This document shows positions 1-64,000 of a DNA stretch of 64,000 nucleotides, in pieces. The position numbers were made by a program, and so were the translations under genes. The notes under the pieces were generated by a model, which had not been told where the DNA came from, searched no databases, and saw only the letters and a list, made by a program, of their open reading frames with translations. Source of the DNA: Chryseobacterium sp. JUb7 (GTDB taxonomy: Bacteria; Bacteroidota; Bacteroidia; Flavobacteriales; Weeksellaceae); NCBI RefSeq assembly GCF_024806495.1, contig NZ_JANUFF010000003.1, positions 186,001-250,000 of the forward strand, read 5' to 3'. Every line of letters starts with the position of its first letter. The stretch's first letter is position 1.

Positions 1-1665
1 CAACCCCGTCTTTATAATCGACAAGATTTGACATTTTTTTATAAAATACTTCTCCTGTAAATTCGTATCCGTTATTTAATTTTCTGGTATAAGCTAAATT
101 TAACTGATCTCCTACCTGTGGTTTTTTTAGGTTTATCCAAACATCATTATTTGCTATACCTCCTCCTGCACTGCTGTTCAAAGTTTGAATACTCTGAGTG
201 TTTCTGGAATACCCGAACCTTATATTGTTATTTTTATTAAATGCATAATTAACCATTACCCTGGGCTCAAGATTGACATAACTTTTAGATTCAGCTGCTT
301 TATTTTTACCTTGGGAAAGCATTGATAGCCGCAATCCGAAATTCATAAAGAGTTTATCTGAAATTTTGAAATCATCATCCGCATACACAGCATTTTCCCA
401 CATAGATCTAGGAGTTCTCAAAAAATCTGAATGAATAGATTCGGATAAATTTGGCGTAAAAAAATCATAGTAAGAAGTCTGTAGCCCATAATGCAGTGTA
501 TGATTCAAACCTGCATAATGAGAAAAATCCTGTTTAAACTGCCAGTTTCTGATGGTAGGATTCACATCAGAAACGTCACCTTTGTCATTTAAGACTGTTG
601 CTTTATAATCATATCCGCTATAGATGAGTGAGGTATTTGAGAATAACTTGCTGCTGATAATACTGTTCCATCTTAATGAAGCAGCCGTATTGCCCCAGTT
701 ATTTTTAAATTTGTCCACAGACATAATATCTCTACCAAAATAGCTTGTAAGATAAATTGAGTTATTTTTATTGATCTGGTAATTGAGTTTCGCATTCAAA
801 TCATAGAAATACAATTTATTTTTTGATTCTTCATCTTTCGGCAAAAAAATATCTGCATAAGTTCTCCTCGCAGATACTATAAAAGAAGATTTACCTTTTT
901 GTAGAGGTCCTTCAACGCTCACCCTGCTGCTGATCAAACCTATTCCTCCTGCTACTCCAAAGTTTTGGTTATTGCCATCTTTCATTTTAACATCCACGAC
1001 TGATGATAAACGACCTCCATACTGAGCAGGAATATTTCCCTTGTAAAGTGTTACATTCCTTAAAGCATCACTATTAAATGTACTAAAAAATCCCAATAAA
1101 TGAGAATTATTAAAAATAGGCGCTTCATCCAGCAGAATAAGATTTTGATCTAAATTTCGCCTCTTACACTAAATCCTGAACTTCCTTCCTGAGAAGATAT
1201 ACCGGGCAAAAACTGTAATGTTTTAATTACATCCCTTTCTCCAAATAAGACCGGTAGTTTTGAAATTCCCTGGATGTCAAGAACTTCTGCACCAGCCCGG
1301 GTCTGAGTAGAGAAAGCTTTATTTTTCCTGGGATCTTTAATCGTAATTTCTTCAATTTCAATCCCTTCATCTTTTTCAAGCTCCCAATCCATTTTTTTTT
1401 CTGCATCAAGATGTACATTTTGAGTTTCGGGTCTGTGTTTATTGTGGCTGATAATCAAAGTATAATCATTCTCAGGAAGAGATAAAGAATAAAAACCATA
1501 GTCATTGGTTTCAATAGATATTTCAGGATTGTCTTTGACCCGGATCGTAGCTCCGGCGATCACTTCTCCTGTATTCTGGTCTTTTACGACTCCATTAATA
1601 GAGTAACTTTTCTGGGCATAACAACCTACTGACAAACATATTGCCATAGTAGTAATTCGCATCAT
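1..1665 (-). pseudogene. TonB-dependent receptor, frameshifted, cut by window edge
   Basis: Outer-membrane TonB-dependent receptor with a signal peptide ending near CYAQ, an N-terminal carboxypeptidase-like regulatory domain (VKDQNTGEVIAGATI) and a plug domain. The reading frame breaks in the plug: after GFSVRG it hits TAG at 1150-1152. Adding one G near 1157-1161 restores the usual SVRGGNLDQNLILLDEAP and a frame that stays open to the window edge, including LYKGNIPAQYGGRLSS and later barrel sequence. The start at 1665 is preferred over an upstream ATG at 1713 because a TATATTTG promoter element lies between them. Either a pseudogene, a phase-variable gene, or a one-base sequencing error; the otherwise intact downstream frame makes the break recent or artefactual. 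The ligand is unknown. Confidence 0.85.
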
Positions 1666-1692
1666 CTGTGTTGTGTTTTGTATATTTTTGCG

Positions 1693-1700
1693 CAAATATA
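1693..1700 (-). promoter_or_regulatory. -7 promoter element of the TonB receptor
   Basis: TATATTTG on the minus strand matches the Bacteroidota -7 consensus TAnnTTTG. It sits 28 bases upstream of the chosen start at 1665. No good -33 TTG was found at the right distance. Confidence 0.5.
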
Positions 1701-1905
1701 AAAACAATTCCAACTGATTTTAAGCTACTGTTTTACAACCAGAATGATGGTAGAATGAAAAATATCTACATTACAATAAAAAAATGTTTAAATTTTATTT
1801 TCTAAATATTTTAATTAATTAAAAAACAGCCTCTATTAACTTTATTTTATAATTAATATTTTTCAACAAAATAAATAAACTTTAATATAAAATTAACTTA
1901 CATAG

Positions 1906-2259
1906 CTATATTTTAGCATTAAAAGTTAATAATTTTAAGAATATCAAAAACGTAATAATCATCTCTAAAATGATGATCGTTAATAAATATCCAAATGGTT
2001 TATGTAGAGAAATGCCTACCATCAATTTTATAACTCCTAAGAATAAGATGGAAATCATAAGGCAAAATGTCAATTTGGAAATCTTTTCTCTGAAATATAT
2101 TAATATGACCGTTGAAGTATAGAACCCGAAAAGGAGAATCAGATAAAATGTAAGAAAGTAAGGTCCTTTTAAAGAAATCGGATTCAAAGTTTGATGATTG
2201 ATAAAAAGCCAGATCAGGCTTATCAAAACAGGAATGGTATATAAGATGATTTTCTTCAT
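1906..2259 (-). CDS. Small four-helix membrane protein of unknown function
   Basis: 117 residues starting MKKIILYTIP, made almost entirely of hydrophobic segments (about four predicted helices). A longer frame runs upstream to 2379 but only overlaps the preceding gene out of frame; the ATG at 2259 lies 10 bases after that gene's stop and is the likely start. Probably cotranscribed with the Cys/Gly-tailed protein upstream. I do not recognise the family. Confidence 0.6.
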   Translation of the reverse strand: MKKIILYTIPVLISLIWLFINHQTLNPISLKGPYFLTFYLILLFGFYTSTVILIYFREKISKLTFCLMISILFLGVIKLMVGISLHKPFGYLLTIIILEMIITFLIFLKLLTFNAKI

Positions 2260-2269
2260 AACTTTTTTT

Positions 2270-2962
2270 TTAATCTCCACCACCACACCCACCGCAACCT
2301 CCACCACAGGAGCTTCCGCAAGAACTGCTGCAACCCGAAGAACTTCCGCCACAACCACTCGAGCTCCCTCCGCCATCATTTTGATTTTTATTTCGGTCTT
2401 TACTTTTTCCTAAAGCCCATGAAAGAAAAAAGATAAAAGCAAAGGCAGCTGATACATTTCCGAGGCCATCGGAGCAAGAACTCAAAATAAGCAGTACTGA
2501 AATAACTGTCAGCCAATTCATTTTTGATCCTTTTTTTCCTATTTTACCCATCCAGATATCAGCAGGAGGCTGTTGTCCGAAAATTTCCTGATAATTTTTC
2601 AATGTGCTATCAAACCATATTTTATGCTTCTGCTTTTCATTTGAACCTCCTTTTGAAGGATGATGGTGAAGCTTGGTCTGAAGAATATTCGGACAGAATT
2701 CTTCCCAATAATTCTGAGTATAGATCAGATGCATATGCCAGACTTTATCTACAACCTCACTCGGAGAGGCTCCGTTTGGTAAAATACAGCACAGATAAAC
2801 AAATTTTTTATATTCTTCTATGGCTTTTTTTGTAAAACGCGGAGTCCATTTTTCTTCCTGGGCCAATTTTTTTGAGAAAGGGAAATCAGCCTCGTTGTCT
2901 AAAGGAAAAGATTGAAGCCTGTTCCAGAGCGGATCATTGTGTAATAAGATTTTTGCTTCCAT
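2270..2962 (-). CDS. Glycine-rich-domain (DUF1399-like) membrane protein with Cys/Gly tail
   Basis: 230 residues. Residues 1-140 carry the signature of glycine-rich domain proteins: DKVWHMHL (72-79) followed by Y..FC and a later HHHP. One or two hydrophobic segments follow at about 149-185, with SSC near 161-163. The last 35 residues are almost only Gly, Ser and Cys with ten cysteines, ending in GGCGGCGGGD. The tail might bind metal, form disulfides or self-associate; that is inference. It stands 10 bases ahead of a small membrane protein gene and is divergent from the gene at 3064. The cellular role is unknown. Confidence 0.65.
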   Translation of the reverse strand: MEAKILLHNDPLWNRLQSFPLDNEADFPFSKKLAQEEKWTPRFTKKAIEEYKKFVYLCCILPNGASPSEVVDKVWHMHLIYTQNYWEEFCPNILQTKLHHHPSKGGSNEKQKHKIWFDSTLKNYQEIFGQQPPADIWMGKIGKKGSKMNWLTVISVLLILSSCSDGLGNVSAAFAFIFFLSWALGKSKDRNKNQNDGGGSSSGCGGSSSGCSSSCGSSCGGGCGGCGGGD

Positions 2963-3063
2963 TGTTTTAAACTTTTAGTTTCTACTCAAATATCATTCGA
3001 TTTAAAAATATAAAAGTCTTACAACAGTATTTTTTAGTTTTAAAATAATCTTAAATTAGTCTT

Positions 3064-3960
3064 ATGAAAAAAGAAGATATTCAGCATCTTGAGAAATTGA
3101 TGAATTTTTTAGCTCAGCATTTTTTAAAGAAACATCATTGGGAAGACGTTTCAAAAACTGAATGGTCATATATTGTCACTGAAATTAATGATTTGATTAT
3201 CAATCAAAATAATGAAAATACCAGCAAGAAAACACCGGATATTCTGGGGTCAAACTATCTATACGAGCATTTGATAATTAATAAATTAAAAAAATATTTT
3301 CATAATAATAATGCTGTTCTAAGTAAGCCTAATCTGGCAAAATTAAGTCTGATCGTCAGAGTTTTAGGATATTCTAGTTATATTGATTTTATCAATTCAA
3401 ATACAGAATCGTTCAATTTTAGTGATCTAAGAATTGAAATGAACAAGGTGCAGCAGAATACAAATTTGCTGGACCGGCTCGTAGGCTGTTGGTATTCCTA
3501 CAACAGAAACCTTCCGGAAAGTCCGTTACAGGCTAAAGAAGACCGGATCTGGCGTTCGGCAACGGAAATCTATAAGTCTGAAACGACAGGAGAATACTTC
3601 ATTGAAAGGAGCGGTGGTGACCGTCACAAATATTTCGGAAAAGTAACTGCGTATTCAGATTATGTTTTTATCATCATGAACAGCAATACATTTATCCGTC
3701 AACGCCATTTTATTTCAAGAATAAAAGACATCAAGGAAAAGTTGAAAAATCCAGAATATAAGCTCCATGAGTTGCATTTTATAAGTACATGTATCAGTTT
3801 TAACCAAGAGCCGATTGCCCTTTTTGAAATCTTCCAGAAAGCAGACAGAAAAACCTTTATTTCCGACTCTCTCAGCTATCCCATAGACAGTGAAGAAATA
3901 CCAAAATCTATTGTAAAACAGCTTGAAGATACAGAGTCTAACAGAATTGATTACAGATAA
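3064..3960 (+). CDS. Hypothetical cytosolic protein
   Basis: 298 residues with no signal peptide or membrane segment. It is Lys/Asn-rich and mostly helical in the first half (LGYSSYIDFI near 115), with a more mixed, possibly beta-rich second half around GCWYSYNRNLPESP and TGEYFIERSGGD. It stands alone, divergent from the Cys/Gly-tailed gene, and no terminator was recognised after it. I do not recognise the family. The start at 3064 is the only good ATG near the frame's beginning. Confidence 0.6.
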   Translation: MKKEDIQHLEKLMNFLAQHFLKKHHWEDVSKTEWSYIVTEINDLIINQNNENTSKKTPDILGSNYLYEHLIINKLKKYFHNNNAVLSKPNLAKLSLIVRVLGYSSYIDFINSNTESFNFSDLRIEMNKVQQNTNLLDRLVGCWYSYNRNLPESPLQAKEDRIWRSATEIYKSETTGEYFIERSGGDRHKYFGKVTAYSDYVFIIMNSNTFIRQRHFISRIKDIKEKLKNPEYKLHELHFISTCISFNQEPIALFEIFQKADRKTFISDSLSYPIDSEEIPKSIVKQLEDTESNRIDYR

Positions 3961-4085
3961 TTGGAATAGGAGTAACTATTATTGATTGGCAAGCATAAAC
4001 CCTTTGTCTGGATCTAAATTTTTTGATTCAGTCCCTTCTTAGAATACAACGTTTTTCGCTGTTCTGTATGATCTCAACTCTGAAA

Positions 4086-4829
4086 TTAACTTACCAACCA
4101 GTCTTTAAAATCCTTCACGCGATCACGGCTTACCGTTATCTCTTCTTCAGGCTGAAAATCTAATTCCACTTTATAATTCGGTGAAGTGTGGATGTTTTTT
4201 ATATAATCTGAACTGATTATAAACTGTCGGTTCACGCGGAAAAATTTTTTTTCATCCAATACCTCAGCCAATTCATCCAAAGTAAAATCCGAAGGGTAAG
4301 TTCTATCCTGAGTCTGTAGATAAACGATTTTATTTTCACTAAAAAAACAGCTGACTTCATTCGTCTGAACAATCTTAAGATTATAACCTATTTTCACCAA
4401 AATTCTGGAGAGAGTCGTTTTATCTTTTTTAATTAACTGCTTAATTTCCTGTGAAGTGACCGAGTTATCTGAAGGAATAAATGACTTAAACTTTTCAATC
4501 GCTCCAGACAGATCTTCATCCAAAATAGGCTTGAGAAGGTAGTCGATACTGTTTAATTTAAAAGCCTTTAAAGTATACTGATCAAATGCTGTGGTATAAA
4601 TGATAAAACCTTTTGTAGGAATTTTCTCAAAAATATCGAATGACAGACCGTCGCCCAATACAATATCTGAAAATATAAGCTGAGGATGCTCATTATTTGA
4701 AAACCACTCCACTCCTTCTTCTACAGATTCTATTTTCGCAACTACTTCTATTTCTGGAAATTCATTCAACATTCTTTCTAACTTCCTTGAAGCCGGCTTT
4801 TCATCTTCGATAATAACAGTTCTGATCAT
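4086..4829 (-). CDS. LytTR-family response regulator
   Basis: 247 residues: receiver domain at 1-120 with acidic pocket EDE (8-10), phosphoacceptor Asp55 in FSDIVLGD and conserved Lys100 in DYLLKP, then a LytTR DNA-binding domain at about 140-247 (KIGYNLKIV, FFRVNRQFIIS). It is the last gene of a minus-strand series that begins with a LytS-like histidine kinase at 6621-7937, so the two very probably form a two-component pair. Kinase and regulator are separated by small 2TM proteins and a methyltransferase-like protein rather than being adjacent. Targets are unknown. Confidence 0.93.
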   Translation of the reverse strand: MIRTVIIEDEKPASRKLERMLNEFPEIEVVAKIESVEEGVEWFSNNEHPQLIFSDIVLGDGLSFDIFEKIPTKGFIIYTTAFDQYTLKAFKLNSIDYLLKPILDEDLSGAIEKFKSFIPSDNSVTSQEIKQLIKKDKTTLSRILVKIGYNLKIVQTNEVSCFFSENKIVYLQTQDRTYPSDFTLDELAEVLDEKKFFRVNRQFIISSDYIKNIHTSPNYKVELDFQPEEEITVSRDRVKDFKDWLVS

Positions 4830-4877
4830 TGAGTATTAGTTTTTACTTTAAATTTGAATAAAAATACTTAAAAGTTA

Positions 4878-5159
4878 CTAGCTGTTAAAATTAATCGGTT
4901 CTTTTGATTTTTTAACTTCCCTTTCGATGATTTCATTTTCCCACTCGCTGTCAAATACAAATAATTTTACGGCCTTTACAGTCAAAATAATTCCCCAGAT
5001 CAGAAATATAATTGATCCGTCGTATAGTGAAAAATCAATTCTCCCTTTTTCAAAAATATCATCGAAATACACGATTGCCGCAACGATTCCGAACCAAAGT
5101 AAGCTTTTGTAGAATCTTTTTAATTCTTTTACTCTCTTTACTGCCTGATTATAGTCCAT
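4878..5159 (-). CDS. 2TM domain protein
   Basis: 93 residues: a basic amphipathic start (YNQAVKRVKELKRFYKSLLW), two transmembrane helices and a charged end containing EWENEI. This matches the 2TM domain family common in Bacteroidota. It is the most diverged of the three free 2TM proteins here and lies 48 bases upstream of the response regulator start. The related domain on the nearby kinase suggests a role in the same signalling system, by inference. Confidence 0.8.
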   Translation of the reverse strand: MDYNQAVKRVKELKRFYKSLLWFGIVAAIVYFDDIFEKGRIDFSLYDGSIIFLIWGIILTVKAVKLFVFDSEWENEIIEREVKKSKEPINFNS

Positions 5160-5191
5160 TGTTTCTAGTTTTTTAGGTATTGTAAATTATT

Positions 5192-5485
5192 TTAAAGTGT
5201 TTTTGTGTTTTTTCTCTCTTCTTCCATCAATTCTCTGATCTTTTTCTCTTCCCAGTTCTTTCCGATACCGAACGTATTTACTGCATGTGCTGCAAGCCCT
5301 AATCCCCATCCTAACATTGGCCAGAAGAACCATAAGTGATTAGGAGACGTCAGTAAATTCAATACGACTAAAAAAGGAATTACCAGACAGTAAGAAGTAA
5401 GATTTCCATAAAATCCTTTTAATTCTTTTACTCTCTTAGAAGCTTTTCTGTAGGCTAAGTCTTCTTTTCTGATTATTGTTTCCAT
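5192..5485 (-). CDS. 2TM domain protein, close relative of the kinase tail
   Basis: 97 residues. It shares KRVKELKGFYGNLTSYC, PMLGWGLGLAAH and GKNWEEKKIREL with the C-terminal domain of the histidine kinase at 6621-7937, so the two come from a recent duplication. There are two membrane helices between charged ends. Probably translated from a message starting near the TACATTTG element at 5530-5537. Possible membrane partner or competitor of the kinase tail; function unproven. Confidence 0.82.
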   Translation of the reverse strand: METIIRKEDLAYRKASKRVKELKGFYGNLTSYCLVIPFLVVLNLLTSPNHLWFFWPMLGWGLGLAAHAVNTFGIGKNWEEKKIRELMEEERKNTKTL

Positions 5486-5529
5486 AATTTTTAAGTTTAA
5501 AAAAGTTAATTTGTTTGTTTTTGTTGAGA

Positions 5530-5537
5530 CAAATGTA
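5530..5537 (-). promoter_or_regulatory. Candidate -7 promoter element upstream of 2TM gene
   Basis: TACATTTG on the minus strand fits TAnnTTTG, with a TTTG about 16 bases further upstream serving as a possible -33 element. It lies in the 207-base gap between the ICMT-like gene and the 2TM gene at 5192-5485, so the 2TM/response-regulator end of the series may have its own promoter. Confidence 0.45.
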
Positions 5538-5692
5538 GGTCAACAATGATCCTCAAATCAATTTTATCTTACCGAACCGTAGAAAATAACAACTGAGTTG
5601 TAAAAAATATCAGGTAGCCGAAAAATAAGCCTCTTTCCCCAGTCGTTTTTCTTGATAAAAAACCTTGTAATCAGCTTTATCTATGTCAACAG

Positions 5693-6268
5693 CTAGTAGA
5701 TAAAGGGAATCAGTTTTTTAGTTTTTCTTCTGTATTCCAGATATTCATCTCCAAACTGCTCAATCAGAGCCTGCTCTTCTATTTTAATTCTATAAATAAA
5801 AGCAGTGAATGGAGGAATAAATGCCAGAAACAATGATATCCAATTATTTAAATATAACCCAAGCCCAAGAGAAGTAAGAAGTGAAAAAGCATAAGACGGA
5901 TGTCTCAGATATCTGTAAAAACCTTCTTTCTTAATCTGATGGTCTTGTTTTATCGTAACATCTACAGTAAAATATCTTCCTAATGATCTGATAATAATAA
6001 ATCTAAAGATAATTCCGATCAAAATGAAACTCTCTCCTATATAAAAAATCCAAGACCGATGCACTATCGGAAACTTGGTAAAATAAGAGAGCGTAACCGA
6101 AGCAGCAATGGAAAAAAGAATCGCAATCCAAAGAATATTAAGGGTAAATTTATCTTTATTTTTTGGGTCCTTTTCTCCAGATTTCAAGAGTCTTTTGTAA
6201 AGAAATTCACTTAAAAACCATACGAACATGGAAAAAGTGAAAAACAGTTCTAATATTTTCATTTCCAA
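5693..6268 (-). CDS. Isoprenylcysteine carboxyl methyltransferase-family membrane protein
   Basis: 191 residues with about five membrane helices and the C-terminal signature of the ICMT/PEMT-like family: GFYRYLRHPSYA (the SAM-binding RHP core), then EEQALIEQFGDEYLEYR near the end. Bacterial members are membrane methyltransferases of mostly unknown substrate. It sits inside the 2TM/histidine-kinase series, 26 bases downstream of a 2TM gene, so it may be cotranscribed with the signalling genes; no direct link is visible. A start two codons later (MKILELFF) is equally possible. Confidence 0.8.
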   Translation of the reverse strand: MEMKILELFFTFSMFVWFLSEFLYKRLLKSGEKDPKNKDKFTLNILWIAILFSIAASVTLSYFTKFPIVHRSWIFYIGESFILIGIIFRFIIIRSLGRYFTVDVTIKQDHQIKKEGFYRYLRHPSYAFSLLTSLGLGLYLNNWISLFLAFIPPFTAFIYRIKIEEQALIEQFGDEYLEYRRKTKKLIPFIY

Positions 6269-6294
6269 TAATTTTCTTAAATAAAAATTACTTG

Positions 6295-6603
6295 TTAATT
6301 GCTATTTTTCTCTTTATCCATTAGTTCTTTGATTTTCTTTTCTTCCCAGTCATTTCCCAAAAGGAATTTAGGTAAAAAGACATTCATTCCATAAATAATT
6401 AATCCTACGCCCCAAAAGAAAGGTAAAGCAAAGTATTGCCATCTCCAGATCGTTTCTCCCGGTTTTAAATCCTGATAATTAAGAAATAAAATAAAAATAT
6501 TTACGGCAAGATAAACGAAGGAGAAAACATAAAAATTTTTAATCTTTTTCACTCTCCTTTCGGCTTCTTTATAACGAAAGTCATTTTCATCAATATTTTC
6601 CAT
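6295..6603 (-). CDS. 2TM domain protein
   Basis: 102 residues with the family layout: YKEAERRVKKIKNFYVF, two membrane helices, then GNDWEEKKIKELMDKEK. It lies 17 bases downstream of the histidine kinase gene, whose last 84 residues are the same domain. Cotranscription with the kinase is very likely. Role unknown, probably within the same membrane signalling assembly. Confidence 0.82.
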   Translation of the reverse strand: MENIDENDFRYKEAERRVKKIKNFYVFSFVYLAVNIFILFLNYQDLKPGETIWRWQYFALPFFWGVGLIIYGMNVFLPKFLLGNDWEEKKIKELMDKEKNSN

Positions 6604-6620
6604 GATTGTATGTTTTTAAA

Positions 6621-7937
6621 TTATTGTCTGTTGTGTTTTTCCAAAATTTCTCGGATTTTCTTTTCTTCCCAGTTTTTACCGATCGCGAAAACGTTCATTC
6701 CATGGGCAATCAAACCAATTCCCCATCCTAACATCGGAAAATAGAACCAGATATGTTTAGGATTTGTCACTAAGTTGATAATGATTAAAAAAGGGATGAT
6801 AATGCAGTATGAAATCAGATTCCCGTAGAAGCTTTTTATTTCCTTTACCCTTTTTTTTGCTCTTTCGTAAGCTTTGTCCGTATCGTCAATTTTTATACTG
6901 ACAACATTAGGTTTAGCCGATAATACCGGAAGCTTTACTTTAAAATAATCTTCTGATTTCTCAATAAAAACATTTCGCTTGGTAAGCAATGAATACCGCT
7001 GTACAATATTCGAAAGTCCAATTCCGGAACTTTCTTTCATCTGCTCTCTTACCTGCAGATTATTTTCAATACATAAAGTATCATTTTCCGAAAATATTCT
7101 GATCATTAAAGGTCTCGAAGAAGTTGCAAAATTGTGCTTGATACAGTTTTCCAAAAGCAGTTGTAAAGATAAAGGAACAACAAATCTTCGGTAGTCTTCT
7201 TTTTCAACATCAAAAACAAAATCCACACTGTCTTCAAATCTGGTTTTCAGCAGATCACAATAGGTTTTTGCAAATTCTATTTCATCTTCTACAGTTACCA
7301 GTTCTTTATCTTTCTGTTCCAGTACATATCTGTAAATCTTTGACATAGAAGCAGTAAACTTTTGAGCCTGTTTTGGGTTTTCATCTATTAATGAACTTAA
7401 AACATTTAAAGAATTAAAGAGAAAATGAGGATCAAGCTGGTTCTTTAAGCTCTCAAACTGTGCATTGGCAGATTTTGCAATTAATTTTTGCTCAACAACC
7501 TCTTTTTTGGAAGTTTTTTTTAGCTCTTCCATAAAGCTTTTTGCGTGCAGAAATGTAGAAATAAGCAAGGCTATATTAATCGTAAACCAGTTGATAAAAT
7601 TATATCTTCCCGAAAAGTATTCCTGGGTCGTCACAGCCTTCTGAAAAACTACAAAATTCATATAATTGCAGAAGTATACCAAAATAACATTGGCGATAAG
7701 GATAGAAACAATGCTTATAACCGTTCTTTTTGTCGTCGCTTCGGACCAAGGAAACTTTTTATTAAGAAAATCATTTATCAAGCCGTTTCCTATTCCCAGA
7801 AGAAAGGAATACATTGTAGAGATCAGCAGTGTGCGCATAAAGTTTTCAATCGTCATCTCATCCGTAAAAACGAAAAAGAAAAATAACGATGTAGCCACTG
7901 TGATCCAAAGTAAGGTGATCAGATTTTTACGTTTCAT
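6621..7937 (-). CDS. LytS-like sensor histidine kinase fused to a C-terminal 2TM domain
   Basis: 438 residues from the ATG at 7937. About four membrane helices lie at 8-130, then a coiled linker, the His_kinase domain with phosphoacceptor His171 in DPHFLFNSLN, an HATPase domain (N-box LLENCIKHNF at 261-270, G-box SSGIGLSN), and an added 2TM domain at about 355-438. The fusion places two more membrane helices after the ATPase, which is unusual for a kinase. The frame runs open upstream to 8255 but there it passes through a terminator and the neighbouring gene; a promoter at 7955-7983 fixes the shorter start. The likely partner is the LytTR regulator at 4086-4829. Confidence 0.9.
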   Translation of the reverse strand: MKRKNLITLLWITVATSLFFFFVFTDEMTIENFMRTLLISTMYSFLLGIGNGLINDFLNKKFPWSEATTKRTVISIVSILIANVILVYFCNYMNFVVFQKAVTTQEYFSGRYNFINWFTINIALLISTFLHAKSFMEELKKTSKKEVVEQKLIAKSANAQFESLKNQLDPHFLFNSLNVLSSLIDENPKQAQKFTASMSKIYRYVLEQKDKELVTVEDEIEFAKTYCDLLKTRFEDSVDFVFDVEKEDYRRFVVPLSLQLLLENCIKHNFATSSRPLMIRIFSENDTLCIENNLQVREQMKESSGIGLSNIVQRYSLLTKRNVFIEKSEDYFKVKLPVLSAKPNVVSIKIDDTDKAYERAKKRVKEIKSFYGNLISYCIIIPFLIIINLVTNPKHIWFYFPMLGWGIGLIAHGMNVFAIGKNWEEKKIREILEKHNRQ

Positions 7938-7954
7938 GAGTAAGTTTCTTGGTT

Positions 7955-7983
7955 CAAAATTAGTCGATATTAAAGGTATCAAA
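7955..7983 (-). promoter_or_regulatory. Promoter of the histidine kinase series
   Basis: On the minus strand TTTG, 17 bases, then TAATTTTG: a full match to the Bacteroidota -33/-7 pattern. It ends 17 bases before the ATG at 7937, giving a leader of about 10 bases. It supports the 7937 start over the longer frame. Confidence 0.7.
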
Positions 7984-8025
7984 AAAAAATTCTGTCCGAA
8001 CAGTATTTTTTTGTACCCGAACCGC

Positions 8026-8056
8026 ATAAAAAAACCTTCCGTTGAAAGGAAGGTTT
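8026..8056 (-). terminator. Rho-independent terminator after the 8077-8730 gene
   Basis: Perfect stem AAACCTTCC / GGAAGGTTT with a 7-base loop at 8032-8056, followed on the minus strand by a run of seven Ts. It separates the periplasmic TPR-like gene from the kinase series. Confidence 0.85.
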
Positions 8057-8076
8057 GGATATAAATGTCTGGATAA

Positions 8077-8730
8077 TTATTTTTTAGCAGTCTGGCTTGC
8101 AAAATATTCTGCTTCTGCTTTTCCCCAGTTTGGATCAAGTGCAGATTTCGGTTTGTAAGTTTTGAATTTTTCCAAAGCTTGCTTAAACATCTCGATTCCT
8201 TTTGCTTCACTTCCTCCGTATTGTTTTGGTGTAAAGTACATATCTTCAGCTTCAATTAAAGCAATTCTTGGGTTATTCGGATCTAATTTTTTAGCTTCAT
8301 TAAGAGCTTCTGTAGCTTTAGCTCCATCCGTTGCATATCTCACCTGCGGATTTTCCATCATACTTAATGAATAAGCCATTTTTCTCAGCAGCTGAACCTC
8401 AGCATTATCTAATCCGCCAAGCTTTCCTACGTTATCAAGATATTTTCTTGCAGCTCCTGCATATGTCAATAACTCATCTTTTTTACCTGCCGTCATTTGT
8501 GCTCTTCCTTTTTGAATATAAGCATAAGCTGCATAGTAAAATGGTAGCCATTGGTTTCCTTCTTTCACACCGATTCTATTAAACTCCTGTCCTAAAATTT
8601 CAAATTCTTCCGGAGTCTTCGCATTTTCAATTTTAGTTATTTTTTCAGCCATTACTTTCTCATAACTGTTCTGAGCAAAAGCCGTTAAGCTCATAAAAGC
8701 TAAAGCAAAACTTAATAGATATTTCTTCAT
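8077..8730 (-). CDS. Secreted TPR-like protein
   Basis: 217 residues with a clear signal peptide (MKKYLLSFALAFMSLTAFAQ) and a helical, repeat-like body: ATEALNEAKKLDPNNPRIALIEAEDMYF and a similar KGIEMFKQALEKF block resemble tetratricopeptide units. Expected to be periplasmic or on the cell surface. It is a single gene bounded by a strong terminator downstream. Function unknown; TPR proteins usually act as binding scaffolds. Confidence 0.75.
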   Translation of the reverse strand: MKKYLLSFALAFMSLTAFAQNSYEKVMAEKITKIENAKTPEEFEILGQEFNRIGVKEGNQWLPFYYAAYAYIQKGRAQMTAGKKDELLTYAGAARKYLDNVGKLGGLDNAEVQLLRKMAYSLSMMENPQVRYATDGAKATEALNEAKKLDPNNPRIALIEAEDMYFTPKQYGGSEAKGIEMFKQALEKFKTYKPKSALDPNWGKAEAEYFASQTAKK

Positions 8731-8824
8731 TTTATTTCTATTTTTAGGGTTAGTTATATTTTATTCAAAGATATGTATTTAATCTATATAATTAAATCAT
8801 GAAAAGTTCCGATTAATTAGATTT

Positions 8825-11077
8825 TTATAAATTATTGTTAATCGCATCCTGTGTTTTATCAACTCCGAAACTGATGAAAGCACCGATAAAAATAAAGGTA
8901 TTAACAGGCGGAACTACTGCCGATCTTCTTGCCCCATCATCTGACGCTGAAAAATTATATCCATAGACATTTTTTGATCCCAATACATTTGAAATACTTA
9001 AAACGAAAATAGTAAAAGCCTTCGCATCTTTTTTACCGAGATTAGGAAGATAATTAAAACTAAGGTTCAGTGCGTTATAATCTTTCAGCCTTCCTTCATG
9101 CCTTACGTAATAAGCTGAATTCCCGTTAATGTCCTGAGCTGCAATATCATAATAAGGACGTCCTTTTGCATAAGTATAAGAAAGGTTAACGCCCGTTTTC
9201 CATTTTGGAATAAATCTTTTGGCAACTGCAGAAAGGGTATGCTCAGAAGCAAAATTAGGTTTTAAACTCACCGGATAGTTCATAAAATCTCTTTTAGAAT
9301 CGAGAAAAGAATAACTGATCCAATAGTCTATATTTTCAAACGTTTTTTTATCTCTCCAGAACAGCTCAAGTCCTTTTGCATAGCCGTAGCCACTGTTATT
9401 ATCTGCTGTCTGAATATATTGGTTCTGCCCGTCTTTAAAATCCAGATTTTTTACTTTTAAAAGCTGATCATATTGCTTATAAAAAGCTTCAAATCTCAAA
9501 CTTCTTCCTTCTGTAGTTCTCTGCACCTGAAAAATATAGTGTTGAGACTTTTGAAAATCTAAACTTGACGGTCCGTTAATATATCTGCTTTCAGGATTCT
9601 GATAGAAAAGACCATATGCGAATGAGGTGGTCCAGTTGGTTGCCAGTCGGTAAGCCAAGGCCAAACGGGGTGCAATATTGCTTTTTTCAAGGAATGAAGA
9701 ATGCTCTCCCCTCACTCCTATTTTTGCTGAAAGCTGATTGCTGAAACCAAGATCAGTTTCCACGAATGCAGAAGAAATAAGGTCTTTATAATTTTTATTG
9801 ATATCTTCTCCAAAATTCAGCTTTTCGCTGGTGCTGTTCAGTTCCAACCCTGCTCTTAAAGCACTGATTTTATTTATTTTCCGTTCCAAAACGGTTTTAA
9901 AGTTTATATAATTTCCATCCGTTAATATTCCTGTATTACCAGATTCTTCGGCATTATTTTCTGTTGAAAAATTAAGATCCGATCTGTTGAAAGAATAGGA
10001 AGCTCCGGCATTCAGAAGATATTTCCCGAATTTCTGTTTAAAGGATAAATTATGATAAGTATTCTTGCCCTTCAGCCTTATTAAACTGAACTCACTATCC
10101 GTTTCCAGACTTTCGGTTTTCACACCCATCCGATTGGAATCGTACATTCCGTAATATTTAAAAAAACCTCCTGATTTTGTTTTAAATCTGAAATTAAAAT
10201 CAGCATTCAGACCTTGAGGAGCATCTATAAAATTGGTATTAAAATTTAAAGCTTCCTGCATCAATTTTAAGTTAGAATATCCCAAAGTAGCTCCGTAAGA
10301 ATAATTTTTCTGATCGCTCAGCTTCTGAAAACCTGCATTCAAAAATATCGGTGACACTCCAAAGTCATACGAACTCTGATCCGGCAGATCTACACTTTCC
10401 AGCATGAGTGCTCCGGAAAGAGCCTGTCCATACAATGCAGAATATCCTCCACTTGAGAAAATATTTCCTTTAAAAAGAGAGGTATTAAAGCGGTCTCTTC
10501 CCGCAATTCCCGGAACAGAGCTGGAAAAATAATTGTTGATCAAACTTCCGTCCATGAAAATTTTAGATTCAGTTCCTGTTCCTCCACGGATAAAAAGGCC
10601 TTCTGTTTCGCCTACTTTCTGTACTCCGGGAAGATAAGTCAGTGCCGAAGAAATCTGTCCGTCAGCACCCGCTGTCGTATAAATATCAATTGGGGTCAGC
10701 AATGCTGTTGCTCTTTTTTTATCACTGGCCTCTATGGATCCCGCGGACACCACCACGGCATCGATTTCACTGATCTGTTCTTTTAATTCCGAATTAATAG
10801 TAAGATTTTGATTATCAATAATAATTGATTTTTCAACTTCTTCATATTTAGGATGCGAAAAAACCAGAATATGATTTCCTTTTTCAGAGGTCTCAAAAGA
10901 GAAATTTCCGTTGATATCCGTCGTAGCGCCATCATAAGTATCCTTTAACGTAATACTCACCTCATTTATTCCTTTATTTTTAAACGTTACTTTTCCGGAA
11001 ACCTTCACCTGGGCAAAGCTGAAAGCAAAAAGCAGTAAAATGAGTAAGAATAATAATTTTTGTCCCTGTGTTTTCAT
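8825..11077 (-). CDS. TonB-dependent outer-membrane receptor
   Basis: 750 residues, intact. Signal peptide ending FSFAQ, a carboxypeptidase-like beta-sandwich at about 25-105 (GINEVSITLKDTYDGATTD), plug domain at about 110-240 (LPGVQKVGETEGLFIRGGTGTE, FSSGGYSALYGQALSGAL), then a 22-strand-type barrel ending in a hydrophobic strand near FIGAFISFG. The C-terminus carries a short extra DKTQDAINNNL. Takes up an unknown ligand, energised through TonB. No SusD partner is next to it, so a siderophore or metal complex is as likely as a glycan. Confidence 0.9.
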   Translation of the reverse strand: MKTQGQKLLFLLILLLFAFSFAQVKVSGKVTFKNKGINEVSITLKDTYDGATTDINGNFSFETSEKGNHILVFSHPKYEEVEKSIIIDNQNLTINSELKEQISEIDAVVVSAGSIEASDKKRATALLTPIDIYTTAGADGQISSALTYLPGVQKVGETEGLFIRGGTGTESKIFMDGSLINNYFSSSVPGIAGRDRFNTSLFKGNIFSSGGYSALYGQALSGALMLESVDLPDQSSYDFGVSPIFLNAGFQKLSDQKNYSYGATLGYSNLKLMQEALNFNTNFIDAPQGLNADFNFRFKTKSGGFFKYYGMYDSNRMGVKTESLETDSEFSLIRLKGKNTYHNLSFKQKFGKYLLNAGASYSFNRSDLNFSTENNAEESGNTGILTDGNYINFKTVLERKINKISALRAGLELNSTSEKLNFGEDINKNYKDLISSAFVETDLGFSNQLSAKIGVRGEHSSFLEKSNIAPRLALAYRLATNWTTSFAYGLFYQNPESRYINGPSSLDFQKSQHYIFQVQRTTEGRSLRFEAFYKQYDQLLKVKNLDFKDGQNQYIQTADNNSGYGYAKGLELFWRDKKTFENIDYWISYSFLDSKRDFMNYPVSLKPNFASEHTLSAVAKRFIPKWKTGVNLSYTYAKGRPYYDIAAQDINGNSAYYVRHEGRLKDYNALNLSFNYLPNLGKKDAKAFTIFVLSISNVLGSKNVYGYNFSASDDGARRSAVVPPVNTFIFIGAFISFGVDKTQDAINNNL

Positions 11078-11096
11078 GGATGTTAATTTTTCGATT

Positions 11097-11104
11097 CAAA
11101 AATA
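11097..11104 (-). promoter_or_regulatory. Candidate -7 element of the TonB receptor
   Basis: TATTTTTG on the minus strand, 19 bases upstream of the start at 11077. No convincing -33 element. The 188-base gap to sodC holds the divergent start regions of both genes; nothing else was seen in it. Confidence 0.4.
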
Positions 11105-11265
11105 ACACTCTAAATCATTTGCTCTAAAAAATTCTTACCGAAAGGTAAACTTTGAGCACTGAACTGCAAAAAACCATCTATTTAACATAAAAAGAACCGG
11201 AATCATAAAGAGGTTTGAAAAATGTTTTTTAATTTTAACGTAAAATCACTTTAAATCATTTAAAA

Positions 11266-11769
11266 ATGAAGGGACAAACATTAGCATTGCTAGCGGGATG
11301 TGCGTTATTTGCAGTTTCTTGCGGAACGACAAAGACGTATTCTGTACTCGCTAAAAGCAACACACAAACAGGAGGAACTGCAAAGTTTACTCAAAAAGGA
11401 GAAGACGTCATCATGAAACTTGATGTTACGAATCTTACACCCGGAATTCACGCGGTACATATCCATGAAAAAGGAGACTGTTCTGCTGCAGACGGAACTT
11501 CAACAGGAGGACACTGGAACCCATCTAAAAACGATCATGGAAAATGGGGAGCTGAGCATTTCCACATGGGAGATATCGGGAATTTAGTCGCTGATCAAAA
11601 CGGAAATGCAACCTTAACATTCAAAACTGACAAATGGTGTCTTGGATGTACAGATGAATCTAAAAACATTATCGGAAAAGGAATGATTGTGCACGCTGCT
11701 GCTGACGACTTCCATACTCAGCCTACAGGAAATGCAGGGGGACGAGTCGGATGTGTAGAAATAAAATAA
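11266..11769 (+). CDS. sodC: Cu/Zn superoxide dismutase, lipoprotein
   Basis: 167 residues. The lipoprotein signal ends at Cys19 (FAVSC), so the enzyme is anchored in the envelope. It dismutates superoxide to hydrogen peroxide and oxygen. All metal ligands are recognisable: HIHEKGDC (two Cu ligands), GGHWNP (bridging His), HG, FHMGD (Zn His and Asp) and MIVHAA (Cu His); the structural disulfide Cys are in GDC and VGC. Odd point: an additional CLGC pair within KWCLGCTDE, not part of the standard fold. Single gene, with a shared bidirectional terminator against the protease downstream. Confidence 0.95.
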   Translation: MKGQTLALLAGCALFAVSCGTTKTYSVLAKSNTQTGGTAKFTQKGEDVIMKLDVTNLTPGIHAVHIHEKGDCSAADGTSTGGHWNPSKNDHGKWGAEHFHMGDIGNLVADQNGNATLTFKTDKWCLGCTDESKNIIGKGMIVHAAADDFHTQPTGNAGGRVGCVEIK

Positions 11770-11785
11770 TCCTTTTATTTAAAAT

Positions 11786-11819
11786 AAAAATACCGCTAAT
11801 TTTCATTAGCGGTATTTTT
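11786..11819. terminator. Bidirectional terminator between sodC and the tail-specific protease
   Basis: Perfect 15-base stem (AAAAATACCGCTAAT and its complement) around the loop TTTC. A/T runs on both sides let it work for both convergent genes. Confidence 0.9.
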
Positions 11820-11823
11820 ATGT

Positions 11824-13953
11824 TTATGATTTTACATTCATGTCTGCAATGATATTCATTGCTTCCTGAAGATAAAGATCTTTTTTAAGGTTCTTAACCC
11901 AGATTTCAGATTTCTTTTTGAAGGCTTCATCTTTTTTCTCTCTTTCAATCTCATTAGGATACATGATAAATTGAAGACCATTTTCAAATTTCGTCAATGA
12001 CTTGAATTTTTCAATCTGAGATTTTCTCTGTTTCATGAGCTCATTGAATTTATTGATATTAAGAGTAATTGTCTCTTCTTTATCCAATTTTTCTCTCCAT
12101 TGAGCAGATTCCAGAAGCAATTGATATTTAGCATTTTTAGCCATTCTGTCATTGCTTGCTTTTTCAAGAGCCTGAATATTGAAATAGTTCAGTTTTTTGA
12201 AGTTTGTACTTGGAATTTTATCCCAAGCCAGAGCAAAGTCATCATATCGTTCTCCAATTTCAGCATACGTAAAGAAGTCTTTCATCTGAATATCAGAAAC
12301 AATCCCTTTTCTCTGAGTAGATTCTCCCGTAATTCTGTAAAACTTCTGAATCGTAAGTTTTAAAGATCCGAAATCATCTTCTGTGTTTAAAAATCTGTTT
12401 AAATCAACAAATGTCTGAACCGTTCCTTTTCCGAATGACTGTGGCGAACCGATAATCATCGCTCTGCCATAATCCTGCATTACCCCTGCCAAAATTTCTG
12501 AAGCTGAAGCCGAAAGCTCATTTTGCATGATAACCAACGGTCCTGTCCAGATTGGGGTTTCGTTTTTATTCTTTAGTGTCTGGATTTTTCCGTTTCCGTC
12601 TTTCACCTGAACATATGGTCCTGCTTCCATGAAAAGCCCCATGATATCACCCACTTCCGTAAGTGAACCACCTCCGTTATTTCTAAGATCTAAAATAATT
12701 CCTTCGATATTCTGAGCCTTTAATTTAATGATCTCATTTTTGATATCATCAGAAGCATTTCTTCCTTTTGCATCTTCAAAATCAGCATTAAAGCTTGGGA
12801 GATTGATAAATCCATATTTTTTACCATTCGGAGAATTTACGACAATACTTCTTGCAAATGTATCTTCAATCGCAACTTCTTCACGGATCATCGTTACATC
12901 TTTAGTCGTTCCGTCTTTCTTCTGAACCGTTAAAGTTACCGGAGTTCCTTTCTCCCCTCTGATCAGACGTACTGCTTCATCAGCAAGCATTCCCACAACA
13001 TTTACAGCATCTTCTTTAGGTTTAGATTTTACCTTTAAGATCTTATCGCCTTCGGAAAGCTGCTTTGATTTCCAAGCCGGAGCTCCAATCGTAAGTGCGC
13101 CCAGGTAAAGATTTCCTTTTTTCTCCTGAATAAGGGCTCCGATACCAATTACTTTTCCGACAAACTGAGTATCAAAATCTTCTTTATCCTTCGGAGAATA
13201 ATAGTTGGTATGCGGATCAAAAACTTCAGTGTAAGAATTCATATACACTGTAAACCAGTCCATTTTCTTTCTCTTCTTAAATCTTGTAAAAGTTTCCTTT
13301 ACCAGGTCTTTAACTTCGTCCGTAGCCTTTGCTCTTTTTTGTTCAGGAGTAAGAATTTTAAGTTTAATTGTATCTTTTAAATTAAATTTCTGAACAGAAT
13401 CCTTTTTCTCTTTCTGAGCTTCTTCTTTACTGTTCATTGATTCAATTTCCTGAAGAATATTGTATTTAATGAATTTTTTCCACTCATTATACTGCTCCTG
13501 CTTATTGGCAGGAACTTTCTTAAGCTTAGGCTCAAGAGTCAATGTTTCATCTTCTTCAAGATTGATGGGCTTGCTGAAAATATCCTGAGTGATTTTATCG
13601 ATTTCATCTACCCTTTGGTAAAGTCTGTCTATGGTAAGTTTATAAAACGTAAGATCACCCACATTCAGATAATCATCAAGCTTTGTTTCATGCTTTCCGA
13701 ATTCATCCATATCTGACTGAAGGAAATATCTCTTAGCAGGATCTACCATCTCGAAATAATGCTTATAAACATCTTTTGAATAAGCATCATTGATCGGTTT
13801 TGGACTGTAATGCAAATATGAAAGAGTATTTTTTACGCTCACCATTATCGTCTGCATCTTTTCATCATCATTTTTAGGCGAATTGAAACAAAACATTAGA
13901 CTTGTTAATGGAATTAGGAGTAAAAATTTATTTAGCTTAAAATTTTTCCACAT
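11824..13953 (-). CDS. prc: C-terminal processing (tail-specific) protease, S41 family
   Basis: 709 residues, the long Prc/Tsp type. Signal or lipoprotein-like start (LLLIPLTSLMFC), helical N-terminal domain, DPHTNYYSP at 247-255, PDZ domain at about 265-350, and the S41 protease core with LDLRNNGGG at 421-429, nucleophile region SASASE at 481-486 (probably Ser483) and Lys509 in SFGKG. A DUF3340-like C-terminal domain follows. It degrades or trims envelope proteins from their C-terminal ends. Monocistronic as far as can be seen. Confidence 0.93.
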   Translation of the reverse strand: MWKNFKLNKFLLLIPLTSLMFCFNSPKNDDEKMQTIMVSVKNTLSYLHYSPKPINDAYSKDVYKHYFEMVDPAKRYFLQSDMDEFGKHETKLDDYLNVGDLTFYKLTIDRLYQRVDEIDKITQDIFSKPINLEEDETLTLEPKLKKVPANKQEQYNEWKKFIKYNILQEIESMNSKEEAQKEKKDSVQKFNLKDTIKLKILTPEQKRAKATDEVKDLVKETFTRFKKRKKMDWFTVYMNSYTEVFDPHTNYYSPKDKEDFDTQFVGKVIGIGALIQEKKGNLYLGALTIGAPAWKSKQLSEGDKILKVKSKPKEDAVNVVGMLADEAVRLIRGEKGTPVTLTVQKKDGTTKDVTMIREEVAIEDTFARSIVVNSPNGKKYGFINLPSFNADFEDAKGRNASDDIKNEIIKLKAQNIEGIILDLRNNGGGSLTEVGDIMGLFMEAGPYVQVKDGNGKIQTLKNKNETPIWTGPLVIMQNELSASASEILAGVMQDYGRAMIIGSPQSFGKGTVQTFVDLNRFLNTEDDFGSLKLTIQKFYRITGESTQRKGIVSDIQMKDFFTYAEIGERYDDFALAWDKIPSTNFKKLNYFNIQALEKASNDRMAKNAKYQLLLESAQWREKLDKEETITLNINKFNELMKQRKSQIEKFKSLTKFENGLQFIMYPNEIEREKKDEAFKKKSEIWVKNLKKDLYLQEAMNIIADMNVKS

Positions 13954-14068
13954 AAATCTGTAATGTATTTTTATTAAATTTTAAAAAAGTATTTTAATTA
14001 GTAGTAAATTTTAATTTACTGTTACAAACTATCAAATTTAATACCTTATTTACAAATATCAATTAGTT

Positions 14069-14392
14069 TTAAGAGTTTTTATTACTAGAAATATGCTGCT
14101 TTATTTTTCGATCTTTAATTCGTATTAAAATGTACAGAGTAAAGAACGAAACAATGATTCTCGAAGCCAGTCCGAATTTATGCTCATCATATTTTCCGCC
14201 ATCGATAAAGAAAAAACAGACTGAGATAAAAATCACCAAAAAACTGCATGAATAAGTAATAGGGTAATCAGAATTTTTATTGAGTCCATAAATAACATAC
14301 GTAAAACCAAATCCAAGATAACTGAACATCATAAAACAAGCGGTAAGTGTATTCATTTCTCCTTTAAACCCGAGAAAATCAAGATTGCTCAA
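14069..14392 (-). CDS. Small membrane protein of unknown function
   Basis: 107 residues with three to four hydrophobic helices and a basic C-terminus (IRIKDRKIKQHISS). It lies between the protease and surE, separated from both by AT-rich gaps. The family is not recognised. The start could also be the internal MNTL at residue 13. Confidence 0.5.
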   Translation of the reverse strand: MSNLDFLGFKGEMNTLTACFMMFSYLGFGFTYVIYGLNKNSDYPITYSCSFLVIFISVCFFFIDGGKYDEHKFGLASRIIVSFFTLYILIRIKDRKIKQHISSNKNS

Positions 14393-14600
14393 ACCTATTA
14401 AAATTTATATTCTCAAAAGAAAATTTACCACAAGTCTATTCTTCTTCCAGGAGTAAATTATAGTTACAATTACTATCAATAAAACCGTCAATTGAAAAAA
14501 ATTCAGCCGAAATTAGTTTTCTGCAAAAATGAATAAAAAAAGCATTTAAAAATTCAAATAATATTTAAACATAAAGGTTTTTAAAGAAATCCAATTATAG

Positions 14601-14608
14601 TATATTTG
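14601..14608 (+). promoter_or_regulatory. -7 promoter element of surE
   Basis: TATATTTG fits TAnnTTTG and lies 19 bases upstream of the surE ATG at 14628. No clear -33 TTG. The rest of the 235-base gap is AT-rich with no other feature. Confidence 0.5.
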
Positions 14609-14627
14609 TTAAAATTAAAAATTTTAT

Positions 14628-15398
14628 ATGGAAAAACCACTTATTCTGGTTACTAATGATGACGGAATCACAGCACCTGGTATCAGAAATCTTATCAGTT
14701 TCATGAACGAAATCGGAGAAGTAGTTGTAGTAGCTCCAAACTCTCCCCAAAGCGGTAAAGGTCATGCCATTACCATCAATTCTACCCTAAGTTACGAGGA
14801 AGTACAGCTAGACGGTCCGCAAAGAGATTTTTCTTGCAGCGGAACTCCTGTTGACTGCGTAAAAATGGCTCTTGACAAAATTTTACCAAGAAGACCGGAT
14901 ATCGTGGTTTCAGGAATCAATCACGGAGCCAATTCTTCAATCAATGTTATTTATTCCGGGACGATGTCTGCAGCCGTGGAAGCTGGTGTAGAAAACCTTC
15001 CTGCTATCGGATTTTCTTTACTGGATTTCAGCTGGGAAGCAGATTTCACTCAGGCAAAAGAACATATTCAGAATATCGTAAGAAGAACGTTGGAAAACCC
15101 AATGCCAAAAGGAATTGTTCTCAATGTAAACATCCCAAAACTCGCTAAGGAAGAAATTAAAGGCATCAAAGTCTGCAAACAGGCCAAAGCCAAATGGGAA
15201 GAAAGTTTTGACGAAAGAATAAATCCACATGGAAAAAAATATTACTGGTTAACGGGATATTTCAATAATATGGATGAATCTCCGGATGCGGATGAAACAG
15301 CTTTGGCCAACGGATATATTTCAATTGTTCCTGTAAAATTCGACTTAACGGCTTATGAATATATGGCAACATTGGAAGAGGTAATGAATTTTGATTAA
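14628..15398 (+). CDS. surE: 5'/3'-nucleotidase SurE
   Basis: 256 residues, normal length for the family. It hydrolyses nucleoside monophosphates in a metal-dependent way. The metal-binding Asp pair is in LVTNDDGITAPG near the N-terminus; other family motifs are APNSPQSGKGHAIT, CSGTPVDCVKMAL and VSGINHGANSSINVIYSGTM. The stop overlaps the ATG of the acetyltransferase by one base (TAATG), so the two are translationally coupled. Confidence 0.95.
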   Translation: MEKPLILVTNDDGITAPGIRNLISFMNEIGEVVVVAPNSPQSGKGHAITINSTLSYEEVQLDGPQRDFSCSGTPVDCVKMALDKILPRRPDIVVSGINHGANSSINVIYSGTMSAAVEAGVENLPAIGFSLLDFSWEADFTQAKEHIQNIVRRTLENPMPKGIVLNVNIPKLAKEEIKGIKVCKQAKAKWEESFDERINPHGKKYYWLTGYFNNMDESPDADETALANGYISIVPVKFDLTAYEYMATLEEVMNFD

Positions 15399-16063
15399 TG
15401 TACCAGAAATTAGACAATCCTGTTTATCATTCACTTAATGAATCTCATAAAAAGTTTTGCTTAAACTTCGGCGATACAAAATTTTATAATCCTGAAGTCG
15501 CTGCTTTTGGAGGCTCAGCTCATATGTCAACAGAAAAAGACATCACAGAATATTCAAAAATCTGTGATGATTTTCTTATTTTCGGAAAACAACCTGATTT
15601 AGGAAATTTCAAGACAAATCTTTCGCAACTCATTTGTGATCAATACGTTTTAGAAAATAAAATTGAAATAGATTATACTGAAAACATTATTCAGCTTCAG
15701 GAAGAAAATCACGATGAGCTACTGGCTTTTATTCAAAAGTTTTATCCTTTTTATTTTAAAAACAGAACCCCGGAATTAGGTCGTTATTTTGGTATTTTTA
15801 AAGATGATAAACTCGTGGCAGTCACCGGCGAAAGAATGCAGATGAACGATATGACCGAAGTAAGCGCCGTAATTACGGACACAGACTACCTCGGAAAAGG
15901 TCTTGCCAAACAATTGGTTGCTTTTGTTTCAGGAAAAATTTTTGAAGACCATAAAACTCCGTTTCTGCATGTTGCGGAAAGCAATGTAGGCGCGAAAAAA
16001 CTCTATGAAAAGCTTGGCTTTAATTTGAGAGGAAAAATAAATTTATGGGGTGTAAAAATTTAA
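15398..16063 (+). CDS. GNAT-family N-acetyltransferase
   Basis: 221 residues. The C-terminal half is a GNAT fold: GRYFGIFKDDKLVAVTGERM, the acetyl-CoA loop DYLGKGLAKQLV, and NVGAKKLYEKLGF. The N-terminal 100 residues are less conserved. It acetylates an unknown amine substrate. One-base overlap with surE; a terminator hairpin begins inside its last codons. Confidence 0.88.
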   Translation: MYQKLDNPVYHSLNESHKKFCLNFGDTKFYNPEVAAFGGSAHMSTEKDITEYSKICDDFLIFGKQPDLGNFKTNLSQLICDQYVLENKIEIDYTENIIQLQEENHDELLAFIQKFYPFYFKNRTPELGRYFGIFKDDKLVAVTGERMQMNDMTEVSAVITDTDYLGKGLAKQLVAFVSGKIFEDHKTPFLHVAESNVGAKKLYEKLGFNLRGKINLWGVKI

Positions 16064-16077
16064 ATTACACCCTTTTA
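16048..16077 (+). terminator. Terminator of the surE operon
   Basis: Stem GGGTGTAA / TTACACCC around a 9-base AT loop, followed by TTTTATTTT. The stem starts within the final codons of the acetyltransferase gene. Confidence 0.7.
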
Positions 16078-16089
16078 TTTTATGATTTT

Positions 16090-17493
16090 TTAAAATAGAA
16101 CCTTGTCCTCTTTTCTTAACTCTTCCAAATATTTGCTCTTATCATCACGATAAAAAAGATTCATTGTTTCAAAAGGAATTAGTTTTAAGTCTTTATTTAC
16201 GATATGAACGCACGACTTTTTTACAGCACGCACATCAAAATCATGGGCGTCCATAAAATTCATAATAATGATTCTGAAAAGATTATCATAATCTAAATCC
16301 GGTGCAGAAACTTCAGGAAGACAGCACAATAACTGATTGACTTTAGGTTTTACTTTATCTACAGAAATTCCTGTACTGAAAATATCCAGAAGCTGCATCT
16401 GAAGACCGGTATCCTGTTCGTAAACAATTGTATTACGCGTTTCATTATTCAGTAAATCAGCAGGGTTGATGTAACGTGTTAAAGGAATAATTTCACCTTC
16501 CAATTTCAGAATATATCCCATCGCCAATGCATCCGGATTACACGGAACCGGAATAATATCATCAGAATTTAGAATCGGAAACTGGTTCAAAATTTCCTGT
16601 CTCACTTCTGTTAACGTAATTTTCTCATGTGTGGAATCTTCTCTGTTTCTTCCTGCAATCTCTACAGGCTGGAAAGTAATTCCACGCACACATTTCTGTT
16701 TTAAAGCAAAATCAATAATCTTCCCTATTTCATCAACATTTTTACCTTGCTGAAGAACAATAACAAGAGTTGTCGAAAGATTTAAAGCATTTAATTTTTC
16801 CAAAGCTTTCATTCTGATATCTGTAAGGTCTTTTCCTCTGAAATCTGTCAAAACCTCAGGCTTAAAAGAGTCAAACTGAAGATAAATTTCAAACTCAGGA
16901 GCATAAGCTGCTAATTTTTCTGCAAAACCGGGATCATTGGCAATTCGTACTCCATTGGTATTCAACATCAAATGCTTGATGGGTTTTGATTTCGCAATAT
17001 CCATTATTTTGAAAAATTCCGGATGAATAGTCGGTTCACCGCCACTGATTTGTACAACATCAGGCTCTCCTTCGTTTTTCACAATGATATCAAACATTGC
17101 TTCAATTTCTTCCAGGCTTCTGTGACTTCCATAATGGGGTGAAGACATCGCATAACAGGTAGGACAAGTCAAATTACATCGATCCGTAACTTCAACAATT
17201 GACAAACAGCTATGTTGTTCATGATCCACACAAAGTCCACAGTCATAAGGGCATCCGTATTCTACATCGGTTCCAAAATGCAGAGGCATTTCAGAGGCTT
17301 TATTATAATTTCTGATATTTTTATAATAATGAACATCAGAAGCAATTTTAGTCTTAAAAAAGCCGTGATCCGGGCATCTTTTCGTCATAAAAACGGCTTC
17401 ATCTTCTATAATAATCTTCGCTCCTACCCTTTTCAGGCATTCCGGACAAAGGCTGATCGTATAATCGTAATAGGTATAATTTCTTATTGGCAT
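16090..17493 (-). CDS. Radical SAM protein of the Tes/MJ0619-like family
   Basis: 467 residues. Layout: an N-terminal Cys module (C16, C19, C40, H43: CPEC...KRCPDHG), a second one (GCPYDCGLC, C81/C85/C88), then the radical SAM triad C106-x3-C110-x2-C113 in EVTDRCNLTCPTC, followed by QISGGEPTIHPEF, and late Cys pairs including LLCCLPE. This matches the family of archaeal tetraether lipid synthase (Tes) and the pterin methylase MJ0619, not the anaerobic sulfatase type. It is last in a three-gene minus-strand cassette after an Lgt-like protein and a small membrane protein, which suggests a lipid or membrane-bound substrate by inference. The exact reaction is unknown. Confidence 0.85.
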   Translation of the reverse strand: MPIRNYTYYDYTISLCPECLKRVGAKIIIEDEAVFMTKRCPDHGFFKTKIASDVHYYKNIRNYNKASEMPLHFGTDVEYGCPYDCGLCVDHEQHSCLSIVEVTDRCNLTCPTCYAMSSPHYGSHRSLEEIEAMFDIIVKNEGEPDVVQISGGEPTIHPEFFKIMDIAKSKPIKHLMLNTNGVRIANDPGFAEKLAAYAPEFEIYLQFDSFKPEVLTDFRGKDLTDIRMKALEKLNALNLSTTLVIVLQQGKNVDEIGKIIDFALKQKCVRGITFQPVEIAGRNREDSTHEKITLTEVRQEILNQFPILNSDDIIPVPCNPDALAMGYILKLEGEIIPLTRYINPADLLNNETRNTIVYEQDTGLQMQLLDIFSTGISVDKVKPKVNQLLCCLPEVSAPDLDYDNLFRIIIMNFMDAHDFDVRAVKKSCVHIVNKDLKLIPFETMNLFYRDDKSKYLEELRKEDKVLF

Positions 17494-17502
17494 CTTTTTA
17501 TT

Positions 17503-17739
17503 TTAAATTCCTCCTCCACAAATATATCCGCTGATTAGACCACAGATTAACAAGCAGATAATCATCGTCTGAATAAACTGTTTTTTTGAAAACTTTCTTC
17601 CGTCTTTCAATTCATAAACCAATTTTATAAATGATGTAACAATCGCTGAAATCAATAAGGCCCCGAATAGCATGATAAGAATGATCATTATAACCAAACC
17701 TCCAAGATCGCCGACTTCCAAAAGTGTTAAAAGTTTCAT
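17503..17739 (-). CDS. Small two-helix membrane protein
   Basis: 78 residues: two long hydrophobic helices separated by KDGRKFSKKQ, ending in CGGGI. Its ATG overlaps the stop of the Lgt-like gene by four bases (ATGA-type) and its stop is nine bases before the radical SAM gene, so it is clearly part of that operon. Family not recognised; possibly a membrane subunit for its neighbours. Confidence 0.7.
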   Translation of the reverse strand: MKLLTLLEVGDLGGLVIMIILIMLFGALLISAIVTSFIKLVYELKDGRKFSKKQFIQTMIICLLICGLISGYICGGGI

Positions 17740-18488
17740 GTTTTGAATATTTTATAGTAGGATAAAGTGTTTTTAATTGTATAAATGTAATAAATAATTA
17801 CACACATACATACCATCTGAATAGTTCCCAGATTTCCTATAATTTCCACTCTTGGTTTTATAAAATCCAGAAAAAACCTGAATGTGAAATAGCTCAGCAT
17901 AAATAGCTGAAATACAAAACCTGAAGGATAGTTTTTCTTCTGAATCTGTTTCAGTCCGATCCAGAGCATAGTCAAAAATACAATTTCATACAATGCTACA
18001 GGATGCCTCAGATATTCATCACCCAGATGCATTCCAAAAACTGAATGGGTTGGAAGACCGTAGGTTTCTTCATAAATTCCGGTAAGGAAACAGCCTATTC
18101 GACCGATTATAATCGCCAACATCAATGGAAAAACAATTAAATCTCCTGTACTTTCTTTATGACTGACAATTTTCTTGGCCAATTCTACTCCTATTAAACC
18201 AAAAGCCAGCCCACCGACAATTGTATTATTTGACCAAATGGTTTTTAAATCAAAGTTCTCAAAAAGTTTATGCGGATTTTCCAGATTCCCGATTAATTTT
18301 GAACCGATTAAGGCTCCAGCAGTAGCCCCTATCAAAACAGCCGCAGAAGTATTGAATGAAAGTTTTTCTACAGATTTTCGTTTTAAATAAAAATAATATC
18401 GCATCCCGATAAACATCCCTAATGCTTCAAAAAGAGGATGCGCAAGAATTGTTTTACCAAAAATATGAAATGTAACAGGAAAATCCAT
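17736..18488 (-). CDS. Lgt-like (prolipoprotein diacylglyceryl transferase family) membrane protein
   Basis: 250 residues, about seven membrane helices. Family landmarks: GRIGCFLTG at 129-137 (Lgt signature region), LRHPVALYE at 160-168, and FRFFLDF near the end. Two positions that are His103 and Asn146 in E. coli Lgt (HGGLIG and GRLGN) are here Val91 (IVGGLAFG) and Cys133 (GRIGC), while the signature Arg130 is kept. So this may not be the housekeeping lipoprotein transferase but a paralog handling a different phosphatidylglycerol-derived or lipid acceptor reaction. It heads an operon with a 78-residue membrane protein and a Tes-like radical SAM enzyme. Confidence 0.82.
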   Translation of the reverse strand: MDFPVTFHIFGKTILAHPLFEALGMFIGMRYYFYLKRKSVEKLSFNTSAAVLIGATAGALIGSKLIGNLENPHKLFENFDLKTIWSNNTIVGGLAFGLIGVELAKKIVSHKESTGDLIVFPLMLAIIIGRIGCFLTGIYEETYGLPTHSVFGMHLGDEYLRHPVALYEIVFLTMLWIGLKQIQKKNYPSGFVFQLFMLSYFTFRFFLDFIKPRVEIIGNLGTIQMVCMCVIIYYIYTIKNTLSYYKIFKT

Positions 18489-18560
18489 TATTTCAAAAGT
18501 AAGATATTTAATATTATTTGCTAATTTTATTTAGTAAACAATTTAAAATAATTTACCCAA

Positions 18561-19601
18561 ATGCGAATAGAATATGATATAAAACTGGGATTCAAGGATG
18601 TAATGTTTCGTCCGAAACGTTCAACATTGAAATCCCGTTCAGAAGTTAGTCTTGAAAGAGAATTTACTTTTAAACATACCAAAAAAAAATGGACAGGCAC
18701 GCCCATTATTGCTGCTAATATGGATACGGTCGGAACTTTCGAAATGGCTGTGGAGCTGGCAAAAGATAAAATCATCACAGCCGTTCATAAGCATTATTCC
18801 GTCGAAGAATGGAGTGTTTTTTTAAACAGTCAGCCGGAAATTATTCATCAATATATTGCTTTAAGTACAGGAACCGGAAAATCAGATGAGGAAAAGATAA
18901 AAACAATCCTCGGAAAGCATCCAAAAATCGAGTTTTTATGCATTGATGTGGCCAATGGTTATTCTGAGCATTTTGTGGATTTCGTAAAGAAAGCAAGAGC
19001 TAATTTTCCTGATAAAATTATCATTGCAGGAAACGTTGTAACGGGCGAAATGGTAGAAGAGCTACTTTTGGTGGGTGCAGACATTATCAAAGTTGGAATC
19101 GGACCTGGATCCGTCTGTACTACCCGTGTGAAAACAGGTGTTGGCTATCCTCAGCTTTCCGCAATTATTGAATGTTCTGATGCGGCTCATGGTTTGGGCG
19201 GCCATATCATTGCAGACGGTGGCTGTAAAGTTCCTGGAGATGTAGCAAAAGCTTTCGGTGGCGGTGCTGATTTTGTAATGCTTGGCGGAATGTTTGCCGG
19301 TCATGACGAAAGTGGTGGTGAAATTATTGAAGAAAATGGTAAAAAATACCGTTCATTTTACGGAATGAGCTCAAAAACAGCTATGGATAAACATTCCGGA
19401 GGTGTGGCAGAATACAGAGCTTCGGAAGGGAAAACAGTAAAAGTTCCGTATAAAGGTCCGGTTTCAGAAACGGTGAAAGATATTCTGGGCGGCGTTCGCT
19501 CTACATGTACTTATGTCGGGGCTTCAAAATTAAAAGAATTGTCAAAAAGAACGACTTTCATCAGAGTTCAGGAACAGGAAAATCAGGTTTTTAAAGATTA
19601 A
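18561..19601 (+). CDS. guaC: GMP reductase
   Basis: 346 residues, the usual length of GuaC without CBS domains. It converts GMP to IMP with NADPH, in purine salvage. Seen: the N-terminal [13 protein letters not shown], the catalytic loop [11 protein letters not shown] with Cys186, and [28 protein letters not shown] for phosphate binding. The next gene follows three bases after the stop. Confidence 0.95.
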
Positions 19602-19604
19602 GAT

Positions 19605-20342
19605 TTGGAAAAGATTTTTCACATAACCAACGGAGATTATCTGACCGAAGATTTGAAAACAACATCAATCGGAGGAGAATTTATTGTTTGTAGAGAAGCT
19701 TTAGTTACAGGTCCTCTACAAACTGATAATCTGGATGATTTCTGGAAAATAAGATCTGAATTTATTTTAAAGAATTACAGTGCCTCACAAACCAGCTATT
19801 ACAAAAAAGTAGTTGCAGAGTTTGATAAAATACTGAATATTCCAGAAAATGCTGAAGTGAATCTTTGGTTTGAAGATGACTTGTTTTGTCAGGTAAATAT
19901 GTGGTTTTGTATTTCTTTACTTTCCACAATTAAGGGATTAAAAATTTACAGAATCTTTCCAGCAACATCTGAAAATAATCACTGGCGAGGATTTTCTGTG
20001 TCCCATAGTTCAGATTTGGAAACGTCTTTACAGTCAAGAATTTTGTTTAATGAAAATGATATTGAATTAGCCATACAACTTTGGAAATCTTTTCAAAATC
20101 AGGATACAAATTCTTTGCAACAACTTTCTGAAAAACAATCAGATTGCTTTCATTTTTTACCGGAAGTGATTCATCTTTATTCAGATAAAAATCCGGATAA
20201 TTTTGTTCAGAACTTAATTGAAAACGGAATAACCGATTTTAATATCATCTTTGAAAAATTTCAAAAGGAATTTGAAATGCTCGGTTTTGGAGATCTTCAG
20301 GTAAAGATAATTCATGATCATATTTTAAAAGAAAAACAATAA
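19605..20342 (+). CDS. DUF1835 domain protein
   Basis: 245 residues. The N-terminal part (FHITNGDYLTEDL, EALVTGPL, LWFEDDLFCQVN) fits the DUF1835 family of unknown function. It starts with TTG at 19605 three bases after guaC; no closer ATG or GTG restores the conserved HITNGD beginning. Cotranslated with guaC. A strong terminator follows at once. Confidence 0.82.
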   Translation: MEKIFHITNGDYLTEDLKTTSIGGEFIVCREALVTGPLQTDNLDDFWKIRSEFILKNYSASQTSYYKKVVAEFDKILNIPENAEVNLWFEDDLFCQVNMWFCISLLSTIKGLKIYRIFPATSENNHWRGFSVSHSSDLETSLQSRILFNENDIELAIQLWKSFQNQDTNSLQQLSEKQSDCFHFLPEVIHLYSDKNPDNFVQNLIENGITDFNIIFEKFQKEFEMLGFGDLQVKIIHDHILKEKQ

Positions 20343-20343
20343 A

Positions 20344-20370
20344 AAAATCCGTCGCAATGACGGATTTTTA
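20344..20370. terminator. Bidirectional terminator between DUF1835 gene and fabG
   Basis: Perfect 11-base stem AAAAATCCGTC / GACGGATTTTT with the loop GCAAT, between convergent genes, with T runs in both directions. Confidence 0.88.
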
Positions 20371-20395
20371 TCTATATTTTAAACTTAGCGCTTAA

Positions 20396-21142
20396 TTAAG
20401 GCATCAACATTCCACCGTCAACATTCAATGTCTGACCAGTAATGTAAGCTGACATATCGCTTCCTAAAAATACACAAGCATTGGCAATATCTTCCGGCTG
20501 TCCTCCTCTTTTCAAAGGAATACCGTCTCTCCAAGCCTGAACGGTTTTTTCATCCAAAGCAGCCGTCATTTCAGTTTCAATAAATCCTGGAGCCACTGCA
20601 TTGCAACGAATCCCTCTAGAACCTAATTCCAACGCGACAGATTTTGTAAATCCTAAAACTCCCGCTTTTGTTGCTGCATAGTTTGCCTGTCCTGCATTCC
20701 CTTTTAAACCAACTACAGAGCTCATATTGATAATCGACCCCGATTTTGCCTTCATCATCGGCTTAATAACCGCTTTTGTAAGGTTGAATACAGAATCTAA
20801 ATTTACTTTGATAATAGTATCCCAATCGTCTTTAGACATTCTCAAAAGTAGGTTGTCTTTTGTAATTCCTGCGTTGTTTACCAAGATATCAATCTTACCA
20901 AACTCGGCCATTACATCATCTACAAGTTTTTGAGCAGCATCGTAGTCTGATGCATCAGATTGGTAACCTTTAATTTGAGTTACAGAACTTAAAGTCGCTT
21001 CTAATTCTTTCGCTTTGTCTACAGAACCAGCATAAGTAAATGCCACCTTTGCCCCTTGTTGAGCGAAAATTTCAGCAATTCCTTTTCCGATTCCTCTTGT
21101 AGCTCCCGTTATTAGCGCTACTTTTCCTTCTAATAGTTTCAT
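20396..21142 (-). CDS. fabG: 3-oxoacyl-[acyl-carrier-protein] reductase
   Basis: 248 residues. NADPH-dependent reduction of 3-oxoacyl-ACP in fatty acid elongation. The Rossmann motif is GATRGIGKG (13-21), then NNAG (89-92); catalytic Ser141/Ser142, Tyr155 and Lys159 sit in NMSSVVG and YAATKAG; it ends GGMLMP as is typical for FabG. Single gene, convergent with the guaC operon. Confidence 0.94.
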   Translation of the reverse strand: MKLLEGKVALITGATRGIGKGIAEIFAQQGAKVAFTYAGSVDKAKELEATLSSVTQIKGYQSDASDYDAAQKLVDDVMAEFGKIDILVNNAGITKDNLLLRMSKDDWDTIIKVNLDSVFNLTKAVIKPMMKAKSGSIINMSSVVGLKGNAGQANYAATKAGVLGFTKSVALELGSRGIRCNAVAPGFIETEMTAALDEKTVQAWRDGIPLKRGGQPEDIANACVFLGSDMSAYITGQTLNVDGGMLMP

Positions 21143-21316
21143 ATTTATGACAATTATTTTTCTTTATAACTAATTAGCTTTTTGAAAGTTGGCTAATTTA
21201 GTATATTTAATTTTATCCAGAATTAATGGTCCGCAAAGATATTATAAAATGTTATTCAAAGCATTTTAAATCATTATTTTAGTAAAATTTTAAGACTGTT
21301 TTTTGTCATATAGAGC

Positions 21317-22816
21317 TTACTGTGAACCTTTCTCACCTATCGAGTCTGTAAAATACAGATAATCTTCTATCTTATCTTTGAAGAGTTTGATGCCTTGTTT
21401 ATCTGTTGAATATTTATCATAAACTACCTCCTTGAGTGGTTCATTCTGATAATTGATAACTCCATACTTATCTCCTTTCTGCACAACAATTTCATTATCA
21501 GAAAGAAACGTGGTAATATCATCATAGATAAATGGAATGATCTCTTTTCCGTTTTCATCAATCATTCCGTAAAGCCCCTCATTATTTCGGCAAATCATCG
21601 CAGGAAATATGGTTTGAGGATAATAAAAAACGCCGTTTTCTTTTATGGTTGCTACCTTTTTTAATTCCTCGTATTTTTTATCCTTAATAGTATATCTGTA
21701 ATAAGTATTATCTTTTCGAAGAACCAGACTATTGGGAAAAATCCTTTCAATCTGATAACCGGGCTCAAGAACATCTTTTAAATCTTTGTCCAAAAATCTT
21801 TGTTCATTTCCTTTAATCAGATAAATAAAATCTTCTCCTGAAATTTTTATGCCTTCAATATTATCATATTCTTTAGGAACCACCAATTCACCATTTACTC
21901 GGATTACTGCCATTTTAGGACTTTTAAGTGTCTTCTGAGTGGTGAATAAATTTCCGAATAATGATTTTACGTAACTGAATTCAGTTGGGAAAACCTGTTT
22001 CGCTTCTTTGGAAAAAATACTTACCTTCTCATTCTTAATCAGATAAATATATCTTGTTCCCAGAAAAACTTCATCATATATTTCTTCAGCAATACGCTTT
22101 TCTTCAGCATCGATAATTCCGTATTTTCCTTTTTTATTTTTGGTTATTAAATAAGGATAAGCACCGATGTTATCAATATTACTATCCGAAATTGTATTTA
22201 ATACATTCCCGTTATTATCGATAATTTCTCCCTTTCTGGCTTCAGAACTTATATAGGCTCTGTTTTTATAAAAGTAGAGGTTTTCATCAAATTTTCTATC
22301 GGAAATCTGCTTTCCGTCGGCATCATAAATATACCATCCACCTTCTTTTTTAACAAAAAATCTATTTTGTCCGGCAAATTTTATTTTGTCAGAAAAAGGA
22401 ATAATTTCTTTACCATTAAAATCATAAACACATTCCTTCCCTTCTTTGGTAGAAATTATTCTTTCATTAATACTCCAGGATGCATCTAGTTTTTGAATAT
22501 CAAGGGGAATTAATTGTTTCCCTTTTTCGTCAATTAAAGCGGTTTTTATCTTTGAATCTGCGTCTTTAACCTTTAGCATGAACCTGTTTTTCAGCAAATG
22601 AATAATTTCATTTTTATCTGCAGGATCGAAAGTAACTGTCCCTAAAGAATCTACAATTCCGGATTTTTCAGTTTCGGGATCAACAATTATTCCGTATCCA
22701 TTAGCGTAAGACCGAACTTCTTTTCCAAGCTTTTTGGATAAAAGTATCTGAGTGTACTGATCGGTCTGCTGTGCAATACAAACCGACGAAATCAATACAA
22801 AAACTAGTTTTTTCAA
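21317..22816 (-). CDS. Secreted WG-repeat protein
   Basis: 499 residues with a signal peptide (MKKLVFVLISSVCIAQQ). The body is built from WG-type repeats, seen as KYGIIDAEEKRI, LYGMIDENGKEIIPFIYDDI, KYGVINYQNEPLKEVVYDKY and similar blocks separated by about 45-60 residues. Such proteins form repeat barrels or propellers on the periplasmic or surface side, with no known enzyme role. It ends seven bases after the rsmI start region, so it lies immediately downstream of rsmI. Confidence 0.88.
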   Translation of the reverse strand: MKKLVFVLISSVCIAQQTDQYTQILLSKKLGKEVRSYANGYGIIVDPETEKSGIVDSLGTVTFDPADKNEIIHLLKNRFMLKVKDADSKIKTALIDEKGKQLIPLDIQKLDASWSINERIISTKEGKECVYDFNGKEIIPFSDKIKFAGQNRFFVKKEGGWYIYDADGKQISDRKFDENLYFYKNRAYISSEARKGEIIDNNGNVLNTISDSNIDNIGAYPYLITKNKKGKYGIIDAEEKRIAEEIYDEVFLGTRYIYLIKNEKVSIFSKEAKQVFPTEFSYVKSLFGNLFTTQKTLKSPKMAVIRVNGELVVPKEYDNIEGIKISGEDFIYLIKGNEQRFLDKDLKDVLEPGYQIERIFPNSLVLRKDNTYYRYTIKDKKYEELKKVATIKENGVFYYPQTIFPAMICRNNEGLYGMIDENGKEIIPFIYDDITTFLSDNEIVVQKGDKYGVINYQNEPLKEVVYDKYSTDKQGIKLFKDKIEDYLYFTDSIGEKGSQ

Positions 22817-22822
22817 TTAAAA

Positions 22823-23497
22823 TTAAATAGCATTATTTACAATCAGAACAATCTCTCCTTTTAAAGTTTTACTTTTGGAGAATTCAATTAATTCATTGAT
22901 TGTTCCTCGTTTAGTTTCTTCGAATTTCTTCGATATTTCTCTGCTTAAGCTTACTTTAGTTTCTTCACCAAAAAACTCTTTGATCTGTTCTAAAGTAGTG
23001 TTGATTTTATGTGGACTTTCGTATAAAACAATGGTCTTTTTTTCTTCAGCAAGTTGTTTTAGTTTTGTTTGTCGCCCCTTTTTTTGTGGAAGGAAACCAG
23101 CAAATAAAAACTCATTATTCGGCAACCCCGACACCACTAAAGCCGGTACAAAAGCTGTTGCTCCCGGCAAACAGATCATTTCGATATTATTATCAGAACC
23201 TGCTTTGGCCAATAAATATCCGGGATCCGAGATTCCGGGAGTTCCGGCATCAGTGATAATGGCTATGTTCTGTCCGCTTTTAAGGTCAGTAATCACTTTT
23301 TCTGTAGCCTGGTGCTCATTATGTAAATGATAAGATTTTAAAGGCTTAGAAATCTCGAAATGCTTTAAAAGAATTCCGGAAGTTCTGGTGTCTTCACATA
23401 AAATATAATCTGCTTCTTTCAGTACATTTACCGCCCTGAAAGTCATGTCATCTAAGTTCCCGATCGGTGTAGGAACAAAATAAAGAATTCCGCTCAA
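22823..23497 (-). CDS. rsmI: 16S rRNA (cytidine-1402 2'-O) methyltransferase
   Basis: 224 residues. SAM-dependent tetrapyrrole methylase fold: LYFVPTPIGNLDDMTFRAV at the start, CEDTRTSGILLKHF, the SAM loop ITDAGTPGISDPGYLL and LYESPHKI. Shorter than the E. coli enzyme because it lacks the C-terminal HTH extension, as is common. It lies nine bases downstream of the acidic repeat protein gene and seven upstream of the WG-repeat gene. Confidence 0.94.
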   Translation of the reverse strand: MSGILYFVPTPIGNLDDMTFRAVNVLKEADYILCEDTRTSGILLKHFEISKPLKSYHLHNEHQATEKVITDLKSGQNIAIITDAGTPGISDPGYLLAKAGSDNNIEMICLPGATAFVPALVVSGLPNNEFLFAGFLPQKKGRQTKLKQLAEEKKTIVLYESPHKINTTLEQIKEFFGEETKVSLSREISKKFEETKRGTINELIEFSKSKTLKGEIVLIVNNAI

Positions 23498-23505
23498 AAT
23501 TTAAT

Positions 23506-25023
23506 TTATAAAAATTTGTTTTCTACCAATATCCAAAGTCTTTGAGCGTACTCATCCACTCCACTCCATTGTCTTTCATAATACAGGTCACTCAGATATT
23601 CTTTGGCCTCTTCCAGTGTTCTAAAACTGTTCAGATTTCCGACAACTTCATTCAGGTCTGCCTGACTTCCGCCAAACAGCGTTTTTGTAAATGCAATCCT
23701 GTCATTCAGATCAAGCTTAAAACCAGGTTTTGGTTTTTCAGCTTCCATAAAATTTGTCGGTATATTGGTTTTCAGAATACTTCCTGTTTCCTCTTTTTCC
23801 GGAATTTCTGTTTTGTGTTCCGGAAAATCTCTTTCCAAAGGATCATCATCAAATAATGACTGAATAGATTTTAATCCTTTAATATTGGCTAATTTTATTT
23901 TTTTATCCTGGTTATATTGATCCAGATTCTCAAAACTTTCATCCGAAGGATGAATTTCTTTTTCAATCTGAGGCTTATCAATCTCTACAATTTTTCTTCG
24001 CTCGTTTGTTTCCGCACTGATCAGCTCTTCGGCAGAACTTTCATGCTTGATATCCGTCAGAATATGTTCTACATTAGAAGTTTCTGTCACCATTTCACCC
24101 TGCTCAATCGTTACATTCGAAGCAATATATTCTTCTTCAAGTTCCTCTACCAGAATTTCTTCTTCATCGATCACTTCACTGTCAAAAATGCTCGGAATTG
24201 TTTCGGAAGTAAGATATTTTTTATCTTCAGCCTTTATTTCTGACTGAAAAACATCCTGAATTTTTTCTTCTTCATCAAAATCATTCAGATTTCCCTGATC
24301 ATCAGAAACCAGATTTTCAAATTCATCAATTTCATTAAGCTGGTTATTGAAAATAGCCTCTTCTTCTGTTACTTCATTAGAAAAAATTCCCTCATGGATG
24401 CCTTCATCATTATCCGGTTCAGAATCTGCTAAAATTCTTTCTTCATCAACAAAATTTAACGCCGATCCGCTGTATTCAGAAAGCTCCGTTTCATCAATTT
24501 CATTCAATTGATTGTTAAATATTGCTTCATCTTCTGTGACTTGATTTCTGGAAACTTTTTCTTCCGTATTTTCAATTCTTTCAGGTGCATTTTCTTCAGC
24601 AAAATTCACAACCGTTTCATGAAGTTCACTTTCGACAATTTCATTTAACTGATTATTGAATACGGCTTCTTCCTCATTGGACTCATTCTCAATAACATCA
24701 TTCGGATGTTCGCCGATTTCATTCAATTCGTTATTAAAAATAGCTTCCTCTTCTGTGACTTCATGATTTTGGTCATGAAATTCAAATTGAGGCGCATTTG
24801 ACGAAAAAAACGCTTGGTTTTCAGAATTTTCAACAGGAATTTCTGTGCTGAAATACTCTATATTTTTTTCCAGCAACCTCAAAAATGAGATCCTGTTTCC
24901 AAGTTCATCCACAAGATCCTGCTTGGAAAGTAACTCGTCTACGTTGCTTATTTTATCCAAAATACCAATGATATTCTTGGATTCAAAAAAAATCTTTTCC
25001 TTTAAATCTTGGATGTTCTGCAT
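23506..25023 (-). CDS. Acidic repeat protein of unknown function
   Basis: 505 residues, no signal peptide. N-terminal helical segment (1-55), a long very acidic Glu/Asp-rich middle (about 60-400), and a more conserved C-terminal domain (about 430-505: LDLNDRIAFTKTLFGGSQADLNEVV, ending WILVENKFL). In the middle EEAIFNNQLNEI recurs four times at residues 92, 118, 165 and 221 with small changes. Such spaced motifs in a disordered region may be docking sites. The start is divergent from tdk; cotranscribed with rsmI nine bases downstream. Confidence 0.72.
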   Translation of the reverse strand: MQNIQDLKEKIFFESKNIIGILDKISNVDELLSKQDLVDELGNRISFLRLLEKNIEYFSTEIPVENSENQAFFSSNAPQFEFHDQNHEVTEEEAIFNNELNEIGEHPNDVIENESNEEEAVFNNQLNEIVESELHETVVNFAEENAPERIENTEEKVSRNQVTEDEAIFNNQLNEIDETELSEYSGSALNFVDEERILADSEPDNDEGIHEGIFSNEVTEEEAIFNNQLNEIDEFENLVSDDQGNLNDFDEEEKIQDVFQSEIKAEDKKYLTSETIPSIFDSEVIDEEEILVEELEEEYIASNVTIEQGEMVTETSNVEHILTDIKHESSAEELISAETNERRKIVEIDKPQIEKEIHPSDESFENLDQYNQDKKIKLANIKGLKSIQSLFDDDPLERDFPEHKTEIPEKEETGSILKTNIPTNFMEAEKPKPGFKLDLNDRIAFTKTLFGGSQADLNEVVGNLNSFRTLEEAKEYLSDLYYERQWSGVDEYAQRLWILVENKFL

Positions 25024-25046
25024 ATAAGAATCTTGTTAAAATTGCT

Positions 25047-25054
25047 TACTTTTG
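25047..25054 (+). promoter_or_regulatory. Candidate -7 promoter element of tdk operon
   Basis: TACTTTTG fits TAnnTTTG, 29 bases upstream of the tdk ATG at 25084. The -33 element is not clear. It lies in the 60-base divergent gap. Confidence 0.4.
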
Positions 25055-25083
25055 ATGATAAAAATATACGGCTAATTTAACAA

Positions 25084-25674
25084 ATGTTTTTAGAAAATAC
25101 AATTAATCATTCCAAACAAAGCGGTTGGATGGAAGTTATTTGTGGCTCAATGTTTTCCGGAAAAACCGAAGAGTTGATCAGAAGGCTTAGAAGAGCAGAA
25201 ATGGCAGGACAAAATGTAGAGATTTTTAAACCCAAACTGGATACACGATATTCCGATGAAGATGTTGTGTCTCACAATCAAAATAAAATCCGAAGTACAG
25301 CAGTAGAAAACCCTAATGAGATACTACTATTGGCTTCGAATTGTGATGTGGTGGGAATTGATGAAGCGCAGTTTTTTGACGAAAGTATTGTTGAAATTGC
25401 CAATCAGCTAGCCAACAGCGGCGTTAGAGTTGTAGTAGCAGGTCTGGATATGGATTTCTTAGGGAGACCTTTCGGACCAATGCCTAATTTGATGGCCACT
25501 GCAGAATATGTAACAAAAGTACATGCCATCTGCAGAAGAACTGGAAATTTGGCTAATTATTCAATGAGAACATCTGCAGGAAAGGATCTTGTAGAACTGG
25601 GAGAGACAGAATCTTATGATGCAGTAAGCAGAAGAGTTTTTGTAGATGAAGTTTTAAATAAAAAAGAAAAGTAG
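25084..25674 (+). CDS. tdk: Thymidine kinase, type II
   Basis: 196 residues. Phosphorylates thymidine with ATP for dTTP salvage. P-loop CGSMFSGKTEELIRRLRRA, DEAQFFD (catalytic Glu region), GLDMDFLGRPFGPMPNLMA and lasso-loop sequence with CRRTGN. A canonical second zinc Cys pair is not evident; only the CRRTG cysteine is seen in the C-terminal part. First of four tightly spaced plus-strand genes (gaps of three to four bases) ending with ybeY. Confidence 0.94.
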   Translation: MFLENTINHSKQSGWMEVICGSMFSGKTEELIRRLRRAEMAGQNVEIFKPKLDTRYSDEDVVSHNQNKIRSTAVENPNEILLLASNCDVVGIDEAQFFDESIVEIANQLANSGVRVVVAGLDMDFLGRPFGPMPNLMATAEYVTKVHAICRRTGNLANYSMRTSAGKDLVELGETESYDAVSRRVFVDEVLNKKEK

Positions 25675-25677
25675 TTT

Positions 25678-28125
25678 ATGAACTACACAATAGAACATAT
25701 TGCAGAAGTTACCAATTCACAGATTATTGGTGATGATAAATTGATTGTCAAAAACATAGCTTTCGACAGCAGAATTATTTATTCTACCAAAAATACGGCA
25801 TTTATAGCCATTAATACTCAAAAAAATTCCGGTGAAAAATTCATTGAATCTGCGATTGACAGAGGAATAAATATTATTATTTCCGAACATCAGTATCCTC
25901 AGTTTGAGAATATAACATGGATTATTGTTGAAAACGCCATAGATTTTCTTCAAAAATTAGCCAAATATCATTTTGAAAATTCTCATTTAAAATCTATTGG
26001 CATTACGGGAAGTAATGGAAAAACTATTTTAAAAGAATGGCTTTACCAATGCCTTTGGAATGAATTTCCTACGGTTAAAAGCCCCAAAAGTTTTAATTCA
26101 CAAATAGGCCTTCCTCTTTCTCTGCTTCAGATTAACGATTCTCATCAGCTTGGAATTTTTGAAGTCGGAATTTCCAAGCCTCATGAAATGGAAAAGCTCT
26201 CTGCTATTTTCCATCCCCAAATCGGTTTGCTGACTCATATCGGGACTGCCCATCTTGCCAATTTTACTTCAGAAGAAGAACTTATTGATGAAAAAATAAA
26301 GCTTTTCAAAGAATCTGAAGTTATTGTTTATAATGGAGATAACCTTTTGGTTGACAAAAAAATAAAAGAATTATATTCTGATAAAAAATTAATATCATAT
26401 GGTTTTAAAGAACAGAATCATGTTTTTTTTAAAGCTAATCGTTCTAAAAACGAAGATGTAACTGTATGTTATTTTAAAGAAGAAATATCCTTCCCTGTTC
26501 ATCAAAGAGATGAAGCGACATTAACAAATGCTTTGGCACTTGTAACTGTTTTAAAGGAACTGAATATTGAAAATCATAAAATAGTCGAAAAAATCAATGC
26601 TCTGAAGGCTGTTGAAATGAGACTTGAAGCGATTGAGGGAATTAAAAATAATATTGTTATCAATGATTCTTTCAATCTCGATCTGGATTCTTTGAAAACG
26701 GCTCTACAATTTCTGAATGAATATAATAAACCGAAAAAGTCTTTGGTCCTAACCGACATTGTAGGAGTCAATTCAAATTCAAAAGAATTGTATGATGAAG
26801 TTTCAGAACTGGTCAATGAGCAAAAATTTGATTCTATCTTTTTAATCGGTGAAGAAATATCAAAATTTAGTGAATTATTTAAATCTAAAATATATACTTT
26901 CATTAACACTCAGGAGTTAATTGATAGTAAATACCTTACAGAACTTGAAAACCAGATTGTTTTATTGAAGGGAGCAAGAAAATATGAGATTGACAGGCTT
27001 AAAGATATACTTGAACTCCGAAAGCATGACACTGTTTTAGAGATTAATCTGAATGCTATTCAGCATAATATTAATTATCATAAATCTTTACTCAATCCAT
27101 CTACAAAAATGATGGCAATGGTAAAAGCAAATGCTTATGGACTAGGCAGTTACGAAATATCAGAATTTTTACAACATCATCATATCGATTATCTGGGTGT
27201 TGCTTTTGTAGATGAAGGAGTTGAGCTGCGTAAAAAAGGAATTACGGTCCCTATCGTTGTCATGAATCCTGAACAGCATAGCTACGAAACGGTGATTCAA
27301 TATAATCTGGAGCCTGAGATTTACAGTTTCAGAGTATTAGAATTATTTTATGAAGCGGTTCAGAAATCTGGTTATGATAAAAAATATCCTATCCACATCA
27401 AGCTTGAAACGGGAATGCATCGCCTTGGTTTTAAGAATTCTGAATTAGATGAATTAATTGAAATTTTAGCTCATAAAAATTTAAAAGTTCAAAGTATTTT
27501 CAGCCATCTTTCGTCTTCAGATGTACCGGCTGAAAAAGAATTTACGATGGCTCAGCTGGAAACTTTTGAAAAAAATTCAACTTATTTGATTAAAAATTTA
27601 GGCTACACTCCTATCCGACATATTCTAAATTCGTCAGGAATTACGAGCTATACCGATCATCAATATGATATGGTACGAATTGGCATCGGAATGTTGGGTG
27701 AATCACCAAATAGTGAAATACAAAAACAATTACAATCTGTGGTAAGTTTTAAAACCGTAATTTCACAAATATCACAGGTAGAAAACGGGGAATCTGTAGG
27801 CTACAGCAGAAAATATAAAACAGATCATTTAACAAAAATAGCCACCATTCCTGTTGGCTATGCAGATGGAATTCCAAGGCTCATCGGTAACCAGATCGGA
27901 AATGTTGGCGTAAATAAAACACTGGCTCCTATTGTAGGAAATATCTGTATGGATATGATGATGATCAATGTAGATCAAATTTCAAATGTCAAAGAAGGCG
28001 ACACTGTCACAATTTTTAATGCGAAACCGAGTTTAAAAGAGTTCGCAGATTATTGCAAAACTATAACTTACGAAGTATTAACGTCCATTTCACCCAGAGT
28101 GAAACGGATTTATATAAAAGATTAA
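25678..28125 (+). CDS. murF-alr: Bifunctional MurF ligase / alanine racemase
   Basis: 815 residues, two enzymes in one chain. Residues 1-445: MurF-like, with ATP-binding GITGSNGKT at 108-116 and FNSQIGLPLSL; it adds D-Ala-D-Ala to the UDP-MurNAc peptide. Residues about 452-815: alanine racemase, with the PLP lysine Lys483 in MVKANAYGLG, then GMHRLGF, VGYSRKY, PVGYADGIPR and GNICMDMMMINV. The fusion couples D-Ala supply to peptidoglycan precursor assembly and is typical of Bacteroidota. The usual MurF DSYNANP loop is changed to NDSFNLDLDS, so the ligase half may be degenerate or regulatory. Confidence 0.93.
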   Translation: MNYTIEHIAEVTNSQIIGDDKLIVKNIAFDSRIIYSTKNTAFIAINTQKNSGEKFIESAIDRGINIIISEHQYPQFENITWIIVENAIDFLQKLAKYHFENSHLKSIGITGSNGKTILKEWLYQCLWNEFPTVKSPKSFNSQIGLPLSLLQINDSHQLGIFEVGISKPHEMEKLSAIFHPQIGLLTHIGTAHLANFTSEEELIDEKIKLFKESEVIVYNGDNLLVDKKIKELYSDKKLISYGFKEQNHVFFKANRSKNEDVTVCYFKEEISFPVHQRDEATLTNALALVTVLKELNIENHKIVEKINALKAVEMRLEAIEGIKNNIVINDSFNLDLDSLKTALQFLNEYNKPKKSLVLTDIVGVNSNSKELYDEVSELVNEQKFDSIFLIGEEISKFSELFKSKIYTFINTQELIDSKYLTELENQIVLLKGARKYEIDRLKDILELRKHDTVLEINLNAIQHNINYHKSLLNPSTKMMAMVKANAYGLGSYEISEFLQHHHIDYLGVAFVDEGVELRKKGITVPIVVMNPEQHSYETVIQYNLEPEIYSFRVLELFYEAVQKSGYDKKYPIHIKLETGMHRLGFKNSELDELIEILAHKNLKVQSIFSHLSSSDVPAEKEFTMAQLETFEKNSTYLIKNLGYTPIRHILNSSGITSYTDHQYDMVRIGIGMLGESPNSEIQKQLQSVVSFKTVISQISQVENGESVGYSRKYKTDHLTKIATIPVGYADGIPRLIGNQIGNVGVNKTLAPIVGNICMDMMMINVDQISNVKEGDTVTIFNAKPSLKEFADYCKTITYEVLTSISPRVKRIYIKD

Positions 28126-28128
28126 ACT

Positions 28129-30285
28129 ATGAGAAAACTCCTGATTCTTTTATTTACATTTCAATTACTTTTGATTCAATCTCAGGTAAAAAAAGATCTA
28201 GTGATTCCTAAAAATCCTAAAATAGGACTTTCACTTGCAGGAGGCGGAGCTAAGGGTTTTGCTCATGTGGGCGTCCTTAAAGTTTTAGATTCTTTAGGTA
28301 TCAAAGTTGACTATATTGCCGGAACCAGTATGGGTGCGATAGTCGGAGGTCTTTATTCTTCGGGATATTCAGGAAAAGAAATTGAAAAAATTGTAATGGA
28401 TACAGATTTCTATTCTTTAATCATGGATCCAAAATCAAGACAGGAAAGTTCATTTTTTAATAAGTCTGTTGACAAATATCTTTTATCTATTCCTCTAAAA
28501 AATGGTAAAATAACACTACCCTCTTCCATCAGTACCGGACAGAAAAATGTATATCTTTTAAAAGAACTTTTTAAGAATGTCTCCAATATAGATGATTTTT
28601 CAAAATTGCCTATCCCTTTTATGTGTGTAGCCACGAATCTTGAGAGTGGAAATATGCAAATTTTTGAAAAGGGAGATCTTGTGCAATCCATCATGGCGAG
28701 TTCAGCTTTTCCTTCGCTGATGGATCCCGTAAAAATAGGTGACAGTATTTACATCGACGGTGCGATGACCGTAAATTATCCATCGAAACCTTTAAAAGAT
28801 AAAGGAATCGATATCGTCATTGGAGTAGATCTTAATCAGGATCTTTCTAAAAGAGAAGATTTAAATAATATCATCGCTATTCTGAATCAGGTGATCGATA
28901 TGAATATCCATAAAGATACCAAGCAACAGTATAAATACACCGATATAAATATTAAACCTGATCTGAAAGGAATGACTGCCACAAGCTATGATGACAAGAA
29001 AAAAATTCTTGATAATGGCTATAAAGAAGGGTTAAAATATACCGATATCTTAGAACAGCTTCCCAAGCGTTCATTCGACCGTCTTAGACAACGCACAAAT
29101 CCAATATATTCTAACGTTTATAAGATTGACAGCCTTTCTTTGGAAGGAAGCAAAATATACGGTAAAAACTACGTTCTCGGGAAAATGGGACTACGCCTCC
29201 CCTCTCTTCAAACATATGGCAGCGTTAATAAAATGATAGATAAACTTGTCGCTACAAATAACTACCGTTTTATCAATTACGATATCATTCCTGAAAATGA
29301 TGCAAATTATCTGAAACTGTATGTCACGGAAGACGAAGCCCGACATTTTCTAAAATTCGGACTTCATTATGATGATGTTTTTAAAACGGGGCTCCTTTTA
29401 AATTATTCAGCAAAACGTCTTCTTTTTAAAAATACAAACCTTTCATTGGATGTTATTGTTGGAGATAAACCCAGATATTACTTAAACTATTTTATCGATA
29501 ACGGTTATATTCCCGGTTTTGGAATCTATTCCTCCGGAATGAGTTTCGATTTAAAAGATGTCAATAACAATACCGTTGACAGATGGGAATGGTTCCGAAA
29601 CGAAATGTACATCCAATCGGTCTGGAAAGATAAATTTGCCATTGGCGGAGGGATCAGTCATGATTACTTTAAAGCAGAAATTAATGACTCCAATAAAAGA
29701 TACAGCCGATTCTTGAATCCGTATGTTTTCATTAAAAGCGATACGCAGAATGACAAAGATTTTCCTACAAAAGGAATTTACATTTCGGCAGAAGGAAAAG
29801 TTGTGGATCTTTTAAAATCTGAAGTTGATAAAAGAATCGTTCAGGTGAAAGCAGACATCAGAATAAATGTTCCTTTAACCAAACAATTTACTTACCGACT
29901 AAACCTTTACGGAGGAATCACAATCGGCGAAAATCTACCTCCTTTCTATGAATACAGGCTGGGAGGTATTTTTGAACAGAATGTTGTCAATTTCAAAAGA
30001 TTCGGAGGCTTCTATTTTGCTCAGCTCAACACCAATAATGTGGTTTTAATTTCCAATGATCTTCAGTTTAAGTTTAACAAGAACTACTTTGTAAGCGGAA
30101 ACTTTTCTTTTGCAAATTTATCCAACGATTTAACTTTTGAAGATGCTGTAAAACTAAATTATAGTTCGTTAGGAATTACAGCAGGATACAAATCTCCTTT
30201 CGGACAGATTAAAGTTAACTTTAGTCACTCACTTAAAAATAATCAAAAAGGCATATTCAGTGTTATTTTAGGACACTGGTTTTAA
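28129..30285 (+). CDS. Patatin-like phospholipase with outer-membrane barrel
   Basis: 718 residues. Signal peptide, then a patatin domain: oxyanion loop LAGGGAKGFAHVG, nucleophile Ser67 in GTSMG, and Asp210 in YIDGA. A POTRA-like stretch (about 315-410) and a BamA/Omp85-type beta barrel follow to the C-terminal hydrophobic strand ending VILGHWF. This is the PlpD-like architecture of type Vd secretion: lipase on the cell surface or released. Substrate unproven. Third gene in the tdk operon, five bases before ybeY. Confidence 0.9.
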   Translation: MRKLLILLFTFQLLLIQSQVKKDLVIPKNPKIGLSLAGGGAKGFAHVGVLKVLDSLGIKVDYIAGTSMGAIVGGLYSSGYSGKEIEKIVMDTDFYSLIMDPKSRQESSFFNKSVDKYLLSIPLKNGKITLPSSISTGQKNVYLLKELFKNVSNIDDFSKLPIPFMCVATNLESGNMQIFEKGDLVQSIMASSAFPSLMDPVKIGDSIYIDGAMTVNYPSKPLKDKGIDIVIGVDLNQDLSKREDLNNIIAILNQVIDMNIHKDTKQQYKYTDINIKPDLKGMTATSYDDKKKILDNGYKEGLKYTDILEQLPKRSFDRLRQRTNPIYSNVYKIDSLSLEGSKIYGKNYVLGKMGLRLPSLQTYGSVNKMIDKLVATNNYRFINYDIIPENDANYLKLYVTEDEARHFLKFGLHYDDVFKTGLLLNYSAKRLLFKNTNLSLDVIVGDKPRYYLNYFIDNGYIPGFGIYSSGMSFDLKDVNNNTVDRWEWFRNEMYIQSVWKDKFAIGGGISHDYFKAEINDSNKRYSRFLNPYVFIKSDTQNDKDFPTKGIYISAEGKVVDLLKSEVDKRIVQVKADIRINVPLTKQFTYRLNLYGGITIGENLPPFYEYRLGGIFEQNVVNFKRFGGFYFAQLNTNNVVLISNDLQFKFNKNYFVSGNFSFANLSNDLTFEDAVKLNYSSLGITAGYKSPFGQIKVNFSHSLKNNQKGIFSVILGHWF

Positions 30286-30289
30286 AACA

Positions 30290-30697
30290 ATGATACAATT
30301 CTTTTACGAAAACTTACCGGAATCTGTAAATACAGAATATACAAAATGGCTGAAAGATATTATTCTTTCAGAAGGAAAAAAACTTGGTGAAATCAATTAT
30401 ATTTTCTGCGATGACGAATATTTATTGAAAGTAAATCAAGATTATTTACAGCATGACTATTATACTGATATCATAACATTTGACTATGTAAAAGGCAAGA
30501 CAATAAGCGGAGAGATTTTTGTATCTTTGCAGCGCATTTCTGACAACGCTTCTACTCTATCCAAAGAATACGAAGAAGAACTGAGAAGAGTTTTAGCTCA
30601 CGGTATTCTTCATCTTTCAGGATACAAGGATAAAACCGAAGAAGAAGAGCAGTTAATGAGAAGCAAAGAAGATTTTTATTTAGCTCAATATAATTAA
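30290..30697 (+). CDS. ybeY: Endoribonuclease YbeY
   Basis: 135 residues. Metal-dependent RNase for 16S rRNA 3' maturation and ribosome quality control. The zinc motif H-x3-H-x5 is seen in LAHGILHLSGYKD; also YYTDIITFDYV and SGEIFVS. Last gene of the tdk operon. Followed by a 213-base gene-free gap holding a parS site. Confidence 0.94.
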   Translation: MIQFFYENLPESVNTEYTKWLKDIILSEGKKLGEINYIFCDDEYLLKVNQDYLQHDYYTDIITFDYVKGKTISGEIFVSLQRISDNASTLSKEYEEELRRVLAHGILHLSGYKDKTEEEEQLMRSKEDFYLAQYN

Positions 30698-30846
30698 GAT
30701 TCAAAACTTTTTAAAGAATCTATAATGCCGCACACCGCACTCAATATTCTCTTCTACTAAAAGAAAATACATGTAGACAAAATGTTGCGATCGGGCCTAA
30801 AATAAAAAGTACGGAACAAGCAGTTTAGACTTGTAAATTCAAACAA

Positions 30847-30862
30847 TGTTTCACGTGAAACA
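30847..30862. other. parS: parS centromere-like site, left copy
   Basis: TGTTTCACGTGAAACA, a perfect 16-base palindrome identical to the ParB-binding parS consensus; the symmetry extends to 20 bases. It lies upstream of mnmG. A second copy lies after mnmG at 32782. The rest of the ybeY-mnmG gap shows no other feature. Confidence 0.9.
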
Positions 30863-30910
30863 TTTGTAAAATAGACTAAAAATATAAGGCTTTAAATAAG
30901 CAGTAAAAAA

Positions 30911-32773
30911 ATGATATCAGAAATATATGATGTAATCGTAGTTGGTGCCGGTCACGCAGGATGTGAAGCAGCAGCTGCAGCAGCCAATTTGGGTTCGAAA
31001 ACTCTGCTCGTTACCATGAACATGCAGACGATCGGACAGATGAGTTGCAACCCCGCGATGGGAGGAATTGCAAAAGGACAGATCGTAAGAGAGATCGATT
31101 CAATGGGAGGTTATTCAGGAATTATAGCGGATAAATCTGCTATTCAGTTCAAAATGCTGAACCTTTCAAAAGGTCCTGCAATGTGGTCTCCAAGAACACA
31201 AAATGACAGAATGCTTTTCGCAGAAGAATGGCGCCTGGCATTAGAAAATACTCCTAATCTTGATTTCTTTCAGGATATGGTAAAACAATTAATTATCGAA
31301 AATAATAAAGTAGCAGGAGTTGTTACTTCATTAGGAATCGAAATAAGATCCAAATCCGTAGTGCTTACAAACGGAACTTTCCTGAACGGTTTAATCCATG
31401 TTGGAGATAAACAATTAGGAGGAGGAAGAATGGGTGAGCCGAGAGCTTTTGGTATAACAGAACAATTGGTTTCTTTAGGCTTTGAAGCTGGAAGAATGAA
31501 GACAGGTACTCCACCGAGAGTAGACGGGAGAAGCCTGGATTATTCTAAAATGGAAGAACAGAAAGGAGATGAAAATCCACAAAAATTCAGCTATTTAGAT
31601 ACCCCAAAATTAACCAAACAATTAAGCTGTCATATCGTTTATACGAATGAAACGGTACACGATATTCTACGTGAAGGTTTCGATAGGAGCCCAATGTTTA
31701 ATGGTACAATCCAAAGCTTAGGACCAAGATATTGTCCAAGTATTGAAGATAAAATCAACCGCTTTGCAGAAAGAACGAGACATCAATTATTTGTAGAACC
31801 TGAAGGCTGGAGAACAGTAGAGATCTATGTAAATGGATTCAGTTCTTCTCTTCCGGAAGATGTTCAGATCAAAGCTATGAAGCATATCCCAGGATTTGAG
31901 AACGTAAAAGTATTCCGTCCAGGCTACGCCATTGAATATGACTACTTCCCTCCTACCCAATTGAAGCATACTTTAGAAACAAAATTGATCGACAATTTAT
32001 ACTTTGCAGGACAGATTAATGGGACAACAGGATATGAAGAAGCAGCAGGACAAGGTCTGATTGCCGGTATCAATGCACACAATAAAGTTAAAGAAAAAGA
32101 AGAATTTATCCTTAACAGAGATGAAGCTTATATTGGAGTTTTAGTAGATGATTTAATTACTAAAGGAACAGAAGAGCCTTACAGAATGTTTACTTCAAGA
32201 GCGGAATACAGACTTCTTTTAAGACAAGATAATGCTGATATCAGACTTACAGAAAAAGCTTTTGACTTAGGTTTAGCAAAAGAAGAAAGATTAAAAAGAG
32301 TTCAGGAGAAAGTATCTAAAAGTCAGGAACTTGAAGACTTTTTACGAGAAACTTCTTTAAAACCTGGAGTTATTAACCCTATCTTAGAAAGTATTGAAAG
32401 TAACCCTGTAGATCAGGCTTACAGAGCTTCACAATTTCTAACAAGACCAAATATTACACTAGATAAATTAGATAATATTGATGTTATTAAAGAATTTACG
32501 TCTCAATTTGACGATGAAGTAAGAGAACAGGCAGAAGTAAATATTAAATATAGAGGCTATATTGAAAAGGAAAAAGAAAATGTTGCCAAACTAAATCGTT
32601 TAGAAAACATTAAAATTCCTGAGGATTTTGATTATAAAGCTATATCAAGTCTATCTTCCGAAGCAAAACAAAAAATGTCTAATGTGAGACCAAAAACAAT
32701 TGCTCAGGCTGGAAGAATCAGCGGGGTTTCTCCTGCTGATATTAATGTTTTACTAGTCTATTTAGGACGTTAA
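30911..32773 (+). CDS. mnmG: tRNA uridine 5-carboxymethylaminomethyl modification enzyme MnmG
   Basis: 620 residues, full length. FAD/NADH enzyme that with MnmE makes the cmnm5 group on wobble uridine 34. FAD-binding VVGAGHAGCEAAAAAANLG at the N-terminus, MSCNPAMGGIAKGQIVREID, GGGRMGEPR, RMKTGTPPRVDGRSLD, and the C-terminal helical domain ending in KTIAQAGRISGVSPADI. It is flanked on both sides by parS sites, as often seen near replication origins. Monocistronic. Confidence 0.97.
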   Translation: MISEIYDVIVVGAGHAGCEAAAAAANLGSKTLLVTMNMQTIGQMSCNPAMGGIAKGQIVREIDSMGGYSGIIADKSAIQFKMLNLSKGPAMWSPRTQNDRMLFAEEWRLALENTPNLDFFQDMVKQLIIENNKVAGVVTSLGIEIRSKSVVLTNGTFLNGLIHVGDKQLGGGRMGEPRAFGITEQLVSLGFEAGRMKTGTPPRVDGRSLDYSKMEEQKGDENPQKFSYLDTPKLTKQLSCHIVYTNETVHDILREGFDRSPMFNGTIQSLGPRYCPSIEDKINRFAERTRHQLFVEPEGWRTVEIYVNGFSSSLPEDVQIKAMKHIPGFENVKVFRPGYAIEYDYFPPTQLKHTLETKLIDNLYFAGQINGTTGYEEAAGQGLIAGINAHNKVKEKEEFILNRDEAYIGVLVDDLITKGTEEPYRMFTSRAEYRLLLRQDNADIRLTEKAFDLGLAKEERLKRVQEKVSKSQELEDFLRETSLKPGVINPILESIESNPVDQAYRASQFLTRPNITLDKLDNIDVIKEFTSQFDDEVREQAEVNIKYRGYIEKEKENVAKLNRLENIKIPEDFDYKAISSLSSEAKQKMSNVRPKTIAQAGRISGVSPADINVLLVYLGR

Positions 32774-32781
32774 ATTGAAAA

Positions 32782-32797
32782 TGTTTCACGTGAAACA
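32782..32797. other. parS: parS centromere-like site, right copy
   Basis: Second perfect TGTTTCACGTGAAACA, starting nine bases after the mnmG stop, with symmetry extending to 22 bases. The 1.9-kb spacing of two identical sites around one gene makes chance most unlikely. Confidence 0.9.
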
Positions 32798-32886
32798 TTT
32801 ATAAAATAAAAGCAAAAATTAAGGTATCTATGAATGTATAATATGCTAGTAGATATCTTAATTTTTAATTTAAAAGAAACAATTCA

Positions 32887-33708
32887 ATGAAAATAAAAGA
32901 TCATTTTCTATCCCAGGAAATATTTGAAATTAAAGAAACAGATACAAAAGGAGTTTTCAAGACCTCCCCTATTCCATCAAATATTTCCAAATATTATGAA
33001 AGTGAAGATTATATTTCCCATCATCAGGATTCAGGAAGCTTAAAAGAAAAGTTATATAAATTTTTACAATCATTCAATTTACAGTATAAAAAAACAATTC
33101 TTCAGGACAGAATACCAAAAGGCTCAAGAGTATTAGACTACGGCTGCGGTGCAGGAGAATTTGTAAAATATATAGAAAATGATTTTGAGACTTTCGGTTT
33201 TGAGCCGGATTCAGATGCTCGAAAAGCAGCGAAAAGTAAAATTACAAAAGCAAAAATTTTAGATAATATCAATTTAATTGAAGATAAAAGTTTAAATGCA
33301 ATTACCCTCTGGCATGTTTTCGAGCATGTAGAAAACCAGGATGAAATGCTTGAAATTTTTAACAGCAAATTAAAAGAAAAAGGATTGTTAATTATCGCTG
33401 TTCCCAATCCTACTTCGTTTGATGCAAAACATTATAAAGAATATTGGGCAGCTTATGATGTACCAAGACATATTTATCATTTTTCAAAAAACGGAATGGA
33501 AAATTTAATTTCTAAAAAACCAAACTGGAAAATGAGAAAAATCAAACCTTTGATGCTTGACTCTTATTACATCTCCATGTTGAGCGAAAAATATAAGAAA
33601 TCTCCTCTTTTTTGGTTAAAAGCCACGATCTACGGAACGATTTCTAACGTAAAAGCCCTTTTTTCGAACGAATTTTCAAGTTTGATATACATTATCGAAA
33701 AAAAGTAG
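32887..33708 (+). CDS. Class I SAM-dependent methyltransferase
   Basis: 273 residues. Motif I VLDYGCGAGEFVKYI at about 82-96, acidic GFEPDSDARKAAK, and later NAITLWHVFEHVENQDEML, the layout of the Methyltransf_23/ubiE-like group. The N-terminus (SKYYESEDYISHHQ) resembles enzymes acting on sugar or lipid-linked substrates. Substrate unknown. Single gene between the right parS and a terminator. Confidence 0.88.
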   Translation: MKIKDHFLSQEIFEIKETDTKGVFKTSPIPSNISKYYESEDYISHHQDSGSLKEKLYKFLQSFNLQYKKTILQDRIPKGSRVLDYGCGAGEFVKYIENDFETFGFEPDSDARKAAKSKITKAKILDNINLIEDKSLNAITLWHVFEHVENQDEMLEIFNSKLKEKGLLIIAVPNPTSFDAKHYKEYWAAYDVPRHIYHFSKNGMENLISKKPNWKMRKIKPLMLDSYYISMLSEKYKKSPLFWLKATIYGTISNVKALFSNEFSSLIYIIEKK

Positions 33709-33768
33709 AAAATCGAAATTAAAGCCATTTCTGAAGGTCAATTTTCAGCATTTTCATCATAAAAATCT

Positions 33769-33800
33769 AAAAACTCTGGAATTCTTCCCGAGTTTTATTT
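33769..33800 (+). terminator. Terminator of the methyltransferase gene
   Basis: Stem AAAACTC(T)GG / CC(C)GAGTTTT with the loop AATTCTT, then ATTTTTTTT. Confidence 0.65.
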
Positions 33801-34260
33801 TTTTTACTTCTCCCCTATCTTAAAAATTTATACCCTTTTTATTCAAAAAACTAAATTTCTGAAAAAATCACTTCTTTCAACTGTAATTTTGTTAGTAAAA
33901 AGTTAGTAACCTTAAAAATGAGACAGAAATTTCAAACGCATTAGAAATTTGAGATTTTTTATAAAAACGAAATTATGTTTTAGGGCAAAATAATTAGATA
34001 CTACTAGACTCATAGTATTGAGTAAGAAACAAAAATTTGAACTTTTACAAAACCTATAATCAAAGATTCATATACCTATAGATTGACAAACTTTTTAAAC
34101 AAATAAAATTTTAAAATTATTTTCCCGGAAAATTGAAGGCAAATAAAAATACATGGATAATCTAAATTTTAATAATCATCTCAAAAACGATTTCCATCTC
34201 TTTTTTAGAAAGACGAATTTTTTATGATTTTCAAAATGTAAAGATTTATGAAAAATAAAA
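33800..34260. other. Gene-free AT-rich stretch
   Basis: About 460 bases without a supportable reading frame. It holds TTGTTAGTAA at 33889-33898 and, three bases further, AGTTAGTAAC at 33901-33910; the 10-mer recurs in the candidate origin on the other side of pgk. No RNA gene was recognised. Confidence 0.5.
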
Positions 34261-34286
34261 AGTCCACTGAAAAATTTCAGCGGACT
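34261..34286 (-). terminator. Terminator of pgk
   Basis: Stem AGTCC(A/G)CTGA with its partner TCAGCGGACT around AAAATTT; on the minus strand it is followed by TTTTTATTTTTC. Confidence 0.8.
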
Positions 34287-34312
34287 CAAAATTTATAAAA
34301 ATTTTAATTTTC

Positions 34313-35503
34313 TTATTTATTAATAGCAGCAACTCCCGGGAGTTCCAAACCTTCTAAACTTTCAAGCATTGCTCCACCTCCGGTAGAAACATAACTTACT
34401 TTTTCGCCATAACCGAATTGCTTAACAAAAGCTACACTGTCTCCTCCCCCAACTAAAGAGAAAGCACCTTGTTTTGTAGCTTCAGCAATACTGTCTCCAA
34501 GAGCAATAGTTCCCGCAGCAAAGTTTGACATTTCGAAAACTCCGATCGGACCGTTCCAAAGAATTGTTCTGGAATTTAAAAGAACATCGTTAAACTGATC
34601 TCTGGATTTTGGCCCAGCATCCAATCCCATCCACCCTTCAGGAATTTCGTAAATATCTGCTTCTCTTCTGTCAGCATCATTACTGAAACTTTCAGCAATA
34701 ATTGTGTCAGACGGAAGATAAACTTTTACATTATGCTCTTTAGCTTTTCCTAAAATTTCCAATGCCAACGGTAGCTTGTCTTCCTCCACCAATGAAGTTC
34801 CGATTTTGCCACCCAAAGCTTTAATAAAAGTAAATGCCATACCTCCTCCGATAATTAAATTATCAACTGCAGGAAGGATATTTTCTATAATGGTAATTTT
34901 AGTTGAAACCTTAGATCCACCAAGAATAGCAGTAACAGGGCGTTCTCCAGATTTTAATACTTTATCAATAGCTTTTAGTTCATTAGCCATTAATAAACCG
35001 AAAAACTTAGTTGACGGAAAGTATTCAGCGATTACAGCTGTTGAAGCATGAGCTCGGTGAGCAGTTCCAAAAGCATCATTCACATAAGCATCTCCCAATT
35101 TGGAAAGTTGCTCAGCAAAACCTTCATCACCCTTTTCCTCTTCATTATGAAAACGTAGATTTTCTAACAAAAGAATTTCTCCGGGCTTAAGATCATTGGC
35201 AGCCTGTACAGCCTTCTCTCCTACACATTCATCAACGAATTTTACTTCCTTGCCAAGAACATTAGATACTTCTTCAACAATGTGCTTAAGAGAAAATTTA
35301 TCATTCACCTCTCCTTTTGGTCTTCCGAGGTGAGCCATCAGGATCACAGAACCACCATCATTAAGAATTTTATCCACGGTAGGCTTTACAGCTACGATTC
35401 TCGTATTATCTGTAACTTTAAGCTGATCATCTTGCGGAACATTGAAATCAACTCTTACAAGAGCTTTCTTTTCATTAAAATTGAAATCATTGATTGTTTT
35501 CAT
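34313..35503 (-). CDS. pgk: Phosphoglycerate kinase
   Basis: 396 residues. Glycolytic transfer of phosphate between 1,3-bisphosphoglycerate and ADP. Seen: RVDFNVPQ near the N-terminus, [18 protein letters not shown], the hinge region [22 protein letters not shown], and nucleotide-binding GPIGVFEM and GGGDSVAFV. Complete. Single gene with a roughly 100-base leader that can fold into a hairpin and a candidate -7 element TACATTTG at 35612-35619. Confidence 0.97.
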
Positions 35504-35532
35504 ATGTACATTTATATTATTTCTTCGGGCAT

Positions 35533-35588
35533 CAGGAGTCGACTTCGTTTAAAGCCTGGCAAGAAAATGCGGGCAAGTCGGCTTCCTG
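35533..35588 (-). promoter_or_regulatory. Structured leader of pgk
   Basis: Imperfect inverted repeat on the minus strand: CAGGAAGCCGACTT pairs with AAGTCGACTCCTG across about 29 bases, with one bulge and one mismatch. It is noticeably more GC-rich than its surroundings and lies between the candidate promoter at 35612-35619 and the pgk start. It may be a regulatory leader; not a known riboswitch to my eye. Confidence 0.4.
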
Positions 35589-35639
35589 AATATTTTTGAA
35601 TTTTCGTTTCACAAATGTAAGATTTTAAAATTTTTGAAA

Positions 35640-36097
35640 AGACGCAACCCTTCAAAAGTTTTCAAAAAGTTTCCCCCAACCCAGTCATTCAATAATCAAC
35701 ATATTCTCTTCTCTTTAAAAAAAGAAATAATGTATATGTTGTTGAGTCTTGTTAGTAACGGGGATAAGTTTTGTCTTAAAACTTGGTAACAAATAATTTT
35801 TATTCAATTCACATTTTATCTACATTATAATTTGCTGTGAATGTGATTCTTCAAACACTTATTAACAAATATGGATAACTTTTCCCCAATTCCCTTTATT
35901 AATAAGTGTTTTATGGAAAACCTAAAGATTACTCCCCAAAAACTTTTTGAAAATTGTGAGCAAAAAATTTGGACTTAAATTCCATTACAAATTTTTCTAA
36001 TGTTACGAAACATTTAATTCAGGATACTTTTCCACAGTTACTAACAATGCATTTCACAAATTACTCCCGAAAATTTAAGACTTATCCACATTATACT
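35640..36097. other. Candidate replication origin (oriC)
   Basis: About 460 gene-free AT-rich bases. One perfect DnaA box TTATCCACA at 36082-36090; single-mismatch boxes TTTTCCACA (36028-36036), TTATTAACA (35859-35867) and, on the minus strand, TTATCCATA (35870-35878). A perfect 13-base inverted repeat (AAACACTTATTAA 35853-35865 and its complement 35899-35911) and the 10-mer TTGTTAGTAA (35749-35758 and inverted at 36038-36047) add to the structure. The surrounding genes point mainly left on the left side and right on the right side, and parS sites lie 3-5 kb away. dnaA is not here, so this is inference. Confidence 0.45.
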
Positions 36098-36105
36098 TAC
36101 ATTTG
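36098..36105 (+). promoter_or_regulatory. -7 promoter element of rpiB
   Basis: TACATTTG fits TAnnTTTG, 37 bases upstream of the ATG at 36143. The perfect DnaA box at 36082-36090 lies just upstream, so DnaA binding would overlap the promoter. Confidence 0.5.
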
Positions 36106-36142
36106 TGTGGAAATAAATCTAAAAAGACTTAATACAAGAATT

Positions 36143-36577
36143 ATGAAAAGAAAAATCGCTATTGCCGCTGACCATGCAGGTTACGAGTATAAGGAGATTG
36201 TTAAGAACTATTTATCAGAAAACTTTGAGGTTCAGGATTTTGGAACGTTTTCCACAGACAGTGTGGATTATCCGGACTTTGTACACCCTGCAGCAACATC
36301 TGTAGAGAATGGAGAGAATGAATTGGGAATATTGATCTGCGGAAGTGGAAACGGTGTTCAGATCACTGCCAACAAACATCAGAAAATCCGTTGTGCTCTT
36401 TGCTGGATGCCTGAGATTGCAAGCCTGGCGAGACAACATAATGATGCCAATATGATTTCGATGCCGGCAAGGTTTATATCTAAGGAATTGGCTATAGAAA
36501 TAGTAGATAAATTTCTATCAACAGACTTCGAAGGTGGCAGACACCAGAACAGAGTTGATAAAATTGCATTTTGCTAA
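36143..36577 (+). CDS. rpiB: Ribose 5-phosphate isomerase B
   Basis: 144 residues from MKRKIAIAADHAGYEYKE. Interconverts ribose 5-phosphate and ribulose 5-phosphate in the pentose phosphate pathway. Family motifs: ADHAGYE, DYPDFVHPAA, and GILICGSGNGVQITANK with the active-site Cys followed by GSGNG. An open frame continues upstream to 35969 but this is the non-conserved gap that includes the promoter; the ATG at 36143 gives the normal family length. Confidence 0.94.
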   Translation: MKRKIAIAADHAGYEYKEIVKNYLSENFEVQDFGTFSTDSVDYPDFVHPAATSVENGENELGILICGSGNGVQITANKHQKIRCALCWMPEIASLARQHNDANMISMPARFISKELAIEIVDKFLSTDFEGGRHQNRVDKIAFC

Positions 36578-36584
36578 ATATATA

Positions 36585-36618
36585 AAGGCTTGTAAATCAA
36601 TTTACAAGCCTTATTTGT
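36585..36618 (+). terminator. Terminator of rpiB
   Basis: Perfect 12-base stem AAGGCTTGTAAA / TTTACAAGCCTT with the loop TCAA, then ATTTGTTTTTT. The next 200 bases to the gene at 36823 hold nothing else recognisable. Confidence 0.88.
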
Positions 36619-36822
36619 TTTTTATTTAGTATCTTTGCGATGTCCAATAGAAAATACAAGTCTATTATTTCCATTTACCGATTTGATATTTAAAAGATAT
36701 TTATAAAAGGTTTTTCTCTCCTCTTCTCCATATTTGTAGTATTTTTATAAAACTAAACTCCCAGTTGTAAAATATTTGGAAGGAAAATTGATATTAGAAT
36801 TAAGTAAAAAATTAATAAGTTC

Positions 36823-37830
36823 ATGAAGATAAAGGCATCTCTGATCCTGCTTTTTGTATTGAGTTGTTTCCAGGCCCAGGAAATACAAGATAAAGATGCT
36901 TTTAAAAAATGTAAGAAAGAATTCGGTAAAAAGATTTGTCTTTCTGATGAAGATAAAGACAGAATTTTATTTTATTTAGATCAATGTCCAAAAGAGACAG
37001 GTACCATTGAAAATAAAGGGTGTCCGTGGCCAGATTCTGACAGTGACGGTGCTATTGATAAAGATGATTTGTGTCTCAATGTTTCCGGACCTCCAGAAAA
37101 TAAAGGCTGTCCTTGGCCGGATACCGATGGTGACGGAATTTTAGATAAAGATGATGCCTGTCCTACAGTTCCCGGTGTTTCAAGCGAGAATGGTTGTCCG
37201 ATTACAAGAACAGTAAATACCAAAATATTTTCTGCAGAAGAATTGGAAAAAATTAAATCTGACTTTCTTGAGAATAATAAAAATGTAAATTATCATCTGT
37301 TAGCAGATTATATATTTAGCAAACTAGAAAGAAATGATTTTAAAAATAAAGTTTTATATATCAATCTGATACACATTTTGAGGCAAGGGTGCGGAAGAGA
37401 TATGAATGATTATTCAGACAAGAATGTAATCAATGTATTAAAGTTTAAATCTTTTTGGGACAACAGAAATTTCAAAAAATTTGTAAATGTCTTTCCCAAT
37501 ACAATCATAGTGCCCCTTCCCTATGAATTGAATAAAGAGTATTCTGAGGTATTTGCACAAACGGGAGGTACAAATTATAAAGGAATTCCAAAGTCTAAAA
37601 TAAAAAGCTATGATGCTTATAACGCCAGAGGAAAATTCATGACAGATCAGGAAATAAAAAAGACTAAATTTTATGATTATGAAAGAGTTTTATACAGCGA
37701 TATATTGAATATAGACTTTGAAATAAAGAAAAACAAAGTAAAATTCTCATTCGGAAGAGAAAATTTTTATACAGAATATACAGATTCTAAATATATAGAA
37801 ATCTCAGAACCGGAATATATGAGAGATTAA
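36823..37830 (+). CDS. Secreted protein with thrombospondin type 3 repeats
   Basis: 335 residues. Signal peptide ([19 protein letters not shown]), then two to three calcium-binding TSP3-like repeats: [16 protein letters not shown] and [16 protein letters not shown] with GCP spacers. The C-terminal 200 residues are not a recognisable OmpA domain, unlike many TSP3 proteins of the phylum. Probably envelope or surface located. Function unknown. 16 bases upstream of rnr, perhaps cotranscribed. Confidence 0.75.
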
Positions 37831-37846
37831 TAATAAGAAAATTAAC

Positions 37847-40000
37847 ATGCCAAAAAAAAGAAAATATATAAGCCACAAAAATGATCATAAACTTCAGGAA
37901 ATCGGAAGACTGATCCTGCGTTTTATGAACGAAAATTCTACGAAGATCTATAATTATAAGCAGATCTCAGACGGAATAGATTATAAGAATCCAAGACAGA
38001 GAGAGCTTGTGATTCAGGCTTTGCATAAACTTCAGTCTTCCGAAAGAATTAAGGAAACTGAAAAAGGAAAATATATCATTAATCTTAATATCAAAGGTAC
38101 ACTTACAGGTATTATCGACTTTAATCAGTCAGGAAATGCTTATGTAAATGTTGAAGGATTGGAAGATGATGTCTTTATCCATTCAAAAAATGTAAAAGAT
38201 GCGTTGCAGGGCGATAAAGTTTTAATTGTAACGTATACCTACAAAGGGAAAAAAATTGAAGGTTCTGTACTGGAAGTTCTGGAAAGAACCAGAACCGAAT
38301 TTGTAGGAACTTTACAAGTAGTTGCCCATAAGGATTTTGGGTTTGTAGTGTGTGATAAAAAATCAATTAATACTGATATTTTTATTCCTAAAGGAAAATT
38401 CGGGGGTGCAGAAGACGGTGATAAAGTTATTGTAAAAATGACAGAATGGAAACCCGGAGATAAGAATCCTGAAGGCGAAATTATTCAGGTTTTAGGTGCT
38501 CCTGGAGAACATGAAACTGAGATCCACTCTATTCTTGCTGAATATGGTTTACCTTACAGTTTCCCTGAAGAAGTGGAAAGAGATGCTGATAAAATTGACA
38601 GAAGTATCAATGAAGCGGAGGTTGCAAAACGCTGGGATATGCGTGATGTGCTTACATTTACCATTGACCCTAAAGATGCCAAAGATTTCGATGATGCCTT
38701 ATCAATGAGGAAGTTAGATAATGGAAATTGGGAAATAGGAGTTCATATTGCAGATGTTTCCCATTATGTAGTGCCGGGAACTATTCTGGATGATGAAGCT
38801 TATCAAAGAGCGACTTCTGTTTATTTGGTAGACCGCGTTGTACCGATGCTTCCGGAAGTTTTGAGTAACGATGTATGTTCGCTTCGTCCACATGAAGATA
38901 AGTTTACATTTTCAGCCGTTTTCGAACTTAATGACAATGCTGAAATTCAGAAACAGTGGTTTGGAAGAACAGTTATTCATTCCGACAGAAGATTCACATA
39001 TGAAGAAGCTCAGGAAAGAATAGAAACTCAGGAAGGTGATCTGGCAGAAGAAATTTTGGTTCTGGATAAACTGGCCAAAATTATGCGTCAGAAAAGGATC
39101 AAAAACGGTGCAATTACCTTTGACCGAAGCGAAGTTCGATTCAATTTAGATGAAAATAATCAGCCGATTGGGGTTTACTTTAAAATAAGCAAAGATTCTA
39201 ATCATTTGATTGAAGAATTTATGTTGTTGGCAAACAAAAAAGTATCTGAATTTGTTTCATTAAATAAAAGAGGAGAAATCACTCAGAATACTTTTATTTA
39301 CAGGGTTCACGACGATCCGGATCCTGCGAAATTAGAATCTTTAAGAGATTTTGTTTCTACATTCGGATACAAAATGGATCTGGCCAATACCAAAAAAGTA
39401 GCAGAATCTTTAAACAGATTATTGCACGATGTAAAAGGTAAAGGCGAAGAAAATATGATTGAAACATTAGCAATGCGAAGTATGAGTAAGGCGGTGTATT
39501 CTACAGAACCGATTGGTCACTATGGTCTGGGGTTTGACTATTACAGCCACTTCACCTCTCCTATCCGTCGTTATCCGGATTTGCTTGCCCACAGATTATT
39601 GCAGCATTATCTGGATGGAGGAAAATCTCCTAGCAAGCAGGAATTGGAAGATAAAGCTAAACATTGCAGTTCAATGGAAAGACTCGCTGCAGATGCAGAA
39701 AGAGATTCTATCAAATATATGCAGGTGAAATTCATGGAAAAACATTTGGGCGAAACGTTCAATGGAGTAATTTCCGGAGTTGCAGAATTTGGTTTTTGGG
39801 TAGAAATTCCTGAAAACGGCGCCGAAGGTTTGATTAAACTGAGAGATCTTATAGATGATTCTTATACTTATGATGCAAAGACACATGCGGTATACGGATC
39901 CAGACATGGAAAAAGATACCAGTTGGGAGATAATGTTCAGATCAAAGTAGTAAAAGCCAACTTAATTCAAAAACAGCTGGATTTCAAGATTGTTGAATAA
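37847..40000 (+). CDS. rnr: Ribonuclease R
   Basis: 717 residues. 3'-5' exoribonuclease for structured RNA. N-terminal winged-helix and cold-shock domains (IHSKN near 111), RNB catalytic core with DPKDAKDFDDA at 274-284 (magnesium Asp residues), SHFTSPIRRYPDLLAHR, and a C-terminal S1 domain (GVISGVAEFGFWVEI). Its last codons IVE and stop fall in a 16-base sequence that recurs at 40528-40543. The stop overlaps the next ATG by one base. Confidence 0.96.
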   Translation: MPKKRKYISHKNDHKLQEIGRLILRFMNENSTKIYNYKQISDGIDYKNPRQRELVIQALHKLQSSERIKETEKGKYIINLNIKGTLTGIIDFNQSGNAYVNVEGLEDDVFIHSKNVKDALQGDKVLIVTYTYKGKKIEGSVLEVLERTRTEFVGTLQVVAHKDFGFVVCDKKSINTDIFIPKGKFGGAEDGDKVIVKMTEWKPGDKNPEGEIIQVLGAPGEHETEIHSILAEYGLPYSFPEEVERDADKIDRSINEAEVAKRWDMRDVLTFTIDPKDAKDFDDALSMRKLDNGNWEIGVHIADVSHYVVPGTILDDEAYQRATSVYLVDRVVPMLPEVLSNDVCSLRPHEDKFTFSAVFELNDNAEIQKQWFGRTVIHSDRRFTYEEAQERIETQEGDLAEEILVLDKLAKIMRQKRIKNGAITFDRSEVRFNLDENNQPIGVYFKISKDSNHLIEEFMLLANKKVSEFVSLNKRGEITQNTFIYRVHDDPDPAKLESLRDFVSTFGYKMDLANTKKVAESLNRLLHDVKGKGEENMIETLAMRSMSKAVYSTEPIGHYGLGFDYYSHFTSPIRRYPDLLAHRLLQHYLDGGKSPSKQELEDKAKHCSSMERLAADAERDSIKYMQVKFMEKHLGETFNGVISGVAEFGFWVEIPENGAEGLIKLRDLIDDSYTYDAKTHAVYGSRHGKRYQLGDNVQIKVVKANLIQKQLDFKIVE
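39981..39996 (+). repeat. 16-base direct repeat, left copy (end of rnr)
   Basis: ATTTCAAGATTGTTGA in the last codons of rnr, repeated exactly at 40528-40543. The two copies bracket the 170-residue gene that starts in the rnr stop codon. Confidence 0.85.
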
Positions 40001-40512
40001 TGACTAAAATTGATAAGTATATTGTTTTTAGTATACTTAATGCCGTCTTGGTTTTCACAGTAATATTCAAGACGGTAGTTAATTTTTATTGGTTTATTAC
40101 CATTATTGGTATCCTCGCTGTGATAAGTAATATTTTAATCAATAGAAATATTCTTAAAATAGGAAGTTTAGGCAAAAATTATTTCTTTGGAATTACTTTT
40201 CCAATGATAATTAATGCCTTTTTTCTTATTAATTATATGACAGGAATGAATCCAGTCAAGGAAACTTACTGTTACAAAAATATGATTGCAGAAGTTGGGG
40301 GAAAGTATAGTCACCAAAAAGGAAAAACTACTTACATATACTTGAGTGATAATGCTTACGAGTATTCATATATGACTCGTAGTTTTTTTATTGATTATAA
40401 AAGAATGCTATTTAAAAACCAGATTACCTATACTTTCAAGAGAGGAATATTTGGATTGAAAATTAGAAAAGATTACCAATTTACATACAGCGAAAATTGT
40501 CAGGATAACTAA
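40000..40512 (+). CDS. Membrane protein of unknown function, apparently inserted behind rnr
   Basis: 170 residues: three hydrophobic helices at about 8-85 and a soluble C-terminal half (YCYKNMIAEVGGKYSHQKGKT) with two Cys. Family not recognised. Its ATG overlaps the rnr stop (TAATG). It is bounded by a perfect 16-base direct repeat (39981 and 40528), as if a 547-base segment had entered the end of rnr and copied the target. Base composition is very AT-rich. Confidence 0.6.
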   Translation: MTKIDKYIVFSILNAVLVFTVIFKTVVNFYWFITIIGILAVISNILINRNILKIGSLGKNYFFGITFPMIINAFFLINYMTGMNPVKETYCYKNMIAEVGGKYSHQKGKTTYIYLSDNAYEYSYMTRSFFIDYKRMLFKNQITYTFKRGIFGLKIRKDYQFTYSENCQDN

Positions 40513-40527
40513 TACTAAAATAATTGC

Positions 40528-40543
40528 ATTTCAAGATTGTTGA
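40528..40543 (+). repeat. 16-base direct repeat, right copy
   Basis: Exact repeat of 39981-39996. Read in the rnr frame after this copy, the codons continue DLLNHKV and then stop, which could be the original rnr end. A short inverted repeat (ATGAAAAC / GTTTTCAT) at 40582-40599 may be the old terminator. Confidence 0.85.
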
Positions 40544-40615
40544 TTTATTAAATCATAAAGTATAAATTTGTATAAAACGGGATGAAAACTTGTTTTCATT
40601 TTAAAACACTACTGA

Positions 40616-41302
40616 ATGTTTGAACTTATATTATCTGCTATCGTATTAGGATTCATGTTGAGTCTGGTTTTCATAGGACCTATCTTTTTCCTGCTTATTG
40701 AAACCAGCTTTTCCAGAGGTCCGAGGCATGCCTTAGCATTGGATATTGGGGTTATTTCCGCAGATCTTTTGTGTATTCTGGCTGCTTATTATGCAAGTGC
40801 AGATATTGTAACTTTAATTGATAAACATCCTGGTTTTTACAGGATCACCTCTATCCTCATCTTTGTTTATGGGATTGTCATGATGGTCACAAAAACCAAA
40901 ATGCATATGCCGGGTGAAGATAAAATCATCAATCAAAACTATTTTAAAACGTTTATTAATGGTTTTTTCTTTAATCTTTTAAACGTTGGGGTTATTCTTT
41001 TCTGGCTCGTAACAGTTATTTCTGTCAGAAATCAATATCCTGATACCGGCAGTTTTATATTATACATTGGGATCGTGATTGCTACATATCTTTGTATCGA
41101 TCTTGCCAAGATATTTTTAGCCAAGCAGTTCCATGATAAACTTACTCAGTCATTAGCTAATAAAATCAGAAGAATTGTAGGGGGTATTCTTATCGTCTTC
41201 AGTTTCTTTATCTTTTTACAAAGCTTTAAAAAATTCAATCAGTTTGACAAACGACTGGAAGAAGCAGAAAAAAAAGAAGTTAAATATCAAAAAACAAAAT
41301 GA
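40616..41302 (+). CDS. LysE-family amino acid exporter
   Basis: 228 residues, about six membrane helices. LysE/RhtB start LSAIVLGFMLSLVFIGPIFFLLIETSFSRG with the conserved GP pair and a helical core ending in a charged tail (EEAEKKEVKYQKTK). Exports amino acids or related metabolites; the substrate is not predictable. Its stop overlaps the next start by four bases (ATGA), so coupled with the LD-carboxypeptidase gene; export of peptidoglycan-derived amino acids is an inference. Confidence 0.85.
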   Translation: MFELILSAIVLGFMLSLVFIGPIFFLLIETSFSRGPRHALALDIGVISADLLCILAAYYASADIVTLIDKHPGFYRITSILIFVYGIVMMVTKTKMHMPGEDKIINQNYFKTFINGFFFNLLNVGVILFWLVTVISVRNQYPDTGSFILYIGIVIATYLCIDLAKIFLAKQFHDKLTQSLANKIRRIVGGILIVFSFFIFLQSFKKFNQFDKRLEEAEKKEVKYQKTK

Positions 41303-42228
41303 AAAAAATAATCTTTCCAAAGCCACTTAAAAAAGGGGCTAAAATAGCTGTAATTTCCCCTGCAGGATCTGTAGAAGCCTCTCAGTTGGAAAAGGGAATT
41401 AAACTGATTAAAAGTAAAGGTTTTGAACCTGTTCTGGGTAAAAATCTTTATTCCAAATATTCGAACGGTTACAATTATGCAGGGACAGAACAGGAAAGAA
41501 TAAAAGATATCAACTGGGCTCTAAATGATAAGGAAATTTCTGCAGTATGGGCCTCCAGAGGTGGTTATGGATGCCAGCATCTGATCGAACATATAAAACT
41601 GAAAAATTTTACAGAAAATCCTAAATGGTACATCGGGTATTCTGATAACACAGTGATCCAGAGTTATTTGCTGAAAAAAGGTTTTGCTTCGATTCACGGA
41701 CAAACTATTAAAACATCGAGTTTTGGAGTTACAGACGAAAGTTATGATCTGATTTTTGATACTTTGAAAGGCAAAATGCCAAAATACAGCCTTAAATCAT
41801 ACCAATTAAATAAAAAAGGGAATATTGAAGGAGAATTGATTGGAGGTAATCTAGCCCTTATTTATGCCCTTCTGGGAACAAAATATTCTTTTGACTTTAG
41901 AGATAAAATTTTATTTATTGAAGATATAGGTGAAAATTTTTATGCGTTAGACAGAATGATCATGAGTCTGGAACTGGCAGGAGTTTTCAATAAAATTTCA
42001 GGTTTGATTATTGGTGGGATGACCAATATGGGCGACGAAAAGGAGAATAAGCAATACGCAGAAAGCTTCGATAAATTTGCTTATAAATTAATTTCAGACA
42101 GAATTTCAAAGTATAAATTTCCTGTAGTTTTTGGTTTTCCAAACGGTCATATCAAAGACAACCGACCTTTGATTATAGGAAGTAAAATAAAAATGAAAGT
42201 TGCTGATAAGGTAAAAATAGAGTTTTAA
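41299..42228 (+). CDS. LD-carboxypeptidase, S66 family
   Basis: 309 residues. Cleaves the terminal D-Ala from muropeptide tetrapeptides in cell-wall recycling. Seen: AVISPAGSVE at the start, SAVWASRGGYGCQHLIEHI, the nucleophile region GYSDNT, GELIGGNLALIYALLGT, LFIEDIGENFYALDRM (Glu) and GFPNGHIKDNRPL (His). Cytosolic, no signal peptide. Confidence 0.93.
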   Translation: MKKIIFPKPLKKGAKIAVISPAGSVEASQLEKGIKLIKSKGFEPVLGKNLYSKYSNGYNYAGTEQERIKDINWALNDKEISAVWASRGGYGCQHLIEHIKLKNFTENPKWYIGYSDNTVIQSYLLKKGFASIHGQTIKTSSFGVTDESYDLIFDTLKGKMPKYSLKSYQLNKKGNIEGELIGGNLALIYALLGTKYSFDFRDKILFIEDIGENFYALDRMIMSLELAGVFNKISGLIIGGMTNMGDEKENKQYAESFDKFAYKLISDRISKYKFPVVFGFPNGHIKDNRPLIIGSKIKMKVADKVKIEF

Positions 42229-42268
42229 TTTTTTAACATAAAAATGTCTGGGTATACCCTATCTGAAA

Positions 42269-42640
42269 ATGGCAACTCACAATGATTTCGGAAAAAAAGC
42301 AGAAGATTTTGCAGTAGAGTTTCTATTGAAGCATCACTATAAAATCCTTGTAAGGAATTTCCGTTTTCAAAAAGCTGAGATTGATATTATTACTGAAAAA
42401 GATAACCTGATTGTTATTGTAGAAGTAAAAGCACGCTCTACAGACGCGTTTATACTGCCTCAGGAAGCAGTTACAAAAACTAAAATCCGCTCGATTGTTT
42501 CTGCAGCCAATCATTATCTGGAGGAATTTAGTAAAAATCAGGAAGTAAGATTTGATATTATATCAGTTCTTCCTGATGAAAAAGGGAGATTAACTGTTGA
42601 ACATATTATTGATGCTTTTGAAGCATTTGATGCCAATTAA
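42269..42640 (+). CDS. YraN/UPF0102 family endonuclease-like protein
   Basis: 123 residues. Holliday-junction-resolvase-like fold: GKKAEDFAVEFLLKHHYKIL, then NFRFQKAEIDIITEKDNLIVIVEVKAR, which carries the Glu-Asp-x-Glu-x-Lys nuclease residues, and QEAVTKTKIRSI. Function in the cell unproven. Near the end of the rnr-to-tsaB run of plus-strand genes. Confidence 0.92.
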   Translation: MATHNDFGKKAEDFAVEFLLKHHYKILVRNFRFQKAEIDIITEKDNLIVIVEVKARSTDAFILPQEAVTKTKIRSIVSAANHYLEEFSKNQEVRFDIISVLPDEKGRLTVEHIIDAFEAFDAN

Positions 42641-42642
42641 TC

Positions 42643-43482
42643 ATGCAAAATATAGACTGGGAAATTATTTATTCTATCGTAGTTTATGTATTAAAAAATT
42701 ATCCTTTTAAAATAATTTTGTACTCATCTATAAGTTTAGTTATAAGCTTTGTGATAAGTATCATGACTACTCTACTGCTTAGAAAATATAAATTGATTTC
42801 CCGTGAACAGAAATATTACAATTGGTTGGTTAAGCTTTACATTCCTCTTATTTTCATTGTCAATATTATTTTTTCTATTAAAATAGGATTGTTTTGGGGT
42901 GTTTATGAAGCCCTTAAAAAAGACAGTTATTCTGTTTCTGAGCAGGTTTATTATTCGGGTTCGCAATATATTTTTAAGGATGAAAAATCTAAGGCAGTAT
43001 TTATTGCTGATCTTAAATCCATTGTTTCAGAATTGAGCAGAAATAATAAGAATATAAAAGTTGAGATCGTAGACATTGCAAAGATTTATGAAACGAAATA
43101 TAAATTGGTAAATCGTCCTAAAAACTGGCTGGCCTCCTTATTTGCAGATCATTATGGAGACAGGATTCATACCCTGGTGCTCTATGGGATACTGAATTCT
43201 ATTCCTCATGTAGATATTAGCGGAAACCTTTCTTATAATGAATTTGATCAATTATCTGGAAAACTATTAGAGTTAAATCCTGAAAATGTAGAGAAGTCTA
43301 TTATAGAGAAAATTCAGAATCTGTTTTTAATGATCTTAAAGTCTCAGTTTAGATTAATTATAAAAGGAATTTTTATTATCTGGGGGCTTCTTATGTTAGT
43401 TCCCTGGCTTGAATTCGGAATTTACAAATACATGATGAGAAGAAATTTAAAAAATCAAAAAATCAACAGCGAAAAGCAATAA
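42643..43482 (+). CDS. Membrane protein of unknown function
   Basis: 279 residues: two hydrophobic helices near the N-terminus (about 18-45 and 65-90), a soluble middle part of roughly 150 residues, and one helix near 240-260. It starts two bases after yraN and stops three bases before the SDR gene, so it is part of that operon. Family not recognised. Confidence 0.65.
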   Translation: MQNIDWEIIYSIVVYVLKNYPFKIILYSSISLVISFVISIMTTLLLRKYKLISREQKYYNWLVKLYIPLIFIVNIIFSIKIGLFWGVYEALKKDSYSVSEQVYYSGSQYIFKDEKSKAVFIADLKSIVSELSRNNKNIKVEIVDIAKIYETKYKLVNRPKNWLASLFADHYGDRIHTLVLYGILNSIPHVDISGNLSYNEFDQLSGKLLELNPENVEKSIIEKIQNLFLMILKSQFRLIIKGIFIIWGLLMLVPWLEFGIYKYMMRRNLKNQKINSEKQ

Positions 43483-43485
43483 ATT

Positions 43486-44235
43486 ATGAAGACAATATTG
43501 ATAACCGGAGCTACTTCCGGAATAGGAAAATCAACGGCAGAACTTTTTGCAAAGCAAGGTAACAGAATTATTATCTGTGGAAGAAGAATAGAAGTCTTAG
43601 AATCTCTGAAAACAGAATTATCTGATTTTACCGAAGTTTTTAGTTTGGTGTTTGATGTCAGAAATTTGAAAGAAGTTGAAGCAGCGGTAAACTCTCTTCC
43701 TGAAGAATGGAAAAATATAGATGTTCTTATCAATAATGCAGGGAATGCTCATGGTTTGGAACCTCTTTCTAACGGGAATACAGATGATTGGGATTCTATG
43801 ATCGACGGGAATGTGAAAGGACTACTCTATGTATCCAAAACGATTATTCCAATGATGAAAGACAAGAATTCGGGACATATCGTAAACATTAGTTCAGTCG
43901 CAGCAAGACAGACTTATGCAAATGGTGTTGTTTACTGTTCAACTAAAAAAGCAGTTGATGTAATTTCTGAAGGAATGAGGCTTGAGCTGACAGAATTCGG
44001 AATCAGAGTAACGAATATTCAGCCGGGTGCTGTAGAGACAGATTTTTCATTAGTAAGATTTAAAGGAGATCGTGAAAGGGCAGCAACTGTTTATGCCGGC
44101 TATGAACCTTTAAAGGCTGAAGATATTGCAGATTCGATTGCGTACTGTGTAAATGCTCCCAAGCATGTGTGTGTGTCTGATATGACTATTTATCCGACTG
44201 CTCAGGCAGAACCGAGAACGATTTACAGAAAGTAG
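43486..44235 (+). CDS. SDR-family oxidoreductase, YdfG-like
   Basis: 249 residues. NADP-binding GATSGIGKS, NNAGNAHGLEP, catalytic Ser in NISSVAAR, and Tyr/Lys in YCSTKKA; PGAVETDFS afterwards. Closest to the YdfG/serine 3-dehydrogenase group that reduces or oxidises 3-hydroxy acids. Physiological substrate unknown. Confidence 0.9.
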   Translation: MKTILITGATSGIGKSTAELFAKQGNRIIICGRRIEVLESLKTELSDFTEVFSLVFDVRNLKEVEAAVNSLPEEWKNIDVLINNAGNAHGLEPLSNGNTDDWDSMIDGNVKGLLYVSKTIIPMMKDKNSGHIVNISSVAARQTYANGVVYCSTKKAVDVISEGMRLELTEFGIRVTNIQPGAVETDFSLVRFKGDRERAATVYAGYEPLKAEDIADSIAYCVNAPKHVCVSDMTIYPTAQAEPRTIYRK

Positions 44236-44318
44236 TTTTTAGAAAAGAATTAAATTTGCAGAAACAATTAAAAAGCATTTTGTCTTTTTTGTAAATTTAA
44301 AAATCTTAAAATTTAAAA

Positions 44319-45005
44319 ATGAAAATTCTATATATTGAAACTTCTTCAAAAAACTGTTCGGTGGCTATATCAGATGATGAAAAGCTGTTGTGCCTTACAG
44401 AAGAAGTTTCAGAAAACTATAAACAGTCCGAAAGCCTTCACACTTTTGTGGAATGGGCTTTGGAAGGGGCAGGGATATCTATGAAAGATATTGAGATGGT
44501 TTCTTTGGGCAAAGGTCCGGGTTCTTATACCGGACTAAGGATTGGTGCCGCATCTGCAAAAGGATTTTGTTACGGACTAAAGGTTCCTTTGATTGCCATA
44601 AATTCTCTTGAAAGCATGATAGAGCCTTTTTTAGGCAAAAACTATGACTTTATAATCCCTTTGATAGATGCAAGAAGAATGGAGGTTTATACAGCTGTTT
44701 ATGACGGAACAACAGGAGAGGAGATATTACAGACGGAAGCCAAAATTTTAGATGAAACTTCTTTTGAAGAATTTAAAGATAAAAAAATAGTATTTGTAGG
44801 AGACGGAGCAAAGAAAGCCCGAGAAATTTTACAGCTTTCGGATGCCGGTTTTGATGAAACTGTTTATCCTTCTGCACAGTATTTAATTAAGAAAACCTTG
44901 GAGAAAATAGAAAATAATGACTTTGAGGATATAGCTTATTTCGAACCATTTTACCTTAAAGATTTTCATGGAGTAAAGAAAAAGAAATCGTCGGATTCTA
45001 TCTAA
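44319..45005 (+). CDS. tsaB: tRNA threonylcarbamoyl adenosine biosynthesis protein TsaB
   Basis: 228 residues. Non-catalytic partner of TsaD in making t6A at tRNA position 37. ASKHA fold: ILYIETSSKNCSVAI, SLGKGPGSYTGLRIGAASAKGFCYGL and PLIDARRMEVYTAVYD. Followed by a strong bidirectional terminator. Confidence 0.94.
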   Translation: MKILYIETSSKNCSVAISDDEKLLCLTEEVSENYKQSESLHTFVEWALEGAGISMKDIEMVSLGKGPGSYTGLRIGAASAKGFCYGLKVPLIAINSLESMIEPFLGKNYDFIIPLIDARRMEVYTAVYDGTTGEEILQTEAKILDETSFEEFKDKKIVFVGDGAKKAREILQLSDAGFDETVYPSAQYLIKKTLEKIENNDFEDIAYFEPFYLKDFHGVKKKKSSDSI

Positions 45006-45026
45006 TCATAAAATATAAACTACATA

Positions 45027-45057
45027 AAAAAGCGAAGATTAATCATCTTCGCTTTTT
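45027..45057. terminator. Bidirectional terminator between tsaB and the SprE-like gene
   Basis: Perfect 13-base stem AAAAAGCGAAGAT / ATCTTCGCTTTTT with the loop TAATC, between convergent genes. Confidence 0.9.
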
Positions 45058-45060
45058 ATT

Positions 45061-47652
45061 TTATTTCGTTTTTGCAGGTGCTGCATTAGGATTTTGCGGT
45101 TTCATATCCATTTGGACTCCGTTTTCACCAGGCATTTTAGGTGGTTTTCCGGATTGTGGAGTAGAAGGCTGCGAATTCATATTCCCGTTTGGCTGCTGCT
45201 GGTTCATCTGATTTTGTTGAGGCTGTTCCGGTTGGCCGGGTTGTCCCGGAACTGAATTTTGAGGGATGGTATTTCCCTTATTATCAGTGGCCTGGAAACT
45301 AAGGTCGCTTTTCAGGTAATTGAGCATTTCCTTAGCCTTTAAGCCTTCCGGTGTTTTAGCATAATTAAGAACGATTTGCTCCAATTGAAGAATCATGACT
45401 TCTTTTCCACTCATTTTCCCTGAATTAAAGGCATTTAATAAATAGAATTTGGGAATTAAAGCATCTTTCGGATATTTCTGAATAGCCTGGTCCAATAAAT
45501 ATTTACTCTCCTGAAATTTCTCAGATTCAAATAAAGCATAAGCCTGTTTATATTGATTTTCTACTTCTTCCGAAGACTTTACAAACGTGTTATTCTTAGG
45601 ATTTCTGGCGAATTCAGCATAAGAGGTGTACGGATAATCTTTGATAAGAATTTGTTTGGCTCTTTCTGCAGCTTGCGGTGTTTTTTCATAGTTCATCGCA
45701 AATATTTCATATAAAGCCTGGAGCATTACTTTTTCTTCAGGCTTCACATCGATCAGATCATAAAGCGTTTTTGTGGCTAGGGGAGTGTTAGTGAAATAAT
45801 TCTGATACATAATTCCCAAGCCCAGAGAAGCAGTATCTCTGTCTTTCTTAAGCTGATCCAGCTTTGAGGCATCACTCGGTATTTGTTCAATATAAAAAGC
45901 AGGCTCAAAACGTCTTGGGTTAGGAGCTGTCGTTACTCCCAGCGCTTCATTTTTCATATCTTCCAAAGAAGTCATTTTCTTAGAAAAACGCCAGTTGTCT
46001 ACCAATGCTCTGTCACCCCATACCTGCTTAAAGGTTGATGTTCCCTTAGCAACAGTATTAGTATTCGCAAAATAAAATCCTTTGGTAGTTGTTCCAAAAT
46101 CTGCAAAAGAATTTGGACCATTCGCAAAAAGTGAGTTCTGGCTGTAATCACCCGTGTCAAAACCTTTGCTTCTCTCGGCACGTCTTCTTTCCAGCTCTTC
46201 TTTTTCTTCTTTCAGTTTTAATTTAGCAATATATTTTGTGAAAAAATCTGTTTTCTGTTCAGGAGTCATCTTTGCTAATGAAAGAATACTGTCATTTTTC
46301 TTGATTAAATAGTAGTTTCTTGAGATTTTTTTTATGTTGATAGACTGTTCCTTCAAAAGCTCTTTTGAGGGCTCATAGGTCATCGATACAAGTGCCGAAT
46401 CATAATAGCTGCCCGCTCCGATATAGTCATTTTTTTCAAGATAGCTGTTCCCAATTTCATAGTATGCCAATCCGCGAACCTGTGGATCAGAAACGTTTTC
46501 TTTAAGGGACTTTCTGAAAAACTGTTGTGCTTCCTCTTTTTTGCCAGCTTTATTGGCCATTAAGCCTAATGCATAATAAAACTCGTTCTTTCTTGAGCCG
46601 TAAGTTCCTTTTTTACTGATTCCTTCAAGATAATTTTTAGCGCCGTTATAGTCTCCTTTTCCGTTGAAAGTTTTGGCGATTTCTATCTGGGATTTAACCT
46701 CAAATTCAAAGTCATTGGCATATTTATATGCAGCAGCAAAGCTTTCTCTCGCTTTTTCATTCTGATTAAGACCTTCTAAAATTTGTCCTCTCAGATAGGC
46801 AATTCTGCTTTTCTGTTTTCTGTTGGAATTCAGTTCAAATGCCAGGTCGAGTTCTTTGGCGGCTTCTTCTTTTTTTCCGGCATCCAGATAGGTTTCCGCA
46901 GTATAGATACTTAATAATTTGCCGTAAGTCTTACTGACTCCGTCACTTTTAAGCTTTGCGAAAATATCCTGAGCTCTATGATAGTCCTTGATTTTAGCAT
47001 AAGCAACTCCCTGATAGACTCTTGCCAGAGGAAGTCTTTTATCATCTTTCATATGGGTAAAGACATAATTCAGGGCGTCTAAAGCTTCAAGAGGTTTATT
47101 CTGATAAATTCTCGATTGGGCAAGGATAATATACGCGTCAAAGATCTTTTTATTCTGTTCTTCTCCGTGTTTTATCACTGAGTATTTGTTAATAGCCTTT
47201 AGTGCCTTAGCTTCAGCGATTTCCAGGGTTGTAGCTCCTTTAGGCTGACTCGGATCTGCAGCGTTGCCGTTTCCTTGTGGATTCTGCTGATTGTTTTGCT
47301 GGTTTTCACCTGGCATGCCGGGTGGCATTCCCGGAGCACTTCTTCCGGACGGTTTATTCACCTCTGCCATTTTCAGCGTGTTTTCAGCAAAAGCCGAAGA
47401 CTGTCCTAGATCACTCCCTAAAGGCTGATCTTCGAAGGTAAGAATAGGGATGTAAGGCGCATAAAAATTGTCTTTATGGGCTTTATCTCTGGTTTCAAAC
47501 TCCGTGGTCAATGCATCTTTAGCATTAAACAAAGTGTTGTAATATGTGGAAAACCCTTTCATAAACTTGGATCGCTGCTCAGGTCTCTTGGGTTTTGAAA
47601 CACAAGAAAGCAGGAAACACGCTACTAAAAGGAATAAAATATTCTTTTTCAT
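45061..47652 (-). CDS. sprE: SprE/PorW-like TPR lipoprotein of the type IX secretion / gliding machinery
   Basis: 863 residues. Lipoprotein signal with lipobox LLSC, FSTYYNTLFNAKDALTTEFE near 35-52 (typical of SprE/PorW), an early Pro/Gln/Asn-rich linker, then many TPR units (ALDALNYVFTHMKDDKRLPLARVYQGVAY, EEAQQFFRKSLKENVSDPQVRGLAYYEIGNSYL and others), and a Pro/Gln-rich C-terminus. In related bacteria the protein is needed for T9SS function and gliding. A T9SS sorting-domain cargo lies at 58281 in this window, in keeping with an active system. Assignment to sprE is by features, not alignment. Confidence 0.78.
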   Translation of the reverse strand: MKKNILFLLVACFLLSCVSKPKRPEQRSKFMKGFSTYYNTLFNAKDALTTEFETRDKAHKDNFYAPYIPILTFEDQPLGSDLGQSSAFAENTLKMAEVNKPSGRSAPGMPPGMPGENQQNNQQNPQGNGNAADPSQPKGATTLEIAEAKALKAINKYSVIKHGEEQNKKIFDAYIILAQSRIYQNKPLEALDALNYVFTHMKDDKRLPLARVYQGVAYAKIKDYHRAQDIFAKLKSDGVSKTYGKLLSIYTAETYLDAGKKEEAAKELDLAFELNSNRKQKSRIAYLRGQILEGLNQNEKARESFAAAYKYANDFEFEVKSQIEIAKTFNGKGDYNGAKNYLEGISKKGTYGSRKNEFYYALGLMANKAGKKEEAQQFFRKSLKENVSDPQVRGLAYYEIGNSYLEKNDYIGAGSYYDSALVSMTYEPSKELLKEQSINIKKISRNYYLIKKNDSILSLAKMTPEQKTDFFTKYIAKLKLKEEKEELERRRAERSKGFDTGDYSQNSLFANGPNSFADFGTTTKGFYFANTNTVAKGTSTFKQVWGDRALVDNWRFSKKMTSLEDMKNEALGVTTAPNPRRFEPAFYIEQIPSDASKLDQLKKDRDTASLGLGIMYQNYFTNTPLATKTLYDLIDVKPEEKVMLQALYEIFAMNYEKTPQAAERAKQILIKDYPYTSYAEFARNPKNNTFVKSSEEVENQYKQAYALFESEKFQESKYLLDQAIQKYPKDALIPKFYLLNAFNSGKMSGKEVMILQLEQIVLNYAKTPEGLKAKEMLNYLKSDLSFQATDNKGNTIPQNSVPGQPGQPEQPQQNQMNQQQPNGNMNSQPSTPQSGKPPKMPGENGVQMDMKPQNPNAAPAKTK

Positions 47653-47738
47653 TTACTCAATATAACTCGCTAATCTACTTTTTATTATCAGTAGTTTGAT
47701 CATTTTGTAAAAATAATAAAAATTTATATTGAAAAAAT

Positions 47739-48293
47739 TTATATTTCTTTCAAAATTTTGTAAACCAAATGGGTTGGAAGACCCATAATGGTGTAAAAGC
47801 TACCATTCATTCTTCTGATTTTTGCCATTCCCAGCCATTCCTGTATTCCGTAGCTTCCGGCTTTGTCAAAAGGTTTGTATTGCTGGATATAATAATCTAT
47901 TTCGGAATCTGTAATCACATCAAATTCTACATCTGCCACGTCTGTTTCAGTAATAGTTTTGTCTACAGTTTTTATGGTAATTCCTGTATATACCTGATGG
48001 GTTTTCCCGGATAAAAGTTTAAGCATGTTTAGAGCATCACGTTTATCTTTAGGTTTTCCAAGGAATTGGTTATCAATGGCTACTACAGTATCAGCCGTAA
48101 GTAAAACTTCTCCTTCTTCCAGTTTTCTGAACGCATCAGCTTTCAATTCAGAAAGATAGGCAGCAGAATCACTTACTGTTATATGCTCAGGTACAATTTC
48201 TTCACAATCAATTTTCACGACTTCAAATTCAAAGCCTAAACTAGACAAAAGTTCTTTTCGCCTGGGAGATTGAGAGGCTAGTAATATTTTCAT
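47739..48293 (-). CDS. maf: Maf-like nucleotide pyrophosphatase
   Basis: 184 residues. Hydrolyses non-standard or canonical nucleoside triphosphates (house-cleaning). Motifs: LASQSPRRKELLSSLGF, LTADTVVAIDNQFLGKPKD, SGKTHQVYTGI and KAGSYGIQEW. First gene after the SprE-like lipoprotein in a series of three minus-strand genes that starts with the DUF2520 protein. Confidence 0.93.
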   Translation of the reverse strand: MKILLASQSPRRKELLSSLGFEFEVVKIDCEEIVPEHITVSDSAAYLSELKADAFRKLEEGEVLLTADTVVAIDNQFLGKPKDKRDALNMLKLLSGKTHQVYTGITIKTVDKTITETDVADVEFDVITDSEIDYYIQQYKPFDKAGSYGIQEWLGMAKIRRMNGSFYTIMGLPTHLVYKILKEI

Positions 48294-48303
48294 TATCAGT
48301 TAA

Positions 48304-48822
48304 TTAGATAGATTGTGTGTTGTCGTCATGCCAGTTACCCTGAACCTTCATTACCTGTTCTATAACATCACGTACAGCGCCGCTTCCTCCTTTTACCGGA
48401 GAAATATAAGTTGCCACTCCTTTTACTTCAGGAACTGCATTTTCAGGACATGCCGCAATAGCTGAGTTTTCCATGATGTGAATGTCCGGTAAATCGTCTC
48501 CCATGGTCAGGATCTCCTCATTTTTAAGATTATATTTGGCTTTAAAATCTTCAAAATCTTCAATTTTGTTATGAGATTTAGGATAATAATCCTGAATTCC
48601 GAGATAATTGATCCTGTGTTTTACCATTTCATCATTCCCCCCGGTAATAACTCCGATTAAATAATTGTTTTTAAGTGCTTTAACGACTGCATATCCGTCT
48701 AAGACATTCATGACTCTGCACATATTTCCACCAGGCATAAGATAAACGCTTCCATCGGTAAAAACACCGTCTACATCGAATACAAATGCCTTAATATCTT
48801 TTAATTTCTCTTTATAACTCAT
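48304..48822 (-). CDS. HAD phosphatase of the KdsC (YrbI) type
   Basis: 172 residues. FVFDVDGVFTDGSVY (Asp nucleophile), VITGG, and EILTMGDDLPD. The family includes 3-deoxy-manno-octulosonate 8-phosphate phosphatase, which would fit KDO synthesis for lipopolysaccharide, but N-acylneuraminate cytidylyltransferase-type partners also exist. Start overlaps the stop of the DUF2520 gene by 11 bases; 10 bases separate it from maf. Confidence 0.85.
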   Translation of the reverse strand: MSYKEKLKDIKAFVFDVDGVFTDGSVYLMPGGNMCRVMNVLDGYAVVKALKNNYLIGVITGGNDEMVKHRINYLGIQDYYPKSHNKIEDFEDFKAKYNLKNEEILTMGDDLPDIHIMENSAIAACPENAVPEVKGVATYISPVKGGSGAVRDVIEQVMKVQGNWHDDNTQSI

Positions 48823-49561
48823 ACATTTTTTGAATTGAGTGATTCATTGTTTTGTAAATTTCAAGACTTTCGTCTTTTAATAACTGCTCATGTAATTCGA
48901 GAATTCTTCTGTCGTTCCTTACCGCAGGCCCGGTTTGGGCTGCTTTAGGCTCAATCTCATAAATTTTTTGTACCGTTTCATCAATTAACGGTAAAAAATA
49001 ATCGAACGGAATTTCCTGAGAATCCGAAATTTCTTTGGCCCTTGAAAAAAGATGATTGACAAAGTTGCAGGCAAATACAGCCGTCAGATGGATATATTTT
49101 CTTTTTTCATGGGTACTTTCCATGACCTTTTTTGATATTTTAGATGCCAGCTCAAAAAGAATTTTCTTATCACCTTCATTTTCTGTTTCTATAAAAAAAG
49201 GAATATTGGCATAATCCAGATCTTTTGATTTTGAAAAAGTCTGTAAAGGATAAAAGCTTGATTTTCTATATTCTCCGGTTAAGATTTCTTTGGGTAAAGA
49301 GCCGGAGGTATGAGCCACTAGACAGTCTTTTTTAGTAATTAAAGCAGAAACCTTTTCCACAGAATTGTCACTTACGCAAATGAGATACAGATTTGCGTCT
49401 TCCAGCTTTTCCGTTGAATAAGGAACTTTTAATTCTTCAGAAATTTTATTTAATTCTTTTTCATTCCTTCCAAAAATCTGAGCTAAAGAAATATTATTTA
49501 AAATAAATGCTTTTGCCAGATGATAGGCTACATTTCCGGAACCGATAATTACAATTTGCAT
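48812..49561 (-). CDS. Rossmann-like DUF2520 protein
   Basis: 249 residues. N-terminal NAD(P)-binding motif VIIGSGNVAYHLAKAF and LYLICVSDNSV, then an all-helical C-terminal domain (VFACNFVNHLFSRAKEI), matching the F420-dependent NADP reductase-like/DUF2520 group. Substrate unknown. Head of the maf operon. Confidence 0.83.
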   Translation of the reverse strand: MQIVIIGSGNVAYHLAKAFILNNISLAQIFGRNEKELNKISEELKVPYSTEKLEDANLYLICVSDNSVEKVSALITKKDCLVAHTSGSLPKEILTGEYRKSSFYPLQTFSKSKDLDYANIPFFIETENEGDKKILFELASKISKKVMESTHEKRKYIHLTAVFACNFVNHLFSRAKEISDSQEIPFDYFLPLIDETVQKIYEIEPKAAQTGPAVRNDRRILELHEQLLKDESLEIYKTMNHSIQKMYEL

Positions 49562-49704
49562 AAAACAAAGATAAGATTTTGTGCTGAGTTCGGAAAGAAA
49601 GGCGGATGAGGATGAAAGAAGTTTTTTTTAATTGGGGTATAGCCTTCGAATGGGAAGCTCAGAGCGTAACTATCTGATATTATTTTTAATATTTGGACTG
49701 AAAA

Positions 49705-49737
49705 TTGAATAAGTAATTTAACTTTCCATTATTTTTG
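49705..49737 (+). promoter_or_regulatory. Promoter of the ECF sigma operon
   Basis: TTG at 49705-49707, 22 bases, then TATTTTTG at 49730-49737: a full Bacteroidota -33/-7 pair upstream of the ATG at 49763. Since it matches the general consensus, it looks like a housekeeping rather than a self-recognised promoter. An alternative ATG at 49750 opens only a seven-codon frame. Confidence 0.55.
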
Positions 49738-49762
49738 TAATCCAAAACAATGAAAGCATCTT

Positions 49763-50314
49763 ATGAAGATTAAGGACGCGGAAATTATTACGCTGATGCA
49801 AAACCCACGAACTCAGGAGAAAGGAGTTCGTGCTTTGATGGACGCTTATCAAAGCAGACTGTATTGGCATATCAGAAGAATTATTGTGGACGGAGATCTT
49901 GCTCAGGACACTTTGCAGGAGACCTTTATAAAAGCTTATCAGAATTTTCATCAGTTTAAAAACGATAGCCAGTTGTATACGTGGCTGTATAGAATTGCTA
50001 CCAATGAAGCATTACAGCAGGTCAACAAGATGAAGAAAATGCAGAAAACTGATGAAGACCCGGAATATCACATGCAAAATCTGGTGGCAGACAATACGGA
50101 AGGAGATGCCGAAGAAATACAGATCTTGCTGCAGAATGCTATACAAAGCCTGCCGGAAAAGCAGAAACTGGTATTTATGATGCGGTATTATGATGATTTG
50201 CCCTACGAAGAGATATCAAAAATTGTAGATATGTCTGTAGGTACTTTAAAAACAAATTATCATTATGCCAAACAAAAAATAGAAGAATATATCAAAGAGA
50301 ATTACGAAAGATAA
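49763..50314 (+). CDS. ECF-type RNA polymerase sigma factor
   Basis: 183 residues. Region 2 at about 28-95 (DGDLAQDTLQETFIKAYQNFHQFK, TWLYRIATNEAL) and region 4 at about 120-180 (LPEKQKLVFMMRYYDDLPYEEISKIVDMSVGTLKTNYHYAKQKIE). No region 3. Followed after a short gap by a protein with a cytosolic N-terminus and one membrane helix, the usual arrangement for an anti-sigma factor. Target genes unknown. Confidence 0.93.
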   Translation: MKIKDAEIITLMQNPRTQEKGVRALMDAYQSRLYWHIRRIIVDGDLAQDTLQETFIKAYQNFHQFKNDSQLYTWLYRIATNEALQQVNKMKKMQKTDEDPEYHMQNLVADNTEGDAEEIQILLQNAIQSLPEKQKLVFMMRYYDDLPYEEISKIVDMSVGTLKTNYHYAKQKIEEYIKENYER

Positions 50315-50332
50315 TTTTTGAGAAACAACAAC

Positions 50333-50965
50333 ATGAAAGATTTTGATCTAGAAAAATTAGAACGCAAGAACATCTATAAAGTTTCTGAAAACATGTTTGA
50401 ATGTATTCAGAACAAGGTATTGAGCGAGATAAATGATTTTGATCTGGAAAAATTAGAACGTAAAAATATTTACAAAGTTCCTGATAATTTGTTTGAGAAT
50501 ATTCAGGAAAGAGTAATGAATGATGTAAAAGCTAATAAAAAAGCACCTATATTTAAACTAAATTGGGCATACGCTGCGGCGGCATCATTGGCGTTGATTT
50601 TTGGAGCAAATTTTGTTTTCAATTCTACCAACGAATCAACAAAAGACAATGGAAATTCTACGACAGCATATGCCGTGAATAACCAGGAACCGAAGACGGA
50701 AAGTGAGAAGGCTTATGAAACATTGAAATCTGATTTAACTTCTGTGGAAAATAATAATCAAACAGTTGGAAATCAAGAAAGTAAATCAGGTGTTTATTCT
50801 CAGGTAACTGAAGAAAAAAATACAGAAACTAAACAAGTGGCAAAGCCTGCCTCAAAGAAACAGGAAACTCAAATGAATGAATATTTGGATTCTTTTTCAA
50901 ACTCTGAAATCGCAGAGTTGGCGAGTAATTCAACACAGGATGTTTATTTGGATTTATACAATTAA
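50333..50965 (+). CDS. Putative anti-sigma factor with duplicated N-terminal motif
   Basis: 210 residues from the ATG at 50333 (a TTG at 50318 would add five residues). Two tandem 32-residue units, each beginning DFDLEKLERKNIYKV and ending in an F-E-x-I-Q-containing helix, at residues 3-34 and 35-66; then a membrane helix (WAYAAAASLALIFGANFVF) and a Gln/Asn/Ser-rich periplasmic part. Position after the sigma gene and single membrane pass support an anti-sigma role by inference. The duplication is unusual. Confidence 0.72.
   Translation: MKDFDLEKLERKNIYKVSENMFECIQNKVLSEINDFDLEKLERKNIYKVPDNLFENIQERVMNDVKANKKAPIFKLNWAYAAAASLALIFGANFVFNSTNESTKDNGNSTTAYAVNNQEPKTESEKAYETLKSDLTSVENNNQTVGNQESKSGVYSQVTEEKNTETKQVAKPASKKQETQMNEYLDSFSNSEIAELASNSTQDVYLDLYN
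50339..50530 (+). repeat. Tandem duplication inside the anti-sigma gene
   Basis: Two 96-base units (50339-50434 and 50435-50530). The first 45 bases of each are nearly identical, differing almost only at third codon positions; at protein level 21 of 32 residues agree. No frame change between units. Confidence 0.85.
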
Positions 50966-50974
50966 TAAAGAACG

Positions 50975-51484
50975 ATGAAAAAGATATTATTTACACTTTT
51001 TATTATTTATGGTTTTGGCTTAAATGCCCAGCGAACGGATTATGACTGGAAGAAGATGGACCCTAAGCAAAGAAAAGAGGTAATAAACAATCTTTCTCCA
51101 GAAGAAAGAAAATCACTTCTTACCAAGTTCAGGAATAATATGGTGATGGATAATCTTGAGATTGATCCTAGTGATAAGGCTGAATTTACAGAGATTTATA
51201 ACGAATATCTGGAAAGTCAGAAGCATATCAAAAGCCAGTTTAATTCAAACTTTAATCCTGAAACCCTCTCTGAAGACGAGGCGAAGGCCAAGTTGCAACA
51301 GAGTTTTGAAGTGGGACAAAAATTGTTAGATAACAGGAAAAAGTATGCTGATAAAATGCAGCAGGTGATTCCCTGTCAAAAAGTTTTGAAGTTATTCCAA
51401 TCTGAGAAAATGATGAAAGATAAGATGGATGAAAGAAAGCCTCACGGAAATCAAAATACTTCGAGACAAAAACAAAACCCATAA
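50975..51484 (+). CDS. Secreted Spy/CpxP-like helical protein
   Basis: 169 residues with a signal peptide (MKKILFTLFIIYGFGLNAQ), then a helical Lys/Glu/Gln-rich body (PEERKSLLTKFRNNM, LDNRKKYADKMQQVI) with one Cys. Resembles small periplasmic helical chaperone-like proteins that accompany ECF sigma/anti-sigma pairs; a true LTxxQ motif is not evident. Nine bases after the anti-sigma gene, ending at a terminator, so probably the third gene of the operon. Confidence 0.65.
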   Translation: MKKILFTLFIIYGFGLNAQRTDYDWKKMDPKQRKEVINNLSPEERKSLLTKFRNNMVMDNLEIDPSDKAEFTEIYNEYLESQKHIKSQFNSNFNPETLSEDEAKAKLQQSFEVGQKLLDNRKKYADKMQQVIPCQKVLKLFQSEKMMKDKMDERKPHGNQNTSRQKQNP

Positions 51485-51506
51485 TAGTTTATTTTTTTAA
51501 TGTTGG

Positions 51507-51548
51507 ACGACTCTTACAAATCTTTTTTGTGAGAGTCGTTTAATTTTT
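51507..51548 (+). terminator. Terminator of the sigma operon
   Basis: 14-base stem ACGACTCTTACAAA / TTTGTGAGAGTCGT (one G-T pair) with a short T-rich loop, then TTTAATTTTT. Confidence 0.82.
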
Positions 51549-51581
51549 AAACTAATCTTATATTTTGTGAGAAATTTCTAA

Positions 51582-52610
51582 ATGATGAAAAAAATATTCC
51601 TGTTTCTTTTGTTCGCGGTAGGTTTATCTGCTCAGAAAACTGAAACCATTGAGCTAAAGCAAAATATTAAAGACAGAAATTCGCGTACAAAGTCTCTTAC
51701 ATTAATCGATAACAGGACAGATAAAGAAATAGGAAAGGTATCCGATAAAAAAGAAATTACAGAAGTAAAACTTCCAACCGACGATCTGAATACTTTTGTT
51801 CAGAATTGGTTTGCAGATGATAATAAAACAAAAGGCAATAATGATATTGTTCTGGTGCTTGAAGAATTAAAAGTTTATGATGAGCAGGCTCCCAATGATA
51901 AATTTATGTTTGGAAAAGCCAAGCTTAAAATATCCAGTTTTATTAAGAGAAAGGATAGATATTATTTCATCAACCGTTTTGACAATGTTATCGTTTGTGA
52001 TCCGAAGAGAGTCGCCCATGTTTCGAGGTATCTGTCTCAAAATATATCTGATGCTGTTGCACAGTTTGTCAATGCTTCTTATACAAACTCTGTTGTGAGT
52101 CAATATATCCCTGAAAATGAGATTAGCAATTATGATTCTTATTTAGGAAAAAATAACAAATCTTTGCAGCAGGAATTAAAAGATGGAGTTTATTTAAATT
52201 TCAAAAATTTTTCTGATCAGGAACCCGCCTTTGGATACTATATTGAGAAAAATAAAAAGGGTAGAGTAGTAAGATTAAAACAAAAAGAAGAAACCCTTTC
52301 TTTGAGTGAAGTTTTCTGTTATGTAGAGGCCGGAAAAGCGTATCGATTCACACCGGTCGGCTTTCTCGAAATGATAAAAGATGATAAAGGATTTTATATT
52401 ATTTCGGCGAGAACTGAACTTTTTGCTGAAACTAAATCAGGCGGAATAGTAATTGGAGCTATAGCCGGTGGACTGGTAGGAGCAGCTATCGGAGCAGCTA
52501 TTGAGTCGGGATCGAATAAAGGTGCGATGAATGGCTTCGGTTTTAGATCATCAACTTACACAAATGTATACATCGATTCTTTAACAGGATCTTTCAATTT
52601 TCAACAATAA
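51582..52610 (+). CDS. Secreted protein of unknown function, paralog A
   Basis: 342 residues, signal peptide (MMKKIFLFLLFAVGLSAQ). The middle has ELKDGVYLNFKNFSDQEPAFGYYIEKNKKGRVVRL; a Gly/Ala-rich glycine-zipper-like stretch (GAIAGGLVGAAIGAAIESG) near 285-305 suggests membrane insertion; ends YIDSLTGSFNFQQ. Clearly related to the next gene. Family not recognised. Confidence 0.7.
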   Translation: MMKKIFLFLLFAVGLSAQKTETIELKQNIKDRNSRTKSLTLIDNRTDKEIGKVSDKKEITEVKLPTDDLNTFVQNWFADDNKTKGNNDIVLVLEELKVYDEQAPNDKFMFGKAKLKISSFIKRKDRYYFINRFDNVIVCDPKRVAHVSRYLSQNISDAVAQFVNASYTNSVVSQYIPENEISNYDSYLGKNNKSLQQELKDGVYLNFKNFSDQEPAFGYYIEKNKKGRVVRLKQKEETLSLSEVFCYVEAGKAYRFTPVGFLEMIKDDKGFYIISARTELFAETKSGGIVIGAIAGGLVGAAIGAAIESGSNKGAMNGFGFRSSTYTNVYIDSLTGSFNFQQ

Positions 52611-52703
52611 TTTATAAAAAGTAAGTTAATATCTTTTACAAAATTTGTAGGAGGCATTTTATATTGTTCCAAATTCATATTTTTGATTGAAATCTATTAA
52701 TAC

Positions 52704-53744
52704 ATGAAAAAAATACTTCAAATTACATTCATTCTTATATCAATCATATCTTTTGCCCAAGGTCAGGAGATTATTAAAGAAAGAGGAAACCTGTCAAATC
52801 CTAAAGGGAATATCTATAAATCATTGGACGTAATTGATCAGAGAGAAGACCAGAAAATAGGCCAAATGCCTTTTGGAGATCAGAAAGAAATGAAAGAGAT
52901 TGTTTTTCCTACTACGGTAAATAATTTTTTAAGTCAATGGTATACAGATAGCAACCATAAAGGAGGGAAGCATGAAATGGTCTTAGTTTTAAAAAAATTA
53001 AAGACTTCAGTTGGAGAAACTGTCGGAAAAGAAACTGAAGCAGATATTGACTTCTCGGCGCAAACTTTTCTAAAAGAAGGGGAGAATTATAGATTTTTAT
53101 ATAAAAAAGATACGGTATTCAGCTTTAAAAATAAGAATATCTCTGATGCAGTCGTTAAAAATATTCCTGTGATCATTGCGATGTTTATGAAGAAGACTTA
53201 TACGATGAAACCTTCTGAAAATAAAGTGACAATTGAGGCACTTACAGATTATGAAACTTATGTGAAAAATAATTCAGAAGCTTATAAAAATACCCAGTTG
53301 AAGGATGGAATTTATTTAAATCATATGTCATTTTTGAACCAGACTCCGGAATCGGGCTACATTTTGGAAAAAAATGAGAAAGGGCAGGTTCTGAAGGCTG
53401 TTAAAGAAGAAAACGGAAAGAAAGATAAGATTTCCGCGAACGAAATGTTTGCATATGTTGAAAACGGAAAAGCGTATAAAAAGACCTATTCAGGATTTTT
53501 GGAGATCAACAGAAATGAAAATGGATTTTATATTGTCAGTAACAGAGGTTTTATTTTGCCAGTGCGAAACTCAGCAGTATTTGTAAGCGTTGGAGGTGCT
53601 CAGGGAGGAATGTATGGAGGTATTGCTGTAGGTTTGGTAGGTATATTTGAGCGGAGTCTCAGACAGAATAAAATGAAGAAAGATGAAATGACTGAGATTT
53701 ATATTGATCCGCTGACCGGAGAATATGATTTTTCAAATGAATAA
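52704..53744 (+). CDS. Secreted protein of unknown function, paralog B
   Basis: 346 residues, signal peptide (MKKILQITFILISIISFAQ). Shares with its neighbour TxxLKDGIYLNHMSFLNQTPESGYILEKNEKGQVLKAV, a Gly-rich segment (GGAQGGMYGGIAVGLVG) and the ending YIDPLTGEYDF. The two arose by tandem duplication and then diverged strongly. Function unknown. Confidence 0.7.
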   Translation: MKKILQITFILISIISFAQGQEIIKERGNLSNPKGNIYKSLDVIDQREDQKIGQMPFGDQKEMKEIVFPTTVNNFLSQWYTDSNHKGGKHEMVLVLKKLKTSVGETVGKETEADIDFSAQTFLKEGENYRFLYKKDTVFSFKNKNISDAVVKNIPVIIAMFMKKTYTMKPSENKVTIEALTDYETYVKNNSEAYKNTQLKDGIYLNHMSFLNQTPESGYILEKNEKGQVLKAVKEENGKKDKISANEMFAYVENGKAYKKTYSGFLEINRNENGFYIVSNRGFILPVRNSAVFVSVGGAQGGMYGGIAVGLVGIFERSLRQNKMKKDEMTEIYIDPLTGEYDFSNE

Positions 53745-53750
53745 TAAGAC

Positions 53751-53785
53751 AGCTAAAAAGAGAGACAATTTGTCTCTCTTTTGCT
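53751..53785. terminator. Bidirectional terminator between paralog B and the GH92 gene
   Basis: Stem AAAAGAGAGACA / TGTCTCTCTTTT with the loop ATT, extended outward by AGC / GCT after mismatches; convergent genes. Confidence 0.82.
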
Positions 53786-56074
53786 TTATTTTTTATCTGT
53801 AGAATAAGAATAAGGAAAGCTTTTTTCGTCCGTTCCCCGACTTTTATTCGGCTTATTATCCATATTGAACTGTAAAGCTGCTCCTTTCATGAGTTCTGCA
53901 TGGCTGAGCCAATTTTTAGAGTAAGGCTTTCCATTCATGTTTAATGATTTTACATAGCGGTTTTCCTCACTGTTATTATCCGCTTTAATTTCCAGAGTTT
54001 TGCCGTTTTCCAGATGAATAATAGCTTTTTTAAATAAAGGTGCCCCCAAAACATATTGATCCGTTGCTGGAGTTACCGGATAGAACCCCAACGCAGAGAA
54101 AATATACCATGCGGAAGTCTGTCCGTTATCTTCATCACCGCAATATCCATCCGGAGTAGGCTGATAGAGACGATTCATCGTTTCGCGAACCCAATATTGT
54201 GTTTTCCACGGCTCTCCTGAATAATTGTATAAATAAATAATATGCTGTGCCGGCTGATTTCCGTGAGCATATTGTCCCATATTCGCATTCACCATTTCCT
54301 GAATTTCATGAATGGTAGAACCATAATATGAATCATCGAAAACAGGCGGCATTTCAAAAATCTGGTCCAGTTTTTTCGAAAATTCTTTCTTTCCGCCCAT
54401 CATTTTTGCTAATCCGTCAATATCCTGAAATACCGACCAGGTGTAGTGCCACGAATTTCCTTCTGTAAAAGCATCGCCCCATTTAAAAGGATTAAAAGGA
54501 CTCTGAAAACTTCCGTCCTGATTTCTACCGCGAGCCAATTTAGTCTCAGGATCAATCACTTTTTGGAAATTTTGAGAGCGTCTATAATATTCACCCCATT
54601 CGGATTCCGGTTTTCCCAATGCTTTTCCGAGCTGTGCAATGGCAAAATCGTCATAAGCATATTCCAAAGTTCTCGCCGCGTTTTCGTTGATTTTTACATC
54701 GTAAGGAACGTAGCCCAATTTTTTATAATATTCAATTCCTAATCTTCCTGTTGCCTGCGGACCTTCATTATTGGCTCCGTGAAGTAAAGCCTGATATAAT
54801 GTTTCAATATCATAACCTCTCAAACCTTTCATATAAGCGTCGGCAACCACCGAAGCCGAATTATTTCCAATCATAATGTCAGAGTAAGAAGGACTCGACC
54901 ATTCCGGAAGCCAGCCGCCTTCTTTATAATCATTAATTAATCCTTTCTGCATTTCAACATTGATGCTTGGATAAACTAAATTTAAGAAAGGATAGAGTGC
55001 CCTGAAAGTATCCCAAAAACCAGTTCCGGCAAAACGATATCCAACCTCTGTTTTCCCTGAATAAGGACTGTAATGCACAACTTCTCCGGTTTTATTGATC
55101 TCATACATTTTATGCGGAAAGCATAACATTCTGTACAATGAAGAGTAAAAAGTTCTCATCTGATCGATTGTTCCTCCCGCAACTTCAACTTTCTTTAATT
55201 TTTCATTCCATGCGGATTTTGCTTTCTTAAAAGTGTCATCGAATGAATCTTTATTGAGTTCTCTTTGTAAATTTAATTCGGCCTGTTCTAAGCTGATAAA
55301 TGAAGAAGCTACTTTTAAATTTACTTTCTCACCTTTTTTAGTGGCAAAACCAACTATAGCACCACAATGATCTCCTGTAATTTCCAAGGCATCTTTTACA
55401 AAATCTTTATCCTTCCAGGTAGAATATTTCGTGAAAGGTTTATCAGCATGAATCACAAAATAATTTTTAAATCCTACTAATTTTCCTCTCGAGTATTTTG
55501 TTGAATAACCCACAATTTTATTCTGAGAAGGAATGATAGTAATGCTCGAACCTTTATCAAAAGCATCGACCACAAACCAAGAGCTTTCAGAATCCGGATA
55601 GGTTAAACGCAACTGAGCAGCTCTTTCAGTAGGAGTAACTTCCGCCGTTACATTATGATCAGCGAGATAAACACTGTAATAATAAGGTTTAGAAACTTCT
55701 GATTTATGAGAAAACCAACTCGCTCTTTCTTCTTCATCAAAACGCATTTTTCCCGTCACAGGCATTATGGAAAACATTCCGTAATCGTTCATCCAGGGTG
55801 AAGGTTGGTGCGTCTGCTTAATTCCTCGAATTTTATCGGCATCATAAGTATATTGCCATCCGTTTCCGTTTTTTCCTGTTTGGGGCGTCCAGAGATTCAT
55901 ACCATGAGGAACAGCAACTGCTGGATAGGTATTTCCATTGGAAAGGGAAGGTTTTGAAAGTGAGCCGATCAACGGATTCACAAATTCTTCAGGATTTTCG
56001 GGTGTCTTTTCAATCCACTGCGATTGGAATTGTGTAAAAGGAATGATGAAAAGGAGTAAAAAAGCTTTTTTCAT
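53786..56074 (-). CDS. GH92-family alpha-mannosidase
   Basis: 762 residues. Signal peptide, then FVNPLIGS and GNTYPAVAVPHGMNLWTPQTG at the N-terminus, GTGFWDTFRALYPFLNLVYP in the middle, GDEDNGQTSAWY and LGFYPVTPATDQYVLGAP near the C-terminus, all GH92 landmarks. GH92 enzymes are calcium-dependent exo-alpha-mannosidases acting on N-glycan-type mannose. Periplasmic or surface. No SusC/SusD pair nearby. Confidence 0.94.
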   Translation of the reverse strand: MKKAFLLLFIIPFTQFQSQWIEKTPENPEEFVNPLIGSLSKPSLSNGNTYPAVAVPHGMNLWTPQTGKNGNGWQYTYDADKIRGIKQTHQPSPWMNDYGMFSIMPVTGKMRFDEEERASWFSHKSEVSKPYYYSVYLADHNVTAEVTPTERAAQLRLTYPDSESSWFVVDAFDKGSSITIIPSQNKIVGYSTKYSRGKLVGFKNYFVIHADKPFTKYSTWKDKDFVKDALEITGDHCGAIVGFATKKGEKVNLKVASSFISLEQAELNLQRELNKDSFDDTFKKAKSAWNEKLKKVEVAGGTIDQMRTFYSSLYRMLCFPHKMYEINKTGEVVHYSPYSGKTEVGYRFAGTGFWDTFRALYPFLNLVYPSINVEMQKGLINDYKEGGWLPEWSSPSYSDIMIGNNSASVVADAYMKGLRGYDIETLYQALLHGANNEGPQATGRLGIEYYKKLGYVPYDVKINENAARTLEYAYDDFAIAQLGKALGKPESEWGEYYRRSQNFQKVIDPETKLARGRNQDGSFQSPFNPFKWGDAFTEGNSWHYTWSVFQDIDGLAKMMGGKKEFSKKLDQIFEMPPVFDDSYYGSTIHEIQEMVNANMGQYAHGNQPAQHIIYLYNYSGEPWKTQYWVRETMNRLYQPTPDGYCGDEDNGQTSAWYIFSALGFYPVTPATDQYVLGAPLFKKAIIHLENGKTLEIKADNNSEENRYVKSLNMNGKPYSKNWLSHAELMKGAALQFNMDNKPNKSRGTDEKSFPYSYSTDKK

Positions 56075-56162
56075 GACTTAATATAAGTTTTGGCTTCTAT
56101 AAATTTTTTGATGTGAAAAGGTAAGATTTTATTATGAACTACATGGCACGTATACACAAAGT

Positions 56163-56190
56163 TTGTCATTCAGAGTGGAACATGGAATCT
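56163..56190 (+). repeat. Degenerate interspersed repeat
   Basis: TTGTCATTCAGAGTGGAACA followed by TGGAATCT resembles the short GTCATTC...GAATCT elements often scattered between genes in flavobacteria. It is in the 262-base gap upstream of lepA. A diverged pair of similar arms is at 61497-61560. Confidence 0.4.
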
Positions 56191-56309
56191 AGGCAAAATG
56201 GTGAATGCAGAAAGCTGAATAGAGCTTCGAAATATTCAAATCAAAAGATGAATGAAAATTAAATTTTTGCACTATAAAATTAAGAATGAGGAATTATGCT
56301 GCATTTTGT

Positions 56310-56317
56310 TATCTTTG
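56310..56317 (+). promoter_or_regulatory. -7 promoter element of lepA
   Basis: TATCTTTG fits TAnnTTTG, 20 bases upstream of the lepA ATG at 56337. No convincing -33 element. Confidence 0.5.
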
Positions 56318-56336
56318 CAAATTACAAGGTTCTTAA

Positions 56337-58133
56337 ATGAAAAACATACGAAATTTTTGCATAATCGCCCATATCGACCACGGTAAAAGTACTTTGGCGG
56401 ATCGTCTTTTGGAGTATACCAATACGGTAACCCAGAGAGAATTACAGTCTCAGACGTTGGATGATATGGATTTGGAGAAAGAACGTGGGATCACGATTAA
56501 ATCTCACGCAATCCAGATGGATTATGAATATCAAGGAGAAAAATATATTTTAAATCTGATTGATACACCGGGACACGTTGACTTTTCTTATGAAGTTTCC
56601 CGTTCAATTGCTGCTTGTGAAGGAGCACTTCTTATTGTAGATGCTGCTCAAAGTATTCAGGCACAAACAATTAGTAATTTATATTTAGCATTGGAAAATG
56701 ATCTTGAGATCATTCCTATTCTGAATAAAATAGATCTTCCATCTGCAAATCCGGAAGAGGTTACCGATGAGATCATGGGGCTTTTGGGATGTAAATATGA
56801 AGATGTTCTTAGAGTTTCCGGGAAAACGGGAGAAGGTGTTCATGATTTGCTTGAGCAGATTGTGAAAAGGGTTCCGCCGCCGGTTGGAGATCCAAATGCG
56901 CCACTTCAGGCTTTGATTTTTGATTCTGTGTACAATCCTTTCAGAGGAATTGAAGCATATTTTAAAATCGTAAACGGGAGTATTTCTAAAAATGAGAAAA
57001 TCAAATTTTTCGCAACAGGAAAAGAATACGGCGCTGATGAGGTAGGAACTCTGAAATTAAAACAGGTTCCGAAGAAAACAATTGAATGTGGGGATGTGGG
57101 GTATCTTATTTCCGGGATCAAAGATGCTCGTGAAGTAAAAGTTGGTGATACCATTACTTCTTTCGTAAATCCTGCAGATGCTCCGATTGACGGTTTTGAA
57201 GAAGTAAAACCAATGGTTTTTGCCGGTATTTATCCTATTGAATCTGAAGATTTTGAAGAACTTAGATTCTCATTGGAAAAATTAAGACTGAATGATGCTT
57301 CCTTGGTTTTCGAGCCGGAAAGTTCTGCAGCACTTGGTTTCGGTTTCCGTTGCGGATTCTTGGGAATGCTTCACATGGAAATCGTACAGGAACGTCTGGA
57401 AAGAGAATTTGCAATGAACGTTATTACTACGGTTCCCAACGTTTCTTATCACGGATATTCTAAAAAAGAACCTGAAACTGCAATTTTAATCAACAACCCA
57501 TCTGAAATGATTGATCCCAATCTTTTAGACCGAGTTGAAGAACCTTATATCAAAGCTTCTATCATTACTAAATCTGATTTTGTGGGTGCTGTAATGACGC
57601 TTTGTATCGAAAAAAGAGGTGAAATTGTGAACCAAAGTTATTTAACGGCAGACCGAGTGGAATTAACATTCAATATGCCACTGGCTGAGGTTGTTTTTGA
57701 CTTTTATGACCGTCTGAAATCTATTTCTAAAGGATATGCGTCTTTTGATTATTCTCCGATCGGAATGCGTTCTTCCAAACTGGTAAAAATGGATATCCTG
57801 ATCAATGGTGATATGGTAGATGCCTTGTCTTCATTAATTCATGATTCTAACGCTTATTATATTGGTAAAAAAATGTGTGAAAAGCTTCGTGAGCTGATTC
57901 CTAGACAGCAGTTTGATATTGCGGTTCAGGCAGCATTGGGAGCAAAAGTTATCGCAAGAGAGACCATTAAAGCATTAAGAAAAGACGTTACCGCAAAATG
58001 TTATGGAGGAGATATTTCCAGAAAGAGAAAACTTTTGGAAAAGCAGAAGGAAGGTAAGAAGAAAATGAAGCAGATTGGTCGTGTAGAAGTACCACAGTCA
58101 GCGTTTATGGCTGTTTTGAAGCTTAATGATTAA
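56337..58133 (+). CDS. lepA: Elongation factor 4 (LepA)
   Basis: 598 residues. Ribosome-associated translational GTPase. G1 [12 protein letters not shown]2 GITIKS, G3 DTPGHVDF, G4 NKID; LepA-specific C-terminal domain with [15 protein letters not shown] and [21 protein letters not shown]. Complete and single, followed by a terminator. Confidence 0.97.
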
Positions 58134-58157
58134 GAAATCAAATGATATAAATGATAT

Positions 58158-58187
58158 AAAATGCCGGAATAGTCCGGCATTTTTCTT
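58158..58187 (+). terminator. Terminator of lepA
   Basis: Perfect 11-base stem AAAATGCCGGA / TCCGGCATTTT with the loop ATAG, then TTCTTTT. Confidence 0.88.
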
Positions 58188-58280
58188 TTCCTAAGATGCT
58201 CATGGAAAATATATTTAACATAAAATATATTTTTAAAAAGATAGCATTCTTTAGTTTAAATTTGCCCAAAATTAATTTCC

Positions 58281-58736
58281 ATGAAAAAACTTTATGCTCT
58301 GGCGGGCTTTCTTATATCTGCCACCTTCTATTCCCAAAGTCTCATGGGAAATGTAAACTCAGGGGGAGTATCCAACCAAGATCTTATGTATACGGTAGGT
58401 GAAATCTATGTGATACCCGATGATCCGGATCAGCAGAATTCAGGGACACTCGGAATGCTTTATCAAACGACTTTAAATGTTTTAGGAGCTACAGAGGTTA
58501 TTGTAAAACAAAATAAAATAAGTGTTTATCCCAATCCTACTGCAGATTATATTACCCTTCAGATTTCTTCAAAAGAAAAACCGCGGGAAGTTTCTGTTTA
58601 TGACCTTTCCGGAAAACTCGTTATGAAACAAGAAATTAACAACGACCGTGTTGATCTTTCTTCTCTGATTAAAGGGGTGTATCTCCTTACCTTTAAAAAT
58701 TCAGATTTAAAACCTGTTAAAATCATTAAAAAATAA
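58281..58736 (+). CDS. Small secreted protein with T9SS type A sorting domain
   Basis: 151 residues. Signal peptide, a short N-terminal part, and a C-terminal T9SS sorting domain from about 76: VYPNPTADYITLQIS, VSVYDLSGKLVMKQ, LIKGVYLLTFKNS, ending in VKIIKK. Routed to the cell surface through type IX secretion; the cargo part is very short and without known function. Ten bases upstream of the next gene. Confidence 0.88.
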   Translation: MKKLYALAGFLISATFYSQSLMGNVNSGGVSNQDLMYTVGEIYVIPDDPDQQNSGTLGMLYQTTLNVLGATEVIVKQNKISVYPNPTADYITLQISSKEKPREVSVYDLSGKLVMKQEINNDRVDLSSLIKGVYLLTFKNSDLKPVKIIKK

Positions 58737-58746
58737 AACAAACATC

Positions 58747-59886
58747 ATGAAAAGATTATACACTTTTTTACTTGCATTAACGACAGCGGTGGTATTTGCA
58801 CAGGTTCCTCAGGGATTTACTTATCAGGCTATTGCTTTTAATGCTTCGGGAAATCCTGTGACTAACGGAAATGTCTCTGTGCGAATCAGTATCTTAAATA
58901 ATGCCGTTTCAGGAGCTAACCTTTATACGGAAACACATACCAAAACCACAAATTCAAAAGGATTAATAAATTTAAACATAGGGCAGGGAACACCGGTTTC
59001 AGGAACATTTTCCGGAATCAATTGGGCCGTCAATTCTAAATTTATTAAAGTGGAAATAGACCCGACCGGCGGAACCAATTATACCAGTGTCGGAACCAAC
59101 CAGCTTATGAGCGTTCCTTATGCAATGACGGCATCTAAAGTTGATATTTCTTCTCCCAGTTCTTCTATCGGGGATGATATCGTTGAAGGGAAAAGTACCA
59201 ATCATTTTTTTACAGATAAATATGACAGTAAAGTCTATGTTTTGAATTCCAGGACAGGGAATTGGTCTTCTCAGATATATAACGTTGCATATACCAATAA
59301 TAATATCACTCCTGAAGTAACAGCGAAGAATGGAAATATTATGTTTATAGATAAATATGACGGTAAAGTTTACATATTTAGTTCCAGAGCTGGAGTCTGG
59401 TCTTCACAGACGTACAGTGCAGGATATACTAATAATAGCATAATTCCTTCAATATTTGCTTTATCCAATGGAAGTACACTATTTATTGACAAATATGATC
59501 ACAAAATGTATGTTTTTAATTATGCGAACGGAACGTGGTCGGGGCAGGAATTTAATATAGGCTATACCAATAACAATATAGTACCTACAGCCGTTGCTTC
59601 AGGAAGTAACTTTGCATTTGTTGATAAATACGAGCATAAAGTAAATGTTTATAATACTAAAACAATGGAGTGGAAATCACAGACGTTTAATATTGCTTAC
59701 TACAACAATAATTTAAGTGCTCCTGACGTTACTGCTTCCAACGGAAACTTCATATTTACAGACAGATATGATCACAAAATATATGTTTTTAATTCAAAAA
59801 CAGGAAACTGGACTTCTCAGGAATATAATGTAGGGTACTTAAATAATAATATTGTCCCTGGCATTGCAGGTTCTGAAACCAACTAA
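58747..59886 (+). CDS. Secreted protein with five 45-residue repeats
   Basis: 379 residues. Signal peptide (VVFAQ). N-terminal domain at about 20-130 (GFTYQAIAFNASGNPVTNG ... MSVPYAMTA) as found at the front of many secreted Bacteroidota proteins. Then five repeats of 45-46 residues, each with F-x-D-K/R-Y-D/E-x-K-x-x-V, W-x-SQ and NNN or NNS, starting near 157, 202, 248, 293 and 339. Probably a propeller or beta-solenoid. Cotranscribed with the sorting-domain protein upstream. Function unknown. Confidence 0.8.
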   Translation: MKRLYTFLLALTTAVVFAQVPQGFTYQAIAFNASGNPVTNGNVSVRISILNNAVSGANLYTETHTKTTNSKGLINLNIGQGTPVSGTFSGINWAVNSKFIKVEIDPTGGTNYTSVGTNQLMSVPYAMTASKVDISSPSSSIGDDIVEGKSTNHFFTDKYDSKVYVLNSRTGNWSSQIYNVAYTNNNITPEVTAKNGNIMFIDKYDGKVYIFSSRAGVWSSQTYSAGYTNNSIIPSIFALSNGSTLFIDKYDHKMYVFNYANGTWSGQEFNIGYTNNNIVPTAVASGSNFAFVDKYEHKVNVYNTKTMEWKSQTFNIAYYNNNLSAPDVTASNGNFIFTDRYDHKIYVFNSKTGNWTSQEYNVGYLNNNIVPGIAGSETN

Positions 59887-59888
59887 AT

Positions 59889-59920
59889 AAAAAACGCTTC
59901 TGATGAAGCGTTTTTTTATT
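59889..59920 (+). terminator. Terminator of the T9SS-cargo operon
   Basis: Stem AAAAAACGCTTC / GAAGCGTTTTTT with the loop TGAT, followed by T and TATT. Confidence 0.88.
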
Positions 59921-59987
59921 ATTGACGAGTACATTGAATACCTGCATAATTTTATGTAAGTTATTAATATGTGTCTGGAAGTATAAA

Positions 59988-60608
59988 TTATTTTTTACGC
60001 GTGAACTTTATTTCCATAGTTTTAAATTCTTTTCCGGTTTTAGAATCTGGCCCGTACATTTCCAGTTTTTGGGTATTATCATCAACGAATGTGTAAATTT
60101 CTCTTACGTCACAATTTTTTCCGGGTCTTGCCGGATCGGTCATTTTTCCTTTAAACTCGATTGATTTTGTTGAACTATTCCATTCACCTTCCATATTCAT
60201 AATTCCCGTTCCCATATTGTCGATCCAGTTACTTATGAATTTCTTTTTGGCGTTGTCATAACCTGTAATGCTCATTCCTTCGAAAGGCATTCCCATGAAA
60301 TTTCCTTTGTGCTCACTTACCTGATAACGTCCTCCAAAAATTGTTTTATTGGTCACTTCCGAAGTGCTTGTCATTGGTTTTCCGCCGTTTTCCATCCACA
60401 TCGTGTTTTCGCCGGCCCATGCTCCGTCGGATTTCGCCAACATTTTGTGCATTTCTCCCGGAGTTGCAAAATCCATCCAAGCTTTAGTTGTGGTTGCAGA
60501 ATCTACGGGTTTCCACTCTTCGGATTTTGTTGTTTTTACATCCATTTTCACTTTATCGCAAGCTACCAACAGAAAAACAGTGCAAACTGCAAATAATAAA
60601 TTTTTCAT
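59988..60608 (-). CDS. DUF1579 lipoprotein
   Basis: 206 residues. Lipobox at FLLVAC; after a linker DFATPGEMHKMLAKSDGAWAGENTMW, FGGRYQVSEHKGNFMGMPFEGMSITGYDN and KFISNWIDNMGTGIM match the DUF1579 family (lipocalin-like beta barrel). Envelope-anchored. Function unknown. Divergent from the NrtR-type regulator gene. Confidence 0.85.
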   Translation of the reverse strand: MKNLLFAVCTVFLLVACDKVKMDVKTTKSEEWKPVDSATTTKAWMDFATPGEMHKMLAKSDGAWAGENTMWMENGGKPMTSTSEVTNKTIFGGRYQVSEHKGNFMGMPFEGMSITGYDNAKKKFISNWIDNMGTGIMNMEGEWNSSTKSIEFKGKMTDPARPGKNCDVREIYTFVDDNTQKLEMYGPDSKTGKEFKTMEIKFTRKK

Positions 60609-60675
60609 AATCGTTTAGTTTTAAGTTGATTATAAATTTAATGAAAATAATAAAGCAAAGTTTTTTTATTTTAAA

Positions 60676-60724
60676 TTTGATATTGATGGTTCTAAAGCTT
60701 AACTTTGTGTATTCATAACGCAAA
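60676..60724 (+). promoter_or_regulatory. Promoter and operator of the NrtR-type regulator
   Basis: TTTG at 60676-60679, 20 bases, TAACTTTG at 60700-60707 as -33/-7. Overlapping the -7 is the inverted repeat TTTGTGT-N7-ACGCAAA at 60704-60724, also found upstream of NADAR and the coiled-coil gene. Binding there would block the promoter, so autoregulation is expected. Confidence 0.65.
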
Positions 60725-60732
60725 TTAATACA

Positions 60733-61428
60733 ATGGAGTCTCCAAAAAAATTACAGGATATAAAAGTTGCTGTAGACGCAGTTATTTTCGGCTATTTTGA
60801 TAAAAAAGATCTGCAGCTTTTGTTGATTCAAAGAAAAATTGAACCTTTCAAAGGAGGTTGGGCGCTTCCGGGTGGACTTGTTCTTGATGATGAAAATCTT
60901 GATGATGCTGTAAAAAGAGAACTGCACGAAGAAGCCGGCATAAAACCCGATTTTCTGGAACAACTCTATACTTTTGGGAACGTAGGTCGTGATCCGAGAA
61001 ACAGGGTTGTTTCGATAGCTTATTTGGGTCTTGTGAATCCGTCTTATCATGAGCTTTTTGCTGATTCCGATGCTGAGGATGCGCAATGGTTCAGCGTCAA
61101 TCAACTTCCGAAACTGGCTTTTGATCATCAAACAATTATTGATATTGCGTTAAAAAGACTTCGAACAAAAATCCAGTATCAGCCGATTGGCTTTAATCTT
61201 CTCAACGACGAATTTGCTTTTTCAGATTTAGAAAATTTATATAAAACGATTATCGGAAAAGAAATCGACCGCCGGAATTTCCGTAAAAAAATCATGAGCT
61301 ACGGATTGTTGAATGACACAAATACTTTAAAAAAAGAAGGCAGCGGCAGACCCGGCAAATTATTTACTTTCAATGAAGAAAAATATAAAGAATTGGAAGA
61401 ACAGGGCTTTTATTTTGAAATTAAATAG
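60733..61428 (+). CDS. NrtR-type regulator: Nudix domain plus winged helix
   Basis: 231 residues. Complete Nudix box G48-x5-E54-x7-REL-x-EE-x-GI (62-70), so pyrophosphatase activity may be retained. The C-terminal part from about 155 (NDEFAFSDLENLYKTIIGKEIDRRNFRKKIMSYGLL, GSGRPGKLFTF) is the winged-helix domain of the NrtR group, whose members sense ADP-ribose and control NAD metabolism (in Bacteroidota, also sugar genes). Four matching inverted repeats here, including one in its own promoter, indicate a local regulon with the NADAR gene and the genes behind it. Confidence 0.9.
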   Translation: MESPKKLQDIKVAVDAVIFGYFDKKDLQLLLIQRKIEPFKGGWALPGGLVLDDENLDDAVKRELHEEAGIKPDFLEQLYTFGNVGRDPRNRVVSIAYLGLVNPSYHELFADSDAEDAQWFSVNQLPKLAFDHQTIIDIALKRLRTKIQYQPIGFNLLNDEFAFSDLENLYKTIIGKEIDRRNFRKKIMSYGLLNDTNTLKKEGSGRPGKLFTFNEEKYKELEEQGFYFEIK

Positions 61429-61496
61429 TTTTATTAAAACAAATTTCGCGAGTTTTTTATAAATTTCTACCAATGGATTGCTTCTCCACTGCCATC

Positions 61497-61560
61497 CAAA
61501 ATGAAGTGAAGTGGAATGAAGAATCAATAAATTTAAGTTGAGATTCTTCCTGCTTCGTGA
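61497..61560. repeat. Degenerate inverted repeat of the GAATC type
   Basis: GAAGAATC at 61518-61525 and GATTCTTC at 61542-61549, with related outer arms (GAAGTGGAAT / CTGCTTC). Looks like two decayed intergenic elements in opposite orientation. The gap 61429-61766 otherwise holds only the operators and promoter listed next. Confidence 0.4.
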
Positions 61561-61690
61561 AAACAAAATTATATTTTCATCTAAATTTTAACAATAAATA
61601 TTTAAGTTCGTATCATTTGTAAAAAACATTTGAGCAATTGATATTTCAGGATAGTAATTTTAGTCACTGTAAATCAAAAGTTTGTAATAA

Positions 61691-61711
61691 TTAGTGTAAA
61701 ATTAACACAAA
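61691..61711. promoter_or_regulatory. NrtR-like operator, copy 2
   Basis: TTAGTGT-N7-ACACAAA, the most symmetrical copy of the repeat. It lies about 55 bases upstream of the NADAR ATG, before the -33 region. Confidence 0.65.
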
Positions 61712-61715
61712 TATA

Positions 61716-61765
61716 TTTGGATGATAAAACTATAATATTTTACATTTGTGTAATAATAACGCAAT
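61716..61765 (+). promoter_or_regulatory. Promoter and operator (copy 3) of NADAR
   Basis: TTTG at 61716-61719, 21 bases, TACATTTG at 61741-61748. The operator TTTGTGT-N7-ACGCAAT at 61745-61765 overlaps the -7 element exactly as in the regulator's own promoter and ends one base before the ATG at 61767. Confidence 0.65.
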
Positions 61766-61766
61766 C

Positions 61767-62309
61767 ATGAAATACACGATAGAAAATACCATTGCAAGAT
61801 TTCAGAAAAAAGAAAAGCTAGATTTTTTATTTTTCTGGGGACATACAATGAAAGATGAAATTACAAAGGCATGTTTCAGCCAGTGGTTTCCATTTGAGTT
61901 TAAAGAAGATGGAATAAGCTATAAAACTGCCGAGCATTATATGATGGCCGGAAAGGCTAAATTATTTAATGATAACGAAATTTTAGAACGAATTTTAATT
62001 GCAGAAACTCCCAACCAGGCAAAAAGTTTAGGAAGAAAAGTCAAAAACTTTGATCCTCAACGTTGGAATGAACATAAATATGAAATCGTAAAACAGGGAA
62101 ATCTGTTGAAGTTTTCACAACATGAAAAGTTTAGAGAATTTTTGCTTTCAACAAATAATAGAATTTTGATAGAAGCAAGTCCATACGATACAATTTGGGG
62201 AATCGGAATGTTGGAAACTGATCCAAGAGCAGAAGATCCATCGCAATGGAACGGAGAAAATCTGTTGGGATTTGCTTTGATGGAAGTTAGGGATGAATTA
62301 AGAGGGTAA
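61767..62309 (+). CDS. NADAR family protein
   Basis: 180 residues from MKYTIENTIARF; an upstream ATG at 61746 falls inside the operator and is rejected. Signature: FFWG (22-25), TAEHYMM (54-60), KAKLF (63-67), IEASPYDTIWGIG (135-147), NLLGFALM (165-172). Some characterised NADAR proteins remove ADP-ribose from guanine bases; others (YbiA type) act on riboflavin-pathway intermediates. The Nudix regulator next to it favours an ADP-ribose/NAD link. It leads a run of genes continuing to the window end. Confidence 0.92.
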   Translation: MKYTIENTIARFQKKEKLDFLFFWGHTMKDEITKACFSQWFPFEFKEDGISYKTAEHYMMAGKAKLFNDNEILERILIAETPNQAKSLGRKVKNFDPQRWNEHKYEIVKQGNLLKFSQHEKFREFLLSTNNRILIEASPYDTIWGIGMLETDPRAEDPSQWNGENLLGFALMEVRDELRG

Positions 62310-62411
62310 AAACACAAGACCAAACACAAAATATTAATATTAAAAAGAATCTTAGCTAATCTTTATTATTGAAATTCGAAAAGAATCAAAGCAAAACCAT
62401 GCAGTTTTTAA

Positions 62412-62432
62412 TTAGCGTAAAAACAACACAAA
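62412..62432. promoter_or_regulatory. NrtR-like operator, copy 4
   Basis: TTAGCGT-N7-ACACAAA, 13 bases before the ATG at 62445. A second regulated promoter for the downstream genes is likely, though no TAnnTTTG was found there. Confidence 0.55.
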
Positions 62433-62444
62433 TAAAAATGAATT

Positions 62445-62780
62445 ATGGAAGAAGACTTAAAACCCAGATTCATCGAGTCGTTACAAAGAAATAATGACCA
62501 GATAAGAGAAGACCGTGCCCGAATTATCGGAGAAGATGCAGAGCTGATTTACAAGCGGAGAGTAGAAGATATCGAACTGAAAATCAAAAGACTGGAAAGA
62601 GAGCAGGAAGGCTTGATCGACATCAGTCCTTTAGACAAAAACAGTTTGACATTCGCTGATTTTCAGCCGGAAGCATTCGTTCAGAGAGACATTGAATTAT
62701 CATTAATCATCAGAAATTTAAATATTCAATTGGAATTAACAAGAACAAGATTCGAATATTTATTTGGTAAAAAATTTTAA
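62445..62780 (+). CDS. Small coiled-coil protein of unknown function
   Basis: 111 residues, rich in Glu, Arg, Leu and Ile; residues 1-55 and 80-108 look like long amphipathic helices (IELKIKRLEREQEGLIDI). No signal peptide or membrane segment. Preceded by an operator copy and followed three bases later by the VWA gene, so part of the regulon. Possibly an adaptor for the VWA protein. Confidence 0.7.
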   Translation: MEEDLKPRFIESLQRNNDQIREDRARIIGEDAELIYKRRVEDIELKIKRLEREQEGLIDISPLDKNSLTFADFQPEAFVQRDIELSLIIRNLNIQLELTRTRFEYLFGKKF

Positions 62781-62783
62781 GTT

Positions 62784-63638
62784 ATGGGAGGTACAAGATA
62801 CGACATGGACGCTCGTTTTGACAGAGCAAAGAAAGCAGGATATGCATCAAAATCTGCAAGTGAAATTTTCACTCAGAATGCAAAAAGAAAGGCACATGAA
62901 TCTATGAATCCACATGGTATTTCTTTCAGAGAATCAAGAGATTCTGCGGTTCATCCAAATTCAGTTCCTATTATTTTAGGACTGGACGTAACGGGAAGTA
63001 TGGGACATATTCCTTATGATTTGATTAAAGAAGGTCTTCCAAAATTAATGGGCGGAATTATCCAGGGTGGTGTTCCGGATCCGGCACTTTTATTCTTGGG
63101 AATCGGAGATCATGAATGTGACGGTTATCCTTTACAGGTTGGTCAGTTTGAATCGGGAGATGAAGAGCTTGATATGTGGTTAACAAGAACTTACATAGAG
63201 TCCGGGGGTGGAGGAAATGCAGGAGAAAGTTATTTATTGGCTTGGTATTTTGCGGCTTTTCACACAAGAACAGATGCTTTTGAAAAGAGAAACCAAAAAG
63301 GATTATTGTTCACTGTTGGTGACGAACCTTGTTTGAAAACACTTCCTGCTTCTGCGATCCGAGAATTAATGGGAACGGGTCAACAGACTTTCAAACATAC
63401 GGAACTGTTGGCGGAAGCTCAGAAGAAATATGAAGTTTTTCACATCAGCGTTTTGCATTCCGGACAAGCGGTGAATGCAGATAAAGGCTGGAAAGATTTA
63501 CTAGGACAAAACTGTTTATCTATCGAGGATTACAGAGATGTTCCGAAAGTGATTAAAGATGTGGTTTGTAGTAAATTTAAAGATAGCTTTACGAAAACCA
63601 CAGAGAATTTAGGATTAGATAATATTCAAATGTATTAA
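62784..63638 (+). CDS. VWA-like cytosolic protein
   Basis: 284 residues, no signal peptide. MIDAS-type metal site DVTGSMG (Asp68-x-Thr70-x-Ser72, a Thr variant of DxSxS), GIGDHE, GGGGNAGESYLLAWYFAAFHT and LLFTVGDEP (Asp180). VWA proteins of this type bind partners through a metal ion, often next to ATPases or nucleotide enzymes. The N-terminal 45 residues (YASKSASEIFTQNAKRKAHE) are helical. Two bases separate it from the PurA-like gene. Function unknown. Confidence 0.82.
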   Translation: MGGTRYDMDARFDRAKKAGYASKSASEIFTQNAKRKAHESMNPHGISFRESRDSAVHPNSVPIILGLDVTGSMGHIPYDLIKEGLPKLMGGIIQGGVPDPALLFLGIGDHECDGYPLQVGQFESGDEELDMWLTRTYIESGGGGNAGESYLLAWYFAAFHTRTDAFEKRNQKGLLFTVGDEPCLKTLPASAIRELMGTGQQTFKHTELLAEAQKKYEVFHISVLHSGQAVNADKGWKDLLGQNCLSIEDYRDVPKVIKDVVCSKFKDSFTKTTENLGLDNIQMY

Positions 63639-63640
63639 AA

Positions 63641-64000
63641 ATGAAAACAGCACAAATAATTATAGGCTTGGGATTTGGGGATGAAGGTAAAGGCATCACA
63701 ACCGATTTTCTGGCTCAGCAACATCCTGAGTCTGTAGTTATTCGGTTTTCAGGAGGTCAGCAGGCGGCGCATACGGTGATAATTGATGATAAAAAGCACG
63801 TTCATTCCAGCTTTGCGAGTGGTGCGCTGCGTGGTTTGCCTTCGTATTTTACAGAACATTGCACGATTCACCCGACGTTTTTATTCAACGAAAGGGAAGA
63901 ATTAATTCAGAAAAATGGAAATATTGAATTGACAATCCATCCTTTGGCAAAAGTAACGACACCTTTTGATGTTTTATATAACAGAAAAAATATCAAAAAT
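63641..64000 (+). CDS. Divergent adenylosuccinate synthetase-like protein, cut by window end
   Basis: First 120 residues only. N-terminal GTP loop GFGDEGKG (11-18, catalytic Asp14) and SGGQQAAHTV (catalytic His44), then SSFASGALRG, as in PurA, but the usual WGDEGKGK and NAGHT are altered and the N-terminus (MKTAQIIIGLG) differs. Position in a NADAR/VWA operon suggests a specialised nucleotide-condensing enzyme rather than the housekeeping purine enzyme; not provable from this fragment. Confidence 0.78.
   Translation, partial: MKTAQIIIGLGFGDEGKGITTDFLAQQHPESVVIRFSGGQQAAHTVIIDDKKHVHSSFASGALRGLPSYFTEHCTIHPTFLFNEREELIQKNGNIELTIHPLAKVTTPFDVLYNRKNIKN

Follow-up and report, generated by a model that had tools for sequence, protein, structure and literature searches.

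Candidate operators of an NrtR-type Nudix regulator before ADP-ribose-processing and NAD-salvage genes of Chryseobacterium

Known NrtR regulons and ADP-ribosylglycohydrolase-centred systems

NrtR regulons for NAD metabolism were reportedly described by Rodionov in 2008. According to the available text of three papers, such regulons are known in Shewanella, Mycobacterium and Streptococcus (PMC6800001, PMC12735969, PMC3223726). The locus described here resembles them in its Nudix plus winged-helix repressor and in the predicted autoregulation and NAD-gene targets; the N7 centre of its palindromes is shared with the site of MsNrtR, and pncB is among the predicted targets, as it is for SsNrtR. It differs from these regulons, in so far as they are described there, in having several operators that also precede a long run of ADP-ribose-processing genes. 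In MsNrtR and SsNrtR the Nudix motif is impaired and no activity was detected, whereas the Nudix box of the regulator found here is intact; NuhA, as presented in the same sources, combines an intact motif with activity (PMC6800001, PMC12735969). The ADP-ribose level that releases MsNrtR is printed as 50 mM (PMC6800001).

The solved structure closest in sequence is that of BtAraR from Bacteroides (5bs6), which was crystallised on GTGT-N7-ACAC DNA (PMC4666351). The palindromes described below have the same core and also occur as tandem sites. BtAraR, as the available part of that paper describes it, differs in being arabinose-responsive, in its impaired Nudix box and in its sugar targets (PMC4666351).

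The gene content is closest to that of the ADP-ribosylglycohydrolase-centred conflict systems described in 2022, which have Nudix or WYL regulators and a predicted induction by ADP-ribose (PMC9503650). As in those systems, a Nudix regulator lies near ADP-ribosylglycohydrolase, vWA, calcineurin-like phosphatase, Macro and NADAR genes. The run contains two PF03747 ADP-ribosylglycohydrolases and one PF00149 phosphatase, and the vWA-type chaperone that is frequent, if not constant, in such systems has a putative counterpart in a protein with a predicted vWA fold. The published systems came from a search for cases without coupled ADP-ribosyltransferases or sirtuins (PMC9503650), whereas here both a Sir2 gene (PF02146) and a KptA gene (PF01885) are present. 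Section 3.8 of that paper, with examples from actinobacteria, planctomycetes and diverse proteobacteria, names neither operators nor NAD-salvage co-targets, and the main text does not mention pncB, NAMPT, "operator" or "Bacteroid"; phage NADAR genes near the salvage genes NadM/NadV are noted in it (PMC9503650).

Among the papers listed by searches of the open-licence PMC literature, NADAR and NrtR were found together in PMC9503650 only, and no paper was recognised in which NADAR or ADP-ribosyl-hydrolase genes stand under mapped NrtR operators. NrtR control of NAD genes is already known, as are Nudix-regulated ADP-ribosylglycohydrolase operons, the latter as a prediction in the available text of PMC9503650. 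What appears to be new is the mapping of the operators, together with a regulon that joins these genes to pncB. Also added here are a joint regulon with PRPP-synthetase or NAMPT genes, the near-fixed spacing of operator pairs and the way in which modules are exchanged while the operators stay in place.

Operator sites in the window and in the genome

The window is the whole stretch of 64,000 nucleotides of Chryseobacterium sp. JUb7 that was analysed. A preliminary description had proposed that four 21-bp palindromes upstream of an NrtR-type gene, a NADAR gene (twice) and a coiled-coil gene define a local Nudix-regulator regulon. A pattern scan of the window with TTWGYGT-N7-ACRCAAW finds all four with no mismatch, and the gaps to the ATG codons place them before these genes. 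The features are as follows.

60676-60707, + strand: nrtR promoter, with TTTG at 60676-60679, a 20-bp spacer and the -7 box TAACTTTG at 60700-60707
60704-60724, + strand: operator A, TTTGTGT-N7-ACGCAAA, exact; overlaps the nrtR -7 box
60733-61428, + strand: nrtR, 231 aa, Nudix plus NrtR winged helix (Pfam, PDB relatives)
61691-61711, + strand: operator B1 (TTAG class), exact; directly 5' of the NADAR -33 box
61716-61748, + strand: NADAR promoter, with TTTG at 61716-61719, a 21-bp spacer and the -7 box TACATTTG at 61741-61748
61745-61765, + strand: operator B2 (TTTG class), exact; overlaps the NADAR -7 box
61767-62309, + strand: NADAR-domain protein, 180 aa (Pfam PF08719, 195 bits)
62412-62432, + strand: operator C (TTAG class), internal, exact; before the 111-aa/vWA gene pair
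62445-62780, + strand: 111-aa protein, putative coiled coil, no Pfam match
62784-63638, + strand: 284-aa protein with a predicted vWA fold and the motif DVTGSMG
63641-64000, + strand, extending beyond the window: adenylosuccinate-synthetase-like protein, 356 aa (Pfam PF00709; full ORF in locus L008)

Operator A begins 29 bp upstream of the nrtR ATG (60733), operator B2 is separated from the NADAR ATG (61767) by a single base, and operator C lies 12 bases before the ATG of the 111-aa gene (62445). All five exact strand-hits in the window fall at these four operators, and no exact match occurred in 100 dinucleotide-preserving shuffles of the window. When up to two mismatches are allowed, the window gives 14 strand-hits against 7.3 expected, six of them outside the four places.

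In the genome (4.95 Mb in 33 contigs) there are five exact loci, the four of the window and G000:C5:256579-256599, and the reversed-pattern control has no exact match. A scan of the whole genome with a 21-position matrix ranks the same five loci first (E 0.003-0.19), the next new place following at E of about 5. No flood of random exact matches was seen. One-mismatch strand-hits number 27, against 24 for the reversed pattern; as 10 of the 27 belong to the five true sites, the other 17 are no excess. A one-mismatch place at C1:615141 was rejected as an operator, as it falls within a coding sequence.

The fifth exact site ends one base before the ATG of a gene for a 392-aa nicotinate phosphoribosyltransferase, PncB (Pfam, NCBIfam). 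The proposal of a regulon holds up, in that the sites follow the NrtR orthologue, but the regulon is not only local, because this unlinked exact site adjoins the pncB ATG. The label also fails elsewhere, since PRPP-synthetase-like and NAMPT genes are predicted targets in other families.

Conservation of the sites and exchange of genes behind them

Of 122 confirmed relatives, 80 were examined, with regulators 88-97% identical to that of the window. A comparison of the orthologous upstream regions shows an exact site before nrtR in all 80. The NADAR pair, with at most one mismatch, is found in 78, the members lying 54 bp apart in 68 relatives, 53 bp in seven and 55 bp in three. A pair is missing from L094 and from L035, where the contig stops about 270 bp past nrtR. 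Counterparts of operator C, that is, sites downstream of the pair, number 69 among the relatives. Across 20 genomes of the genus, 107 strand-hits were counted against 4 for the control. Extra exact matches in G016:C17 and G203:C2 were set aside, both lying within coding sequences.

The genes behind the operators are variable. In the window strain the co-directional run continues beyond the window with macro, PARG-type, DUF4291, two ADP-ribosylglycohydrolase, Sir2, KptA and phosphoesterase genes. In the relatives, whose loci end at 8 kb so that the absence of a gene can reflect length, the NADAR, p152, 111-aa/vWA/adenylosuccinate-synthetase-like, macro and PARG-type genes come and go, and the DUF4291, DraG, Sir2, KptA and phosphoesterase genes vary as well. 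The NADAR module can be found together with its pair 42 kb (G009) or 66 kb (G183) away from nrtR, and in G207 the pair is about 29 kb from nrtR. In G015 an FRG-domain gene stands under the same operator, a single case that fits a conflict role.

The NADAR protein is assigned by NCBIfam to a riboflavin-intermediate N-glycosidase family (TIGR02464, 186 bits), and its substrate may therefore not be an ADP-ribose adduct. Among 102 loci, all 54 occurrences of the 111-aa gene are accompanied by the vWA gene. The vWA-fold protein itself has no Pfam match and no PDB sequence match. Its single-sequence model was poor (pLDDT 33), and the alignment-based model (mean pLDDT 64) was used; Foldseek relates it with a probability of 1.00 to vWA and integrin I domains. 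The motif DVTGSMG is unchanged in seven sequences of this protein. A PDB search with p152 gave nothing better than E 0.2.

Position of the operators in the promoters

The preliminary description had also noted that two of the palindromes share bases with -7 elements of the form TAnnTTTG, which is borne out: the TTTG that opens each promoter-proximal operator is the end of the -7 box, at both nrtR and NADAR. The overlap is found in 80 of 80 relatives at nrtR and in 78 of 78 at NADAR. At NADAR, 77 instances of a TTTG 19-21 bp ahead of the -7 box were counted in the 78 relatives; at nrtR, 50 of the 80 relatives lack a TTTG in the 30 bp that precede the box.

Operators B1 and C begin with TTAG, and neither overlaps a TAnnTTTG box. 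Inspection of the sequence at operator C reveals no such box and no recognisable promoter overlapping it. In the relatives, TTAG opens 76 of 78 upstream pair members and 60 of 68 internal sites. This usage by position suggests that, within the group, the T/A ambiguity of the motif mostly separates promoter-blocking sites from auxiliary ones. The order level differs in this respect, as 13 of 17 upstream pair members there begin with TTTG.

Predicted control of pncB

PncB was found in 98 of 98 genus genomes. Of the 98 upstream regions found, 65 were inspected, and 57 of these have the site: in 48 a start was located, and the site precedes it by 21-23 bp; nine more were recognised by score alone. 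Palindromes before both nrtR itself and a gene of NAD metabolism, as seen here, are a trait of the NrtR family. The site is missing in eight regions, of which at least three belong to genomes (G071, G008, G011) that retain the operon sites, so that control of pncB is common and not universal. The pncB operator overlaps a TAnnTTTG -7 box in 55 of the 57 regions. One of the two sites scored without the box is probably explained by the choice of strand on a near-palindrome.

The regulator

The protein encoded by nrtR has the domain layout of the NrtR family, with an N-terminal Nudix domain (NUDIX, 75.3 bits, cut-off 21.1) and a C-terminal NrtR winged helix (NrtR_WHD, 77.2 bits, cut-off 27). Besides AraR (5bs6), the PDB search gives NrtR (3gz5) as the nearest solved relative, and the alignment with 3gz5 (E 3.4e-34) covers residues 4-214, that is, most of the protein. 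The NCBIfam equivalog of the ADPR-responsive repressor, NF050029, scores 143.6 bits, far below its cut-off of 400, which places the regulator in the same family and outside this equivalog.

The Nudix box GX5EX7REUXEEXGU is intact in the regulator, in the strict sense also in all 80 genus-level orthologues and in G146. In the 18 order-level regulators described in the next section, the RE..EE residues are kept throughout and the final G is replaced by N in ten. The box is impaired in the regulator of G165, in two homologues of 44-46% identity and in four paralogues of the window strain. With an intact box, the regulator may be able to hydrolyse its own inducer. Hydrolysis is not required for the circuit, since G165 has sites together with an impaired box.

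Candidate operators outside the family

At the level of the order, 80 of 296 genomes contain a regulator match with E 1e-50 or better. Twenty loci outside the family were analysed, 18 with regulators of 55-64% identity and two with regulators of 44-46%. A pair of sites 51-55 bp apart, with matrix scores of at least 11, is present in all 18 of the former. Read forward, 15 of 17 order-level pairs again overlap a -7 box; L211 does so when read in reverse. The first gene after the pair is PRPP-synthetase-like in 14 loci, NAMPT (NadV) in three and band-7-like in one; Pfam was run on L214 and L209 (both salvage types), L210 (NadV) and L189 (another band-7), and the others were assigned by matching of the N-terminus. 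NADAR, DraG, PARG, macro, KptA or other ADP-ribose-type genes follow downstream in at least 11 of the 18.

In G165, whose regulator is about 50% identical, there are pairs before a vWA gene (57 bp apart) and, weaker, before nrtR-NADAR (53 bp), and a single site before a macro gene. In G146, with a regulator of 69% identity, nrtR is preceded by a site, and a pair with a weak upstream member stands before genes for a TonB receptor and a nucleotidyltransferase-AAA protein resembling NadR.

Alternative explanations

Almost certainly, the four sites are bound by a Nudix-type repressor, which switches its target genes as one set. It is improbable that they serve instead the other NrtR/AraR-type paralogues, the sugar regulators, or several regulators that share the GTGT-N7-ACAC core. 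The genome does contain five NrtR_WHD genes, and the core is identical to that of the AraR crystal DNA in the available text of PMC4666351. The loci of the four paralogues (about 3.2 kb each), however, have no exact and no one-mismatch site, one of them (L015) having a single two-mismatch match, and no site reaching 11 bits is present at the two order-level homologues of 44-46% identity, whose neighbours are transporter genes. Among 120 family-level genomes, the 18 with the NrtR orthologue (E 1e-60 or better) give 93 exact strand-hits against 2 for the reversed-pattern control, whereas the 102 without it give 33 against 40. As the NrtR_WHD domain is found in 83 of the 120, 65 of these 102 genomes have paralogues only, and they belong to the group with matches at the chance level. 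The sites track the NrtR orthologue and not the paralogues. A few of the 93 strand-hits lie off the known targets; one such match is common to G086, G190 and G203, and in G203 it is within a coding sequence. The chance-level matches in genomes without the orthologue also speak against reading the palindromes as conserved elements of promoters or RNA rather than as protein operators, which is highly improbable. Two of the four palindromes overlap -7 boxes, but the palindrome reaches well beyond the box, and the TTAG-class sites overlap no TAnnTTTG box. Furthermore, eight relatives have lost the pncB palindrome, and by eye a TAnnTTTG box remains in three of them and TAnnTTTA in five.

The regulator might instead respond to a signal other than plain ADP-ribose, such as NAD itself, a cyclic or phosphorylated form of ADP-ribose, or something else produced by NAD-based immunity. 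This is on the unlikely side, with some points in its favour: NdnR of Corynebacterium is described as responding to NAD (available text of PMC4666351 and PMC6800001), the targets span enzymes of several ADP-ribose-related families, and the ligand could differ because, among solved structures, the arabinose regulator AraR is closer than the NAD regulator. In favour of ADP-ribose, however, it takes several NrtR proteins off their DNA, as far as the available text of PMC4666351, PMC6800001 and PMC12735969 goes, and the Nudix box of the present regulator would fit an active hydrolase.

Proposed mechanism

Taken together, the observed sites, their conservation, their overlap with promoters, their co-occurrence with the regulator and the nature of the target genes make it very likely that an autorepressing NrtR restrains NAD salvage and a hypervariable run of genes for the removal of ADP-ribose, and that it is released probably by ADP-ribose. 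NrtR would repress its own gene, a presumed operon of ADP-ribose-processing genes from NADAR on, and the distant pncB. At all three promoters the block would be direct, as the operator overlaps both the -7 box and the point where transcription presumably begins. Two dimers probably cooperate at NADAR, because the second operator is 54 bp, or about five turns, upstream, just past the -33 box. Operator C probably acts as an additional roadblock or takes part in a loop.

The inducer is probably ADP-ribose, as suggested by what is known of the family and by the set of targets, and it would arise from the breakdown of NAD or from the removal of ADP-ribosylation. Upon induction, the resynthesis of NAD and the tag-removing enzymes would rise together. 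As the Nudix box is intact, the regulator might hydrolyse ADP-ribose and thus reset itself. The physiological role would be the joint refilling of NAD and removal of ADP-ribose adducts, either as housekeeping or under attack.

Tentatively, and with somewhat less than even confidence, the circuit can be compared to a self-resetting alarm, in which an active Nudix repressor senses ADP-ribose, frees NAD resynthesis and a set of exchangeable erasers, and then destroys the signal. The ADP-ribose would in this case come from attack by toxins or phages or from NAD-consuming immunity. Since modules swap in and out behind fixed operators, new erasers would be controlled on arrival.

The sites provide precise candidate operators for ADP-ribose-processing operons whose control had been predicted from gene neighbours, and, in a common group of bacteria, they link these operons to the supply of NAD. 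If the very likely circuit set out above is true, the control of ADP-ribosylation damage and the refilling of NAD are a single response to a single signal. The operator would then also serve as a search tool for new members, and it already flags band-7, FRG-domain and 111-aa/vWA genes.

Related sites in IMG/VR

In IMG/VR, the pattern of a single site followed by ATG was found in 19 stretches, all of which were scored with the matrix. One of them, L241, a possible virus or mobile bacterial region, has a pair 52 bp apart by matrix score; the remaining stretches look like chance matches or have no explanation. The pattern of a TTAG-TTTG pair has no match in IMG/VR, and that of a TTTG-TTTG pair matches the L241 record alone. 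The pair in L241 precedes a gene for an NrtR homologue, 42% identical over 185 aa, in which the Nudix box reads as intact, and the next ORF has a sub-threshold vWA match.

A possibly laterally exchanged module

The following genes of the window were examined for co-occurrence across 102 loci:

62445-63638: the gene for a 111-aa protein and the vWA gene

The vWA gene accompanies the 111-aa gene in all 54 of its occurrences in these loci, and the adenylosuccinate-synthetase-like gene is present with the vWA gene in 57 of 58 cases. In four loci from outside the family (L214, L215, L218 and L225), the 111-aa, vWA and adenylosuccinate-synthetase-like proteins are about 85, 80 and 71% identical, whereas the identity of NrtR is about 56-57%. 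This difference in sequence identity suggests that the module is exchanged laterally.

Other genes around nrtR

59988-60608: DUF1579 gene, divergent to nrtR
L008:6851-7258: p152, 135 aa, a gene of the run of ADP-ribose-processing genes, followed past the window end
L008:7261-7734: macro-like protein, 157 aa, with a sub-threshold Pfam Macro score

The start of the DUF1579 gene lies 95 bp from operator A, and a DUF1579 gene is upstream of nrtR in roughly three quarters of the 80 genus-level relatives, as judged by eye. NADAR (61767-62309), with which the run starts, matches the PADLOC candidate defence model PDC-M42C. The macro-like protein scores 21.5 with Pfam Macro, slightly below the cut-off of 22, and is weakly matched by DarG models. 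For p152, searches of Pfam, NCBIfam and PADLOC gave no match, and a PDB sequence search gave nothing significant.

The operator in other settings

L253 and L254: IMG/VR record IMGVR_UViG_3300031867_010011, carrying paired operators and an NrtR gene
L146:2158-2995: FRG-domain gene (PF08867) of genome G015, operator shortly upstream of its start
L189:2107-3108: band-7/SPFH-type gene, assigned by Pfam
L148:3051-4055 and L219:2661-3674: further band-7/SPFH-type genes

The IMG/VR record may be a mobile bacterial region and not a phage. Its membrane-protein pair, which looks Zorya-like, gave no Zorya family match in a family search. One of its ORFs reads like a DnaB helicase.

In one genome, G015, the operator overlaps a TATATTTG box immediately 5' of the start of the FRG-domain gene, which is possibly a captured ADP-ribosyltransferase-like effector; Frg is ranked among the ART clades in PMC9503650.

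In three of the genomes examined (L189, L148 and L219, with Pfam applied to L189), a band-7/SPFH-type gene, and then that of an uncharacterised protein of about 300 aa, follow immediately 3' of the operator.
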